Positions 1 to 64,000 of a stretch of DNA of 64,000 nucleotides are shown here, one piece after another. The stretch lies in the NCBI GenBank assembly GCA_030062745.1, contig CP099841.1, positions 11,536,970 through 11,600,969 on the forward strand, read 5' to 3'. The DNA is from Capitulum mitella. Its lineage: Eukaryota > Arthropoda > Thecostraca > Pollicipedomorpha > Pollicipedidae. Made by a program: the position numbers and the translations under genes. The notes beneath the pieces are model-generated. The model did no database searches and was not told the DNA's origin. It saw only the letters and a program-made list of their open reading frames with translations. The first letter of the stretch is position 1. The number at the start of each line of letters is the position of its first letter.

Positions 1-3000
1 TACATAGCAATAGCTGCAGTCCGGAAAAGTTTTTACAAATTCCAGTCCTTCTTTGTCCGAATAATTGCTTGCACATGATTTGGTAAGATTTTTCGGCCCA
101 CGATCAAAAACGTTTTCTCCGACCAAAAACAATGAGACGAAATGTTTTACCAAATGCTGGCATATCCTCTTGATGTTAACACGTGCGCGGGGTATTGTAA
201 AATACCAAAAGAATGAGGTAATGCAAAAGGGATATTCAAGCATTCGGTAAACGGTATTCTTTTTCTAATCAATAAAGAACGAAACCATAACGAAATATTA
301 ATGCTGCCGTGCAAATCATACGACAAGGGAACCCTTTTTATTCGCATCGTGTTGAATAGCATTGGAACTTACCGGATTGCAGATGTAATCCGATGAGCTT
401 CTATTTACCGTTGCAGCAAAGGTTAACCCTATGAGATGGATACTTGATGAACTCCCCATTCTCCATGGCAGACTCAGCCACACTGAGCTCTGAATCTGCC
501 CGGGCCATGAATACCAAAGTTCTGACCTCGGCCCTTTTCAGCCAACCATAGCATTTGTCTTCTAGCACTCCGTGATTGATTGATTATTAGGGCTTTAGGG
601 CGCGTTAACGGCGAGGTTATCTGCACCCATAACTAATATTAATCGAGATTGTCTTGTATTGCATACGTCGGATTATCCGCGCTCTCCGAGAAAACGTACA
701 AAAAGTTAAAAAACAGGCAGTAGTTAAAACAGAAAACAATAAAATGAGGAAAAAACCACACATGTGATGATTAGATTCGACACAAGCTGACTAGACGTAA
801 CGTGACTAGAACACACAAAATACCACACAAAAATAAAATACATGGGTTAATCATATCACAAGGCCTGAAAAATGACGTTACATGTGGCAAGGAGAAACTA
901 GGCCGGTGTATATATCGCGGCAAAGCCGACGTACGCGAGGAATGTGAGAAGTGAGTCATCTCCGGCGATTCGCGAGTTGTCGGACGTTTTTCGAAAGGTG
1001 AGTGAGCTCGTGTTTTGCCTAAGAAAGCGAAGTGTCTTGTTCTCTCGTCAGCATAATACGAGCACGAAAACAAGATGTGCCGGACCGATAGTGCCCCATC
1101 ACCTCGAGGCATCGGTCTCCGTTCGCCAAACAAGAGGTACCTGTGGGTGGCATATGCATGACCTGGGCGTAGCCGACATAGCGTGATCTCTTGCCTAGTC
1201 TTCCCGTGTAATATGTCGGTCAGTAGTAACGGTTGTTTGCATGTTGCTTACGTGACTTAGTTACGCCTAAAAGAAGGCGTAACTATTACAGCTACTATCA
1301 TGCAACCACTAATCTTCGAGCACATTTGAGGAAGATTCCAGCATATTTGCGCAAGTGAGACAAATTGCTACTCTGACGAACGAGAGACATCGTAGGGGGA
1401 TCTAGCGTGGCTTCACTGTTTCCATGGCGACTTCGAATGACCGGAATGATCTTAAGCCGGACTGGGTGCAGGCTTGTATTAATAACAATAAGCACAGATA
1501 AATTCAAGCTCAAAGTAAGCTGCTTGTATAGGTGTAAATTTATTTTCAGTGTGCCACTCGTCGTAACTACCGGGGAGAAAGGTTGTCACACTACTGGACC
1601 GCAGGAACCAATACGGCATTAGAAGCGGATAGAACAAGGTTATAGGTACTGTTCATATACATCTCGCCATTATGCATGACATATCGAAAGTCCTGACTAG
1701 GGAAAGTTGCGGAAAATTAGCAAATATGTTGACATACCGTAACGTAACGACTACTATTGTATGCGTCCGGTGTTATAATTGCTACTTCAGACTTCTCACT
1801 CCGTATGCTTTCCTTGTAACAGGTACCAACCTACGGAATAACACACCATTGTCGAGATCCCAGGAGAACAACTTTATTGGTGAATCGTTTCCGAATCCGC
1901 TGAAATGCGTCACTTTTGCTTCATGACATACATGACGTGTGAGGTAGTGGAAGCTCACCATGGCGTTCGGTATGTGTGGGCATGCATGATCTTTGTCCTG
2001 AACTCAACATGTCGGTCCAGCCCGGTGTTTGTTTTCAGTACAAAAACCTTGCTTATGTGACGGAAGATACCTCGCTGCCCTCGAAACGATAATTAACCAC
2101 AGGCAGCCGCTCATGTCTTTCCCACACAGCAAAACTTCCAACAGACCAGACGGCCGAGAGCGTGATCCAGTCACAGACGGAACTCCGCCGTCCGGCTGTG
2201 ACGTCACGCCGCCGCTGGCCGCTGCCGGCTGGGGAGGGTGGCGGGCCGCGCGTGGGCAGCGGAGAGAGCTGGCTGGCCTCCGCCCATCACTGGCGGCCCA
2301 CTCAGCAGCTGAGTCCGCTGGGAACCGGTTGGAGCGGTCCGTCGTTCGTGACGACACGTTACGGCACTCGGTTTCCGAGCCGGCCGGCGGATACGGACGT
2401 CATGATGACGTCACTGCGATTGACGATGACGCCATTGCGGCACCAGTTACCTATCTCGATCGAGCAGCAAATGGATGATGTCCCATCGCCCAGCTAACTT
2501 CCAGTTTAACTGAGCGGTGGGATCTGTACGCATCGCTGCCCGGTGCGTATGTTTTATGTCACGGGCCCTCGACAAATTAAGGGAGGACAATCCATTCATG
2601 GTATGGTGTTCGTAGACTCGCATACGAATGCGATCACATTTGAGATCACGAGCAAAGTTGACAAAAATCCAGTTTGACGGTAGCAGAAATCGGTGCTGTG
2701 TCAAATAAGGACAAGCTTCCGCGTGTTTCATGAAACTCTGACGGATTTCCTGAGCCGGCGCATGACGCAATGGGTCGAGCCTCTTCAGATTCCGGAATTG
2801 ACGGAACTTCTGTCCAAGTCTCGACAGCTTCGTAATTTAAGGGCGGCCTCATCGCGGCACCGAGCGCAGGAGGGTATCAAGCCACGGGGATCAACGGGAG
2901 TATTTCATCAATCCGACTACAGTCTCTTTCCCACTTTCCTTTGACAAACAAATGCGTCAGCGAAGCTTTGCAAAACGGTGCTGCACGTAAACCTTGCCTA

Positions 3001-3380
3001 ATACTTCGAAGTACTTCAGAGATACATGTTATCCTGTTTATGTATGGGCAACTCCTCATTTGGTATCACCATATTTTCTCAGCATCTCAAAAAACGAATG
3101 GTGCCAATGATTAAACAGAGAAGAAAACGGAAAAATCCGAAGCAACTGGCCCGTGACCTGCTAATTTCTCATTCTCTGGTCAGACATGAACTGTCCGTCC
3201 TGGGACTCGAACGTCTGCGAGTACGGCGCTTACCACGCACCTTGTCCACAACCCGTATTTGCGTTCATTCGGCGACGTCAGCAAGGTTATGGAAACAGCT
3301 CGCTAGGAGCTCGACGAACAGCCGATCAGTGACCGTGCAGGTTATACACGGCCCGGAACACGACTCGGAAGAGGCGCTTG
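1..3380. other. Intergenic DNA, no recognisable gene
   Basis: Only short open frames occur here and none resembles a protein family I know. A GC-rich, CpG-rich island at about 2150-2480 stands out from AT-balanced flanks. It could be a promoter or an untranslated or coding exon, but neither frame through it is recognisable. Around 3095-3230 a short stretch reading KNPKQLARDLLISHSLVRH is faintly like the helix-turn-helix of Tc1/mariner transposases, too short to call. Confidence 0.5.
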
Positions 3381-3387
3381 CCGGTCT

Positions 3388-3660
3388 GCCCCGCTCCAGG
3401 ACGTGAGGGAGTGGTGCCTGTCGGCCTGTTCCCGCTCCAGAACATGAGGGAGTGGTGCCTGTCGGCCTGTCCCCGCTCCAGAACATGAGCGAGTGGTGCC
3501 TGTCGGCCTGTCCCCGCTCCAGGACGTGAGTGAGTAGTACCTGTCGATCTGTCCCTGCTCCAGGACAGAGGGAGTGGCATCTGCCGACCCCTCTCCGTTC
3601 TGGGACAGGTCTCGGGAGACGTACCTGTCGGCCTGTCGCCGCTCCAGCACGTCGGCGGTC
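3388..3660. repeat. 41-bp minisatellite upstream of WAP-protein gene
   Basis: The core gtggtgcctgtcggcctgt recurs at 3411, 3452 and 3493, exactly 41 bp apart, followed by two or three degraded units. Each unit includes a cgctccagaacatgag-type half. The long minus-strand open frames across 3265-4314 are products of this periodicity and of high GC content. The array lies about 450 bp upstream of the WAP gene's first ATG, so it sits in its promoter or 5' leader. Confidence 0.85.
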
Positions 3661-4107
3661 TCGTCCAGTCGAACTGCGCCGCGTGCACGCCCCACGGTGA
3701 CGCCGACGGAGAAAGTGACCCGGCGCCGGACGCGGCGCTCCTGCGCCCGCCTCGGCACAGTGCATCCGGTTTCTCCCGGTGCAGGTCGTCGGAGCAGTTG
3801 TCCGAGTCAGGCAGGGTCGCTCGGGCCAGCCTTCTGCGACGGAGTCTGGTGACTGTGCCCGGCTTGAACGCGCGAGACGGAAACAGTCAAGAGAGGGTTC
3901 CAGAACGCGCATTGGTTCCCCTAAAGTCGACGTGTCAAAAGTGTCAGAAGTAGCAAAGCCGTCAGTGTCAGGAGGCTCCTGCGACTGTGAGGTCCACCGG
4001 AGAGGACCAGCCTCCAGCGAGTGCTGTCTGAAAATCGGACCACGCTCCGCCGCGCGACTGCGCGCCTCCACCAGGACCGAGCCAGTACCGATCGCGCTGA
4101 GCAGAGG

Positions 4108-7100
4108 ATGCAGCCCGTATTCGTGCGCCGGTCGGCGGCGGTCTCTGCGCTGCTGCTGTGCGCCGTGACGCTGTCCACACAGCAGCAGCAGCGACAGAAG
4201 CCGGGCGCCGAGGGTCGTCTGGTGTTCAGCAGCAGCCGGCCGTCCGCCGGAGCGGCCGGCGGCAGGCTCGTCTTCTCGCCGAGCAGGGGGGCCGCGCCGA
4301 CACCGCGCCAACATCCGGCCGTCCCGGCGCCGCCGTCACTGCCGCCGGCCGCCCCGCCGTCGCCCCTGCTGGGCCCAGCCGCGCCGCAGCCGTCCCTCTT
4401 GTTCCCGACCGGCCCGCTGCAGTCCTCCCTGCTCCCGGCCGGCCCGCCGGTCCGGGCCGCCGCCATGCCGCGCCTGCAGGCGTTCCTGCGTCGGGTGCGC
4501 CTGACGCAGGCGGCCGGCCGGTCTCGGCAGGCGGAGCGGGCGGCCGCCCTGCGGAGGGTCGCGCTCCGCTCGCGGGACTCGGAGGGAAGACAGTCCGGCC
4601 CCGGGCCGCTCCTGAAGCCGAGGGTCGGGCCCCGGCCGCCCGGCAGCGCCGCCGTCAGTCCGGCCACCGCGTCCGGACGGCAGGCACGGACTGGACTCCC
4701 CGCTCTGGAGCCCGGAGAGGCCGGACGCCGTGCTCTGGACTCCGGAGAGGCCGGACTCCCCGCTCTGGATTCTGGAGAGGCCGAAATCCCCGCTCTGGAC
4801 TCTGAAGCTGCCGGCAACCTCGTTCTGGATTCCAGCAAGGAGTCTACTGTCGCCAGAGACCCCATGAATGAGCTCACTACACACGGAACCGTTGCAAGCA
4901 GTACGTACTACGACGACACCGACTTTGTGAGTCCGAGTTTATTCGACAGCATTGCGCCGGCAAGTTTAGAGTCCGTAGATGACGAAGCAGCACAGAGTTT
5001 GGACCTCACTGATGGCCAAACTGAAACTGAGCGAGGGTTTTTGGAGCTGGCCGGAACTGACATTGACCCGGTTGTTGTCTCAAGAGGGAACGGGATCCAA
5101 ATGCAGTTACCCGCCGTCGGGGATGGATCCGTGGATCTCGTTGGCCTCCAGACAGCGAAAGGCAGGACCGTGGATCTGGAGCCATTGGACGCTCCGGACA
5201 GCGAATCGATCTTCACGCCCGGCTCTGAAGCGGAAGACGCCGCGCACGTCGTGCTGGAGCGACTTGACGGCGCGCGAGGCGCGCAGGACTACCTCTCCGG
5301 CCTGGAGCGGGTCGACGGCGAGTTTGTGTATGTAGCCGGACTGAGCGCGGCTCAGCGCCAGCTCCCGGATCTGAACGCCGTGCTCGACGACACGGCGGAA
5401 CGCGACGGGCCCGATCCCGGGGCCGGGTCTGTCGACAGGGCCGACTCCGTGGACCGGGTCGGCGGTGGAGCCGGATCTGAACGTCTCGGCGCGGCCGACA
5501 GCGGATCTGTCGACCTGAACACCGTGGACCGCGAGCTGGCGAACCTGGTCGCTCCAGGGGGAGGATCTGACCGTCCTCGGGAGGGCCGGGCGCTCTCCTT
5601 GGATCGCGTCGTCGAAGACAGAGGGATCTTCTTCTTTCCGGGAAATGTCATCCACTCGTTTGGCATCGAGCCAAGCCAGACGGGTAAGGCGCACGCGGGT
5701 TTGCATCACGTTGGGGGCGATAAGGATGGCCTTTCACTCCATGTTAGTGGGTAGTGAAATCGGGACCCGAGGGTTCTGGCAAAATCGCCAGTTATCCAGC
5801 CCACGTGCCGAGGCATAACGGTGGTCGAGGAAGCGGCAGCTGCAAGCAATCGCCCCATTGCGCAAAACCGGATGTCTGATGTATTCAGTCGACGACTAAC
5901 GAATGAATGAATGCGTCTCCATATACCGGGAACACTCAGTTACCCGCTGGTCTTGTGACGGGCTAATCTGCGTTCAGCTTCTGTGCTAGCATCAAATACG
6001 GATGGTCTTGGACAGAGTCTGGCATCCTCCTCTTTCCACGCCGCATTGATAAGTACATGACACATGGTCTGGCTCATCTTTGAGCTACTGGCACTTGACG
6101 GAATACTGTTCCGTCCAACATTGCGCATGAGCTTGCATCACGAGTTGACTGATTTAGGGGGAAGACAGTACCCGTTTTCGTACGTTAACGTAGCTGCATC
6201 ATGTCGTAACGTCAACAGCACCGTCTTCAGGACTGACACGTTCACCTGCAATCGGCACGATTACCTTGCAATTTGTCCGCTGATTTGCAATCCCATCAGT
6301 TCCCCTCGGCTGGCTTTTCGTCTGAAGGCGATTAATCTTTGATCTGACGCCAGCTGATGTTCCGCCTGATCAGCTGTGCTCAGCTGGTGTCCCGTGTGAT
6401 CGGTTGTGCTAAGCCGTTGTTCCGGCGTGTTTCCAGGCCAGAAGGTGGTGGTTTCCCACCCACGGCCCGGCGTGCCATCCCGTCTCATCAGTGTGAACGA
6501 GTCTACACCGATCGCCTCTCTTCTGGCCCTGCCTGGGGAGGAACAGCCTCCGACACAGACGACCGGCGGCCAGACGGTACAATCTCCGACACAGAGCACG
6601 GCCAGCCGGCCACCCCCGACCCCGCCGCAGGGCACTGACCGGCTGGATACGGTCGACACGCAGCTGGGCGCCGCCGGAACGTTATCAGTCAGCGTAACCG
6701 GCCCTGGCGTGTCCCCGACCAGGTCGCAGGCGCCCAGCGCCAACCGCGTCATCTTCCCGGAGGGCGTCGCCGTCGAGGATAACCGCATAGCGACCGACTC
6801 CGGCCCGACCGACCCGCCGCGCCGGACCAAGATCGTGTTCTCCGGGGGCTCGTCAAGCTCGGCGCCGGCCAGCGGCCCGTTCCGGTTTCCCGCGGCCGCC
6901 GCGAAGCCACAGGCGTCGCCGTCGCTGGTCTTCTCGCCGTCGCCGTCCTCTTCCAGCCCGCCCCGTCCGCCGCCGGCGGCCTCCGGCTCGCCGGGCGCCC
7001 CTGCCGCCGCCGCCCGGCCGCCGGTGGCGTTCGGCCGGCCGGCGGCCGGCGCGGCGCCGGTCGGTCGGCCGGTGGCCGTGGTGGCCGTCGACAGGCGCGA

Positions 7101-7366
7101 GCCGCCCGCTGGCCGGGTTCGCCGTGACAGACCGGCGCGACCCAGCGCTGGCCGCGGCCGTCGCGGCGTCGGGCCAGTGCCGGCCGGAGCCGGACTGCGG
7201 CCTGCTGAGCCGCCGCCGGCGCGGCTGCAGGGCGGACGACAACTGCCCGCAGCCGCAGCGCTGCTGCTACAGCAGCTGCCTGGGCGTCTCCGTGTGCCAG
7301 GAGGGTACGCGGCGAGACCGTGACTCCCAGCTCTCCCAGCTGGCCAAGGTGGTGCGGGGACGGTGA
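4108..7366 (+). CDS. Secreted WAP-domain protein, two or three exons
   Basis: The first ATG of the long frame is at 4108. It opens with a signal peptide: basic MQPVFVRR, then a hydrophobic SALLLCAVTL core. Exon 1 (4108-5683) is Ala/Pro/Arg-rich, then acidic, and holds four or five ten-residue repeats of the type LPALDSGEAG (about 4699-4850). Donor GTAAGG at 5684 pairs in phase with acceptor TTCCAG ending 6436. Exon 2 stays in frame through a Pro/Ser/Ala-rich part; the phrase RLVFS or LVFSPS appears in both exons. The WAP core (CRADDNC, RCCYSSC, SVC) at about 7196-7305 lies in another frame (positions congruent to 2 mod 3), ending at TGA 7364-7366. A short intron or a one-base error near 7020-7130 is needed to connect them. 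WAP domains are typical of protease inhibitors, antimicrobial peptides and shell or cuticle matrix proteins; which applies here is unknown. Confidence 0.65.
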
Positions 7367-9230
7367 TCGGAGCCCTCGGCCGCGGTGAGGCCTCGGCCCA
7401 CCGACTGACTGTGACGCCGCGGACGCGACGGCTCTGGCAGAGTGGTGACGTCACTGGTCGAGTGGCGGCGCGATTCTGGGCCGCGTTCCGGAACTGACAT
7501 GGTCTCTTGGTAGTCGGTTACGTCATTGCTCCAAACATCAGAGAACGAGGTCAGTTTTTTGTAAAGAAAACGGCAAAAACGGCTTTCCTGTTCAAGGCAG
7601 TTTTGAAGCAAGAGGTAACGGAGTCAGTCGGATAAGCAGTAAAGTTCTCGGACGGACCAGGTGAACTTCTTGAAAACGCAACGTCGGTGTAACGGTGCAG
7701 CGATCCAGATCCAGATGGTGTGAACAGTCGATCGTTTTCATTACACCGTAAATTGTTGCAGATGGAACTGGAAGAGATTTAACCACCCAAACTCCACCAA
7801 AACAAAACCATCGTGAAGTCCAGTGTTCCGGTCGGTAGTGTTGTTTTAGCAAAACGGTGCGGAGTATCACTAGAGGCACAAACATGCATCGAGTTTAGTC
7901 AGATGTGAGCACAGAAAGTGGTTGTTGGCTGCACAATCATGCTGAATATGACAGGGCTGTCTGGAAAATTTACACAGAATCGACAGGGGGAACTGTTTCC
8001 ATACCCGTGTATGTATGCTGTCACGTTCGTCTTAATGTACACTGTACATGTACGCCAGCACACTGTCCAGCCCAGTAAGGTGTCGTTTGCCCTTGTCCAA
8101 TGTCATAAACTGTCTCGTGACTTCCCCCTATGCAGCCAGTGGATGCAGTGTGCAAGTGGCCCTCGTAAAATGTGTCATGTTTCAGCGTACTTTCTGCGAT
8201 AAGAGGCCTCGAGTTTGACTGGCACCTTGGCAGCGTGACGTTTACTGGCAACGGTAGACTTGAGCAATGTAACGGGCGACGACGGACAAGACAAGAGGTG
8301 AATATACGCGCCAAAGAAAGGCAGGAGAAATAGACGGGAACGTTGTGGTTTAACGACATCACAATCCAACGCAAAGCCAGCTTTAGATTTGGAGAAAGCG
8401 TTTCATGCACATATCAAGCCTGGCAATGTCAAACAGCTTTTAAGCAGCCGCATATACATATCTGGTCAGGAAATCTGGTTGGTAAATTGGAATCGAACGG
8501 CGATTCATCCACCAACATGATACAGCTGATTCTCGGCAATCAACACAGCACACTAAGAAAGCCGTTGTCGCGGGGTTTTTCGTCACCATGGTCGTCGAAA
8601 TTAATAAGAGACGTAAAGAACACAACAAATGTCAACTGAAGTGTTTCTCGGTTCTTATTCCGACAGTTCCTCCCACGGAAAAATCAAAGACAGACTCAGC
8701 TACAAAGAACGCGTGCCGCTCATATGTAAGCTCGAAGAAGACGGTATCGGATAAATAAGCCTCGCGAGATCAGTGGATCCCTGCTGATCTGCCTCGCCCG
8801 GCTGACATCAGTGCGATTCAGCGCAACCGGTACAAACGGCTCAACTTCACTGAAAGCTGTATTAAATTAATACCGTGAACTGATGTTAATACCCAACGTC
8901 AGGCAGCGCCACAGGGCTGACAGGGCTGGACAACAGAGCGAGCGTTTGGCGGCACACACGCAGGCGGGCCAGCGGCGGCGGACAGCGCCGCTCCGGCTGC
9001 GGCCGCGTCCGGCACGGGCCCTCACCGCGGCGTCAGATCACGACCTCTGTACCGCCGCGACGCCGGCAGACCGCCGCCGGTCCCCCCCCCCCCTCCACGG
9101 CACCACAGCTCTGCTGACCACCGGACCAGAGCCGGCCTCAGCGGCAGCTCGTCAGTCTAGAGGCCTGCGCGCAGGCCCGCCGGTCCGGCGGCCCTCCCGG
9201 CGGCCGCCGGCCCGGCCCGGCCTGGCCCGG
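7367..9230. other. Region between convergent WAP gene and PFDN6
   Basis: The region holds the 3' untranslated part of the WAP gene (left) and of PFDN6 (right, minus strand; the GC-rich block at 8900-9230 abuts its stop codon). I saw no canonical AATAAA in the right orientation for either gene. No other gene is visible; 7370-8880 is unremarkable unique-looking sequence. Confidence 0.4.
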
Positions 9231-12200
9231 CTAGCCCTTGGTCTGCGTCTGCCGCAGCAGCTGCTGCAACTTGCCCACCTCCTCTCGGCTGGCCTCCTGC
9301 TTCGCCTCCAGGTCTTTCAGCAGGTCGTCATGCCGCTTTCTGCCGAAGCAGGACAGAGTCCGGGATAAGAGCACAGCCCGACAGGCAGTGATATGTTTTT
9401 CCCGTCCTTTATCACGCCAGAACACAACTCATAGATGACACAGTGCACATTAGGGTGGCCTTTTCAGCTTTTTCTGAAACTGGATGGGGGCGTGAAATAG
9501 TCTGATGCACTTTATGCGCAGAATCCAAATATGACCTTTCAAATTAATTTTTTGAAAAAATAGTCATAACGCGAAATTCACATGTTTTGGAACCTGGACG
9601 TCATACAATGTTTTTAAAGCATGATAATGATATCCAAGATTAAAAATCAGCTTTTTGTCTTCCTTCCCACGTGAACCGCGCCGCACTATCACATTTCGCA
9701 GTCCTGCAATATTGCTTAGGAGTTGGTGGGGATGGACCTCCCACGGACTAGCGTCGCGCGCGCTGCGGCCGGGAGAGGCTATGGTCATGGCTGGTATTGT
9801 GCCAACGTCTGGTTACTTCGCGCTTCACATATTGGGAGATGGAGAAACATGTGAACCTGGTTTGCGCCTACCACGGAATTTACAAGATGCGAGTCTCTCC
9901 AAAGCTGTATCGGTCATCAATGTAACTAAACGGTCACAGGAATAGCAACTGTGGTTGTTTTCCACACAGTATGAGCACATATTTTAAACAGCATAGGTCA
10001 AGAAAACGCGACATAGCAACACAGAAAGTAGACAGTGCAGTTATCAACGTGCTGTCTCGGCCCCGTCGCACGAGTCACTTTAATATGCGCTTCTGGCGCT
10101 CACGAAACGCTTTCTTCTTGAGAGCCGTGCCACCTTGGCGGGGAGCACCGGCCACGGCGGCGGCCTCCTCAGTAGTCAACCTGACCGCCCACTCCGTTGA
10201 CTGGGTTTGGCACGGTACTCCAGGCCTTGGCGGCGAGTGCTAGTCCAGCTACTCCAGCTGATCGCCGGTCAGCCGCTTCAAGTAGGGCATCTCCAGATCA
10301 CGTGACTGGGCGGTGCGCCGCACGTCCACCAGATTCCGGCAATATGTGCTTTACATATTGCCGTGCTTGATTTCGGGGACCTTGAAGCACCGGACTTAGC
10401 TGCTGGCTGGGCGCCGTCTTGCTGACCTTATCAGGTAGACGGCCTCAGCCCTGACCTGCTGGGCATTATCGCTCAGCACCCCCATCACGATACTCTCCGG
10501 GTGGGCCATATGCGCGTTCCCCGCGGCGCTGTCTTGGACAACAGTGAGCGCGGGGCCACTCAGATACATGCGCAGCCGCCGCAACTGCTCCGCCAGGTGG
10601 CGTGGAGCGTGCACCACATACGTCCCACATATGCTTGACATGACCACCGTAGACACATTTACGCACGTCACATACCGAGCAAAGTGATGAACTCTGGGGT
10701 CTGGGGTTGGGTCGGGATCTGAGGCGTACAGTGTACATCTCAGGTCGCTGAGATGTGTGAGGTCGTGGCAATATATAAAGCAGCTGGAAGCTGGTGGACG
10801 TGCGGCGCACCGTCCAGGCAGGTGATGTGGAAGTTGCCCTACTTGAAGCGGCTCACCGGCGATCAGCTGGAGTAGTATCGATGAAATTTGAGATGTACGT
10901 GCCTCTCAGGTCGCTGAGATGCATAAGGTCGCTGTCACTGAGAACTGAGATGTACAATGTACGGTCAGTTCGCATCGTACCGGACTTCCCAGAGCCAGTC
11001 ACGCTGGCTCGGTATGTGGCTCCGTATGTGTATCTGAGTGGCCCCGCGCTCACTGTCGTCCACGGTAGCGCCGCGAAGAACGCGCACATGGCCCACCCGG
11101 AGAGTATCGTGATGGGGATGCTGAGCGGTAACGTCCAGCAGGTCAGAACCGAAGTCGTCGACCTGATAAGGTCAGCAAGACGGCGCCCAGCCAGCAGCTA
11201 AGTCCGGTGCTTCGGGGTCCCCGAAATCAAGCGTGGCAATATATAAAGCAGCTGGAAGCTGGTGGACGTGCGGCGCACCGTCCAGGCAGGTGATGTGGAA
11301 GTTGCCCTACTTGAAGCGGCTGACCGGCGATCTGCTGGAGTAGCTGGACCAGCACTCGCCGCCAAGGCCTGGCGTACCGTGCCAAACCCAGTCAACGGAG
11401 TGGGCAGTCAAGTTGACCACTGAGGCGGCCGCCGCCGTGGCCAGTGCTGCCCGTCAAGATGGCGTGACTTGAAATAAAAGAGTGCTTCGTGAGCGCCCGA
11501 AGCGCAGATTGCAGCGACTCGTGCGACGGGACCGAGGCAGCACGCTGTGAACTGCACTGTCTACCTGCTGTGTTGCTATTTCGCGTTTTTTGCAATATGC
11601 TTGCAAAATGAAAGAAATGTCATGCAAAAGAAAGTGTATGCCCTTTGCAATACGTGTTCATAATGTGTGAAAACAAACCATACCTGTCATTCCTGTGATC
11701 GTTTAGTTACACAGCAGGCCAACACCACTTTGGCGAGCATGTTCACAGGTTTCACATGTTTCTCCATCTTCCAATATGTAAGGCACGAAATAACTAGACG
11801 CTGGCATAGTATCGGCCATGACCATAGCCTCCCTGGCCGCAGCGCGCGCGATGCTAGCGCCATCTAATCCGTGGGAGGTCCATCCACACCAACTTCTAAG
11901 CAATATTGCAGGACTGCAAACGCAGTGAGATTCATGTGGAAAGGTAGTCAAAGAGCTGATTTTTAATCTTCAGTATCAATTATCTTTCTCACAAACATTA
12001 CATGATGTCCAGGATCCCAAACACATGAATTTTACATTGCTTCAAAAACTTCTTGCAGATGGGGTGGGCAATTTTTTTCAAAAATCGAATTTTCAAGGTC
12101 ATATTTGGATTCAGGGTATGAAAATGCATCAATACAGACCACGCCCAATGCATTTTCAAAAAGGTGAACAAAAGGCTTAGTGTACATGTGTCTGACTACC

Positions 12201-14042
12201 TACAAATACAACCATCACACCAACATGCCTAATGCCACAGCCTACATTGCAGGATGGAATGCAACTGCAGGCAGCTTCTTTTTGCCTGCTTCACAAACAC
12301 TTGTACTTATTGCAAACATGCTGCTTACAGCTCTCCCTTGATGTAGTCCAGCCTTTTTGACACATTTTGGACAGCCTCTTCAGGGTCTTGTTTAACAAGG
12401 ACAGGGCCAATCAGCTTGTAGACCTTGGCACCATCTTCCAGCAATGTCATCTCCTGAACAGAGCAGACCACAGGTAAGTTCCTTCAAACATTATTAACCT
12501 TATCTTAAAATGAGACACCCAAAAGAAAAGCTCTTAACACACCTGTAATCACTCTGCTTACACCAACACTTTTTAACCTGTTTGTTTCCCATACAAAATA
12601 CTTAACCAAACTGCAGGAAATCTGGGCATATTGTTGAGTTTGTAAACATGTAAATCTTAAGACAACAGTGGCACAGAATGTCCAGGCTGAGTGGATTATG
12701 ACTTTCCAGGAAAAGCTCATGATGTGTTGTTGCCTTATCAAACACATTTTGACCATTCTCTTTAAAAGCATTTAATAGTTTCATAGCTAACCCAGTGGCA
12801 TTGCACATACAATGACACTGGGCTAGCTATGACCCCAATACATCACACATGAATCTGACATCATTAAAATAGTGATGCACTTTCTATTTGTCAGCTGTAT
12901 TCATCATGACACTCACCTCTTTCACAAGCTGATTTTCATTCATCTGGCCATCAAGAGTTTGTCTTGCTGCCAAGGCTTTCTGGAGATCTGAAATGCATAA
13001 AAAATGACATAGCTGGAGTCAAGCTCTGTGCTGTGCTGTTTAGAGTAATGACAGAATGGTGCATTTGTCAGACTACATTTTTCTATGACAACCACCCTAT
13101 ATCTTGACAACTGCTTGGAATCTGTTTGAAAAGGTAAAGGATATGCTGGGTGTCAATTTGTATTCTTTTTAGGGGGCCCTGGCCCATCTAATGTTGATTT
13201 TGGCCCACTCAGTGTTAGTTTGGGCCCACCCAATATTTTTTCCCATTTTTTTAAGGAAAATGAGTGATAATGAGGGAAAGACTGGCCAAAATAGATAAAA
13301 GATAGGCAAAAAGTAAAGAATAAAGTCTAAAGCAATATGTCTATCTATTATTCTATCTTCTTTCTCTACATATACCTGTATACATGGGATAAAAGCAATC
13401 TTTAATTTGATAAAAAGTAACAAAAACTCATAAATTTCCATTAGTCAAAATAAAGTGGGTGAAATCCATTGAGAAACCAACATTTGGGGAGGCCAGATTG
13501 TCAGGACCTCAGCTTGGCCTCCCCAATCAGTCACAGGAATCTACTCCCCTACTACCTATCATTTCATAAAAGTTATGAAGCATTTAAACTGACAATAGCA
13601 GGTCATTGCAGTCTACAGACAACAATCGTTTTGCAATCCACCTACACTCCTAAACAATCCAAATTCTCATTTGTGAGATGACCAGCATGATAATTGCTGT
13701 GCTACGACAACCAGCCTCATGATGCAGCGCCGGATTGTCTTTCAAAGATTTCAGAGACACTGCAAAATTATGAAATATTAACAGTGAAACCTTGTGCTGG
13801 CCATCAGTAATCCGGTAATAATGGGGAAAAACAATGAAATGGTTCACATCCAAGAGCTATTTACATGGCCTAAATCTCATGCTATACTAAGGTCACCCTT
13901 GAAACTACAATTTCTAGCTTTCACATGCTAGTGTAGGAAAACAGCACAAAATAATGCTGGAGAAATCTGAAAGCCTACCTTTCTGAAGCTGTTTGTACTT
14001 CTCAACTTCTGCATGAAATTTCTTTTGAATCGCTTCCGCCAT
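9231..14042 (-). CDS. PFDN6: Prefoldin subunit 6 (beta-type), four exons
   Basis: Prefoldin is a cytosolic hexameric chaperone that captures nascent actin and tubulin and passes them to the CCT chaperonin; subunit 6 is one of its beta-type subunits. Exons (minus strand): 14042-13979 (MAEAIQKKFHAEVEKYKQLQ), 12987-12917, 12453-12329 and 9339-9231. All junctions have GT/AG ends and phases fit, giving 122 residues against about 129 in vertebrates. The family signature KVYKLIGPVLVKQD and RLDYIKGELKRHDD is intact. N- and C-terminal helices are coiled-coil-like around the central beta hairpins, as expected for the tentacle structure. The stop is TAG at 9233-9231. Intron 3 is about 3 kb because a mobile-element inverted duplication sits in it. 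The gene is divergent from NPRL3, with 772 bp between start codons. Confidence 0.94.
9447..12185. mobile_element. 2.7-kb inverted duplication in PFDN6 intron 3
   Basis: The arm 9447-about 10575 is repeated in reverse orientation at about 11027-12185, with a spacer of about 450 bp. Matching landmarks include ggccttttcagctttttctg near 9460 against its reverse near 12165, aatccaaatatgacctt (9524 and 12100), and gcaatattgctt-type blocks near 9705 and 11907. Each arm contains the end of a decayed reading frame (minus 10396-10560, plus 11027-11201) reading NAHMAHPESIVMG and ending RSARRRPASS. This resembles the C-terminal part of a multi-copy arthropod protein family of likely transposon origin (recalled, not searched). 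Spacer 10755-10870 repeats 11230-11345 directly. No intact transposase is present. Confidence 0.7.
10323..10362. repeat. Short hairpin within the left arm
   Basis: GGCAATATGT and ACATATTGCC flank a 5-base loop at about 10337-10361. The matching place in the right arm (about 11224) has ggcaatatataaag and lacks the hairpin, so it arose in, or was lost from, one arm. Confidence 0.6.
13148..13490. repeat. Interspersed repeat in PFDN6 intron 1
   Basis: The repeat starts at ggtgtcaatttgtattc and ends near gagaaaccaacatttgggg. The starting motif recurs at about 30826 and 47747, and the end motif (tcaaaata..gtggg..aaatcc.ttgagaaac) recurs at 59946-59980 and in reverse near 30880. The repeated ends with variable interiors suggest one non-autonomous element family; its class is unknown. 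Confidence 0.45.
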
Positions 14043-14814
14043 GACTGACAGCAAGATTAACTTACAAAAACTGACAACGCAGCTAGCACGAAATTACAGG
14101 TGAATACACTTATTATCAAGGCCTTCTACAGGCTAGTTCCGACCACACAAGCACGAGCGCTTGCACGAGGGGCTCCTTGGGTGTGCGACACTTCCCTAAC
14201 ACACCACCCTTGTTTTAGTTATTTATCGACGTGTGTCGGGCCCAGGTCGAGTTCTGGCCTTATAACAGTACCGCTCTTTACGTCGCATGCATGATTTTTA
14301 CAACCCATGAAAGACCATAGGAATTTTAAAAAATTAAGGCCCTTAAAAAACTTCCAGAAGAATTCAAAACAAACTCATCATAAAAAATAGACATTGTGGC
14401 TTCGATTCCTGAATTTACCTAGAAAATATAATACCCAGGAGTATTTTAAAGTATGTAATAACAGGAATCAAGAACGATTTCAATTATGACGCGTAAACGA
14501 CATTTTCAAAGGCAAATTTTCGACTCTAGCCAGTCTTGTCTCACGAGCCGACGTTCTGACGCCCGACGAGCCTCAAGACTTGACTCAAGACAGGGACGCT
14601 TGAGCCCTAGAGGCCGTGCGTTCTAACCCACAGCAAACAAACATTGGCCTTTCTAACTCAGTGGATAGAGACCAGAACTCTGTAGCCAGGATGTAGGTTC
14701 GAACTGGATGCCGCTGTCTCTCGATCGATGACACTTATGATGTAACTTGGGCAATATTTGGCGGGCACAAACGTTACATTTTTACGTATGTTTCCTCTTG
14801 AATCATAGTATGGG
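14043..14814. promoter_or_regulatory. Shared divergent PFDN6/NPRL3 promoter interval
   Basis: The start codons of PFDN6 (minus, 14042) and NPRL3 (plus, 14815) are separated by only 772 bp, so both promoters must lie in this interval unless unseen 5' exons exist. I see no convincing TATA box at a defined distance. The centre is AT-rich (about 14290-14500), and a tRNA-like remnant occupies 14646-14715. Confidence 0.6.
14646..14715 (+). repeat. tRNA-like remnant (possible SINE head)
   Basis: The order ctaactcagtggatagag then ggttcgaactgg mimics the A box and B box of a tRNA gene at about the right spacing. The anticodon stem and the 3' acceptor strand do not pair, so this is not a functional tRNA gene. 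It may be a tRNA-derived SINE fragment or a decayed tRNA copy. Confidence 0.4.
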
Positions 14815-17800
14815 ATGGCAGAGCTCAACCCCCTTAGCATAATTCTCGTGGAAAATGGCAGCAAAGGAGATCGACTTCTGTTTCGTTATCCATATGCGGA
14901 TGAACCTGCTACGTACATTACCAAGAGTAAGTGGTATTTGCATAATATTGATACTCTTTCATGTCATTTATTTCCGTTTTGTTGGTTCTGAATCCATGCT
15001 ATTCAGGAAAACTGTAGTTTATTTTTCCTCATCATGTCTTAAAGCATTTTAGGCATAAAGCATGTTTCATTATTCATAGGAGCAGAAGTTTTCATTATTT
15101 TTGCAGTTTCTGGTAAAATTATAGTGTCCTTAGCATGAAAACTCATATTTTTGGAACTTGCAGCTCAAAAATGCACATGCATTTAATATATTGGAATCAT
15201 TTGTGTTCTTCACATTCCTTGCTAGAATCTAAAAGCATTAATGAGACTATATTCTAACCCAGTTTTCATGCAGCTTGTTCATGCCCCTTTCCTTCATAGG
15301 TTTTCTTTGGCTGGATTGAAACTTTTTGCTACCATGCCAAAATTTAGTACCTTCTCTGGGATATTCATTTTAAATCATATGTAACATCCCAATTTTCATG
15401 TGTTCTTTGGGTTAAAAACTGTTTCTGGGAGGCTGGATCTGGCTATTTTGCAGTTGTCTCTAGACTTGTTGTTCCTGTTTGGATATCATTACTGTAGGTC
15501 CACTTTAACATTACTGTGATTTCAATATGTGAAGTTTGCTGAGGATCAAATGTAGAATCAGATGGAGAAACATGTGGAGCTGAGACTGAACCATGTATAT
15601 TGATGGCATACATCATTGATTTTAACTCAGTTTGTAAACAACTAAGTTTGTAAATAACTGCCACCAATGTGTTGGAGCTTGAATCTGCCACTACTTCAAA
15701 AATTGCTTCCAAACATGCCTTTAGGCTAAATTAAGACTAAATGTACATTAGAGTTCATGTATTTAAGCACTTGGAGCAATGTATGCCAGAAAAAAATAAA
15801 CCATTTACCTCACTTTTTGATCTTCTGAATGCACCACTGATGCCCTTTGATACTTTTGGAAACATGGGATGCCAGGTAAAATCACACACATTCATTGAAA
15901 CCCTCTTTTGTCATAATACACTGAGAAGACAGGCAGATATTGGCAAGGGAAGGAGGATGGAGACAGAATCGAACCCCATATGGATTTAAAGTGAAATCAA
16001 CTGCATGACAATAGAATTGGCATGATATGACTTATCCAGTTTTACATGACATGCCTTTCATTTCTGTTTATGTTTCTGTGTTTCAGGCTTCCGGACCAAC
16101 CCATATGCACTTGATGTGACCGAAGATTTATTCGCAACTCGGACTCGACATTCATCCAACATCAGTAAACACAGGCTGGTCGGCTTCACAGATAAGGTTA
16201 AAATGACTTTTAGTATCACCTAAAATTATCCCAGTTTCCAGATGTCTTTTTCCTCGTGCTCCCGTCCTAGAAGGACCCATGGATGTTCGCATTTTTGTAC
16301 ATGGGTGTGGTTTTCGGGAAATGATTGTGAGAGCCCAAAACACATATGGCGACATCCAGACGTTGCGTATCGGAGGGGAAGGGGTCTTGACAGGCGTTTA
16401 TGCCTAAAGTTCATAGAAATGAGTTTAAAAAAGTATTACGGGAGGTAAATTACGGACGGATGACTTCCGTAAATCGTGGATGGCTTTATGGCGGCTGCAT
16501 CCTTGAAAAGGAATATATCTGGTTTTTCCAGTGTCCCAAATCCGGGGAATTTTTAACAGTAGTGATGGGTTATTATGTAAATCAAAAGTGCTTTTTGGTC
16601 ATCGTAGACCAATATTCATGCGTTTTAGTTATTGTACTTGTGATATGTGATATCGGTAGGCAACTTATGACATACTTGTGACAGTGATATCGGTAGGCAA
16701 AATACAATACACAATACTAGCGGAAGGAGCTAATCGGCGAGCGGAAAATACGTAGGTAAAACTTGGACGTACCCGATACTTACCCAACACTGTGCCTTGC
16801 TGTACCAGATGCAGTTACAAAGGGCAACAACGATTGTTTTGACAAACAACACTAACGTATTTCGACCTATTCACGTAATACATACCTCCGAGGGAGATTC
16901 GGGGAACTGCAGGGATACTTGCCTGAATCCATGATGGCCGCTTTCATAATTTTAGTGGTCGTCAACTGCTGTAAGCTTCGACATCGACTTCGACTTCGAC
17001 ATCGCTGATGCTAACGATAGGCTGACACAATTCATTGGCGATTTTAACGTTGAAAAGAGAACGGGGTAAATAGATGAAACTTGGGATAGCAGCCAGCGTA
17101 CTCACCTACCTCAGTAAAACATGAGCCAACGAGAGCGAGTTGGCAAGAATGAATGGTATCTACGCATTGACTCATAAAAATGTCCTCCTCATTCTTACGT
17201 ACACAGGAAAAAAATCACGATGTGAGCAGATACACTCCCTTTCATGGAGGACCTTTCTGCAGGACCTGGTGATAATCCGGACAACTGGTGGATGACAGTG
17301 GAGTAAATGAGTTCCGGTTACAAGGTTATGAGTAAATGAGTTCCGGTTATTACATTTGTAACGTCGTAGGACTGAGAGTATAACTATATTTCAGTATTTA
17401 AACATTTTTGTCAGTTGTGGGTGCCCAAGTCGTATTATGGATGCCCATTTCCACTTTGTGGGTGCCAGGGCACCAACAAAGAGATAGGAAACCACACTTC
17501 TCTTTTAATGTCCAATACTGTCCGAATTTCTCATTTCTTTGTTGTAGGTGGATCTGGTTTCCATATTTTTGAGTAGCTACTCTAAGAATTACTCCTAGTG
17601 TCATTGTCTGGAAAACTGGCAGGCGTTCCATGGCTTTATTGGTGAGCGGTACTCACAACTACAGTTGTCCACGTTGTGGTCAGTGCTGCTGCTAACCCAG
17701 CGTCTATTTTGACCAGGTGCTGTCGAATCTCTGTGCCGTTCAGTCGCGCCTGGTCGGTCAGAAGTTTGAGGTCAAGGTCAACGATGTTCGCTTTGTGGGA

Positions 17801-20527
17801 CACCCCATTTCGATCCAGGCCGACCACCGCCGCACGTCCAACGAGGAGAACAAGTCCACCATTCATCTGTTCCACATTGTGTTCGCCCTTTGGGTTAGTA
17901 TCGTAGGTCCATGCGATCCCGCTAACGGTGGCTTTACATTACTGTGATTTCTACTGTTATCGGTGCTATTGCCTACTAGTATACCCAGTTCAAGCTCATT
18001 GTTCCATCAGTGAACTTCATGAGTTGATTGTGATATGGCATCCTGTTTTTTCTTTGGATCTTGAAACCTTGTGGTTTTTCCGTGTAAGTCCAGAGCAGTG
18101 GTCCGAGTGTTGTGTAGTCGATTCTGAGCATGCTTATGTAGGAAAAATACGTTTTCCAAACGTAAAGACAGCGTTACAGGGGAGATGTTCAGCCGCGTGA
18201 AGCAGAAGACTGCAACACTATAGTGCTTCAAAATTTCGACCTTATGCACTGGTGGATCCTTACCATGTACTGGTGGGGGGAGGGCAAGTCACCATCATTT
18301 GTGGCATCTGCCTCAGATGTTAATTTGTCCTCTGATTTTCATTCGACGTTTCTGAAAATTGGCGTCTGTAGCAGCATATTTGTTTCAAAAATGAAGTAGG
18401 CAACATTCGTCTGGAAAGGAGCTCAGAACACAAATTGGCCTGGGTTTGCCAAGTAAAGGCGGTCTCTGCCCTGATGAGCTCTCCCTGGATCCACCAGTGA
18501 TGTTATAATGAGTTGCATTAGCATTACTGACCGACTCTGCATCCCGCTGGGTACAGGCCAAGGCCAACCACTCGGTGGTAAACTGCTACCACGACCTGAG
18601 CCGCCGTGTTGGCATCGCGGTCTACCATGAAGAGAAACGATGCCGCTACATCACCAAGCAGGCCAAGATCATGCTGGGTCAGTGACGGCAAAGAATAGGG
18701 ATGACCTGGTCCACTCCAGTGCTCCTGTAGGATTGGTTCAGTTAATTGAAATGCCGTTAATTGCATCGAGATTGCTTCATCGGCGTGTTTATTTTTCTTA
18801 TGTTTGTTATTTGCATTGGAAAGGCTGTGGCTAGTTGTTGATGTATCAGATATCACGAATGTGTGCAAAATATTTCAATATGTGTAAAATTTATGCAATT
18901 TTATGTCATGACGTCTGTCGTCGCCAGTAATCACACGGTTTTTCATCGAAATTAAGCACTGCTATTCCCATATGTAATATGTTTCCTTGTGCTGCGGCCC
19001 AGATATATAGGCCCCTTCCCAGTAATTCATTTAGAGCATTTTCGCATTTCATTGGTTCCCTGGCAGGGCTAGTGCCGAACCCACTCGCGCTAGTCGTTCT
19101 CCCCACCACCCACGCTCCACGTTTCAGATTGGTTCAATCTGAAGGAAACTATCTGGGTTCTGTCATTACCACTCGTCGATCTCATGCTTCCCGTGCAGCC
19201 TCTCGCCCTCGCCCCACCTCCTGTCGGCTGCAGCACATCAGTATGACGTCTGCCTCTGGCACGGCGCCATCTCCTGGATAACGTCACCGCATGTTGTCCA
19301 TGTGACGTCACTGCTTGACTCCCTTGTAACATCACGTGCCGGCGGTGTGACGTTACTGCGTGCTCCCATGAAGCATCACCACGTACCACCCATGTGACGT
19401 CACTGCATGTTCCCCATGTGGCGTCACCAAGTGTTGCCCATGTGACGTCACTGCATGTTTCCCGTGCGTCGTCGTCACGCGTCGGCCACGTGACGTCACT
19501 GCATCTCTCCCTTGTGATGTCACCACGTGTTACCCGTGCGACTGCGGCGTATGTCGTGCGACGCATCATGCTTCTGGCGTGACATCACCACGTGTCTCAT
19601 GTGACATACTGCATACATCCCGCAGCATCTGCACATGTCTCCCATATGACGTCACCGCGCATGTAATATTACGTTGTCCGTATGTGCGTCCCCCATGTGG
19701 CTTCACCGCTTGACCTATGCGACGTGACTCGGTGCCTCCGCGTAACGTCACCGTATGTCATGTCGCCACGTGTCTCTTATGTGACGTCACGTGCCTCCCA
19801 TATGACGCCGCTTGTCTCCTATGTGATATCGCCGTTCTCCCGTATGACGTCACGGCGTCCGGTGCCGTCCGCAGCCGTGCACGACGACTACGCCTCCCAG
19901 CCGGAGGCCAACCGACTGGAGTCTCCCTTCAGTCTGGTGCTGTCTGCCAGTCAGCTGGCCAGGGAGCTGAAGGCTGTCTATGACGGGTGAGGGTCTCGTA
20001 GGGGGGTTGGAAGGTCGTGTTGACGTCTGTGAGCTGGGTTTCTGACTGCGGTTGGTGGAGTTCGTCGGGGATCGATGCCTGTTGCTGGGGTGTCTCAGTC
20101 ATCCCAACAGTGGTTAGTGGTAGCGTCATTACGTACAGCTCATATCCGATTTATGAGGGTATTGCAGCAAACCTTCGTTTTATATGACATCAGGAACGTG
20201 GAATGGGATAGGTTTTGATATCAAGCGTGTTTTTTGTGTGTGTTTGGTGGCAACTATTTTTCCATTGAAGGCACATACATGGCTTTCAGTCGTATATGAT
20301 CACGTTTTTCCCATGGACACTCATTTAGGCCGAATATTACCTGTGGCACTGCAACTTTGACTCATGCCTTTTTTTGTAATACGACTTCCTGCACGATCAT
20401 GGCTGGAGATTTCCAAGAATGATGGGGGGCACATAGGATTTCAGACTGTTTCCTCCGCGTCATTGTCTTAGAAATTCCTGTCCCTGAATCCCTGAAACCC
20501 CTGACCATTGGGGGTTCCGTACCCCCC

Positions 20528-20603
<76 letters not shown>

Positions 20604-20650
20604 TCTTCTCTCTTGTCTTCTTCTGTCTTTTCTGTCTGTCTGTCTTTCTG

Positions 20651-20748
<98 letters not shown>

Positions 20749-20777
20749 TCTTCTGTCTTCTTCTGTCTTCTTCTTCT

Positions 20778-20843
<66 letters not shown>

Positions 20844-23800
20844 AGTTCAGACATGTCAGGCGGGTATCTCTCTCGCCGCTCCCTTAGGCTGGTGCAGACG
20901 GGCACCGTGCAGCTCAGCATCGGCGTCTCTCTCTTTGCTGATACACGTCAGGCGCGATTGTGACCGCTCCCTCAGGCTGGTGCAGACTGGTACCGTGCAC
21001 CTGAGCATCGGGGGCTGGATCGACGTCAGCTTCTGCCTCCCGCAGAAGATCCACAAACTCCACCTGGAGGAGTGCACGGTGGAGGTAGGGGACGCGACGC
21101 CTGAGGCGTCCTGGGTCTCATCATCGCCGCTCCGGTATTCGCGCGGATGACTCGTCTCCGGGGATGCCGCTTGTCTAGTGTAAACTTGCCGTCGAACGCT
21201 GTTGAATCGTTGACGCCCACTGGTCGTCGTCTGACATTGGTTTTAGCTGACTGCTTTGAAGCGTAGATTGATGATAAAATAAGGAGATGGATTTTCACTT
21301 TGACCAGGACAGTTTCCCACATATTTTGGTTATTGATGTTGCCGCAGACTGGCATGTGGCCGATTGCCAACGCCGAGTAGGAAATTGTGTGGCCATGACT
21401 GGCATTCCATGTCGAGGTGGCTAGTTGGTAACGTCAAGGTAACGTCAGCCCCCCTGCCTCCCTCCCACCGCCATCTCGACAGCGTCATCTCGAGTACCTT
21501 CCCGGAGACCTCTCATCCGCCGTGTTCCGATCGCGTGCGCTGTACTCTGGCCGTGTCCCCCCGGCAGCCTGAGGCCATCTACCGGTGCCTGAGCCTGCTG
21601 AAGCCGTACCACACGCTGCTGCTGCTGGAGGACGAGCGCCAGCTGCTGCGCTCGCTCAGCCCGGACTCGTCGCCGACGCTGCGCCGCCTCGTGCGCGTGG
21701 CCAACCCGGTGCGCAACCTGCAGAACCTGGCCGCAGACGCCGATCTCACGCTGCGACACGTGTTTGAGGTCAGTCGGCCGCGGGAGGGTGCGGCTCGTGC
21801 TGGAGGGTACGTGGGTTCGGCCGTGTACCGGCCGCTGTGGCACACCAGCCGCGTCGTGGAGACCCTTATATTATATATATTAAGCGGCACTGTGCACCAG
21901 TAAGTTGAACTCTGCACGTGATGTCGTCATTTGTGTTGCAGGTATTCTAGCGAATGCTTTTAAGGGTTGCGATCATACGATTTCCGGCGACCTTTATAGC
22001 GGCTTCAGCTGATGAAAATGGCAATGTAGTTTCGTGAAGGTCAGTGTGCAGGCTGACGTAGGTTGGGAAGTATTCGGCTTTGATCGCGTTTTGAAGTTTT
22101 GCCTTTTCCGGGCAAGTTTCAAGTCCAAACTTCCCGTCGTTTCATAAGTTTAGTTAGTCGTTACCAGTGTGCAGCCGTTTTATCGAGTTTGTCGGTCGGT
22201 ATCACGGATCCCGTTCGTTTCAGCTGATCAGCCAGCTGGTGTACTGGGCCAAGGCCACCATCATCTTTCCGCTGTGCGAGAAGAACGTGTACGTCATCTC
22301 GCCGTATGCGCCCACGAAGCTGTGAGTTCTGTGGCCGAGTTATTGTTCTGCTGCAACTCACGGACAAGGGCATGTTCTCGGTAGAGGATTCTTGTCCGTC
22401 TGCTTTGCGTTTCTACCACTTTGTGAGCAACGTCTTTCCGTCTGCACGTCTTTTCCCTTAAGCGTAATTATTCACACGTACTTCAGCCATCAATTTTATC
22501 TCTTATCTGTTCGTACGGTTAAACATAAGCGTCATCTAACAACAGCTTGCTCTTGTCTTTGTGTTCTTGTAGATGTTATCGACTACCGTACATGCGTTTG
22601 GAAATACCGGAGTTCAGCCAGCAAGCTTATTTCGGACATGGGATCATGCTTTTTTTTCCTTAAGAAAGTTTTGCTTTTTAGAAACTCCAAGCTGGCTAGT
22701 GACTTCGCAGAGGAGTTTCCAGGCCAGAACCTGCATCAGGTGCTGTCCGAATACTCACTGCCATCAACTCTGAGCCAAAAGGTCACACCAGTCACTGCTC
22801 ACCAGCAGCAGGTCAGTGCCGGGATCAGCTAACTGGAGTTCGTAGTAAGGGCTGGGTCAGGTTCAGGATGAATGATTGGAACGTTCCAAATACTCAACGC
22901 TAATGTGCTAATGATAATATATGGCGCTGGACGTGAAGTATTGATTAACGAAATGCTTGTAGCCTGACATCGGTGTTTGTGTTTTTGGGAGTGTCGCTTT
23001 ATGTCTCCTCTCTCCAGTCTCCTCTCTCAGCTGTCCTCCACAATACCCCCTGAGGAGCGGGAACGCTTTACTTTGTTTCGTTTTTTCCAACGCCGTCGAC
23101 GGTGGAACGTTGACGGTGCCGGTGACGCCGTTGGCCCGTCGACGTGGCGCCTAGGTGTTTATTCGTACGCAGCGCCTCTACTCTGTCTCATGTCATCCCG
23201 TCTGTCCACTGCCCGTGGTAAGCCCCGGCTGCCGCCCGCCCCTGACCCGGCATCACGCTCCCGCCGCAGCCGGCCAAGGTGCAGGTGCTGGTGTGGCTGC
23301 TGCAGCGGCGGCTGCTCATGCAGTTGCATGTCTACATCTTCTTTACGCCGGTCACCAAGCTGCCCGGCACAGGTGCGTACTGCGCCGAGTCGGACGTGAA
23401 AGACTGCGCTTGGCCGATTTTCAACTGCGAGCTAGTCAGCTGTCGGTGTCAGCGCGTGCGTTCTTGAATTGCCGAGGATAATTTTCACAATTGCGGGTTG
23501 AGGTGGATAACGCTTCGCAGATGTCCGCTTCAGCTTTAGCCAAAACACTTGTATAAAAGGAAACGTTCCGTTGAAATCGGGAGAAAAATTCAAGTTACCT
23601 CCTTCAGGTTACTTAAAGCTTACTTCAGTGAAGAGAAATTCTCGTGCGTACTTGACCCCGATAGGCAATAAGGAGGCATATCAACCAGGTTTGACAATTT
23701 TTGTCAGCAAACGGTTTTTGCTTGTAAAAACTATGGGTGTTAACCTCACTGGCGAAAGCAATTTTCGTTTTGTTTTTGCCATCATGTTACAAGAACTCAT

Positions 23801-26336
23801 GTTTGTGAATTCTGTTTGTGTTAATACTTAGGAGATTGATGAGGTATACAGGTGGTACTGCCAGTAGTTTGGTCCTAAGCCCAGAGGTATTGTGAGTTCA
23901 TGGGGTGAACAAAGTTGTGTGATTCCATTTTGTTGTGTAATAACCAGGACGGTAACTTTAATGCTCTATGTGCTCTGACAAGCGCCGTTGTACTGTTAAC
24001 TTGGACAAACACCGGGATGAATAGTGATTGTGCCTGAGGAACAACGATGTGTTGTGATGCGTTTTTGTACCGTGTTTTCAGCCCAGATGTACACTCATTG
24101 CGTTAGGGTGCGTGCGATCACAATGACATGGTTGTACTGATGAATGTTATAGCTCTTTGATCAACAAAGGACTTAGGGGTCATGGGACGTATGTTGCAGA
24201 TCGGCTAAGGAGCACAATGCATTAACCATGGCGATACTGCAGTAACTGTACGCGAATGGGAAGATGTTAACATGAAATCAACCACCAGGATTTAAATCCA
24301 TATTTACCAATTGCCAGTTAGCTATCTCCAGTAGTAGGAGTCAAATACTCTCTTGCAGTTTGCCCTTGGAGAGGAATTCCGTTTGTAGATCATATAATTT
24401 TTTCACTACATCTGACAAGAGCAGAAGCAAAAATTTATTTCCCACCATAAATAACATGCATAGGCGTCATAGCAGCCATAGCTGGATTTCAAGCACCACA
24501 GACAGGCTGCGTATGCCATTATGAACAGAAAACACCGAATATGTGCAATTAAAAACAATCAGCTGACTACCGATAACTTGTGACATCATCCATACAGGTG
24601 TAACAGTGAAATAGGGTCTACATTGGCTTGTAATACCGTGACATTTATCCCCAGGAGCTTTTTGTCTGGCATTGAATTTTTCCAGTAAGCACTGGTTTGT
24701 TACCGTAAGAAATGGATTGATAACACCAACTTAGCAAAAGCTGTTTTTTTGCTGGCATTTTGCCAACCCTGATGTTACCCAGCCTGCAGTAGGCTTCGCT
24801 CACTGTTGCGGATGGCCTGATCGTGCATTAATCATTCATTCTTTCATTGTCGTCATTCTTGTTGGCGTTGCGGGTTGCGGATGGCTGGTACGTGTAACTT
24901 TCCCGCGTAATTTCCATTGCAACAGTTTTTTAGCAAACATTCATCAGATGCTGATTTCCAGTGACGGCACGTCGTATATTATCTCAGTATCAAATATGAC
25001 GCATCTGCTTTACTAAATGTTGTTTCCAGCGCCGACCAGCCGCCAGTCCACGCCGGACAGCATGGCAACCACGCTCAACACGGCCTCCGACACCAGCTCA
25101 GGTCAGCTGGCGCGTGTGGCGGGCTGGGCGGCGTCCCTACGGTCACGTTTGGTATCATCACATGGCCGCCGGTGGTGGACCTCTGATGGCCTGAGTCTGG
25201 TCGCCAGCGGTGGACGGACGGCGACTTGTGTCCGGTGCCCAGAAATGGACTGCTGGCCATAGTGCGGTCCCCAGTGGCTGGTGTCGGATGAGGTGTGTCC
25301 GGTCTCCATTGATGCACATCAGATGACCTGTCTATGGTCCCCCAGTTGTGGACGTCTGACGGCTTGTGTGTGATCTCGTGTTGTGGGCGTTTGATGACCT
25401 GTGTCAGATCCCTGCAGTGGACGTTCGGTGATCTGTGTCCGGACCCCCAGTGGTGGATGGTGGGGCGCCGATGAGTCCTGTGCCGCACGAGCATCGGGCC
25501 GAGCTGTTGCTGAGCTCGCTGACGGAAGCAGAGCGGGAGGCTGTGCTCAAGGTGCCTGCCACCAAGGATGTCGAAAAGCTGCGGTTGTTCTCCAGGTGAC
25601 GGCTGCTGAATAACCATTATGACTATCAATGTCGATAAAGGCGATGACTTGATTGCATTTCTGGCTGAACACTTTCGGGTACCACTCCTTGAAGAACGCA
25701 GAAAGAGTGAAGTGTAGAAACCTTGCTCTCTTGGGGTGAGCTTTTGTTTCAGTACGGGCTGTTACGAGATATTTTGACCTTTGTCATTTGCTTCGTCTGC
25801 AAAATTGGTAATCCTATTACGAGCACATTTGCGGTGGAGACTGCTGACATTGATGGGTGGTACGTATCACGCCTTCCATAAGCGGTGTCTGTTAAAGACG
25901 ATGTGTTACGAGAATACTTAATTACATGAAATACAACATAACTTTGTCGACATGAATCGCGCAAAACCGCAAACGTCATCTGGTCCTGCTATTGTCTGGT
26001 GGTAGCAAGAAAGTCACGTTTGCCATACCCTGGGTCCGGCACAGGCTCCTTCGCTACTTCAACGGGAGGTACCATCTGGAGGAGATCATGTACCGGGAGA
26101 ACCTGCGACGGTCGCAGCTCCATCAGCTGCTGGAGGAGTTCCGGGACGTGCTGAGCACCTGCCAGCGAGACGACGAGATGTCCTTCCACCACGGCCCCTC
26201 CACCACGGCGGATGGCGTCCCGCCGTCCTCTCCATCACGGCTGATGGCGTCCTACCGTCCCTCAGTCACGGCTGATGTCGTCCTGTCGTCCCTCGCCACG
26301 GCTGATGGCGTCCCGCTGTCCCTTCATCACGGCTGA
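14815..26336 (+). CDS. NPRL3: GATOR1 complex subunit NPRL3, 13 coding exons
   Basis: NPRL3 with NPRL2 and DEPDC5 forms GATOR1, the GTPase activator of RagA/B that turns off TORC1 at the lysosome when amino acids are low. Exons: 14815-14926, 16087-16196, 17717-17893, 18557-18677, 19875-19986, 20976-21084, 21568-21768, 22224-22321, 22682-22811, 23270-23372, 25030-25101, 25451-25595, 26045-26336. All junctions have GT/AG ends and phases agree, giving 593 residues against 569 in human. Family landmarks in order: [113 protein letters not shown], then the C-terminal winged-helix segment [17 protein letters not shown]. After DDE at about 26178 the usual short tail is replaced by about 50 residues, mostly minisatellite-encoded. 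Confidence 0.94.
19275..19862. repeat. NPRL3: 24-bp minisatellite with TGACGTCA cores, NPRL3 intron 4
   Basis: Units of the form TGACGTCACTGCATGTTCCC plus CATG repeat every 24 bp (for example 19395 and 19419), degrading toward the right. I count seven perfect TGACGTCA palindromes among roughly twenty units. Because 24 is a multiple of three, both strands show open frames with an eight-residue period; these are not genes. The array runs to within about 15 bp of the exon-5 acceptor. Confidence 0.85.
20529..20843. repeat. NPRL3: (CT)n followed by (CTGT)n, NPRL3 intron 5
   Basis: A pure CT run at about 20529-20600 is followed by interrupted TCTTC/TTCTG and long CTGT runs to 20843. The open frames here (Ser/Leu and Cys/Leu/Ser/Val repeats; Asp/Arg/Gln/Thr on the other strand) are low-complexity artefacts. 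The polypyrimidine tract lies just before the exon-6 acceptors. Confidence 0.95.
20855..20975 (+). repeat. NPRL3: Partial duplicate of NPRL3 exon 6 with own acceptor
   Basis: The sequence from gtcaggcg through the acceptor and the start of exon 6 occurs twice, 88 bp apart. The first copy has acceptor CCCTTAG and then GCTGGTGCAGACGGGCACCG from 20888; the second, complete one has CCCTCAG with the exon from 20976. The first copy stops resembling the exon after about 36 bases and has no clear donor, so it is a decoy rather than an alternative exon. Confidence 0.8.
25170..25450. repeat. NPRL3: 33-37-bp minisatellite ending at exon-12 acceptor
   Basis: Units resemble CCCCCAGTGGTGGACGTCTG followed by atgacctgtgtccggt. 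Acceptor-like AG positions fall at 25207, 25242, 25274, 25345, 25417 and the true site 25450. The first coding bases of exon 12 (tggtggatggtg) match the unit, so the real 3' splice site is the last unit of the array. Confidence 0.75.
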
Positions 26337-26510
26337 TGGCGTCCTGCCGTCCCTCACCACGGCTGATGGCGTCCTGTAGTCCCTCCATCATGGTTGATGG
26401 CGTCCTGCCGTCCCTCAGTCACGGCTGATGGCGTCCTGCCGTCCTCCCACCACGGCTGATGGCCTCCTGCCGTCCCCCACCACGGCTGATGGCGTCCTGC
26501 CGATCCTTCG
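26204..26510. repeat. NPRL3: 30-31-bp minisatellite overlapping NPRL3 C-terminus
   Basis: The motif cacggctgatggcgtcctgc recurs at 26204, 26236, 26267, 26297, 26328, 26358, 26389 (as catgg), 26420, 26451 and 26481. The first four or five units are read as NPRL3 codons until TGA at 26334-26336, inside the motif gctgatg. The unit length is not a multiple of three, so successive units are read in different frames. Confidence 0.9.
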
Positions 26511-27055
26511 TGCCATCACTTTCTACTTCCGTAGGTATCTTTCGAATTCAGCCGAGCGTTTCCCTCCATCGTGGCTGGCGAGTTTTTCTGCGGGTCGCAC
26601 GCGAGGGCTCGGCATAGGAGCTGGTCTGGTCTAGATATCCGTCATCAGGTTCTTCAGACGGGGCTGGTCCGGTCTACGTCTCAGGGGTCGCGAGAGACTT
26701 AGACGTCGGCTGATGGGGAGTCGTCGGCGATTCAGCCGTAACACTGAATGGAGGGACGGCTGGGCGACTGGCCGACCAGGGCTTTACCCGACGCGCCCGA
26801 CCGATGGCGTCAGCGGGTTGAGGACTCGGTCCAAGGCATCGGGACAAGTAGGGACGAATATTGTGATTTGTGATGTGTTTTATAGCTACATGTGCGCTTT
26901 TTCTGCGTCCGTTTGTGTATTGGGAACTTTGCTGTGGCTTTTGATGACGCGAGGGTGACATTATTCAAGAAGCAGGGCATGATTTGTACTGATTTTCTGT
27001 CCAGACTCATTGTATGGACGTTGAACGCAGTGCAATAAACCTATGTAACGCGAAG
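26337..27055 (+). other. NPRL3: NPRL3 3' untranslated region with poly(A) signal
   Basis: The rest of the minisatellite is followed by about 500 bp without a gene. AATAAA at 27034-27039, with a TGTG/GTAACG stretch after it, is the best poly(A) signal for NPRL3. Confidence 0.6.
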
Positions 27056-28105
27056 AAGTACGCCATGGCGTTTTACTTCACTGCTTTTCCGTAATTTTTT
27101 TTTGTGCTGTTCCCAGTTGGACAGCCGGTCTTGAATGCGAAAAGGGGTGAATTCAAGAAATGAAGGGGTTATTCTGAATTCACACCACGGACTGTTCCAT
27201 GATCATCTGGCCGGTGTATTGATCTTTGTTGGGCAATGTTCCCGTGGACGAGTTCATTCGCAGTCACCACATTTTTGACCATGATCTGGACGACATTGTT
27301 TCCTGGCGATTTGGAATGCACTAGGTGCGGAACTTGCTCCAGCAAGGGGGGAGGCACCGGCTATTTTTCGAGCGTTCCTTTCCTTGCAGCGTCGTAGGGT
27401 TAATGTTAAATTTCGCCCAGTTAACCCTATTCCCGGAGAGCTAGACGGTATGGCCGATTCCCGGCAGGTGGACGGATTCGCCCCCCCCCTGAGATCTCGA
27501 GAACTACACATCCGATTTTATCGCAACAAACGGCAATCGATTTACCATGATGTGAACTACATTTTTAAAAAGGAAACTCAAAATTTTGAAAGGAGGTGGA
27601 TACCGGGGGCCAAAAATATCGAAATGGGGAGTGCTTTTGGGCTTCGTATAACTCTGATTGTTTATGGACCGATTTCAACGAAATTAACATGAATCGAGAG
27701 ATTATGGATAAGACTTTTTCCATTGATACACACATTTCAAATTTTGAGAAAATTCATAGGCGTTCACAGGGTTTTAAAAATAGGAGGATTAGTCCTCCAA
27801 AAACTGAATGAAGAAAAAAGGTAGACACTTTTTTGGCTTCTGCTAGTCATATCATACTAAGCAAATACAAATCGTATTACAGTGTTTGCATAATGTCAGC
27901 ACAGGCAGTGCCAGGGATACAAAAAAAGGGGAACAGTCATGGTCATATGCTCTTCAGGTCAACTTGTGACCTGTGACCTTAAATGACCTTCAGTGACCTT
28001 GGACTTACTTGAAATGATTCGTGTGCATTAAATATTGTCTGTAAACGTTTTCAATCATTTGAATTCACTCTATTTCGAAAATTCCATTTTATGTTTATTG
28101 TGGTA

Positions 28106-29418
28106 GGGGAAGGTGGGGTAAGACGGCCCACTGGGGTAAGACGAACCACCAGCCTTCCCGGCTGAACCGCTGCTGCCATCTGCTACACTGTACACTAACT
28201 ACCTTTGTTTTCCTTCGCGCCAGTCGCCATCTTGGGCTAATGGTTCCAGGACGCACGGATATTGAGTTATTGAGTAAAATGGTCTTTTTCGTCGCGCTGA
28301 CCTAAGGTAAGAGGTCTAAGAATGATTAAATTTAGACGCGTTTTTTGCATCATTAATCTTTCTTTGTATTTTGCTGTGAAGAGCAATGATAGAAGCACAA
28401 GTTAGGGCAGGCAAGTTTTCGCAATGTTGGGCTATTTAGTATCTACGTCATGATGTTTCCAAAATTTAGGTTTGGGGTAAGACGGACCACTAGTCGTCCG
28501 TCTTACCCCGTGGTGGTCCATTTTACCCCACAGATACAAAACCTCGCTAAAACACTGTGACTTGTTTAAAGTACCTATGTATCTACAAATTTCAATAAGC
28601 TAATTTTTTAATATTTTTGCAGATGCCGCGCAAGTACGAGCGTAAAACCGATCGTGGAAGTTGGGACGAGGAGAAAATGGCGTTAGCCATTGAAGCTGTG
28701 AAATCAAAATCGATGGGTTTTTTGAAAGCTGCCAGAGCATTCAGCGTCCCCAAGACAACCCTGAAGGGAAGGGTGAAAAATCAAAACAAATGTGCCAAGG
28801 GGACTGATAAGCTGTTAGGCTCCAGGATGACTGTGTTTAGCCCAGCTCAGGAGAAGGAGCTGGTAAACCACATCCTTATGATGGAGAGCAAGTTTTTCGG
28901 ACTAACAACCAAAGACGTGCGATACCTGGCCTTTCATATGGCGGAAAAGAATAACATAACTCACAACTTCAACAAGGAGAGCGGTCTCGCCGGAAAAGAC
29001 TGGTTGGCCGGATTCCAGCGCAGGCATCCGGAGGTGGCGCTTCGTGTGCCATTATTATATTTATATTTATATACGTTATATATTTATATTTATATACGTT
29101 ATTTTATCGCTCTGTTTCCTTTGGTTTACAAGAGTATAGAAGTTATACAAACATAAATGGATAGCAGGCACTGCTGGGGTAAGACGGACCACTTATGGTC
29201 CATCTTACCCCGCGTTTTTTCTTGTCGCTGATTTTGACTCGTCCCCCTTTAAGAGCAAGCACCACCTAAATTTCTTGAATTTCAAATCCAGCGTCTGCAC
29301 GTATCAAAAGAGGGAAGAATCAACATTCAGAAGACTATGAACAATGTGAAGTTGGATAGCATGGTAGCGAGAAATGTGACTTCAAACCTTAGCTGGTCCG
29401 TCTTACCCCACCTTCCCC
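28106..29418 (+). mobile_element. pogo-like DNA transposon nested in copy A
   Basis: Terminal inverted repeats start GGGGAAGGTGGGGTAAGACG at both ends, and the target is TA (28104-28105 and 29419-29420). Related ggggtaagacggaccac blocks occur subterminally and internally (about 28473-28530 and 29173-29212). The empty site is visible in the sister element at about 40907 (ttgtggtatatggc), confirming the boundaries. The element is 1313 bp, too short for a full transposase, and contains one short reading frame. Confidence 0.88.
28623..29156 (+). pseudogene. Truncated pogo-like transposase (DNA-binding part only)
   Basis: The ATG at 28623 follows tttttgcag, so an upstream exon is possible. Residues about 10-50 (WDEEKMALAIEAVKSKSMGF and KAARAFSVPKTTLKGRV) form a psq-type helix-turn-helix. 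Residues about 65-140 (FSPAQEKELVNHILMMESKF, then GKDWLAGFQRRHP) match the CENP-B/Tc5 helix-turn-helix. After HPEVALRVP the frame runs into an AT-rich repeat (LYLYLYTLYIYIY) and stops, so the DDE catalytic domain expected next in pogo/Tigger transposases is missing. The product could bind the element's ends but could not cut. Confidence 0.8.
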
Positions 29419-29949
29419 TATAGGGCACGCGCACTGGCATTTCAGGTCATAGCTCCGTGACCCGACCTGATATCAAGCTGAAACCTGATACACAAGTAGA
29501 GGGCGCCCTTCTACGTCATATGAATTCCAGGTTTGGCATTTAAAAAAATACCGCCGATGTTATTACTATAAAACCAAATCTTAACTTTTGACCTTGACCT
29601 GACCCTGTTAAGCGATGTCAGATAAACAAAATTGTATTTGCACGTTGCCCAACTGTTAAGCTATATACCCATATAAAGTTTCAAGTTCTATCTTAAAAAC
29701 GCTATTTTTGGCAGACATTTCCCTTTTATCCTGTACAGGGCCAAAATTGGCCTGAGGTGCCTCCCAAAAACGTCGCCTGGCTCCGCCCCTGAGCAAAACG
29801 GAATTTCGAAATTTTGTCACAGTACGTAGAAAGGATAGCTAGGAAAAGTCGCCAAAATCCGTGAAACTGCGTTAAAAACCCTGGAATTGGCAAGCAAAAA
29901 CCCCGAGGGGGTGGGGCGGATTCAGCCCCCCTGCCGGAAAAAGGGTTAA

Positions 29950-31226
29950 GGGGGAGGGGGCACAGTGCCCCTCTGCCCCCTCCCCCTTGTTCTGCCGCCT
30001 ATGTTGGAATATTCCTGTTTGGTCCCTTCAGTCCCGGCAATAAATATCGATGTCTCAAACCGCTTAGTTACAAGCGCATTCAGCATTTTGCTGAGAGCCC
30101 AGGCATAAACTTCACCATGTGATCCATTACTTTCTTTTGATACAGTGAGCCATTTTCTGTCGCCAGAGTGGGCGGACGTTTTCCTTGGTTGCCCTCACGC
30201 ATGAATAATATTTTCTATGATGGGCTCTTACGAACTGTGGAAACTTCCCGAAAGACCGTTGCGTGAGGTCGACGTAAAATCATGGCACACTGAATCAGGT
30301 CCGCAGCCAGGATTTTCTCAAGGGGGGACGGAACTCAGTGTGAACTGAAATCATACGAAAACCGCCGCTGGGAAGACGATGTGCAATGGTCTTCACAAAA
30401 AATGCGGGCCTAAGGGGGCCTCCTCCCCCTTGGCTGCACCGGTTCGCTGAAAGGACGGCATTGTTTGAAAAAAAGACTGGCAGAAGTGTAGGTTTCCAAG
30501 GCCAAAAGTGGCTCCAAAGATATCATGCAGCTAAACATCTTGAATTTTTGTGGGATTACACATTCGGAATCCATTGCTGCTGACGTCGACGCATCGTTGT
30601 TAGATGTTGTTTTCGCATTTTCTAATGAGATAAAAGTAAAAGAACGAATGCTATCAGTCCTAATGTCTAGCTTGCCATTCCCTCCGGATTTTTCTTCATT
30701 GTTTATATTACATTTTTATTTATATTATATTTTCTCCTTCACGAGGTTCTGATCCCATCGTCCCCACGTCCTGGACGCACGTTTAAATCTAAACCCTGAA
30801 AGCTTTACTCAGGGGTGTCAATTTCTGTGAATGATTGGGTGGGCCGAGCCTTAGGCCAGATCGACAACGTTACTTCCCCCAAATGTGGGTTTCTCAGCTT
30901 TAGATGCCTCAGAAATGTTTTTCGAGTTGATATCCAACACAAAATCTAGTTTTAGGCATGCTATGGTATTGTAAACTCATCACTTCGCGATTGACGCCGC
31001 TCCGTCCGTTGGAGCAAGTCAGGCTACATTACGCCCTCTTATGATGAAATAAAAGGTAAATTGCACCAAATTTATATCATTCGATTTCTTACATCCCAAG
31101 CAGTCAGAATATCTATGTTGTTTTGTGATGCATATTTTCTATCGCATTCCCAAAGACAAAAAGTAACGTGTTTCCCTCTTTAGAGTATGGCCTAAGTTTA
31201 TACCCTGGATAGTCCCGGCAAGGGGC
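29950..31226. other. No gene seen; repeat-derived DNA
   Basis: There are short open frames only. A fragment at about 30826-30900 shares the gggtgtcaattt start and the gtgggtttctcag block with the repeat at 13148-13490. A purine/C-rich stretch directly follows the piggyBac-like copy A. Confidence 0.4.
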
Positions 31227-31357
31227 ATTAAGCCTATTTAATCCATGCATAGTCCTTAAGAACAACCAATTTGGAGTCGATATACATATGCATATATATA
31301 TATACTCTAAATTGGTTGTTCTTTAGGACTATGCATGGATTAGATAGGCATATGCTT

Positions 31358-31402
<45 letters not shown>

Positions 31403-31419
31403 ATATATATATATACATA

Positions 31420-31489
<70 letters not shown>

Positions 31490-31490
31490 C
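31227..31490. repeat. AT-rich hairpin element plus (AT)n run
   Basis: The arm aagcctatttaatccatgca..caatttggagt (31227-31278) is mirrored by actctaaattgg..ggattagataggcatatgctt (about 31303-31358) across a short tatatatata loop. It is followed by about 130 bp of (AT)n to 31490. This has the form of a foldback element; its class is unknown. Confidence 0.8.
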
Positions 31491-31994
31491 GCCGCGTCGG
31501 CGCGCGAAAATGGCTGACATGGTTCGCGGTATAACGTCATAGCTCGTTACCATGTAAACGTAGAAGAAAAACTTTTTACCAGAAGATGCGGAAAAGATGC
31601 CCCGGGAGTTACACCAAGTTTCAGATGGATCAAACGTACCGTTCGAAAGTTATCCTTGGGAAGCCTCGGGGATGCATCACCAACAACCCCCCCCACACGG
31701 GCGATGGTTAATGTATTTGCACAAGAGTATTTGAGACAGATAAAAACATCTGGAAAACAGAAAGATGATGCACCACGAAACGGGTTTCTGAACATATACT
31801 GGTTGATGTTACATTGCTTTGAGCTTGAGTCCCACCCTTGCCAATCATTGCTCTACCCTTTCAAAGTAAGAAGTAGTTCCCCAGACACACATGGAAATCG
31901 TCAGTTACGTCGACAGTCTAATATAACAAAGCACGTTGCTCCTGAAACTGTTTTGTACGCACACATCAGAACGTCTCGATCGCACACTGGAAGG

Positions 31995-32109
31995 CCAGAT
32001 ACCCAGCAATGTCCGGCCGGATCACAAAAATATCCGGCCGGATACCGGATACCGGATAATCTCAAATATTTGGCCAGACCGGATATCCGGTGCATGTCTG
32101 CATTAATAA

Positions 32110-32148
<39 letters not shown>

Positions 32149-32150
32149 TT
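31995..32150. repeat. ATCCGG palindromic cluster and (AT)n(GT)n
   Basis: Copies of tatccggccggata, ggataccggat and ccggatatccgg are packed into about 75 bp (32010-32090), all self-complementary. (AT)n at 32111-32144 passing into GT repeats follows. The cluster looks like the subterminal region of a DNA transposon, but no second end was identified. Confidence 0.5.
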
Positions 32151-32269
32151 GTGTGCGTGTGTGTGTACACTACTAATGAATATGCATACATAATTACTAA
32201 TGAACTTATAATACTAATGCATCCCTTCATTACTAATGAAGTCGGCCATACGCTACCTCCAGCGACCGA

Positions 32270-32660
32270 GGAAAGATAACTGGACCACGGTCCGTAGGTC
32301 AAGGGTTCGTATGGAAAAGGCTCGTAGCCTAAAGTTCGTAAACATAGGGTTCGTATTGGAAAAAGTTCGAATCAGACAAGATTCGTATCATGTAAGGTGG
32401 GTTCCGGGTTTTAGCCGAAGGCGCGGAAAAGGATACTAGAGACCTCAGGCTGATAAAGGGCGCGGTCAGACTTGGTTCGGTCCAACAAAGAGGTTTAGGT
32501 TAGGTTAAGCTATGCTATGCTAGGTTACCAACATAGGGCCGTTCCTTTTCGGATACCAACCATTTCCAGTACGAACCTTAGGCTTACGAACCTTTGATTC
32601 CTTACGAACATGTTCTCTTACGAACCATTTTCATATGACCCTGACGTAATACGGACCCGG
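32270..32660. repeat. Imperfect inverted repeat built on TTCGTA/TACGAA
   Basis: The left half repeats gttcgta (agggttcgtatgg, aaagttcgtaaac, agggttcgtattgg, agattcgtatc) and the right half repeats the reverse (agtacgaacc, cttacgaacc, ccttacgaac, cttacgaacc). The outer parts ggaccacggtccgtaggtca and ..gaccctgacgtaatacggac mirror each other loosely. It is a foldback-like structure with no coding content. Confidence 0.6.
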
Positions 32661-32698
32661 CGTAGCACGCGGTCTCTGTTGAGATATAACCTAACAAA

Positions 32699-32735
32699 GT
32701 GGTTAGGTCGCGCTTCGCGCGACCTAACCGCTTTC
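32699..32735. repeat. Perfect short hairpin, GC-rich
   Basis: GGTTAGGTCGCGC and GCGCGACCTAACC are separated by three bases (ttc). The 13-bp perfect stem is strong at RNA or cruciform level. It sits between the TTCGTA repeat and the 6-kb inverted element, with no gene beside it. Confidence 0.8.
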
Positions 32736-32877
32736 TTGGAGAAGCCTCAGTCCGATCACACCATTTTATCGGCCTGCGGCCTCTAGCATCCTATACCGCT
32801 CATTGGGGGCGGCGCTGCGCCTATCGCGCAACATCATGCCCCGCGATACTCCCGCAGTCTATACCATGAAACCGAAT

Positions 32878-35800
32878 GGTTGAGCAGGCGTCCCACTTCT
32901 CATAATTCTAAAAACCCACGCAGCTGCTAAGCCATATTGGTGTCAAAAGATGCGCAATTTAAAAATAGGTCAAATGCTGGCTTTTGTGCCTTATTAATGC
33001 CACAGCTTCTCCAAAATAACCTTTTGAAGTGGTCCAGTCACCGACCGCCTTCACAATTAGCACGACGGCAAAGCACGAAGCATCTCCGCGAAACAGATCA
33101 ACGCTAACCCACAAGGGTCGACAGTTTGCGAAAGTTTCGTGAAATATGACGTCACTGAAAGATTTACTAAAATACAGCAATCTCAAAACTCGAAATAAGG
33201 AATCTGGCGGTATTGAAACGGGACAGGTCGAGGTGGACTGGGACCGATCAAGGACAGGCGCGAGTGCCTGGGAGAGAACAGGGACAGAGAAGGATAACCG
33301 GGATTGCACATGGATATGGAATCGGACCGGGATGGGATAGGGAGAGATTTCAGGACTGTATGGGGACGGGCATTGAAGGGTATTGAAACGGGACGGTGAA
33401 AAGACGCTGGGACAGGAAAGGGGCAAATAAAGAGATGGTGGCGGGACGGGGACACAGAAGGACGGAAAAGGGAGGGGAACAAGAAGGTTTGGTAACTATG
33501 GAGAGGGATAGTAACGGGACAGGCGCAATGATGGGGTATTGGACGAAACCAAGAACCCGGCGTTGGCTGGGGTGTTTCACCACTTTCCATTAACAAGGAG
33601 GCTTAACCCGCAGCGCCCCCTCCCCATCTATCTCGAGAACCAATCGCCCGATTCGGCTGACTCAAACGGCAATGGATAGCGCCGAACCGTGCGGTCCTGC
33701 GGCATTTGCATGGCTTAATTTTGAGCCACTGATGATGATGTCACAGGTCAGATCAAACTACCAAAGTCACAGGTTTCTCCAGAGTTGCCTAATCGCAATG
33801 AAAAGCAGACCGAGACTAATGTTGTCGTAACAATATAACTCTGGCAACTTGATCTCGTTGTGAGTGACGTCTGATGCAAGTTCATCAAAGGTCAAGGTCA
33901 CAGACGGAGTGAAGTTCGAAAATCGATTGCAGTGATATTTCGGACGAAGATCGGTACCTTTGTAGGTATTCTCGTTTTCTTTATATGACCATTGTATTGA
34001 CATACAGCGCCATTTTTTGGCCAGGTACATTGTAGAATTTTGTTGCCATGTGCTATACGTACAACTTGCAAGGCAGTTTCTTGCTACAATGCCACTTTTT
34101 CGTACTTGTTCGCGATATTCCATGTCAAATCCAAGGTCAAGAACGAGGAAAGCTAGAACGTCCAAATTTATGGGCATTTCTCAGAACTCATCAGTCCATG
34201 CCAAAGTCACCCAAGCTCAAGTCTGACAAGATTCCGTGTCAGTCTGGGTCACCTGATCGTAACATGAGGCCTTCAAAAGATAAAACGCAAAAAGTCAATC
34301 TGGGTCACTTGAACCGTGACGCGAGACCTGCAAAGGAAAATCCATTGTCAGAGGATGGGGATGTAAGAACGTCCAAATTTAGCGATGTCTATCTATCGCT
34401 ATGAAATCGAAAATGACCAGTGTCTACAAAAAGATCATGTCAATATCTCGAATTACGCTGGGCCGCCCGACCCGTGGCGCGTGCCATGAACCCTCGCTAC
34501 GCCGGCCTTCGGATCCCTCTTCGCTGGGCCAGGGGCTAATGAGACACCTCCTCCATCCGCCAAGATCTCGAAAACCAGAAGTAAAATGTCCCAGGAAAAG
34601 TAAAAACACAGTTGAAAAGTTTGTAAAAAGCAATGGAAAGGATCTAGATATTTCTCCAAATAAAGTATTTTTTGAATTAAGCTCACCACAGGTCATCCTC
34701 TGTTGAATTTTTGCCGGAAAATTTCGATAACCAAAGATTCTATGTGGCTGTAAAGAAGTTCAGGAATAAGCACAAGACCTCATTTGTCTATTTGGAAGGG
34801 AAAAGGGCACCTGAGGCCAAATTTGGCCATTTCAAGGAGATCTGGAAAATGAAGGTAAAACATTGCCTTCCTGTAAAGGTAGGAGTCCCCTACTTTCTAA
34901 ATATATAATTGTGTCTTGGTGGTATACGCCGAAAATGTGTCACATATGGCACGCGTATGACTTCTGTAAATGTCATATTAAAGTGAAACAAGGTCAACGT
35001 AGGTCAAAGTACTGACACATCCGTATACTTCGGGCGTTTCTGGTGTCTGTCGTGTCGTCTGCCACATTGTCATTGATGGAGCACGGTACAGCATAAATTT
35101 ATATAACACTGGATCATATAATATCCTTTATTCTTCATGACATTCGCATCGCAGATCATTTATTCACAGGAGTCATTCAGAAGCCGGACGGCAGCCGCCA
35201 TACAAGTACCGAATGTTTGGCGGGAAACTATTTTTGCGACGTCAGAGGTTTTCATTTTGGCAACCAAAAATAAGAGAACTGGGGCATTACAAACCGCAAA
35301 GGGTTACAACGTGCGCCCGCAGTGAAAACAAGCATCAGATTTCAGACGGTCAAATCAGGTCATCGTAGGTCATGCGGGATTGGATTACCCTTGGAAAATA
35401 AGTTCATATGATATATTAGCGCTTCCGAAGCACATGCGACTACCAACAAACACTTAAAGAATATAAACCAAAGATCTGTACTCGGTTGCGGGTCTGATAA
35501 TTCCGTATGAGAAGTGGCCTGACCTCAGGTCACAGGGTACAGTGGGATACAACTGCGTGTGAAATGATGTGAGAAGCACCAAGTTGTATATGTCAGCTTC
35601 ATAGTCACCGAGTCGGTCCCACATGCAAGAATCTGACTGCCGAAGTGCGTGTCTTTCGTTGGTGTTCACCCGATCCCCGGCCAAGGATTGGACAGGCGGC
35701 GCCCAGAAATAAACTGGTGCCTCTGACCTCGCTCGAACTGCAGTCATATGCTGTTCGCTGAAATTACCATTGTGTCCGGGCGCACGACAAAAACATACCT

Positions 35801-38800
35801 TCCACACCGCAACTGAACAGCAAACGCGAAAACGCCGAAAATTCAGCTGACCTAAGGTCAATGGCCTGGAAACTTCCGACGAAGTCGAAACAGCAGCATT
35901 GTTACATTTGCCATGCTCTACCATTATGCAAGTTTCATGTTAACCGATACGTTCAACAAAATGTTATGCCACTTTCATCCTTTGGAACATGGTCTTACAT
36001 GACCTGTCTTACGTCAATGGCCTGAGGTGAAACCGAGTTTAAAGAATGACACATGTCAACATGATGTATGAAAAGACACGCCAAATTTGGTATCTCTGCG
36101 CCTTTTCATTTTCTGGCTAGTGTCAGAAAACTGGACAGGGTCATGAACCCCCTCAGCCCAGCAAAGGTTAAGGGACGGACAAACCAACAGACAGACGGAC
36201 AACCGGATAGACGTAGAGATTGAGTGACGCATACGTACCTGCCATGGCAGGCAAATGTGGCGGCTCGGAGATGGACCAGGAAACAGGAACAGGAAGAGGG
36301 GTAGAACCTGGAGGGGAAGGAACAGAAAACTGTGTCGAGATGCAGGGACAAGGAGGGTGCTCTGGGAAGGGACAGGGACAGGGAATGTTGCGGGACGGGA
36401 CAGTGGTGGGGCACCGAGACGGAACATATGTAAGGAGGGTGGACATGGACGGGACAGAGAAGGGAGGTATTGTGAGCAGAAACAGGGAGAGGGACTGGGA
36501 TGGGAAAAGTTAGGTGGAACTGAGACGGGACGTGGACAAGGTAGGGGAGCTCAACGGGACACGGGCGGGAGACAGACAGAACATAGACATGAAGGGTGGA
36601 CTGAGAAGGGAGGGGACAAGGACGGGATATTGTCAGGGAGGGTGACTGGGATAGCAATAGAGCGGAACAGGGATGGGGACCGGAGCAAAACAGGGACAGG
36701 TCCGGAGTCAAGCAGAAACCATTGTTCTTTTTAATTTGAACTGATTGTAGGACATTCCTCTGTAGCAATCGATGCTGCTACAAATCCGATTCTCCTCGGC
36801 GTTGAACAGGCATTACACTGACTCCGTCACGAGCTCTGACATCCGTAAAAACTGACGATGGCCCGTCAGATGTATTAAGAAAGCATGCAGGAGGGTTGAA
36901 CGGGAACGGGAAAAGACAGGAAAGGGGACTGGGACGAGACGATAAAAGGATGACTGAGGCAGTAAGCACATGCGATGACGGCACGACAGAAGGTTAGACC
37001 GACGGACAGAGGAGGACGGAAGTGGAGAGAGCCGGGCAGGCCTTATGACTGTCGGACGTTTGACAGACTGACTGACACACCTTGGGTAAGGTGAACAAAG
37101 TTAACGGTTGACCGACTGGTAGAATCACAAACTGCCAGAGAGACAGACAGACAGTCAGACAGCAAACAAACAAGCAGGGGTACAGACACAGGGATCGGGC
37201 ACAGGCATCAAGGGTACGGGGATCAAAACTGAGGCCATTTTTTGTGCCCGAAGCCTTTTGAAAGCATTTTTTTAGGAATCTCAGAGCCAAATGAGCCAGA
37301 AACATATACTGCATGGTCCGTTATCAAGAGCGTAAAAATGAGCCCGGTCTGTGACCTTGACCTTTAGATGGCCACGGTGCGGGGTGTATTGGTTGGCGTC
37401 GTGCGGCGGAGGGGCGCGGCCGCCGGGAGCGGGTGCCCGCGCCTGCGCGGCCGGCTCCCGCGCGTGCGTGCGCTGAGGTGGACGTGTGTCGGTGGCGCTG
37501 GCCCAAAAATCGGGGCACTCCGTACCGTGGCTTCTCCCGGGTAGGGCCAAAGAGGGTTCGGCCGATTACGAAGGGATTCCCTTGTGTCAGCGCGTGTGAT
37601 CGCCCGTGTGTGCCGATGTGTTAGAAATTTCTTTCGACATGTCCCACTTTACGTGTTTGTGCGTTTATACTAGGATCCCGCGGGCAATCGATGGCTCTGT
37701 GGCCAGGGCGCTTGATTTGGGCACTGGCGTCGCAGATGCGGTCCCCCGCAACCGAAACATCTCAAGACGCCTCGAGGCCGGAAAGGCGGCCGAGCGGGAG
37801 CGAACGTGGCCGCCCTCAGCATCGGATACTGGAGGAGCCGAGGCTGATACCCCACCGCATTTACTGCCAGACTCTCGCCGTTCTGGGCACTCCCCGCCTC
37901 TCGAGAGGGGCTAACGTGCGCCAGTTGGGCCCTCATTTTATTAAAAAAATGCCCGCCAAAGGGGAGGGGGCGACCCTCTCTGGCTGCGTCGGTGAGGCTG
38001 CCAGAGACATATTGCTATGCCAACATCAGTCTCGGTCTGCTTCTCATTGCGATTAGGCAACCAAAAGTAAACAATGCATATGTCACAGGACCGCACGGTT
38101 CGGCGCTATCCATTGCCGTTTGAATCAGCCGAATCGGGCGATTGGTTCTCGACATAGTTGGGGAGGGGGCGCTGCGGGTTAAGCCTCCTTGTTAATGGAA
38201 AGTGGTGAAACACCCAAGCCAACGCCGGGTTCTTGGTTTCGTCCAATACCCCATCATTGCGCCTGTCCCGTTACTATCCCTCTCCATAGTTACCAAACCT
38301 TCTTGTTCCCCTCCCTTTTCCGTCCCTCTGTGTCCCCGTCCCGCCACCATCTCTTTATTTGCCCCTTTCCTGTCCCAGCGTCTTTCCACCGTCCCGTTTC
38401 AATACCCTTCAATGCCCGTCCCCATACAGTCCTGAAATCTCTCCCTATCCCATCCCGGTCCGATTCCATATCCATGTGCAATCCCGGTTATCCTTCTCTG
38501 TCCCTGTTTTCTCCCAGGCACTCGCGCCTGTCCTTGATCGGTCCCAGTCCACCTCGACCTGTCCCGTTTCAATACCGCCAGATTCCTTATTTCGAGTTTT
38601 GAGATTGCTGTATTTTAGTAAATCTTTCAGTGACGTCATATTTCACGAAACTTTCGCAAACTGTCGACCCTTGTGGGTTAGCGTTGATCTGTTTCGCGGA
38701 GATGCTTCGTGCTTTGCCGTCGTGCTAATTGTGAAGGCGGTCGGTGACTGGACCACTTCAAAAGGTTATTTTGGAGAAGCTGTGGCATTAATAAGGCACA

Positions 38801-38907
38801 AAAGCCTGCATTTGACCTATTTTTAAATTGCGCATCTTTTGACACCAATATGGCTTGGCAACTACGTGGGTTTTTAGAGTTATGAGAAGTGGGAAGCCTG
38901 CTCAACC
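32878..38907. mobile_element. 6-kb element with ~0.9-1.0-kb inverted arms
   Basis: The left arm (32878-33847) reappears nearly unchanged in reverse orientation at 37997-38907. Both arms can be read as the same 137-residue frame (33183-33596 minus, 38189-38602 plus) with a single amino-acid change, showing very recent duplication or gene conversion. Outer ends start GGTTGAGCAGGC, perhaps extended to AAACCG. The 4.1-kb interior has no recognisable transposase, polymerase or integrase. Long arms suggest a foldback element or a deleted derivative of a larger long-TIR element, but I cannot assign a family. It lies between NPRL3 and ZRSR2. Confidence 0.8.
36230..36720. repeat. Purine-rich GGGACAGG-type array inside the 6-kb element
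   Basis: Irregular repeats of gggacaggga and gggacggga run for about 490 bp. The same motif fills 33225-33500 in the left arm and the reverse in the right arm. The strand is strongly purine-biased. Open frames on both strands (Pro/Ser/Val-rich or Gly/Arg-rich) are artefacts of the bias. Confidence 0.75.
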
Positions 38908-39370
38908 AATACCGGTTTGCTCACAAGTATGCAGCAGTAAAATGCACACAAGATCTTGTCAGACCCACCAAGTCTGTCGTAACGTTCAGTGCCGAGTACT
39001 TTTGAAAATAATATGGGGCTCTGATAAGGATTGCAGTGCACTCATTCCTAGTCAATTCTACTTATTTAGTGTTCAAATCTCATAAAAGTGGCACGGTCTA
39101 CCATAGTGAGAAACAGGTTTCCATTTGTGTGCAAATTAATATGGTAAAAGAGAGCATAACATGCACCAGAGATTGTAAGTGCACAATTTAATGGCCTGAA
39201 GTGCAGAAATTGGAACCAGATGTAGGGGTACAAGTGACCATTGAATTGCAGGGAATAGGGGTGAAGTATCCTGCATTAATGAAGAAAAAGAGGACATAAA
39301 AGCTAGAATTTCATTTAGGGATAAAAAGTAAATGCAATTATGAGTTATGTTGTTTAGTTCACATTGTATA

Positions 39371-39382
39371 TGCATATATATA

Positions 39383-39424
<42 letters not shown>
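39371..39424. repeat. (AT)n microsatellite
   Basis: A simple AT run upstream of the first visible ZRSR2 exon. Nothing else is recognised in 38910-39990. Confidence 0.9.
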
Positions 39425-39427
<3 letters not shown>

Positions 39428-39999
39428 GTTTACATACATGCAGTTGATAGGAAGAGGTCAAAAAGATATCTTGTGGTGGAATTGTACAGCTTTGCGACTT
39501 TGGTACTTGGATCTGCTGGAGCTTGAGGTTTCTTCTTATTTTGGTCTCATTAATTAATGAAACACTTACTGGATGAGTGTAAAATAATGTAGACACACAG
39601 TTGGCTGTGAGTAAGATCCAGTCACAATAAGTAAAATAAAAAACAATCTGACCAATATTAGATTTTCTATGCCCTACTGTTGTCAAAGCATGATTAGTAC
39701 ATGATTGTTCATAATTTTGTGGTAGTGAGCCATGTGGTATCCCAGGTAAACTAAATCCACCTAACCTGTCCTTGTCATTTTGTATGCTGTAAGAGCAGTG
39801 TGGTCAGCAGCCAGCACCTTGGCTTGGTTTATTAGACTAGTATTCCCACTGCTGTAAACTAATCAGAATATGTCCAATTTTGTGCATTTTTGACACTTTG
39901 TCCCCTGCTGCCTTTCCCATCCATACCTGCCTGCTGGCAAACATGGACAAACCATTACTTTAATAGCACATTTGTAACTGGTTTGGATGCTTTTTTCAG

Positions 40000-42900
40000 C
40001 ACTTGCCACACCAGCTCCTGAAGCCATTGTCGTGTGTGACTGATGCTGTTGTGAAAGAAGACTCCATTGAACCAGATATGGATTCAGGTATCCTTTTGAT
40101 CATGAATTGCTCGATTGTGCAAGAGGTGTGCAATTTTACTTGTGTTTCTTGTACTTTGCTACTTTGGTATGTATCACATTGCGATGGCTTTGTCTCTTAA
40201 CCCTATTCCTGGAGGGCTAGACGGTACGGCTGATTCCCGGCAGGGGGGGGCAGATTCAGCCTTCCCTGAGATCTCGAGAACTACACGTCCAATTTCATCG
40301 CAACAAATGGCATTCCATTTGCCATGATGAAAACTACACTTTGAAAGAAACAATTTTTCAAAATTTTGAAAGGGGTGGGTGTAGGAGGGCAAAAATGCCA
40401 AAATGGGGGGTACTTTTGGATTTCTTATAACTCCGTTGTTTATGGACCGATTTTGATGAAATGGGCATGAATAGAGGGATTATAGATAGGACTTTTAAAA
40501 CTGGTACACAGATTGGAAATTTTGAGAAAATTCATAGGCCTCTGCAGGGTTTCAAAAATAGGATTAATTTTTTAAAAAACTGCATGAACAAAAAAGGCGA
40601 AATCACTTTTTTGGCTTCTGCTAGTCATGGTATGCTAAGGAAGTACAAATCGTATTACAACAAACATTATGCTAACATTATACATTGTATGTATAATGTT
40701 AGCATAGGCAGTGCCAGGAACATGAAAAAGGGGGAATTGCTATGATCATATGCTTTTCAGATCAGCTTGTGACCTTTGACCTTAAATGACCTCTAATGAT
40801 CTTGGAGTCACTTGGAATGATCTTGTGTGCATTAAATATTATCTGTAAACGTTTTCAATCATTTGAATTCACTCTGTTTCAAAAATTTCATTTTACGGCT
40901 ATTGTGGTATATGGCACATGCAGTGACATTTGAAGTCATAGCTCGGTGACCCGACCTCATATCAAGTTGAAACTTGATACACAAGTAGAGGGCACCCTTC
41001 TACGTCATATATATTCCGGGTTTGGCATGTGAACAAAATATCGCCAAAATTATTATTATAAAACCAAATTTTAACTTTTGACCGTGACCTAACCTTGTTA
41101 AGCGATGTCAAATGAGCAAAATTGCATTTGCACGTTGCCCAACTATTAAGTTATACATCCATAAAAAGTTTAAGTTTTATCTTAAAAACGCCGTTTTTGG
41201 CAGTCATTTTCCTTTTACCTTCATCAGGGCCAAAAATGGCCTGAGGTGCCTCCCAAAAACGTTGCCTGGCTCCGCCTCTAAGCAGAATAGAATTTCGAAA
41301 TTTTGTCACAGTACGTAGAAAGGATAGCCAGGAAAAGTCGCCAAGTTTCGTGAAGCTGCGTTAAAAACCCTGGAATTGGCAAGCAGAAAACCCGAGGGGG
41401 TGGATTCAGCCCCCCCCTTGCCGGGAATAGGGTTAAGCCGTAAAATTGGTTGATGCCATGTGAAGCAGATTCATATTTAGGTTCATTGTGGCAAAACAGC
41501 AGCTTTTTGGGGATGCATGATGCTCTTCACGAGTTTATTATTATTTGATGTAATTTTGACAAAGTTGAACACATATTCCCATGTTGACATTTCATAGTGA
41601 CTTGCAGCAAAACCATAATGAACTTTGATTGAGTTGTTTCATTCCTTTTGATTGATTTTCAGCCGCGCCTGAGACGGTGAAGGCTGAACGCTTACCCCAT
41701 AAAGTGTGGCGAAGACAGTGGAAGAAAATGAGAAGGAAAAAGCTCAGGCAGGTGTCTGCTAAGTTTAGAGATTTCTTTGCCGAGCAAAAGGAACAGGAGA
41801 GGATGAAAGATGATGCATATCGTTCTTGGGTCCAAGAGCAGGAACATCTAGAAAAAGTACAGGAAGAACAAGAGAACTTGGCTATGATGCGTAGGCACCA
41901 GGCTTGGCTGGAAAGGGAAAAACAGGCCCAGCTGGATTGGAACAGAAAGAAATTGAAAGAAGAAAAGGAAAGGCACGCTCGCGAAGCGCAGGAAAAGCAA
42001 ATCCAAGAGGAGTGGGAGGCCATGCAGAAGGCCGAAGAAGACGAGAAACGAAAGCGCGAAGAGGAGGAGCAGGCGAAGAAGCGGCGACAGGACGCCCTGT
42101 TGCAGGAGGCTCTGTCGAGCCTGGAGCAGGGCGCGCCGACCCAGAAGCCCCCGGTGCCGTCGTCCGAGGAGCGCACCGTGGAAACCAGGCCCGGACAGCC
42201 GCTCTGCCCGTTCTTCGAGAAGACCGGCTGCTGCCGCTTCGGGGCGCGCTGCTCGCGGAACCACGCCCACGTGCTGCTGAGCCGCTGCCTGCTGCTGGAG
42301 CACTTCTACCAGCCGCTGGGCGTGCGCTACACCCTGGACGACGAGCACAGCCTGGATGTGGCGTTGGAGTTCGACGACGCCGAGCGCGCGCGCCACTTCG
42401 CCGACTTCTGCGAGGACGTGCTGCCCGAGCTGCGGGCCTGCGGCGAGGTGGTCCAGTTCAAGGTGTGCCAGAACTACGAGCCGCACCTGCGCGGTAACGT
42501 GTACGTGCAGTACGCCACCGAAAACGAGGCGGCGCGGGCGTTCACGGCCCTGAACGGCCGCTGGTACGGCGGCCAGCAGATATCGGCCCGCTTCGTGGAC
42601 ATCCAGCGCTGGGGCAGGGCCATCTGCGGCGCCTTCTTCAAGGGCACCTGTCCGAAGGGCAGGAACTGCAATTTCCTGCACGTGTTCCGGAACCCCGGAG
42701 GCGAGTTCTGGAGAGCGGACAGGGACTTGCCGCCCGCAGTGATGCCTCGCGCCCGCGAGCGGTCGACCTCCAGAAGAACTGACAACGGGTCTGAGCGTCG
42801 GAAGGACTGGAAAGAGTCGGGCGAGAGAGAGCGTTACTCGGCTCGGAGAAGTCGTCGTAGCTCTGGTGACACGGAGCGTGACTCTTCACGTAAAGGCCGG

Positions 42901-43920
42901 CGTGACTCGGGTGACAGAGAACGGGACTCCAGTCGGAGGAGCCGACATCACTCAGACGGCAGGGAACGCGTCTCCGCACGCGGAAGCCGGCGTGGATCTC
43001 CTGGCGACGGAGATTGCGACCCTAGTCGAAGGAGCCGGGGCGACTCAGGTCGGAGGGAACGTGACTCCAACCCTAAAAGTGGGCGTGACTCTGGCGACGG
43101 GGCACATGACTCGAATTGTCGAAGCCGACGGGTCGGTGTGCGCAGCGGCGATGCGAGTCCTGACGAAAGCCCGGAACGTGGCGGGTCGAGGCCGCGCCGA
43201 CGAGCTAAGGCCGGTAGTTTGGCACAGAACAGCGCGTCCGAGTCAAATCGCTCGGAACGGTCTGAAGGGATCGGATCACGCGGCAGGGAAAGGTCGGACA
43301 GCCCCGATTGTCGCCGGCGGCGGACGAGACGCTCCTCGTCCCCAGGACGCCGCAGGTCTGACGGCGGCGTACAGCGGACTCACGGCCGAAAACCCCGCCG
43401 CTCCGAGGCGGGAGAGGGACGCCGAACGGGCGGCGCTGAGCGGTCGCCGCCGGGCCGCGGCTCCGGACCGTCCGTGAACGCCGCAGCGTCGGCGGCGAGG
43501 CGGCGCCACTCGCGCAGCGCGGACGATTCGGGCCGGACCAGGCCGAGGCTGCGGTCGCCGAGCTCGGAGGACGAGCGGCGGCCGCGGCCGGCCGGGGAGC
43601 CGCCGGCTGAGCATGACGGTGAGGCTGGCCGGCGCCGCGGGACGGACGGCGGCGGGAGCGGGCGGCCGGAGGCCCCGCCCGGGGGCGGCGGGCCAGCAGA
43701 CGCCGAGAGCGGCCGGCCGCCCGAGGGAGAGCCCCGGGAGGCGGCCGGCGGGGAGGCCGACTCCCGGCCGGCCTCCCCGTGGGTCGGCGTACGGACGGGG
43801 CGAGCCGGCCCCGGGGAGGGCACTGCGTCCGGACGCCGGTCGGCGGAGGAACCGGACTCTGAGCCGGACTCGCCCGACTCGGTGCCGGAAACCGAGCGGC
43901 GGCGCGACGCAGACGACTGA
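40000..43920 (+). CDS. ZRSR2: U2AF35-related splicing factor ZRSR2 (5' end not found)
   Basis: ZRSR2 recognises 3' splice sites, chiefly of U12-type introns, in the nucleus. Exons seen: 40000-40087 (acceptor TTTTTTCAG, donor GTATCC) and 41663-43920 (acceptor GATTTTCAG), joined in phase as ..DMDS-A-APETVKAE. No start ATG precedes the conserved part, so at least one upstream exon is missing. The large exon encodes a basic/acidic coiled coil, a CCCH finger (CPFFEKTGCC, CRFGARC, SRNH; about 42206-42265), the atypical RRM (U2AF homology motif, with QFKVCQNYEPHLRGNVYVQY and NGRWYGGQQISARF), a second CCCH finger (CGAFFKGTCPKGRNCNFLH; about 42628-42680) and HVFRNP. Then comes a long Arg/Ser tail with about seven 15-residue repeats (RERDSSRRSRRDSGD type, 42820-43135). 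The tail is much longer than in human ZRSR2 and ends acidic. TGA at 43918-43920. Confidence 0.9.
40201..41432 (+). mobile_element. piggyBac-like non-autonomous element, copy B
   Basis: TTAA at 40197-40200 and 41433-41436 flank inverted ends CCCTATTCCTGG and CCGGGAATAGGG. The 1232-bp copy is complete and uninterrupted and has no transposase frame. It lies in the ZRSR2 intron 40088-41662, in the same orientation as the gene. It contains TGACCTTTGACCT (40770-40782), a perfect direct repeat of nuclear-receptor half sites spaced by one base. Confidence 0.9.
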
Positions 43921-45323
43921 ATCAGAAGTCCGGCCGAGCGAAGCTCTCTTCGAAAGGCTTGCTGTGGGGCCAAGTCTTGCACGAAGGCAGGAACACGTCT
44001 CTTCCCTACCCGAGGCCTGGCGAAGCCGATCTCACGGATGCTGTGATGTCCTCAGGCGCCGCCGCCCCGCTCATCACGTCGTGAGTGTGCCGAACGTGCG
44101 GACCCACGTCTTTGCCTGTTTCCGCTTGTCCTCCGTTGTCGGCGCCGTTTGCGACTGCTGAGTCCGTTGTACGTTGTCCACTCACATGCAGCAGTAGCCT
44201 TAACCGAGCGCCCAGTGCCAGGAGGCTGCGACCGGCGTCGCCGTGCTGGCACTTTGGACCGGCGTGTCACGCTCCTGGATTCCGGCTGAGGACAGGTGGC
44301 GCCGACACAGACTGCACGCCGCTTCGGTGAGTCACAGGGATATAATTTTATCGTCGTGGCCTGAGGCTGCTGAACGAAATGAAAAAATGAGAACAGAAGT
44401 GAAATAACGTGTGCTTTTGTGTTACGTGCATTATTGAGACCGATGTTTATAGGGTGCACATTCAATTTATTTGCAGTTGCAGACTCAACTGAGCTATCAG
44501 TGACATCGATTACTGTTCGGGGATGGCCGTAGATTGACAATAGTGGTGAGAGATAAACCATGCAAATAATTAATAAGCATTACTATAATGGTTGAGTTTG
44601 ATTAGTGCGCGGGGTATAGCATTTTGTTGATTTGAAAACAAAAGATTACATTTCACCTGGGATGAAAAGTTGGTGCATAAAATGTCTGAAGGTCCGAAAA
44701 GTGTGAAAAGTGCCCAAAATTCCGACTTTGAAGAGCTTTGATTGGGTTTGCATTCCAGAAGGGGATGTGGCATTCAGCTTCCGGTCGGCATGTCCAACGT
44801 GACCAAGTGGCGTCATCCCTCTCAGGACACCGCGCCGGCCGGGGACCGAGGTCGAACCCGGATCACAAAGCCTGGAGCCCTGCACCTCCCCCGGGAGGCA
44901 TCCACGTCAGAACGGGGCCTTCCTGTGGCGGCCGGTCAGCCGCCGACGCCGACCGAAATCCTGAAACTCGCTCCCGCGGGTGGTGACTTCTCGGAGCTTG
45001 CCGCCGTCGCCAGCCGCCGGCCGAGGCGGAGGTCCGCGCGGCCGTGGGGCTCCGTCCCGAGGGCGTGTCGGCCGCCGGCGCGTCTCTGAGGGCGGCCAGG
45101 GCACGGCGGAAGAGTGGACCGGAGGGCTGACCGCGCGCTGGGCCGCCTGGCGAACGGCGCGGATCCGTGATCTCTGACTGGTCCCGGTGGAAGTGACGGC
45201 GGGATCCTCCCGGAGTTGGTTATTAACGACGAGGCTCTCCCAGCGATTGCAGTGTATTTGATGACCTTCTGAGGCAATGTATTGTAACAGCAGTGCAGTC
45301 CCACGATGCAGGGTGGAAATAAA
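43921..45323 (+). other. ZRSR2 3' region; possible further coding at 44749-45089
   Basis: AATAAA at 45318-45323 is the first good poly(A) signal after ZRSR2. Between them, a GC-rich block at 44750-45170 follows a good acceptor (TTTGCATTCCAG ending near 44759). One frame there stays open to 45089 (SNVTKWRHPSQD, TPTEILKLAPAGGDFSELA) and looks plausible as protein, but I recognise no family and cannot find its partner exon. It may equally be GC-rich untranslated sequence. Confidence 0.3.
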
Positions 45324-45814
45324 CAGTTGGCACCTTCGAAAGTCCTGGGTTCCCGGAGGTTCCCACTGTGATTGCTTGTTGCACGTACACCCGTGGTTAT
45401 TGGACATCCGCCCGGCGTAAAGAAATGTCGGTGTCATCCGTGTCGGTGGCGTGTAACTGTCGGCCGTGACATATCATAATGTATTTGAAGCGATAAAATA
45501 TACTATAGCTGTCTCATCACTCGGTAAAACAGGACAGCGTCGCAAATAGATGCGATCTGTCGAACGTGGCGCAGTATTCAGACGGGACACATGGCTCGCC
45601 TCGTGCATTGCTTACGTAAAGAAAGCGGCGGCACTCTAAGCAGGAGCGAGCCTACTGCCGTCACTAACGGCGTCTTTGTCACAGTACTGACTACGTCAGC
45701 GTATCTCATCAGTAAACAGGAGCGGAACACAAGCGTGAAACTTTCCGGGCCTGTCAGTCGCCATCCCTCCGGCCCGGACCCGCAGCCTCACGCGTCCGAG
45801 CGGCTAGCGCGGGG

Positions 45815-47350
45815 TCACGCACGCACCAGCGGCACCAGGAGGCCGGCCATCACCAGCGGCGCCGGCGCCCGGCCGGCAGCGGCGCTGGTGACCAGCGGAC
45901 GCGGTACCGGGTGCAGGCTCTCGTCGCAGGCCGGGTCGTTCTGGCACTGGAAACTACCCAGCGCCACGTCGCAGGAGCACTGCACGCAGGCCATCATGTA
46001 GTGCAGCACCTGGTTGGTCGAGCCGAGCGCGGAGCACAACTCTGGAACGCAGAACCGTACCACTGACCAGGAGAATCTGACTCCTCGTCCTCGCCGGGTC
46101 CCCCCCTCAAGCTCCCGCATACCTCTACCACCTACCCACCTCTTTGTGAGGCGTTGTGCTTTGCAGCAGTGACTTGTAAAGATGCTTCCGGTTATCAGGA
46201 AACGAAATTTCTTGGGTATGATCGTTCTGTCAGTGTGCGTATCAGTGCAGCCCTGCTGTTTGGTGGACTTACGAGGATGGTCCACCATTTTCTGTATTTC
46301 GTGGGTCAAATGATCATAGACATCTTCCCGTTGTGTAGTAACTTGATTGGCATCAAGTTCGTCAATCATTAGACTCATGAATGCTATAAAGATGCTTTTG
46401 CTGACGGTCTTATTTATAAACATATTCCACGTCTTCAGTTCTGATCAACGACGGTCTAGATACCTCACTACTTAATACCGCATCTGTGAGATGTATCCGC
46501 TAGTTTCCCTCAGGTGTGGGAAGTTGGTAGTGAACATGCAACTTTAGTTTGCTGCAAATAGCTTAAAAGAACAGTGAAGTGTGAAGCATATGGCGTAAAC
46601 TTTTGCGGCTATGGTTGTGAACAAACTCAGTGAAAGTATGCAGCTCCAAACACACGGTTCGACTCTTCGTTTTGGCTTGGAACACAGATCAATATTTGGC
46701 GTTCATTCCTTGTTATCTCGAGCACGAGGTTTGCATTGCTCACATCTTCCAAGACATAACTGAAAAAGTCTTGCCAGTGCATTCCGACAGGTAACTTACA
46801 TAGCCGCGTTTTTTTCTTTCGAAAACCACCCTAACAGTTGCCATTTGACAGACTAGAAAAGCGTTACCCTATATCTGCGTCACAAGAGCTGGCTTCAGTA
46901 AATGGTGTACATGTCATTTTATACCTGATTTGCGTGAATCGTCCATTCACTAATGCGGTCGTCGTTGTAAATGGACATTCGCGTTGCATGGCACTGTGTG
47001 TTCAAAGGCTTATGTTATTGTTACATGCCAAGACGTGGGTCCACGGATTTGTGGTCATGTAGCCGTTGTTGATATCCCCAGTAATGGGCACATACCGATG
47101 AACGGTGAATGATGAACGTACATACCGCACTGGACATCTTGATTATATTTCGGACTGTTTGGCATCGCTTAAGAGCACTGGATCGTGAATCCAGGAAGCA
47201 GTTAATTTATCCCGGCATGGTGTTTTTAAGTCACTTACCAGCACTGCAAAACTCCCCACGTGACCCGACTCTGTCTGGCGCCGGTGGCCGGGTCGATGGT
47301 GGGACGACCGTGACGTCACCGGCCGTGTAACGGTCGAGAACATCCTCCGA
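45815..47350 (-). CDS. Possible Cys-rich, GPI-anchored protein (terminal exons)
   Basis: The 3' exon 46041-45815 follows acceptor GCGTTCCAG and reads AELCSALGSTNQ style sequence with CVQCSCDVALGSFQC and NDPACDES, ending in a hydrophobic stretch (APLVMAGLLVPLVRA) right at the stop. A tail like this is typical of GPI-anchor addition signals. A candidate preceding segment ends at donor GTAAGT (47249 and below) and reads DRYTAGDVTVVPPSTRPP then GEFCSA; its phase fits the terminal exon. Its 5' border is unclear because a stop codon lies just upstream. I do not recognise the family, and the gene may be longer. Confidence 0.4.
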
Positions 47351-47739
47351 GTCGGACGGCGCCCGTCACCCGGAGCACGGGACTTGACGCTCTGGTCCCC
47401 GCGACTGGTGTTCAGGCGTCGACCGAGCTCTTCCCAGCAGGGGGCGCTCTCACAGTCAGCACCACGTCTTCAGTAACCCTCAGCATCAGGCAGGATTCTC
47501 GAGGTCAAGGGCACGTGGTGATATCGAGAGTCATGGTTTGTCCGAACGTGTGCTGGCATATGCGTGGGCATGTATAAGTTTTCGTTCCATTTGTTGCACG
47601 GTGGGTTCCGATGTCGTTAGTTTCACCTACCCAGAGAAGAAATTTCCCCAGAACTGATGACAACGCAGATGCCATCTTGTAGTGCATTCCTTCCACGTCC
47701 CGTTTAAGTGGGACGTCATTCCTTCGTTAATGTGGGGAC

Positions 47740-48900
47740 ATAGGTGTCAATTTGTAACCGCTGGGTGGGCCCTCGGCCCCCAATGGTGTTCTCGCCCCCC
47801 AATACTTTTTGCCCCAGATTGCTTTGCAAAGTAGTTTCGTCCACGGTAACCCTCGGTAAAAAACAGGCATCTCATAAAATGATTTGTCTTGTCGACACAA
47901 ACCAGTACTTTGGCATGTGAACCAGGGACGCGTCCGCGAAGAGAGCTCATCTCTCCTGCGCAAGGTTTTTCCACCCGTTTGGCTGACGTTTTGCGATACC
48001 ATCGGAATCACACCCCAGGTTTGCCTTCCTGTTTTATCTGTCAGCGTTGATCTGGTGGCCAATCGTTTTGGCGGCGAATTAAGGGCGGCCCGCGAGTCAC
48101 CGTCCGGCGTGCCATTTTTTGCACAAATTTTATTCACATCAGGGGCGAAGGAGCATCGAGAAAAGTGGACGTTTTTTGCATATGGCTAATGATAAATTTA
48201 CCCCAAAAGTGGGAAGGCATGCCCTCCTACCCCCCCCCCCCTGTTTCTACGCCCATGATCCGAATGGTTGCTGGGATGATTTTAGGAATGCTGTGCCAAG
48301 CATAACTTGTTGCACAGACTCCGACCCCTACATCGGATCGAGCAATTCCAGGTAGCGGCTGACTTTGTGGCGGAAGTTTAACGTGTCGCCAAGGGCGCGA
48401 CACGACCGTGTGGTAGTGAGCTTCATCCTCCTCTGGCCAGTTGCTAGCTGACCCGCGGGGCAAATATTGAACGTCCGAGCGACTCCAACCCGTCTTGCCA
48501 GTACTGGGAGACCAGCGCTCTAATCGTCGTTTGTCATGCACCCCACATGGCATATCGCTGGTGGATAACAGGCAGAAAGTGTAAAACAGAACGAATGGCG
48601 GAAAATTAGAAAAGAAATTGTGGAAGGATGTCTGGTCAAATGATCATAGTGACAGCTTTCACAAGCCATTATTGAAATGACTGTACCTGATCGCCATTGC
48701 TGTGGCTTCCTATCTCTATGGATGCCAGAAACCCGCAGTGTCGAACTGGGCACGCATAATAGTTGATTGGGCACCCACCGAGGATGTTGTTTTGTGTACT
48801 TTTGGCGGGACTTAAACTCTTCCAATGCCGATTTGAGCCCCTCCGATAATTATTAGAGCCCTCCTAATATTTTCTTGCTCCTTAAAACTGAAACGTAGAT
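47740..48900. repeat. Repeat-derived DNA with gggcc/ccaat blocks
   Basis: The region begins aggtgtcaatttgtaaccgc, like the repeats near 13148 and 30826, followed by gggccctcggcccccaat-type blocks also seen at 13175-13230. It includes poly-C and poly-G tracts (48229-48242). No gene is recognised. Confidence 0.4.
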
Positions 48901-48910
48901 AGGCACTTAC

Positions 48911-49545
48911 AGGGGCGTAGCCAGGATTCCGTCCAGGGGGGGGGGTCAAATCGGATCAAGCGGGCCCTCGTAACCAATGGGGGCCCTCGCCGAGGGCGGA
49001 TCCAGGATTTCGCCAAGGGGGGGGGGGGGGGACGGGGTGGAGGCAAACGGTGAGCGCGGCCCCCCGTTTTTTTGCCTAGCAGACATGAAAAAAATTATGT
49101 AATTTGACTTTTAACCATATCAGATGACCAAAAAATTCGAATGCATCACCTTGTTCGAGAAAATCCTGCGTTTTGTTCCCGAACAAAGTGGCCGAAATAT
49201 GCTAAAAGCAAGATTTTAGGCGGTTCCGTCCCTCCCTCCATTTGAAGCATGGTGTCTGTATCTGGTCCAGGAGCCCATTTGTCCCTCCCCTTTTGTCAGT
49301 TTAGTTTAGATTCCCTCTTGCAGTTACAGGGAATTTTTCGTGGTCTCGGGCCGTCTGCCGTGCCAGGACTTTCTACTGGTCTCAGGTTCCTTTTACAGTT
49401 TCACGTGTCCCACGGGATGTCTCAGGCGCTCCTCTGGCAGTTTCAGGGACACCTCGAACAGTCTCAGGGACAGAGACGGCGGATTGCATTTGCGGTTGGG
49501 GGTGAGGGCTAGATCGGGTCAACGGCCGACCGCATTAGGGTGGGT
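48911..49545. repeat. Repeat with ggcgtagccaggatt start and degenerate array
   Basis: It starts ggggcgtagccaggattcc, then ggcggatccaggatttcgcc and a G-run (49018-49031). It is followed by degenerate tandem units around cagtttcagggac and ctggtctcagg (49250-49480). The same combination is found in the larger array at 57590-59760, in reverse order. Confidence 0.55.
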
Positions 49546-50224
49546 TACTTTCTCCCACCAAAAAAAGAAATAACTGGATTTCGTCCTTTTTGCCATTGCC
49601 CAGTTTTTCGTTAAACAAACTTTTCCCAGGTTTTGACGCTGGTGTACACTTATGTTCACCAACATGCATGTTTTTTTATTCAAATCTGTACCCATTAACA
49701 TTTTTCAGGTCTTCGCCCTTGAGCATCCATCTGCATAATAGTGAATGATGCAAACTTCTGTCTCTTATGTTGTTTGCGTTTACAACACGAATTCAGCATT
49801 ATTATAATGTATATTTGTAAACGGCTGACAGACAGTTTCCTTGCACAACACTGAATTATAACTCGAAGCTCAGTAACAAAGTTTTTACTGACTCTCACAC
49901 TAGAAGGCAATCATTATCTCAAGCACTTGCCAAAGAGCTATGTCCAGGGCCTCGTCTAACATGTTAACTGGGGAGCTCAGCCCCCGCAGTGGAGTCGCCA
50001 ACCCCCCCCCCCCGTCAAGGCAAAACCGACGGGCGGGGGTTGGCAGAAAAATCGGAAATCGGCCGGACCTTTTGAAGTTTTAAGCATCTGAAGTCAAGCA
50101 AACATAACGAAAACGACGGTTGTCGCTGACAAATGGGAACTTTGTGAAAGAAGCGGCGTTCTGCCTAAGATTACCGTTTTAACACAATCACGTGACGTCA
50201 TTTGGCATAAGTGGTGGATGTACC

Positions 50225-50470
50225 AAGACCAAAGTCAGGGTCAATAAAGGTCAAGGTCATAAAAGGTCAAGGTAAAGCAGCCTGTTGCCTGATTCAGATT
50301 TGCTTTGCAACATGTCGGTTTGTATGAAATATGCATTCAAAGACCCTCATAAAAACACGTGAGCGCACACTGATACACTTACATATACCAGGGTCAGCTA
50401 AGGTCATGGTCATTAAAGGTAAAAGTCATTAAAGGTAAAAGCCAAAGATCTTGTGACCTGGCCCAGATTT
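50225..50470. repeat. Cluster of AAGGTCA motifs
   Basis: ggtcaataaaggtcaaggtcataaaaggtcaagg (50240-50275) and a second group near 50393-50440 contain repeated TCAAGGTCA-type half sites. The cluster lies just outside the element at 50578. Its origin (transposon or regulatory) is not determined. Confidence 0.5.
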
Positions 50471-50577
50471 GCTTTGCAAAATGCCCATTTGTATGAAATA
50501 TGCATTGAAAGACCCTACTTAAAGCACATCTGGCACATTGATACTCACGTGTATATCTATGCATATATATATATACA

Positions 50578-53500
50578 TAGGTGGGCATCGTTACTAAAAA
50601 ATGTAACTTCGTTACTCGTTACTCCGTTACTCAAAAAAGCCAGTCCGTTACTCGTTACTCCGTTACTCTGCCTTAAAAAGTAACGGAAGTTACCGTTACT
50701 CCGTTATTCCGTTACTTTTTTAAATGCAGTGAAAACCAAGCGCACGCGGGTTTTAAGTCTTTTATGCTGCTTTGTGGTTGTAAAACGCATTCCATGTACA
50801 AAGTGAAGAAACAAAAAGCGCTTACCCAAAACACTCCGCTAGCTGCCCACTGCCCTCACCAGCCGTTGTAGAGTCGGCGGCGCCGGGACAACAGCCGCGG
50901 CGGGTATTCTACCACTGTGTTAGCCACAATGTTCAAACCAACGAATTCCTGTTCACTGCCCGCGGCGCCGACGGAGCGGGAACAACCGGCGCTGGAGCGG
51001 ACGCATGCAAAATGCGACAAACAGCGGACATCTATCGACTGGGTTTGATCAACAATGCCTCTCGAAGTATCCGCCCTGAACATAATGGTCTCCGTTCAGA
51101 GCTCGTTTCGGTCTCGCGAACTTCTTGTTTTGTTTTGAAATTATGTGTGTGTATTAGTTTGTGTACGAGCGCGTGCGTGGAGGTAAGATTCCTGATACCC
51201 CTGACGTTTTTTTTAATACCAAACGACGAAGGACTCAGAAAAACATGAGTGATATGGATTTTATTATTGTGAAATAAAGGACTAAAAAAAGGTGCTTTAA
51301 TACCTCTTCAGCACCGTTAAAAAGACAAATTAGCTATAAAAACATGGTCATAAGTAAGATGCAACGGAGGATGTTAGCCGTTCACAAGTGGAACATTTTG
51401 GAACGATGACGAGACCTGACCTGACCCCTGTGAAAGGCCAAAATTGATATCAATGAACTCGCTATTGTCTTACGGTTCAGTATATGTCGCTTAAGTTCAG
51501 CTTTTCAGGGACATGGTATTGTGTCTATTTACCTAATTCCAAGGACGTGTTTTGACCTTTCATGGCGTCTGGTGGCCTCAAAATTGACCTGAGGTCAAAA
51601 CTCTTGAATGTTTTCGTCTCGGTTTGACAAAACCTTTCCGCCGGTGTTTTCCTTTTTTCCGTGCGATATATGGGAGCCGAGATCCTGGGAGGTGCGGAAA
51701 TCCGCGCTCCTCCTCCGGCCGGGCAAAGGGCATTCTGAGTCCGGCCGGAGACGGGTTAAAAACACTTCATTCAACCCTATTCCTTGTGGGGGGGGGGGCA
51801 AATTCTGCTACCCGTGTCTTTTTGCTTGTCGCTCCCACACTGTTTGCCGCAGCGCCACAAGATTTTCTGGCGTTTCATGGAATTGATACACACGTGTTTT
51901 GTCAACATTTAAAAAAAAATCGGTCCCGCAGAGGCGGTTCCAAGCCCCCGTTTTCGGCGGTAATGTGCTGTGCGTGAAGCTGCAAAGTTGTGCGGTTCAC
52001 TATCGTGACATTCTGAGTAGAAATAAAGATCAGACTCATTTATATAGTCATACACATCCTAAACAATGCGTACGCACACACATTTTCAGGCGAACGCACA
52101 CCCAGGTACTGAAAAAATGGGGGAGCACACTATTGTGCTTATGGTGCCCTCCCAATTTTGTTTACCTGGATCCACCTCTGCGCTACATATAAACTTAAAC
52201 TGGCTTGCTAGTTGTACATCTGATGTTTATATCACCCAAAACAAAGAAAAACAAAGGAAATTTCTTATTTCAAAAATCACCCTTCTTGCCCTCCCTGGAA
52301 CTGCCTATGGTTTTCTATTTTAAATTTCAGCTTTCGGTGGTATATAAAAGACTTGGACATTCCAAGCTGAACCGTGTTATTCCCATGAAAATTGGTTGGT
52401 AAACACGACCGCAGTGACCTTTCAAAAATCCCGAAATTTTGGGGTTTGTTTGCCCCCACGCCCTATTTTCGCAATTTTTAAATTTTTGGGGTCCGGTATT
52501 GGAGATCTCGTTGAAACATATTAAATGGCATTCATCCCATCAACATTGGACGAATGCATCTCGAGATCTCTGGAAGGGCGGGGAAGGGAGGGGCAGAATT
52601 GGTAATCTTCACCTTTCGGCCAATGCATATTTTTCGAAGGTGCAAAAGTGGCAACGGCTCATATCATGTTTGAGTTTGGGTCCTCACTTCTGCGTCTACA
52701 AAAAATAATGTGTCAGCCGAAAGGTGTTTCGGCCAGTTGATATTTTTTTCGGGAACGCAGGAGTGGTAACTCGAATCGCATGGACAATGTAGCCTGTCCT
52801 CCAAGTTAAAAATGATTTAACCTAACCTAACCTAAAACTTACTGTATGGTTGCAGGGATTGCCCTAGATGGGCACGTAAAACTAATTTTTTTGTTAGGTT
52901 CAATTTGCCTGTTTTTTTGGTTTGGTTAGCTCGTATCGGCTGAAGACAAACATGTGTCAACTGAATCAAAATTCAAGAGTTACCTAACCAAGTCAGTTTA
53001 CACATCCAGTAGGGGCCAGTGCTTAGAAAAATACCTGAATAGGCTAAATTGTTCACACAACTTGTGTTGCCACTTCCGCGTCTCCAACAATTACGCGTAA
53101 GCGTCGGCCGAAAGGTAGATTACCGCAGATCTGCCCCCCCCAGGGTAATGTAAATCTCACTGCCTGCAGAGAATATGGTTAAGGCAAATAGTCCAAGCAA
53201 TAGTCGACAAGCTTCATAATTATGCTCCACGACTGACAGCTTATTGTGCACATTCTGTTCTCACCTGGAAATACCGTAAATAATGCTTCCTCTTGGTATG
53301 TGCCTTTAGGTTTGAAAGGCTACTCTTGTGACCCTTGATTATAACCTCTTTCGGCCGGCACAGGACATACGTAGAAATGACGTTTCTCCCCTCCTCCTTA
53401 AACTCAAAGTACGTTTCTAGATGTGGCCATGGGTGACCCAGACCGGGCTCGTCCTCTGCCTCCGAAGCTGAGGCACCGTCGGACTCGGAGTTAAGGTTTT

Positions 53501-54257
53501 AGACCTCCAGTGGCGGCGTAAAGATGCCTTGATGGGACATTTTAGTGTCAGGTAGTTAAAATTTCAGGCCAGTCAAGAATCAATCACCATTCCATCACCC
53601 CATGGACATCACAGATCCAAGGCCATGGCGGCAGTAATCATGTGCTCAACAGCCTTGAGTGATCTTGGCGGGGAACCGTGTGGCGGTGGTAAGCTATCCG
53701 TGACTAACTTGAGACAACATTGAAAACTGCCGTCAGCTGGCTGTTCCAGTATAAATGACAATAACTTTGATATCTTTTAGCCTGAAAAATGACGACTGGT
53801 TAATTTATAATTTTAAGTCATATCAAACTTACGCATAATTCAATACTTTTGTCCCAAAAGAGACCAAAGTCAGCTGGCCTTTATACTGAACTATTGCCGC
53901 CAGCTTGCCGTCAAAGTTTATCAGCTGACGAATGTTGTCAACAAGTCTACTCCGCGATTGTCAGCTGAGTGCGCGCCCAGCCGCGCTTGTATCGCCGCAC
54001 GCTATTGGGTGTTGGCTATTCAAGTAGCCAATGGCGTGTGCCGATGCAAATAAAGCCGGGCGGTGTCTGTAAGGAGTTTAAAGTAACGGAGTAACGGAGT
54101 AACGGACCAAAAAGTAACGGAGTAACGGACCACAAAAGTAACTTCCGTTACTCAGTCCGTTACAGTAAAATAAAAGTAACGGGTCCGTTACTCCGTTACT
54201 AAAAAAAGTAACTTCGTTAGTAACGGAGTAACGGAGTAACGGACTAGTGCCCACCTA
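50578..54257. mobile_element. 3.7-kb element with GTAACGGA-rich inverted ends
   Basis: The left end taggtgggcatcgttac (50578) matches the reverse of the right end ..ctagtgcccaccta (54257). Subterminal regions 50590-50725 and 54080-54245 are packed with gttactccgttact or the reverse agtaacggagtaacgg, about a dozen copies on each side. The flanks are (AT)n, so the target duplication cannot be read. This layout recalls hAT-type elements whose subterminal repeats bind transposase, but no transposase frame is present. The interior seems to contain another element (51774-53177). Confidence 0.7.
51774..53181. mobile_element. Diverged piggyBac-like element inside the 3.7-kb element
   Basis: The left end caaccctattccttgtggggg and the reverse of the right end, TTAACCATATTCTCTGCAGG (53160-53181), resemble the CCCTATTCC ends of copies A-C. 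The left TTAA is changed to TCAA. The interior differs from copies A-C, so it would be a second family or an old relative. It contains aacctaacctaacctaa (52818), too short to be telomeric. Confidence 0.4.
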
Positions 54258-55924
54258 TGTATATATATATATAATAAATGTTGGATATTAAAATATATAA
54301 AATATATATGGATATCTAAAATATATATAAACGTTGAATATATAAAATATATAAAATATCTATGGATATATAAAATATATATAAACGTTGGAAGTGACCA
54401 AATACATCGATGTTAGCTACCTTCACTGGAAATGCGCCAAAAGATACGTGTAGCGTCCTTATTTACACTCAAACTATCTCGTGTTGCTCGAAATCTGATC
54501 TGCAAAAGATGAAAAAATAGCGCCATAGGTCAATAACCTGACATGATCTTGACCCGGAATCCTCAGTCAAGATGTCAAATAAATGGAAATTGTCGTATTC
54601 CACGTTTTAACGGTCAAACAAACACCCCTTTCCAGTTTCGTTCGAAAAGTCGTACGGTATGGCCTGCACGGATCGAGAAAGTGTCGAAAGTTGACATTTT
54701 CGACGCCATTTGACCTTGAAGATATTAACCTATGGTCATGAAAATTGCACACAATGTAAATCGTTATAGCCCCACCCTGTCGTCATTTCATGTTTCTGAC
54801 TCTTTCTGTTTTTGGAATCGGAGGAGTGGCACTTTTGTGCCCCCTTCCAGTGCGCGTTAGCGCGAAACCCCCCTTCCACTGCGCGGGTTAACCTACGTGT
54901 ACCATAGGAATGACGCCAGAACGTCTAAAAGTGTGCTTGTGAATCATTCAGGTGTTCCTAGCGTCACAAGGAACACAGCCAGTTAAGAAACGCTGCAACG
55001 TATTAACATGTGCCATTGGCTTAGCCAGACTGGCATCGTCCCTCCGAGTTTTGCGGAAGTTGACTTTATGACTAAAGAACTGCATTAAAGACGTGGTAAA
55101 ACAAATCTCGATAAATTCGTGCATAGTTATTGAAATTACACCATATTAAATGATGTTATTGCGCGATGCACCTTCCTTTACGTCGCATGCGGTTATCATA
55201 TGCATTATGTAGCAACACATTGTTACCTAGCCCACGTTCGTCTTCCGAGGTGTGCATCTACGACATCCTCCAACGGGCTTGGCTCCGCTTCTGCAAGAAT
55301 GTTCTTGGTACATATGTGACCCGAAAACCGCACATTAAGGTCAATGAAATCTGGGGAAAAGCACAGGGCCACTTTTGAACTGTTGGGGGTCAAAACATAG
55401 GGCTAGTGTGGTTTAAACGAGGTTATGGTCCATAGCAAGACTACAGTAGAGAAAAACTGTCTTTCGCAGGGCAAAAATGCATGGTTTGAAAAGGCCACGT
55501 CACATTATTGCATATGCCAATTTTCCTTGATTTCGTTTTTACACAACGTAGTAGGCAGGTGTTATTGGTATACCGAGTTTTCAAACCTGCCCTCCCCCCG
55601 TCAAAATTCCTTAGACGCGGCCCTGGTTTTGGCTTTCCCCAACACGCATGATGCAATGATGCCAACACCAAACTTCTGACATGTAGAACGGAACCGTCTT
55701 GCCAGAGTGTCCAAAGGATTAACAATTAGTACCATGCCCAACACTACTACGCATGGTATACAAAAAAGAATCTCAACGTATATGAAGCTGAGTGACGCTA
55801 AAAACACATAGGGCTAATGCATAATAAATACAATATAATTTTCCCCACAGGGCTAATGTTAAATTTCCAATAAGTGGGGCCACGACCCTACCCTTCCCAT
55901 TCTCCCTGTTCCTACGCCCATGTA
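54258..55924. other. No gene seen
   Basis: An AT-rich tandem (atggatatataaaatatata, 54265-54390) adjoins the element. The rest is unassigned, including an imperfect hairpin-like cttccagtgcgcgttagcgcg at about 54845 and short low-support frames. Confidence 0.4.
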
Positions 55925-55928
55925 TTAA

Positions 55929-57237
55929 CCCTATTCCCGGCAGGGGGGCTGAATTCGCCCGCCTCGGGTTTTTTGCTTGCCAATTCCAGGCTTTTTGACG
56001 CAGCTTCACGAAACTTGGTGACTTTTCCTAGCTATTCTTTCTACGTACCGTGGCAAAATGTCAAAATTCTTTTTTGCTCAGGGGCGGAGCCAAGCAACGT
56101 TTTTGGGAGGCACCTCAGGCCATTTTGGCCATGTTTAGGGTAAAAGGAAAATGTCTGCCAAAACAGCGTTTTTAAAAAAAACTTAAAACTTTATATGGAT
56201 ATATAGCTAAATAGTTGGGCAATGTGCAGATATAATTTTGTTTGTCTGAGGTCACTTTACAAGGTCAGGTCAAGGTCAAAAGTTAGAATTTGTTTTTTTG
56301 CAATAATTTTTGCGCTGTTTTTTCAAATGCCAAACCCGGAATATGTATGACGTAAAAAGGTGTTCTCTACTTGTGTATCATGTTTCAGCTTGATATCAGG
56401 TCGGGTCACGGAGCTATGACCTAAAATGTCAGTGCGCGTACCCTATATCGCAATAGCCATAAAATGGAATTTTTGAAATAGAGTGAATTCAAATGATTGA
56501 AAACGTTTACAGATAATATTAAATTAAATAATAATTACATTATTATTATAAATATTATAAATATAATAATAAATAAATAAAATAAATAATAAAAATAAAA
56601 CAAAGAACACGAGATTATTCCAAGTGACTCCAAGAGGTCATTTAAAGAGGTCATTCAAGAGGTCACTGGAGGCCATTTAAGGTCAAAGGTCACAAGTTGG
56701 TCTGAAGAACGTGTGATCATGACAGTTCCCCCTTTTTCATGTCCCTGGCACCGCCTATGCTAACATTATACAAACATTGTAATACGATTTGTGCTTATTT
56801 AGCATAACATGACTAGCAGAAGCCAAAAAAGTGCTTTTGCCCTTTTTGTTCATTCAGTTGCTAAACACCAATCCTCGTATTTTTGAAACACTGTGAACGC
56901 CTATGAATTTTCCCGAAATTTCAGATGTGTGTACCAATGGTAAAATTCCTATCCATAATCTCTCGATTCATGTCAGTTTCATCGAAATCGGTCCATAAAC
57001 AACGGAGTTCTAAGAAGTCCAAAAATGCCCCCTCTTTTTGATATTTTTGCCCCCTGTATCCACACTTTTCAATATTTTGAAAATTTCTTTTTACAAAAAG
57101 GGAGTTCACGTCATGGCAAATCGATTGCCGTTTGTTGCGGTGAAATCGGATGTGTGGTTCTCGAGATCTCAGGGGGGGAGGGCGAATCCGCCCCCTGCCG
57201 GGAATCGACCATACCGTCTAGCCCTCCAGGAATAGGG
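55929..57237 (-). mobile_element. piggyBac-like non-autonomous element, copy C (reverse)
   Basis: TTAA at 55925-55928 and 57238-57241 flank CCCTATTCCCGG and CCAGGAATAGGG ends. It is reversed relative to copies A and B and 1309 bp long because of an AT-rich expansion at about 56518-56610. It carries AGGTCAAAGGTCA (56680-56692) and TCAAGGTCA (56270-56278). No transposase frame is present. Confidence 0.88.
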
Positions 57238-57529
57238 TTAATGTCCACAAAAAAATGGTTACGTTTCTCTCTATTGACGCCACGTTTGGTAGAAAAGGCT
57301 GCCGCGTACACTTGTGCTGATTACTCCTGAAATCATCGCCAGAATGTCGCGTCTTGGAATGGGCGCCGAGTGCCATCAAATTTAATGACTGCCGTATTTG
57401 AAAAACCTTCGGATTTGTAATACGTCTTGCAAAAACAGCTATCGTCTGTCGCCGTTGCTCCCACAATGATTCTTACTTCTTTTAAATAGCAAAAGGTTAT
57501 TTTTTACGAGTTTGCTTAATGCAGCGACC

Positions 57530-59760
57530 GAAATTTCTGGGGGGTGGGCAAAAACATTGTTTTGCTCCCAGCGGTCAGGCTGGGGGGTGACTGTCCCTCC
57601 TTCCCCCCTTTTTCCGCGGTCGCTGCTCAGGAACCCATCTGGCAGTTTCAGGAGCGCTTGGGCCATCTCGGGTTTCCTCCTGTCGTCCATGGGACATTTT
57701 TGCCGTCTAAGGAGTCCCCAGGCACTAAAAAGGGTCCTCTGTAAGTCTCTCTGCCGTGACAGAGGCTCCTCTGGCAATCTTCTAGGCCCTTTGGCCGTTT
57801 CAGGAGCAGTCTGGACGTCTCAAGTTCTGGTAGTTTCAGGGGCCCTTCTGGTCGTCTCAAGGGCCGCTATTGATTGAAACTTTTAGTTAGCAGTCTCAAA
57901 GGTCCCTCTCTAGCATTCTTATTGGACTACCTGTGGTCCTGGGTACCCCTCTTATCGTCTCTGGGAAACATTTTTGCCATCTCAGGGGCCTTCTGGCAGT
58001 TACAAAAAACCTTTTGGCAATTTCAGGGCTCCTGTGCAGTGTCATAGGCCCCTTGACCGTCTCCGGTGGTTCCCATGGCTGTACCAGGATCTTCCTCTGT
58101 TACATGGTGTATATCTGGCAGTCTTTTAGGGCCCCTCTAGCCGTAACAAGTGGCTTTTGTTGGCGCTTCAGGGGCCTCACTGGCAGTCTCAGGGGACCTT
58201 GCCCGTGCCACGAGCCCGCTTATCACACTCGGGAACCCTCTGGCCGTCCAGCGCCCCCATAACACCCAAATATTGTCTTAGAGGACCTCTTATCGTCTTT
58301 GCCTGGCAGGCGCGTCGCGATCTTCTTGGCGATCTCAAGTGTCTCATCTGCGGTGCACGGGCCCATCGTGCCGGCTCAGAAACCACCTGACCTTCCCGGG
58401 GCCCCTGACAGCATCAAGAACCCCTCAGGGTTTCAAAAAGGCCAGTGTAGCCCATTTGTGGCTCCTCTTGAGGTTAAGAAGTTCACCGACGATTCCCCCG
58501 TTCAGGGGGCCCCTCTGGCTGGCCAAGGTCTCCTTATGCCGTGCTAGGTGTCGTCTTAAGTTCTTGCCGTCTCAGAAACCTCTCTGACACTTTTAGCGGT
58601 CTCATGGACCCTTTGCCGTGTTGAAACCCCGTGCTGTGGTCCAAGGGGCCCTTGAGGAGTTTCAAGGGCCCTTCTTTCTACCTTAGGGGCCATCTTGCAG
58701 TATCAGGGTCTCATTAACCCTCCCGGAGGCCCTCTGACTACATCAAGGATCCTCAGCTTTTCACTCACAGAGGCCCCCTGGGGACTCAGTCCTCATCTTG
58801 GCCGTCTCAGGGGCCGTATGGGCCATCTGGCGGACTCAGACATTGCCTTGTTGGGGCCCTGTTGTGGTCTCAGGGGCCCTTTGGGAACTTCAGGAGCCCT
58901 CTAAGCGTCTCAAAGGTCATCTAACCCTCCGGGAGGCCTTCCTGACTGCATCAAGAGGTCGTCAGGTTCTTATAGAGATCTCGTGACACTCATACAGAGC
59001 ACCTTCCGGGCGCCTTTTTAGTCTGACAGGGGCCCATTCTCAGGCCTCAGGGGAGAGGGGGCGATCGTCCCAATTGCCCCCCCCCCTTTGGATCCGCGCT
59101 TGGCCCTCGTAATCAGTGGGGCCGCATGTGGTTAAAATTACTGTCGGTTTGTAAAGGGGCACCGCTGAAGAGTAAAGAGGGCACATGCTCGCCTGTAAAG
59201 GCGTTCCTGTCGACCTGGCGGGTGCCTCTTATAGGCAGGGACATCTTTACAGGAGAGCAGTGGCCCCTGAATGATCGTTCAGGGTCCCCTGTTGGCCAGA
59301 GAGGTCACTGCCTGTCTGTAGATGGCACCATATCCGCTTGTAAAGGGCTCCTGTCGACCTTTGAAGGCACGGCAGGGGCTTTCTTCCAGACCGAAGGGAG
59401 GTCCCTTCAGATGCTAGCAGGAGCCCTTTGTGGGCCGACAGGGGGTCCTCCCCAGAGAAGAAGTGAACTTCCCTATAAGCTAGCAGGGGCCCGGAACGTT
59501 CATTCAAACCACGGGCCTCTCTCACAGCACACAAAGCCTTCTTGTATATTCGGAGTACGTTTTCTTTAGGTTCTTAAGCCTTCTTTAATGCTTAGAATAT
59601 TCTTATTTTGCCTCAATTTTCTGTTTCGGGCAGTGTAAGACGCCCTGCAGGCGCCTCACGCTATCCAAAGCATTAGGGTTTTCGGCCCCAGGGGTCCCGC
59701 TTGGTCTCCAGGGGGGCCATGGCTCTTTTGGCCCCCGCCCTTGGCTACGCCACTGGGCAT
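57530..59760. repeat. Long degenerate tandem arrays in one repeat element
   Basis: From about 57600 to 59030, short units around tctcaggggccc(t)tctggc.gt repeat irregularly at roughly 20-35 bp. After a cccccccctttggatccgcg block, a different unit (ctgtaaaggggctcctgtcgacc) runs from about 59130 to 59540. The right edge cccgcccttggctacgccactgggc is the reverse of ggcgtagcc, the start of the repeat at 48911, so both belong to one family. The long frames on both strands are artefacts of the repeats. Confidence 0.65.
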
Positions 59761-59842
59761 TTACAAGACTTAACGACTTTCGTCATGCCAATATGCATCA
59801 TGCAGTCACCAATTTGCCACTTTAATACAATAAATGTGCAAG

Positions 59843-59895
59843 GGCGCGCGCGCGCGCACACACACACACACACACACATATGTGTGTGTGTGTGT
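59843..59895. repeat. (GC)n(CA)n-TATG-(TG)n self-complementary microsatellite
   Basis: A gcgcgcgc run passes into acacacac, then atat, then gtgtgtgt, so CA and TG halves pair with each other. It is a simple-sequence palindrome able to form a hairpin or Z-DNA. Confidence 0.85.
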
Positions 59896-60249
59896 AAAAC
59901 GCGTTTTTAGTGCAGTTGCTGAAAAATCGGGAAATTGCCTTTGGTCAAAATAACGTGGGCTAAATCCGTTGAGAAACTCTCATTGGCTCGACCCCGAATC
60001 ATTCACAAAAATTAACGTCCCTAGTTGGAGATGTACGTCCAAACCTTTCCACGTTCTAGTTCCGCCCCCCACCCCCTTCATCCGCGTGCAAACACTAGCC
60101 AAGCGCTTATTGACTGACAATGTTTTCACGCATCGGGTGAGACCGAGAAGGAATGGCAAATATCTTACCTATGGTCAATCGTTCAACATCCAAAACATTT
60201 CGGGTATGGTTCGAATGTTCAGAACAGCAAGAAGTATTTCGAGTTTCCC

Positions 60250-60255
60250 TTTATT
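60250..60255 (-). terminator. Poly(A) signal of Blimp-1
   Basis: TTTATT on the plus strand is AATAAA for the minus-strand gene. It lies about 1.58 kb beyond the Blimp-1 stop codon with no closer gene, so 60255-61837 is probably its 3' untranslated region. Confidence 0.5.
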
Positions 60256-61837
60256 TCCCGACAGTTAAAACATACGAGTATGAATACAAATAACACATAC
60301 ACATATTCCGAATAAATAATAGCACACTTAAGAAAAGCACCACACTGAAAGGAATTGAGTCTCACAGCAAAGAAACCTGTCAAGCTAAATGAGATCAAGG
60401 AGCCAGCTCTTGGCAAGTACGGCCTTTTGGCCCAGAGCACACAAAGATAACATCTATCCATAACGCATGTTCGCCGCGTGGACACTTAATTCGGCGACTG
60501 ATGACCGGGTTGAAGTCCGGAAAACTGTTAACAAATCCTTCGGAATCTGATAAGAGATCAGTTTGTACGCCGACCAGGATTTCTTGTGTCCCTTTCAAGT
60601 GTATCGCTCCACCGAGGAGGCATTTCGGTAGCCGACAACCGTCTCCCCGGCGCGCGCACCGCAGATACACGCTGCATATTGCACCAGACCCTCCGGCAGA
60701 CGATCACAGGCGACGCGGCCGCTCAGAGCGGCCGGCAGCACCGGCTGTGGACACACTGCGGGATCCCAGCTGTCATGGCAGCGTCGGACGCGTCAGGAAA
60801 ACATGCGGCCATAAACCCGCGCTCGTGATTCCATTCAAAGACCCAGAGGAGCACGATTTCCCAGTGGCCTTCACCCTGGAGCATGTTTGATCAGGTACAG
60901 GTATTACATACACGACACTTGGAGTAATCACAATTTAGACAGGCCCCCGACGCTGTGGCAATTGGTTGTTTTCTTTTGATTATCCAGACTTTCCACAGCA
61001 CATAGGCCACAACAACGAACAAGGCATACACGGTTGTCAACCCGTCGCGTGAGGAGTGACGTCTGTTGTAGTTTCATCGACGATGTCCAAGCAATCAGAG
61101 TATTCATATGTGTTACGGCAATAATGCCCGTTCTTGAGCACCATCCTGCGATGAAATCGCACCACATGCAGATCCCGCCTGGGACATCCATGTAACAACA
61201 TACATCATGCAAACATGGCAGTACGTAAATAACTACTATCGCAGGGGCGAATCCAAGAACTCAGGGGGAGAGGTGTTGGGCAGCAGCCTCCCAAGTTCAT
61301 TACTTGATGATCCTGCAAGAAAAAAACGGGAAAGGGGTTTAAGCTCCCGCAAGCCTGCCTCCCTCCCCCCCCTCCCCGTCTGGATCCACTCCTGCATTTA
61401 ATGCCACAAAGTTCAGATTCCTGACAACGAGACGTCTGAAACGCCAAGCCGTCTAACAGCCCAAACAAAGGTACCGATTTAACACAGTACAGACACTGGC
61501 TATCGCAGCAATCTCATGATCTCATCCAATGCTGTCCATCCAACAGCACGGTGATCCAGGTCGTCTGGAACAAACTTAGCTGTTGCCTCGCCCACAACGA
61601 CGACGTTTTTCAAGCATTTAAACTTGTCACAGCGGAGACGGTCCCAGTTCGGGCCGCGCTGCACAGCTCAACGTCGGATTAACCACCCACAAGAACGGAG
61701 GGACCACGATGAGAAATCAGCCACGAGGAGGAGGAGGAGGACGGCGCGGCTCAGAGACGACCCCTAATCGGAGGACCCGGCCTCTCCGGAGAGGACTCGT
61801 CAGCGTAGAGCAGCCGCTGGCCGGCTTCCAGGAGGCG

Positions 61838-63811
61838 CTAGGCGGGCGGCGGCGCCAGCTGGCGGCCGCCGTGCTGGGCGGCCGGCGGCGGCAGGCCGGC
61901 GAAGCGCGGCGGGCAGCGCTGCTGCGGCCAGCCGGCCGGCGCCGCCGGCGTTGGTCTCGGCTCCGGCTGCGGCACCTGGCCGCACGCCGTCGCCTTCCAG
62001 TGGCTGCGCAGGCCAGACGCGCTGATGTAGCGTTTGTGGCAGGATCCGCACGCGAACGGCCGCTCGTTGGTGTGCAGCCACCGGTGCAGCTTCAGGTGCA
62101 CGAACTGCGTGAAGCGCGACGGGCAGACCTCGCACGCGAACGGCTTGTGGCCCGAGTGCAGCCGCATGTGCGTCTTCAGGTTGGACGTGGAGCTGAAGCG
62201 TTTGCCGCACAGCTGGCACTCGTGAGGTCGCTCGCCTGCGGAAAAATCGCGGGCAGCGACCGGTCAGCCCACGTGTTATCGCACCGGGAACGGCGATTAT
62301 GATTGGAGCTCGCCAATCGCTAACGGTTCCCTGGGACTGATCTGACGTCACGAGCCCGTAAAGCTAAAGCAACTCTGGCACGCATCCGCCTGAGCAAATA
62401 GACGTAGACACTTTCTGGAGTGATGGTAATGAAGATGTTCTGTCAACCAAGATGCACGATTCCATGACACGACAAGCATTGCCATCCGCGGCTGCGCATT
62501 GTTGTTCTGGGCATCACTTCAGTTCAGATCACATACGGCAGCTGAAACTGAGCGTTGCCCGTTCCTCAGCGCGCCCTTAACTCACCCGTGTGGACCAGGT
62601 TGTGTTTCTGCAGGTGCGCCAGCTGGGTGAAGCTCTTGCCACACACGCCGCACTGGAAGGGCCGCTCGCCGCTGTGCGTGCGCAGGTGCACCTTGAGGTT
62701 GCTCAGCTGGCCGAACGTCTTGAGGCACTGGTTGCACTGGTAGTGCATCTTGCCGTCCTTCTTCTGCAGGGGGAATGGCAGCGAGCGGCAGCCGCGCGGT
62801 CGCGGCGCACCGGCACGGTCGCCGTGCCAGGGCGCCGGCGCGGCGCCGCCGGCCGCGCGGCGCGGCGCCGGCTCGGCGTACCGCGGCGCGCCGGCCGGCG
62901 CCGCGCGCACGTCGGCGCCGGCCTCGATCGAGTCGGCGCCGGGCCGGCGGCCGGCCGGCGCCGGCTGCAGCAGCCGCAGCTCGCCGCGGCGCCGCAGCAG
63001 GATGCTCTGCAGCAGGCTGCCGCCGGCCAGCGCCGCGTCCGGCTCCAGACCGTAGCGGCGCAGCTGGCTCCAGAGTTCGGCCGGCGCCTCGGGGTTCGGC
63101 GGCTCGGCGAGGAGCGGCGGCAGCGTCGGCGGCGCGGCCTCCGGCCAGCCGAGCTCGGCGGCCACCGCCGACCGCACGGCCGGCACGCGCAGCACGTGGA
63201 AGTCGGCCGGCGAGTCGGGCGAGGCGGACCGCGGCTCGGCGGCCGGTCGTGCGACCGCCTCCTCGGCTGCCTCGCCGGCAGACGCCGAGCTCTGGCGGCG
63301 CCGCTCCGCCGCGTTCTGCGACTTGATGTGGTACGCCTTGGACATCTTGATCTTGACCTTGCGGAACTCGTTGCGGCAGGCGTCGTCGGCGTGCCGTTTG
63401 CCGGGCCGGCTGAAGTCGAGCGCGCAGCCGCTGTCGGCGTCCTCATCGCTGCTGGGGCCCTGCGGCGGCAGGTCCGGCTGGCAGTCGTGGCTCTGGTAGC
63501 CCTCGTCGCTGCAGCCCGGCGAGGACATGGCCGACGACCGGCCCAGCGCCTGCGCCCGATTCGTCTCCCGCTCCCCGGCCTCCGATTCCGACTCCGATCT
63601 CCGCTCGGGTTTCGGCTCGCACTCCCGCCCCGGTTCCTGCCTCGGTTCTGGATCCAGCTCCGGTTCCGGTCGAGGCTGTGACTTGGGTTCCGGGATGCCA
63701 GCAGTCCTGGCCCAGTCCTCTGCCAAAGTCGGAAGCCACTGAGTGCCTGGGCGTTGGCCAGTTTCAACGGCCATTGCTAAAATGCCATGACCAGTGTACG
63801 TGTCTTCATCT
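61838..63811 (-). CDS. Blimp-1: Blimp-1/PRDM1 transcription factor, 3' exons
   Basis: Blimp-1 is a nuclear repressor; in insects it is ecdysone-induced and times developmental transitions. Exon 63811-62586 starts at a likely acceptor (GGTGCTTCAG; frame [16 protein letters not shown]). It encodes a Pro/Glu/Arg- and Ala-rich region with DEGYQSHD and [10 protein letters not shown], the latter loosely like a CtBP-binding motif. It then holds fingers 1 ([20 protein letters not shown]) and 2 ([20 protein letters not shown]). The donor at 62585 splits the HTGE linker. Exon 62235-61838 holds fingers 3 ([20 protein letters not shown]), 4 ([20 protein letters not shown]) and 5 ([21 protein letters not shown], a C2HC type), then an Ala/Pro tail to TAG. 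The fifth finger is the arthropod form. The PR/SET domain must be encoded further right, outside the window, so the gene is partial here. Confidence 0.92.
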
Positions 63812-64000
63812 CTGAAGCACCAAATGAGTGGTTTTGGAAAACAACAGCAAAAGGCTGAAGCACATCAGCGTGACTTCCATTACGTCCTCTCAAGTGTTTA
63901 ACCAAACATTAAATAGCTTCGACGATAAGGTGACCTTTATGATTCATAAGCTAGAAAAACGGTATGTTTGCAAACAGAGCACAATTCAGCGTCAGGTGTA

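Follow-up and report, generated by a model that had tools for sequence, protein, structure and literature searches.

The NPRL3 gene found in a 64,000-nucleotide stretch of Capitulum mitella DNA (the window) encodes the conserved protein up to the residues QRDDE (ending at 26177), after which the same frame runs into a minisatellite of 30-31-bp units. As had been claimed in a preliminary description of this DNA, which put the addition at about 50 residues ended by a stop from the repeat, 52 codons are read beyond that point and the stop is a TGA belonging to unit 5 of the array; the coordinates, the frame and the array itself were all confirmed. We consider it fairly probable, judging from the arrangement of the repeat units, that the minisatellite came to lie across the end of the coding sequence and the start of the 3′ UTR, that a stop codon in the first, incomplete unit (unit 0) was lost through an indel, and that the tail is consequently read as far as unit 5.

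Results

NPRL3 gene model and identity

NPRL3, known as Npr3 in yeast, is a subunit of GATOR1 and SEACIT. Splicing by hand at GT/AG sites recovered 12 exons of the gene in the window, on the forward strand from 16087 to 26336, which together form a single open frame of 555 residues. All 11 introns between these exons have GT/AG borders. The model begins at 16087, and the first exon or exons must lie upstream of this position. The features of the gene are as follows.

16087-16196, 17717-17893, 18557-18677, 19875-19986, 20976-21084 and 21568-21768, forward strand: exons before the last one, with GT/AG introns and an unbroken frame
22224-22321, 22682-22811, 23270-23372, 25030-25101 and 25451-25595, forward strand: exons before the last one, continued, with GT/AG introns and an unbroken frame
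26045-26177, forward strand: conserved part of the last exon, from the end of the C-terminal HTH to QRDDE (PF24064; PDB 6ces_M)
26178-26333, forward strand: array-read tail of 52 codons, MSFHHG...LHHG, from unit 0 to unit 5 (translation)
26334-26336, forward strand: TGA stop codon of the current frame, which is the TGA slot of unit 5 (translation, unit table)
27034-27039, forward strand: AATAAA, which probably serves the terminal exon as its poly(A) signal; no other AATAAA or ATTAAA occurs in 26337-28000

The spliced protein matched human NPRL3 (6ces_M) with an E-value of 1.5e-123, query residues 32-502 aligning with residues 63-558 of the 569 in the chain, and the second-ranked match was yeast Npr3 (8adl_U; E 1.7e-06). 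The last exon, which starts at 26045 behind an acceptor AG at 26043-26044, was recognised on its own by the Pfam profile PF24064 (HTH_NPRL3) with 57 bits (cut-off 27.2), over profile positions 24-61 of 62. For the peptide encoded jointly by the last two exons, no relatives turned up among the viral (14 pattern stretches) and prokaryotic (592) contigs that were searched. The gene looks intact as far as its last conserved domain reaches, and a pseudogene was ruled out, as neither the frame nor the splice sites are disrupted in the 12 exons.

The alignment with human NPRL3 stops 11 residues short of the human C-terminus (558 of 569), so that at most a short tail is missing from the protein studied here, and the match of HTH_NPRL3 up to position 61 of 62 confines the difference to the tail behind the domain. 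To say that the usual end of the protein had been replaced, as was first proposed, is therefore too strong, and what stands of that proposal is the possible absence of a short tail. Nothing on the last residues of NPRL3 was found in the available parts of PMC9646525 and PMC6292495. The array-read tail contains 10 Ser and 6 Pro in its 52 residues, and GC3 goes from 0.886 in the 44 codons before the junction to 0.769 in the 52 codons of the tail. It is probably a tolerated, Ser/Pro-rich and likely unstructured extension behind the HTH domain.

Structure of the minisatellite

The array and its irregular left end comprise three features.

26180-26195, forward strand: half-unit 0, GTCCTTCCACCACGGC, 15 of 16 bases identical to the unit consensus
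26194-26209, forward strand: repeated half-unit, offset by 14 bp from the first copy (repeat search, family D5)
26196-26502, forward strand: minisatellite of 10 units of 30-31 bp (TRF: period 31, 10 copies, score 402; unit table)

The units follow each other at start-to-start distances of 32, 31, 30, 31, 30, 31, 31, 31 and 30 bp, and the array spans 26179-26502 when half-unit 0 is included. The motif CGGCTGATGG is exact in 7 of the 10 full units. Mean pairwise identity, calculated over nine units, is 84.5%, a value like that of an old array, which suggests that this one is old and decayed.

Half-unit 0 is clearly better matched to the consensus than the rest of the exon before the array, where the best upstream place gives 9 matches, and 15 matches were not attained by any of 20000 mononucleotide shuffles of 26045-26195. 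In a window-wide nhmmer search with the unit HMM it scored weakly (26179-26195; 6.7 bits, E 0.72), and its weight thus rests on its adjoining the array. The left edge is sharp, as similarity to the left of half-unit 0 drops to 4-6 of 16 bases for nine of the ten units, the remaining unit (the first) having been left out because it was mis-anchored and gave 1 of 16. From the position of half-unit 0 it follows that homology to the array begins inside the reading frame, as previously described, at 26179-26180 and hence one or two bases after the start of 26178 given earlier. As a tandem array inside a predicted reading frame, it is a candidate coding VNTR.

Each unit has a slot for a stop codon, which holds TGA in 9 of the 10 units and GGA in unit 1. 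With the NPRL3 frame taken as frame 0, units 0 to 5 have their slots in frames 0, 2, 1, 2, 2 and 0. The slot of unit 0 (26196-26198) is therefore in the NPRL3 frame, and it currently reads CCC because another half-unit follows half-unit 0 after 14 bp. This second copy was probably left by a short insertion, or else by a deletion of approximately 17 bp.

Other arrays and features in the window

The intron before the penultimate exon contains a degenerate array with a unit of about 35 bp (25169-25457, or to 25460 as compared below), also not a multiple of three, whose last unit holds both the 3′ splice site of that exon (25450|25451) and its first codons (VVDG), while several other units carry acceptor-like CAG words. 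Regarding a common origin with the array in the last exon, local alignment of the two gave a score of 22, reached by 5 of 300 shuffles, and the HMM of the exon-array unit found no match in 25169-25460 at E-values up to 10. Further upstream, the exon at 19875 is closely preceded by degenerate arrays (19346-19826; 48/24 bp and 21 bp) in which words resembling TGACGTCA and CACGTG are numerous, so that several NPRL3 exons have arrays close by. The exon at 20976 has a second copy of its head, located 88 bp before it (20876-20928 and 20964-21016; 53 nt, 87% identity) and next to a (GTCT)n tract (20528-20843). In this extra copy an AG (TTAG) is retained before GCTGG, so that it could act as a decoy acceptor.

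Outside NPRL3, an ORF at 28599-29153 encodes Psq and Tc5 transposase DNA-binding domains and is presumably the remnant of a pogo-like transposon, and two minus-strand ORFs with C2H2 zinc fingers (61841-62263 and 62569-63864, together 61841-63864) may be PRDM1/Blimp-1-like. Scans of the window returned no Rfam families at gathering score and no tRNAs.

Discussion

Proposed displacement of a stop codon within the first units

The register of the array suggests an old stop in its first unit, which makes the event look like a stop loss into a repeat-bearing 3′ end. NPRL3 would then have ended in ...DDEMSFHHG*, and the region around this stop codon may be where the array originated. An indel in the first units or between them, either a small duplication or insertion of 14 bp or a deletion of about 17 bp, would have put the old stop out of frame. 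The ribosome would then continue for 46 more codons, reading the repeat out of register, and would end where the TGA of unit 5 is back in register (...LHHG*). The in-frame register of the unit 0 slot has a chance of one in three on its own, so the ancestral stop in unit 0 is a lead and not a proof. The version with a 14-bp duplication also requires that the TGA of unit 1 changed to GGA, and, with GGA now in that slot, the first change could have been a point mutation instead of an indel.

Reading into the array is bounded, owing to the presence of TGA in nearly every unit and to the rotation of frame by units of 31 bp. The array nevertheless halts reading no sooner than ordinary DNA of the window, as the median distance to the next stop was 18 codons (maximum 78) for starts in 26179-26449 versus 17 codons for 5000 random starts in 27100-60000.

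Splicing and sequence errors as alternatives

The array could be absent from the mature transcript if a non-consensus donor before or within it were joined to an unrecognised downstream last exon encoding the usual tail. To assess this we scored GT dinucleotides with a donor matrix built from approximate frequencies, a permissive scale given that 15.8% of the 3923 GTs in the window reach the score of the weakest native donor (-1.09). The 11 native NPRL3 donors range from -1.09 to 5.13 and three of them are weak (-1.09, -0.01 and 0.58), which speaks for this possibility in that weak donors are in use in the gene. Among the 17 GTs in 26046-26336 only one, at 26069 (-0.72), exceeds the weakest native donor; it could be used as far as its score goes, but it would cut the conserved HTH. 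All others score -2.9 or less, the next best being those at 26090 (-2.9) and 26148 (-4.98), while the top GT within the array has only -6.68. Every GT in 26090-26336 accordingly scores below the weakest native donor, and the earlier statement that no consensus donor precedes the array is supported. Moreover, a poly(A) signal lies downstream of the last exon, and this single AATAAA at 27034 fits a terminal exon of about 1 kb. We therefore regard removal of the array by splicing as unlikely. Six GTs past the stop do reach the score of the weakest native donor (26535, 26848, 26863, 26892, 26955 and 27012), making an intron in the 3′ UTR possible, and the protein would be unchanged by it.

Wrong bases or a wrong number of units could likewise have produced a run-on frame, in which case the gene would really end at or close to unit 0, or at some other place. 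Errors are common in repeats and C-runs, and a small indel in unit 0 or unit 1 would be enough to shift the stop; among the cases in the part of PMC4494051 available to us, one putative fusion turned out to be replicated assembly errors. Against this, collapse or mis-joining is unlikely in an array of no more than about 320 bp whose units have diverged to the mean identity given above, and the 14-bp irregularity exceeds a typical read error. An error of sequence or assembly thus seems to us an improbable source of the extended frame, and we retain the displacement of an ancestral stop as the preferred explanation.

Copy-number variation and the C-terminus

The preliminary description had also claimed that changes in copy number would alter the C-terminus. 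In a simulation by a script that deletes or duplicates runs of units, with borders set at CGGC anchors (other borders give other tails), the tail was altered by 46 of 66 deletions and 12 of 66 duplications of unit runs, and by 5 of 11 deletions and 4 of 11 duplications of single units, with tails of 6 to 100 residues. The claim is correct for changes upstream of the stop in use (9 of 22 single-unit changes) and overstated otherwise, as changes wholly downstream of unit 5 have no effect because the stop precedes them.

According to the part of PMC3899988 available to us, longer and purer repeats mutate more, the number of units is the most important factor, and frameshifts occur in only about 1% of human genes with repeat polymorphism. 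With units only 84.5% alike, frequent variation between individuals is not to be expected from the effect of purity, although the 10 units present count in the other direction, unit number being the main factor named there. On balance we expect little variation between individuals.

It is also conceivable that the minisatellite serves as a self-capping generator of alternative C-termini, with alleles that differ in the NPRL3 tail and a possible effect on TORC1. Most units can close one frame with HHG, SHG or RHG followed by a stop, and changes of copy number or indels upstream of the used stop would yield new but bounded tails of this GATOR1 subunit; we give this idea little credence. It is very improbable that the array has belonged to the NPRL3 tail of this lineage from the start and has a function there, being kept and perhaps varied by selection. 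The open frame and the intact look of the gene speak for it, but units 2-4 retain TGA in other frames, no repeat peptide is kept because the reading frame differs from one unit to the next, and openness is at chance level: when the array was shuffled by dinucleotides, 110 of 200 versions stayed open for at least 51 codons, which makes the 52-codon open run unremarkable and in no need of selection.

Comparison with known systems

If the loss of an ancestral stop is confirmed, NPRL3 would offer a clear example of a minisatellite that extends across a stop codon, in which a conserved protein gains a bounded tail when its stop is displaced, as the repeat carries spare stops in rotating frames. For annotators, it is a caution that protein tails in repeat-rich genomes may derive from arrays. 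What is known of GATOR1 is unchanged by the array-read tail. A literature search found no paper joining a minisatellite with a C-terminal extension past the stop codon into the UTR.

The protein resembles NPRL3/Npr3 elsewhere in being conserved to the end of the C-terminal HTH, and differs from human NPRL3, which has 11 residues past the aligned part, in that its last residues are encoded by an array. Extension of a coding frame into the former 3′ UTR by loss or displacement of the stop is what Andreatta et al. 2015 (PMC4494051) describe, with 54 cases in Saccharomyces and 28 in Drosophila of new C-termini arising by point mutation of the stop or by a frame-displacing indel, to go by the part of that study available to us. 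Unlike the cases in that part, the 3′ sequence of NPRL3 is a minisatellite in which most units bear a stop, and the words tandem, minisatellite and microsatellite are absent from the main text of PMC4494051. A tandem array in the last exon is shared with human CEL, for which the available part of PMC8692231 reports a last-exon VNTR in which indels and frameshifts, including single-base-deletion variants, give aberrant C-termini and new stop positions. The units of CEL are nearly identical, with 33 bp or 11 residues each and 3 to 23 copies (same part of PMC8692231), whereas those of NPRL3, known from one sequence, have 30-31 bp, are decayed and rotate the frame. The NPRL3 case would combine two documented phenomena, stop loss and a last-exon VNTR, and is a curiosity that involves no new mechanism.
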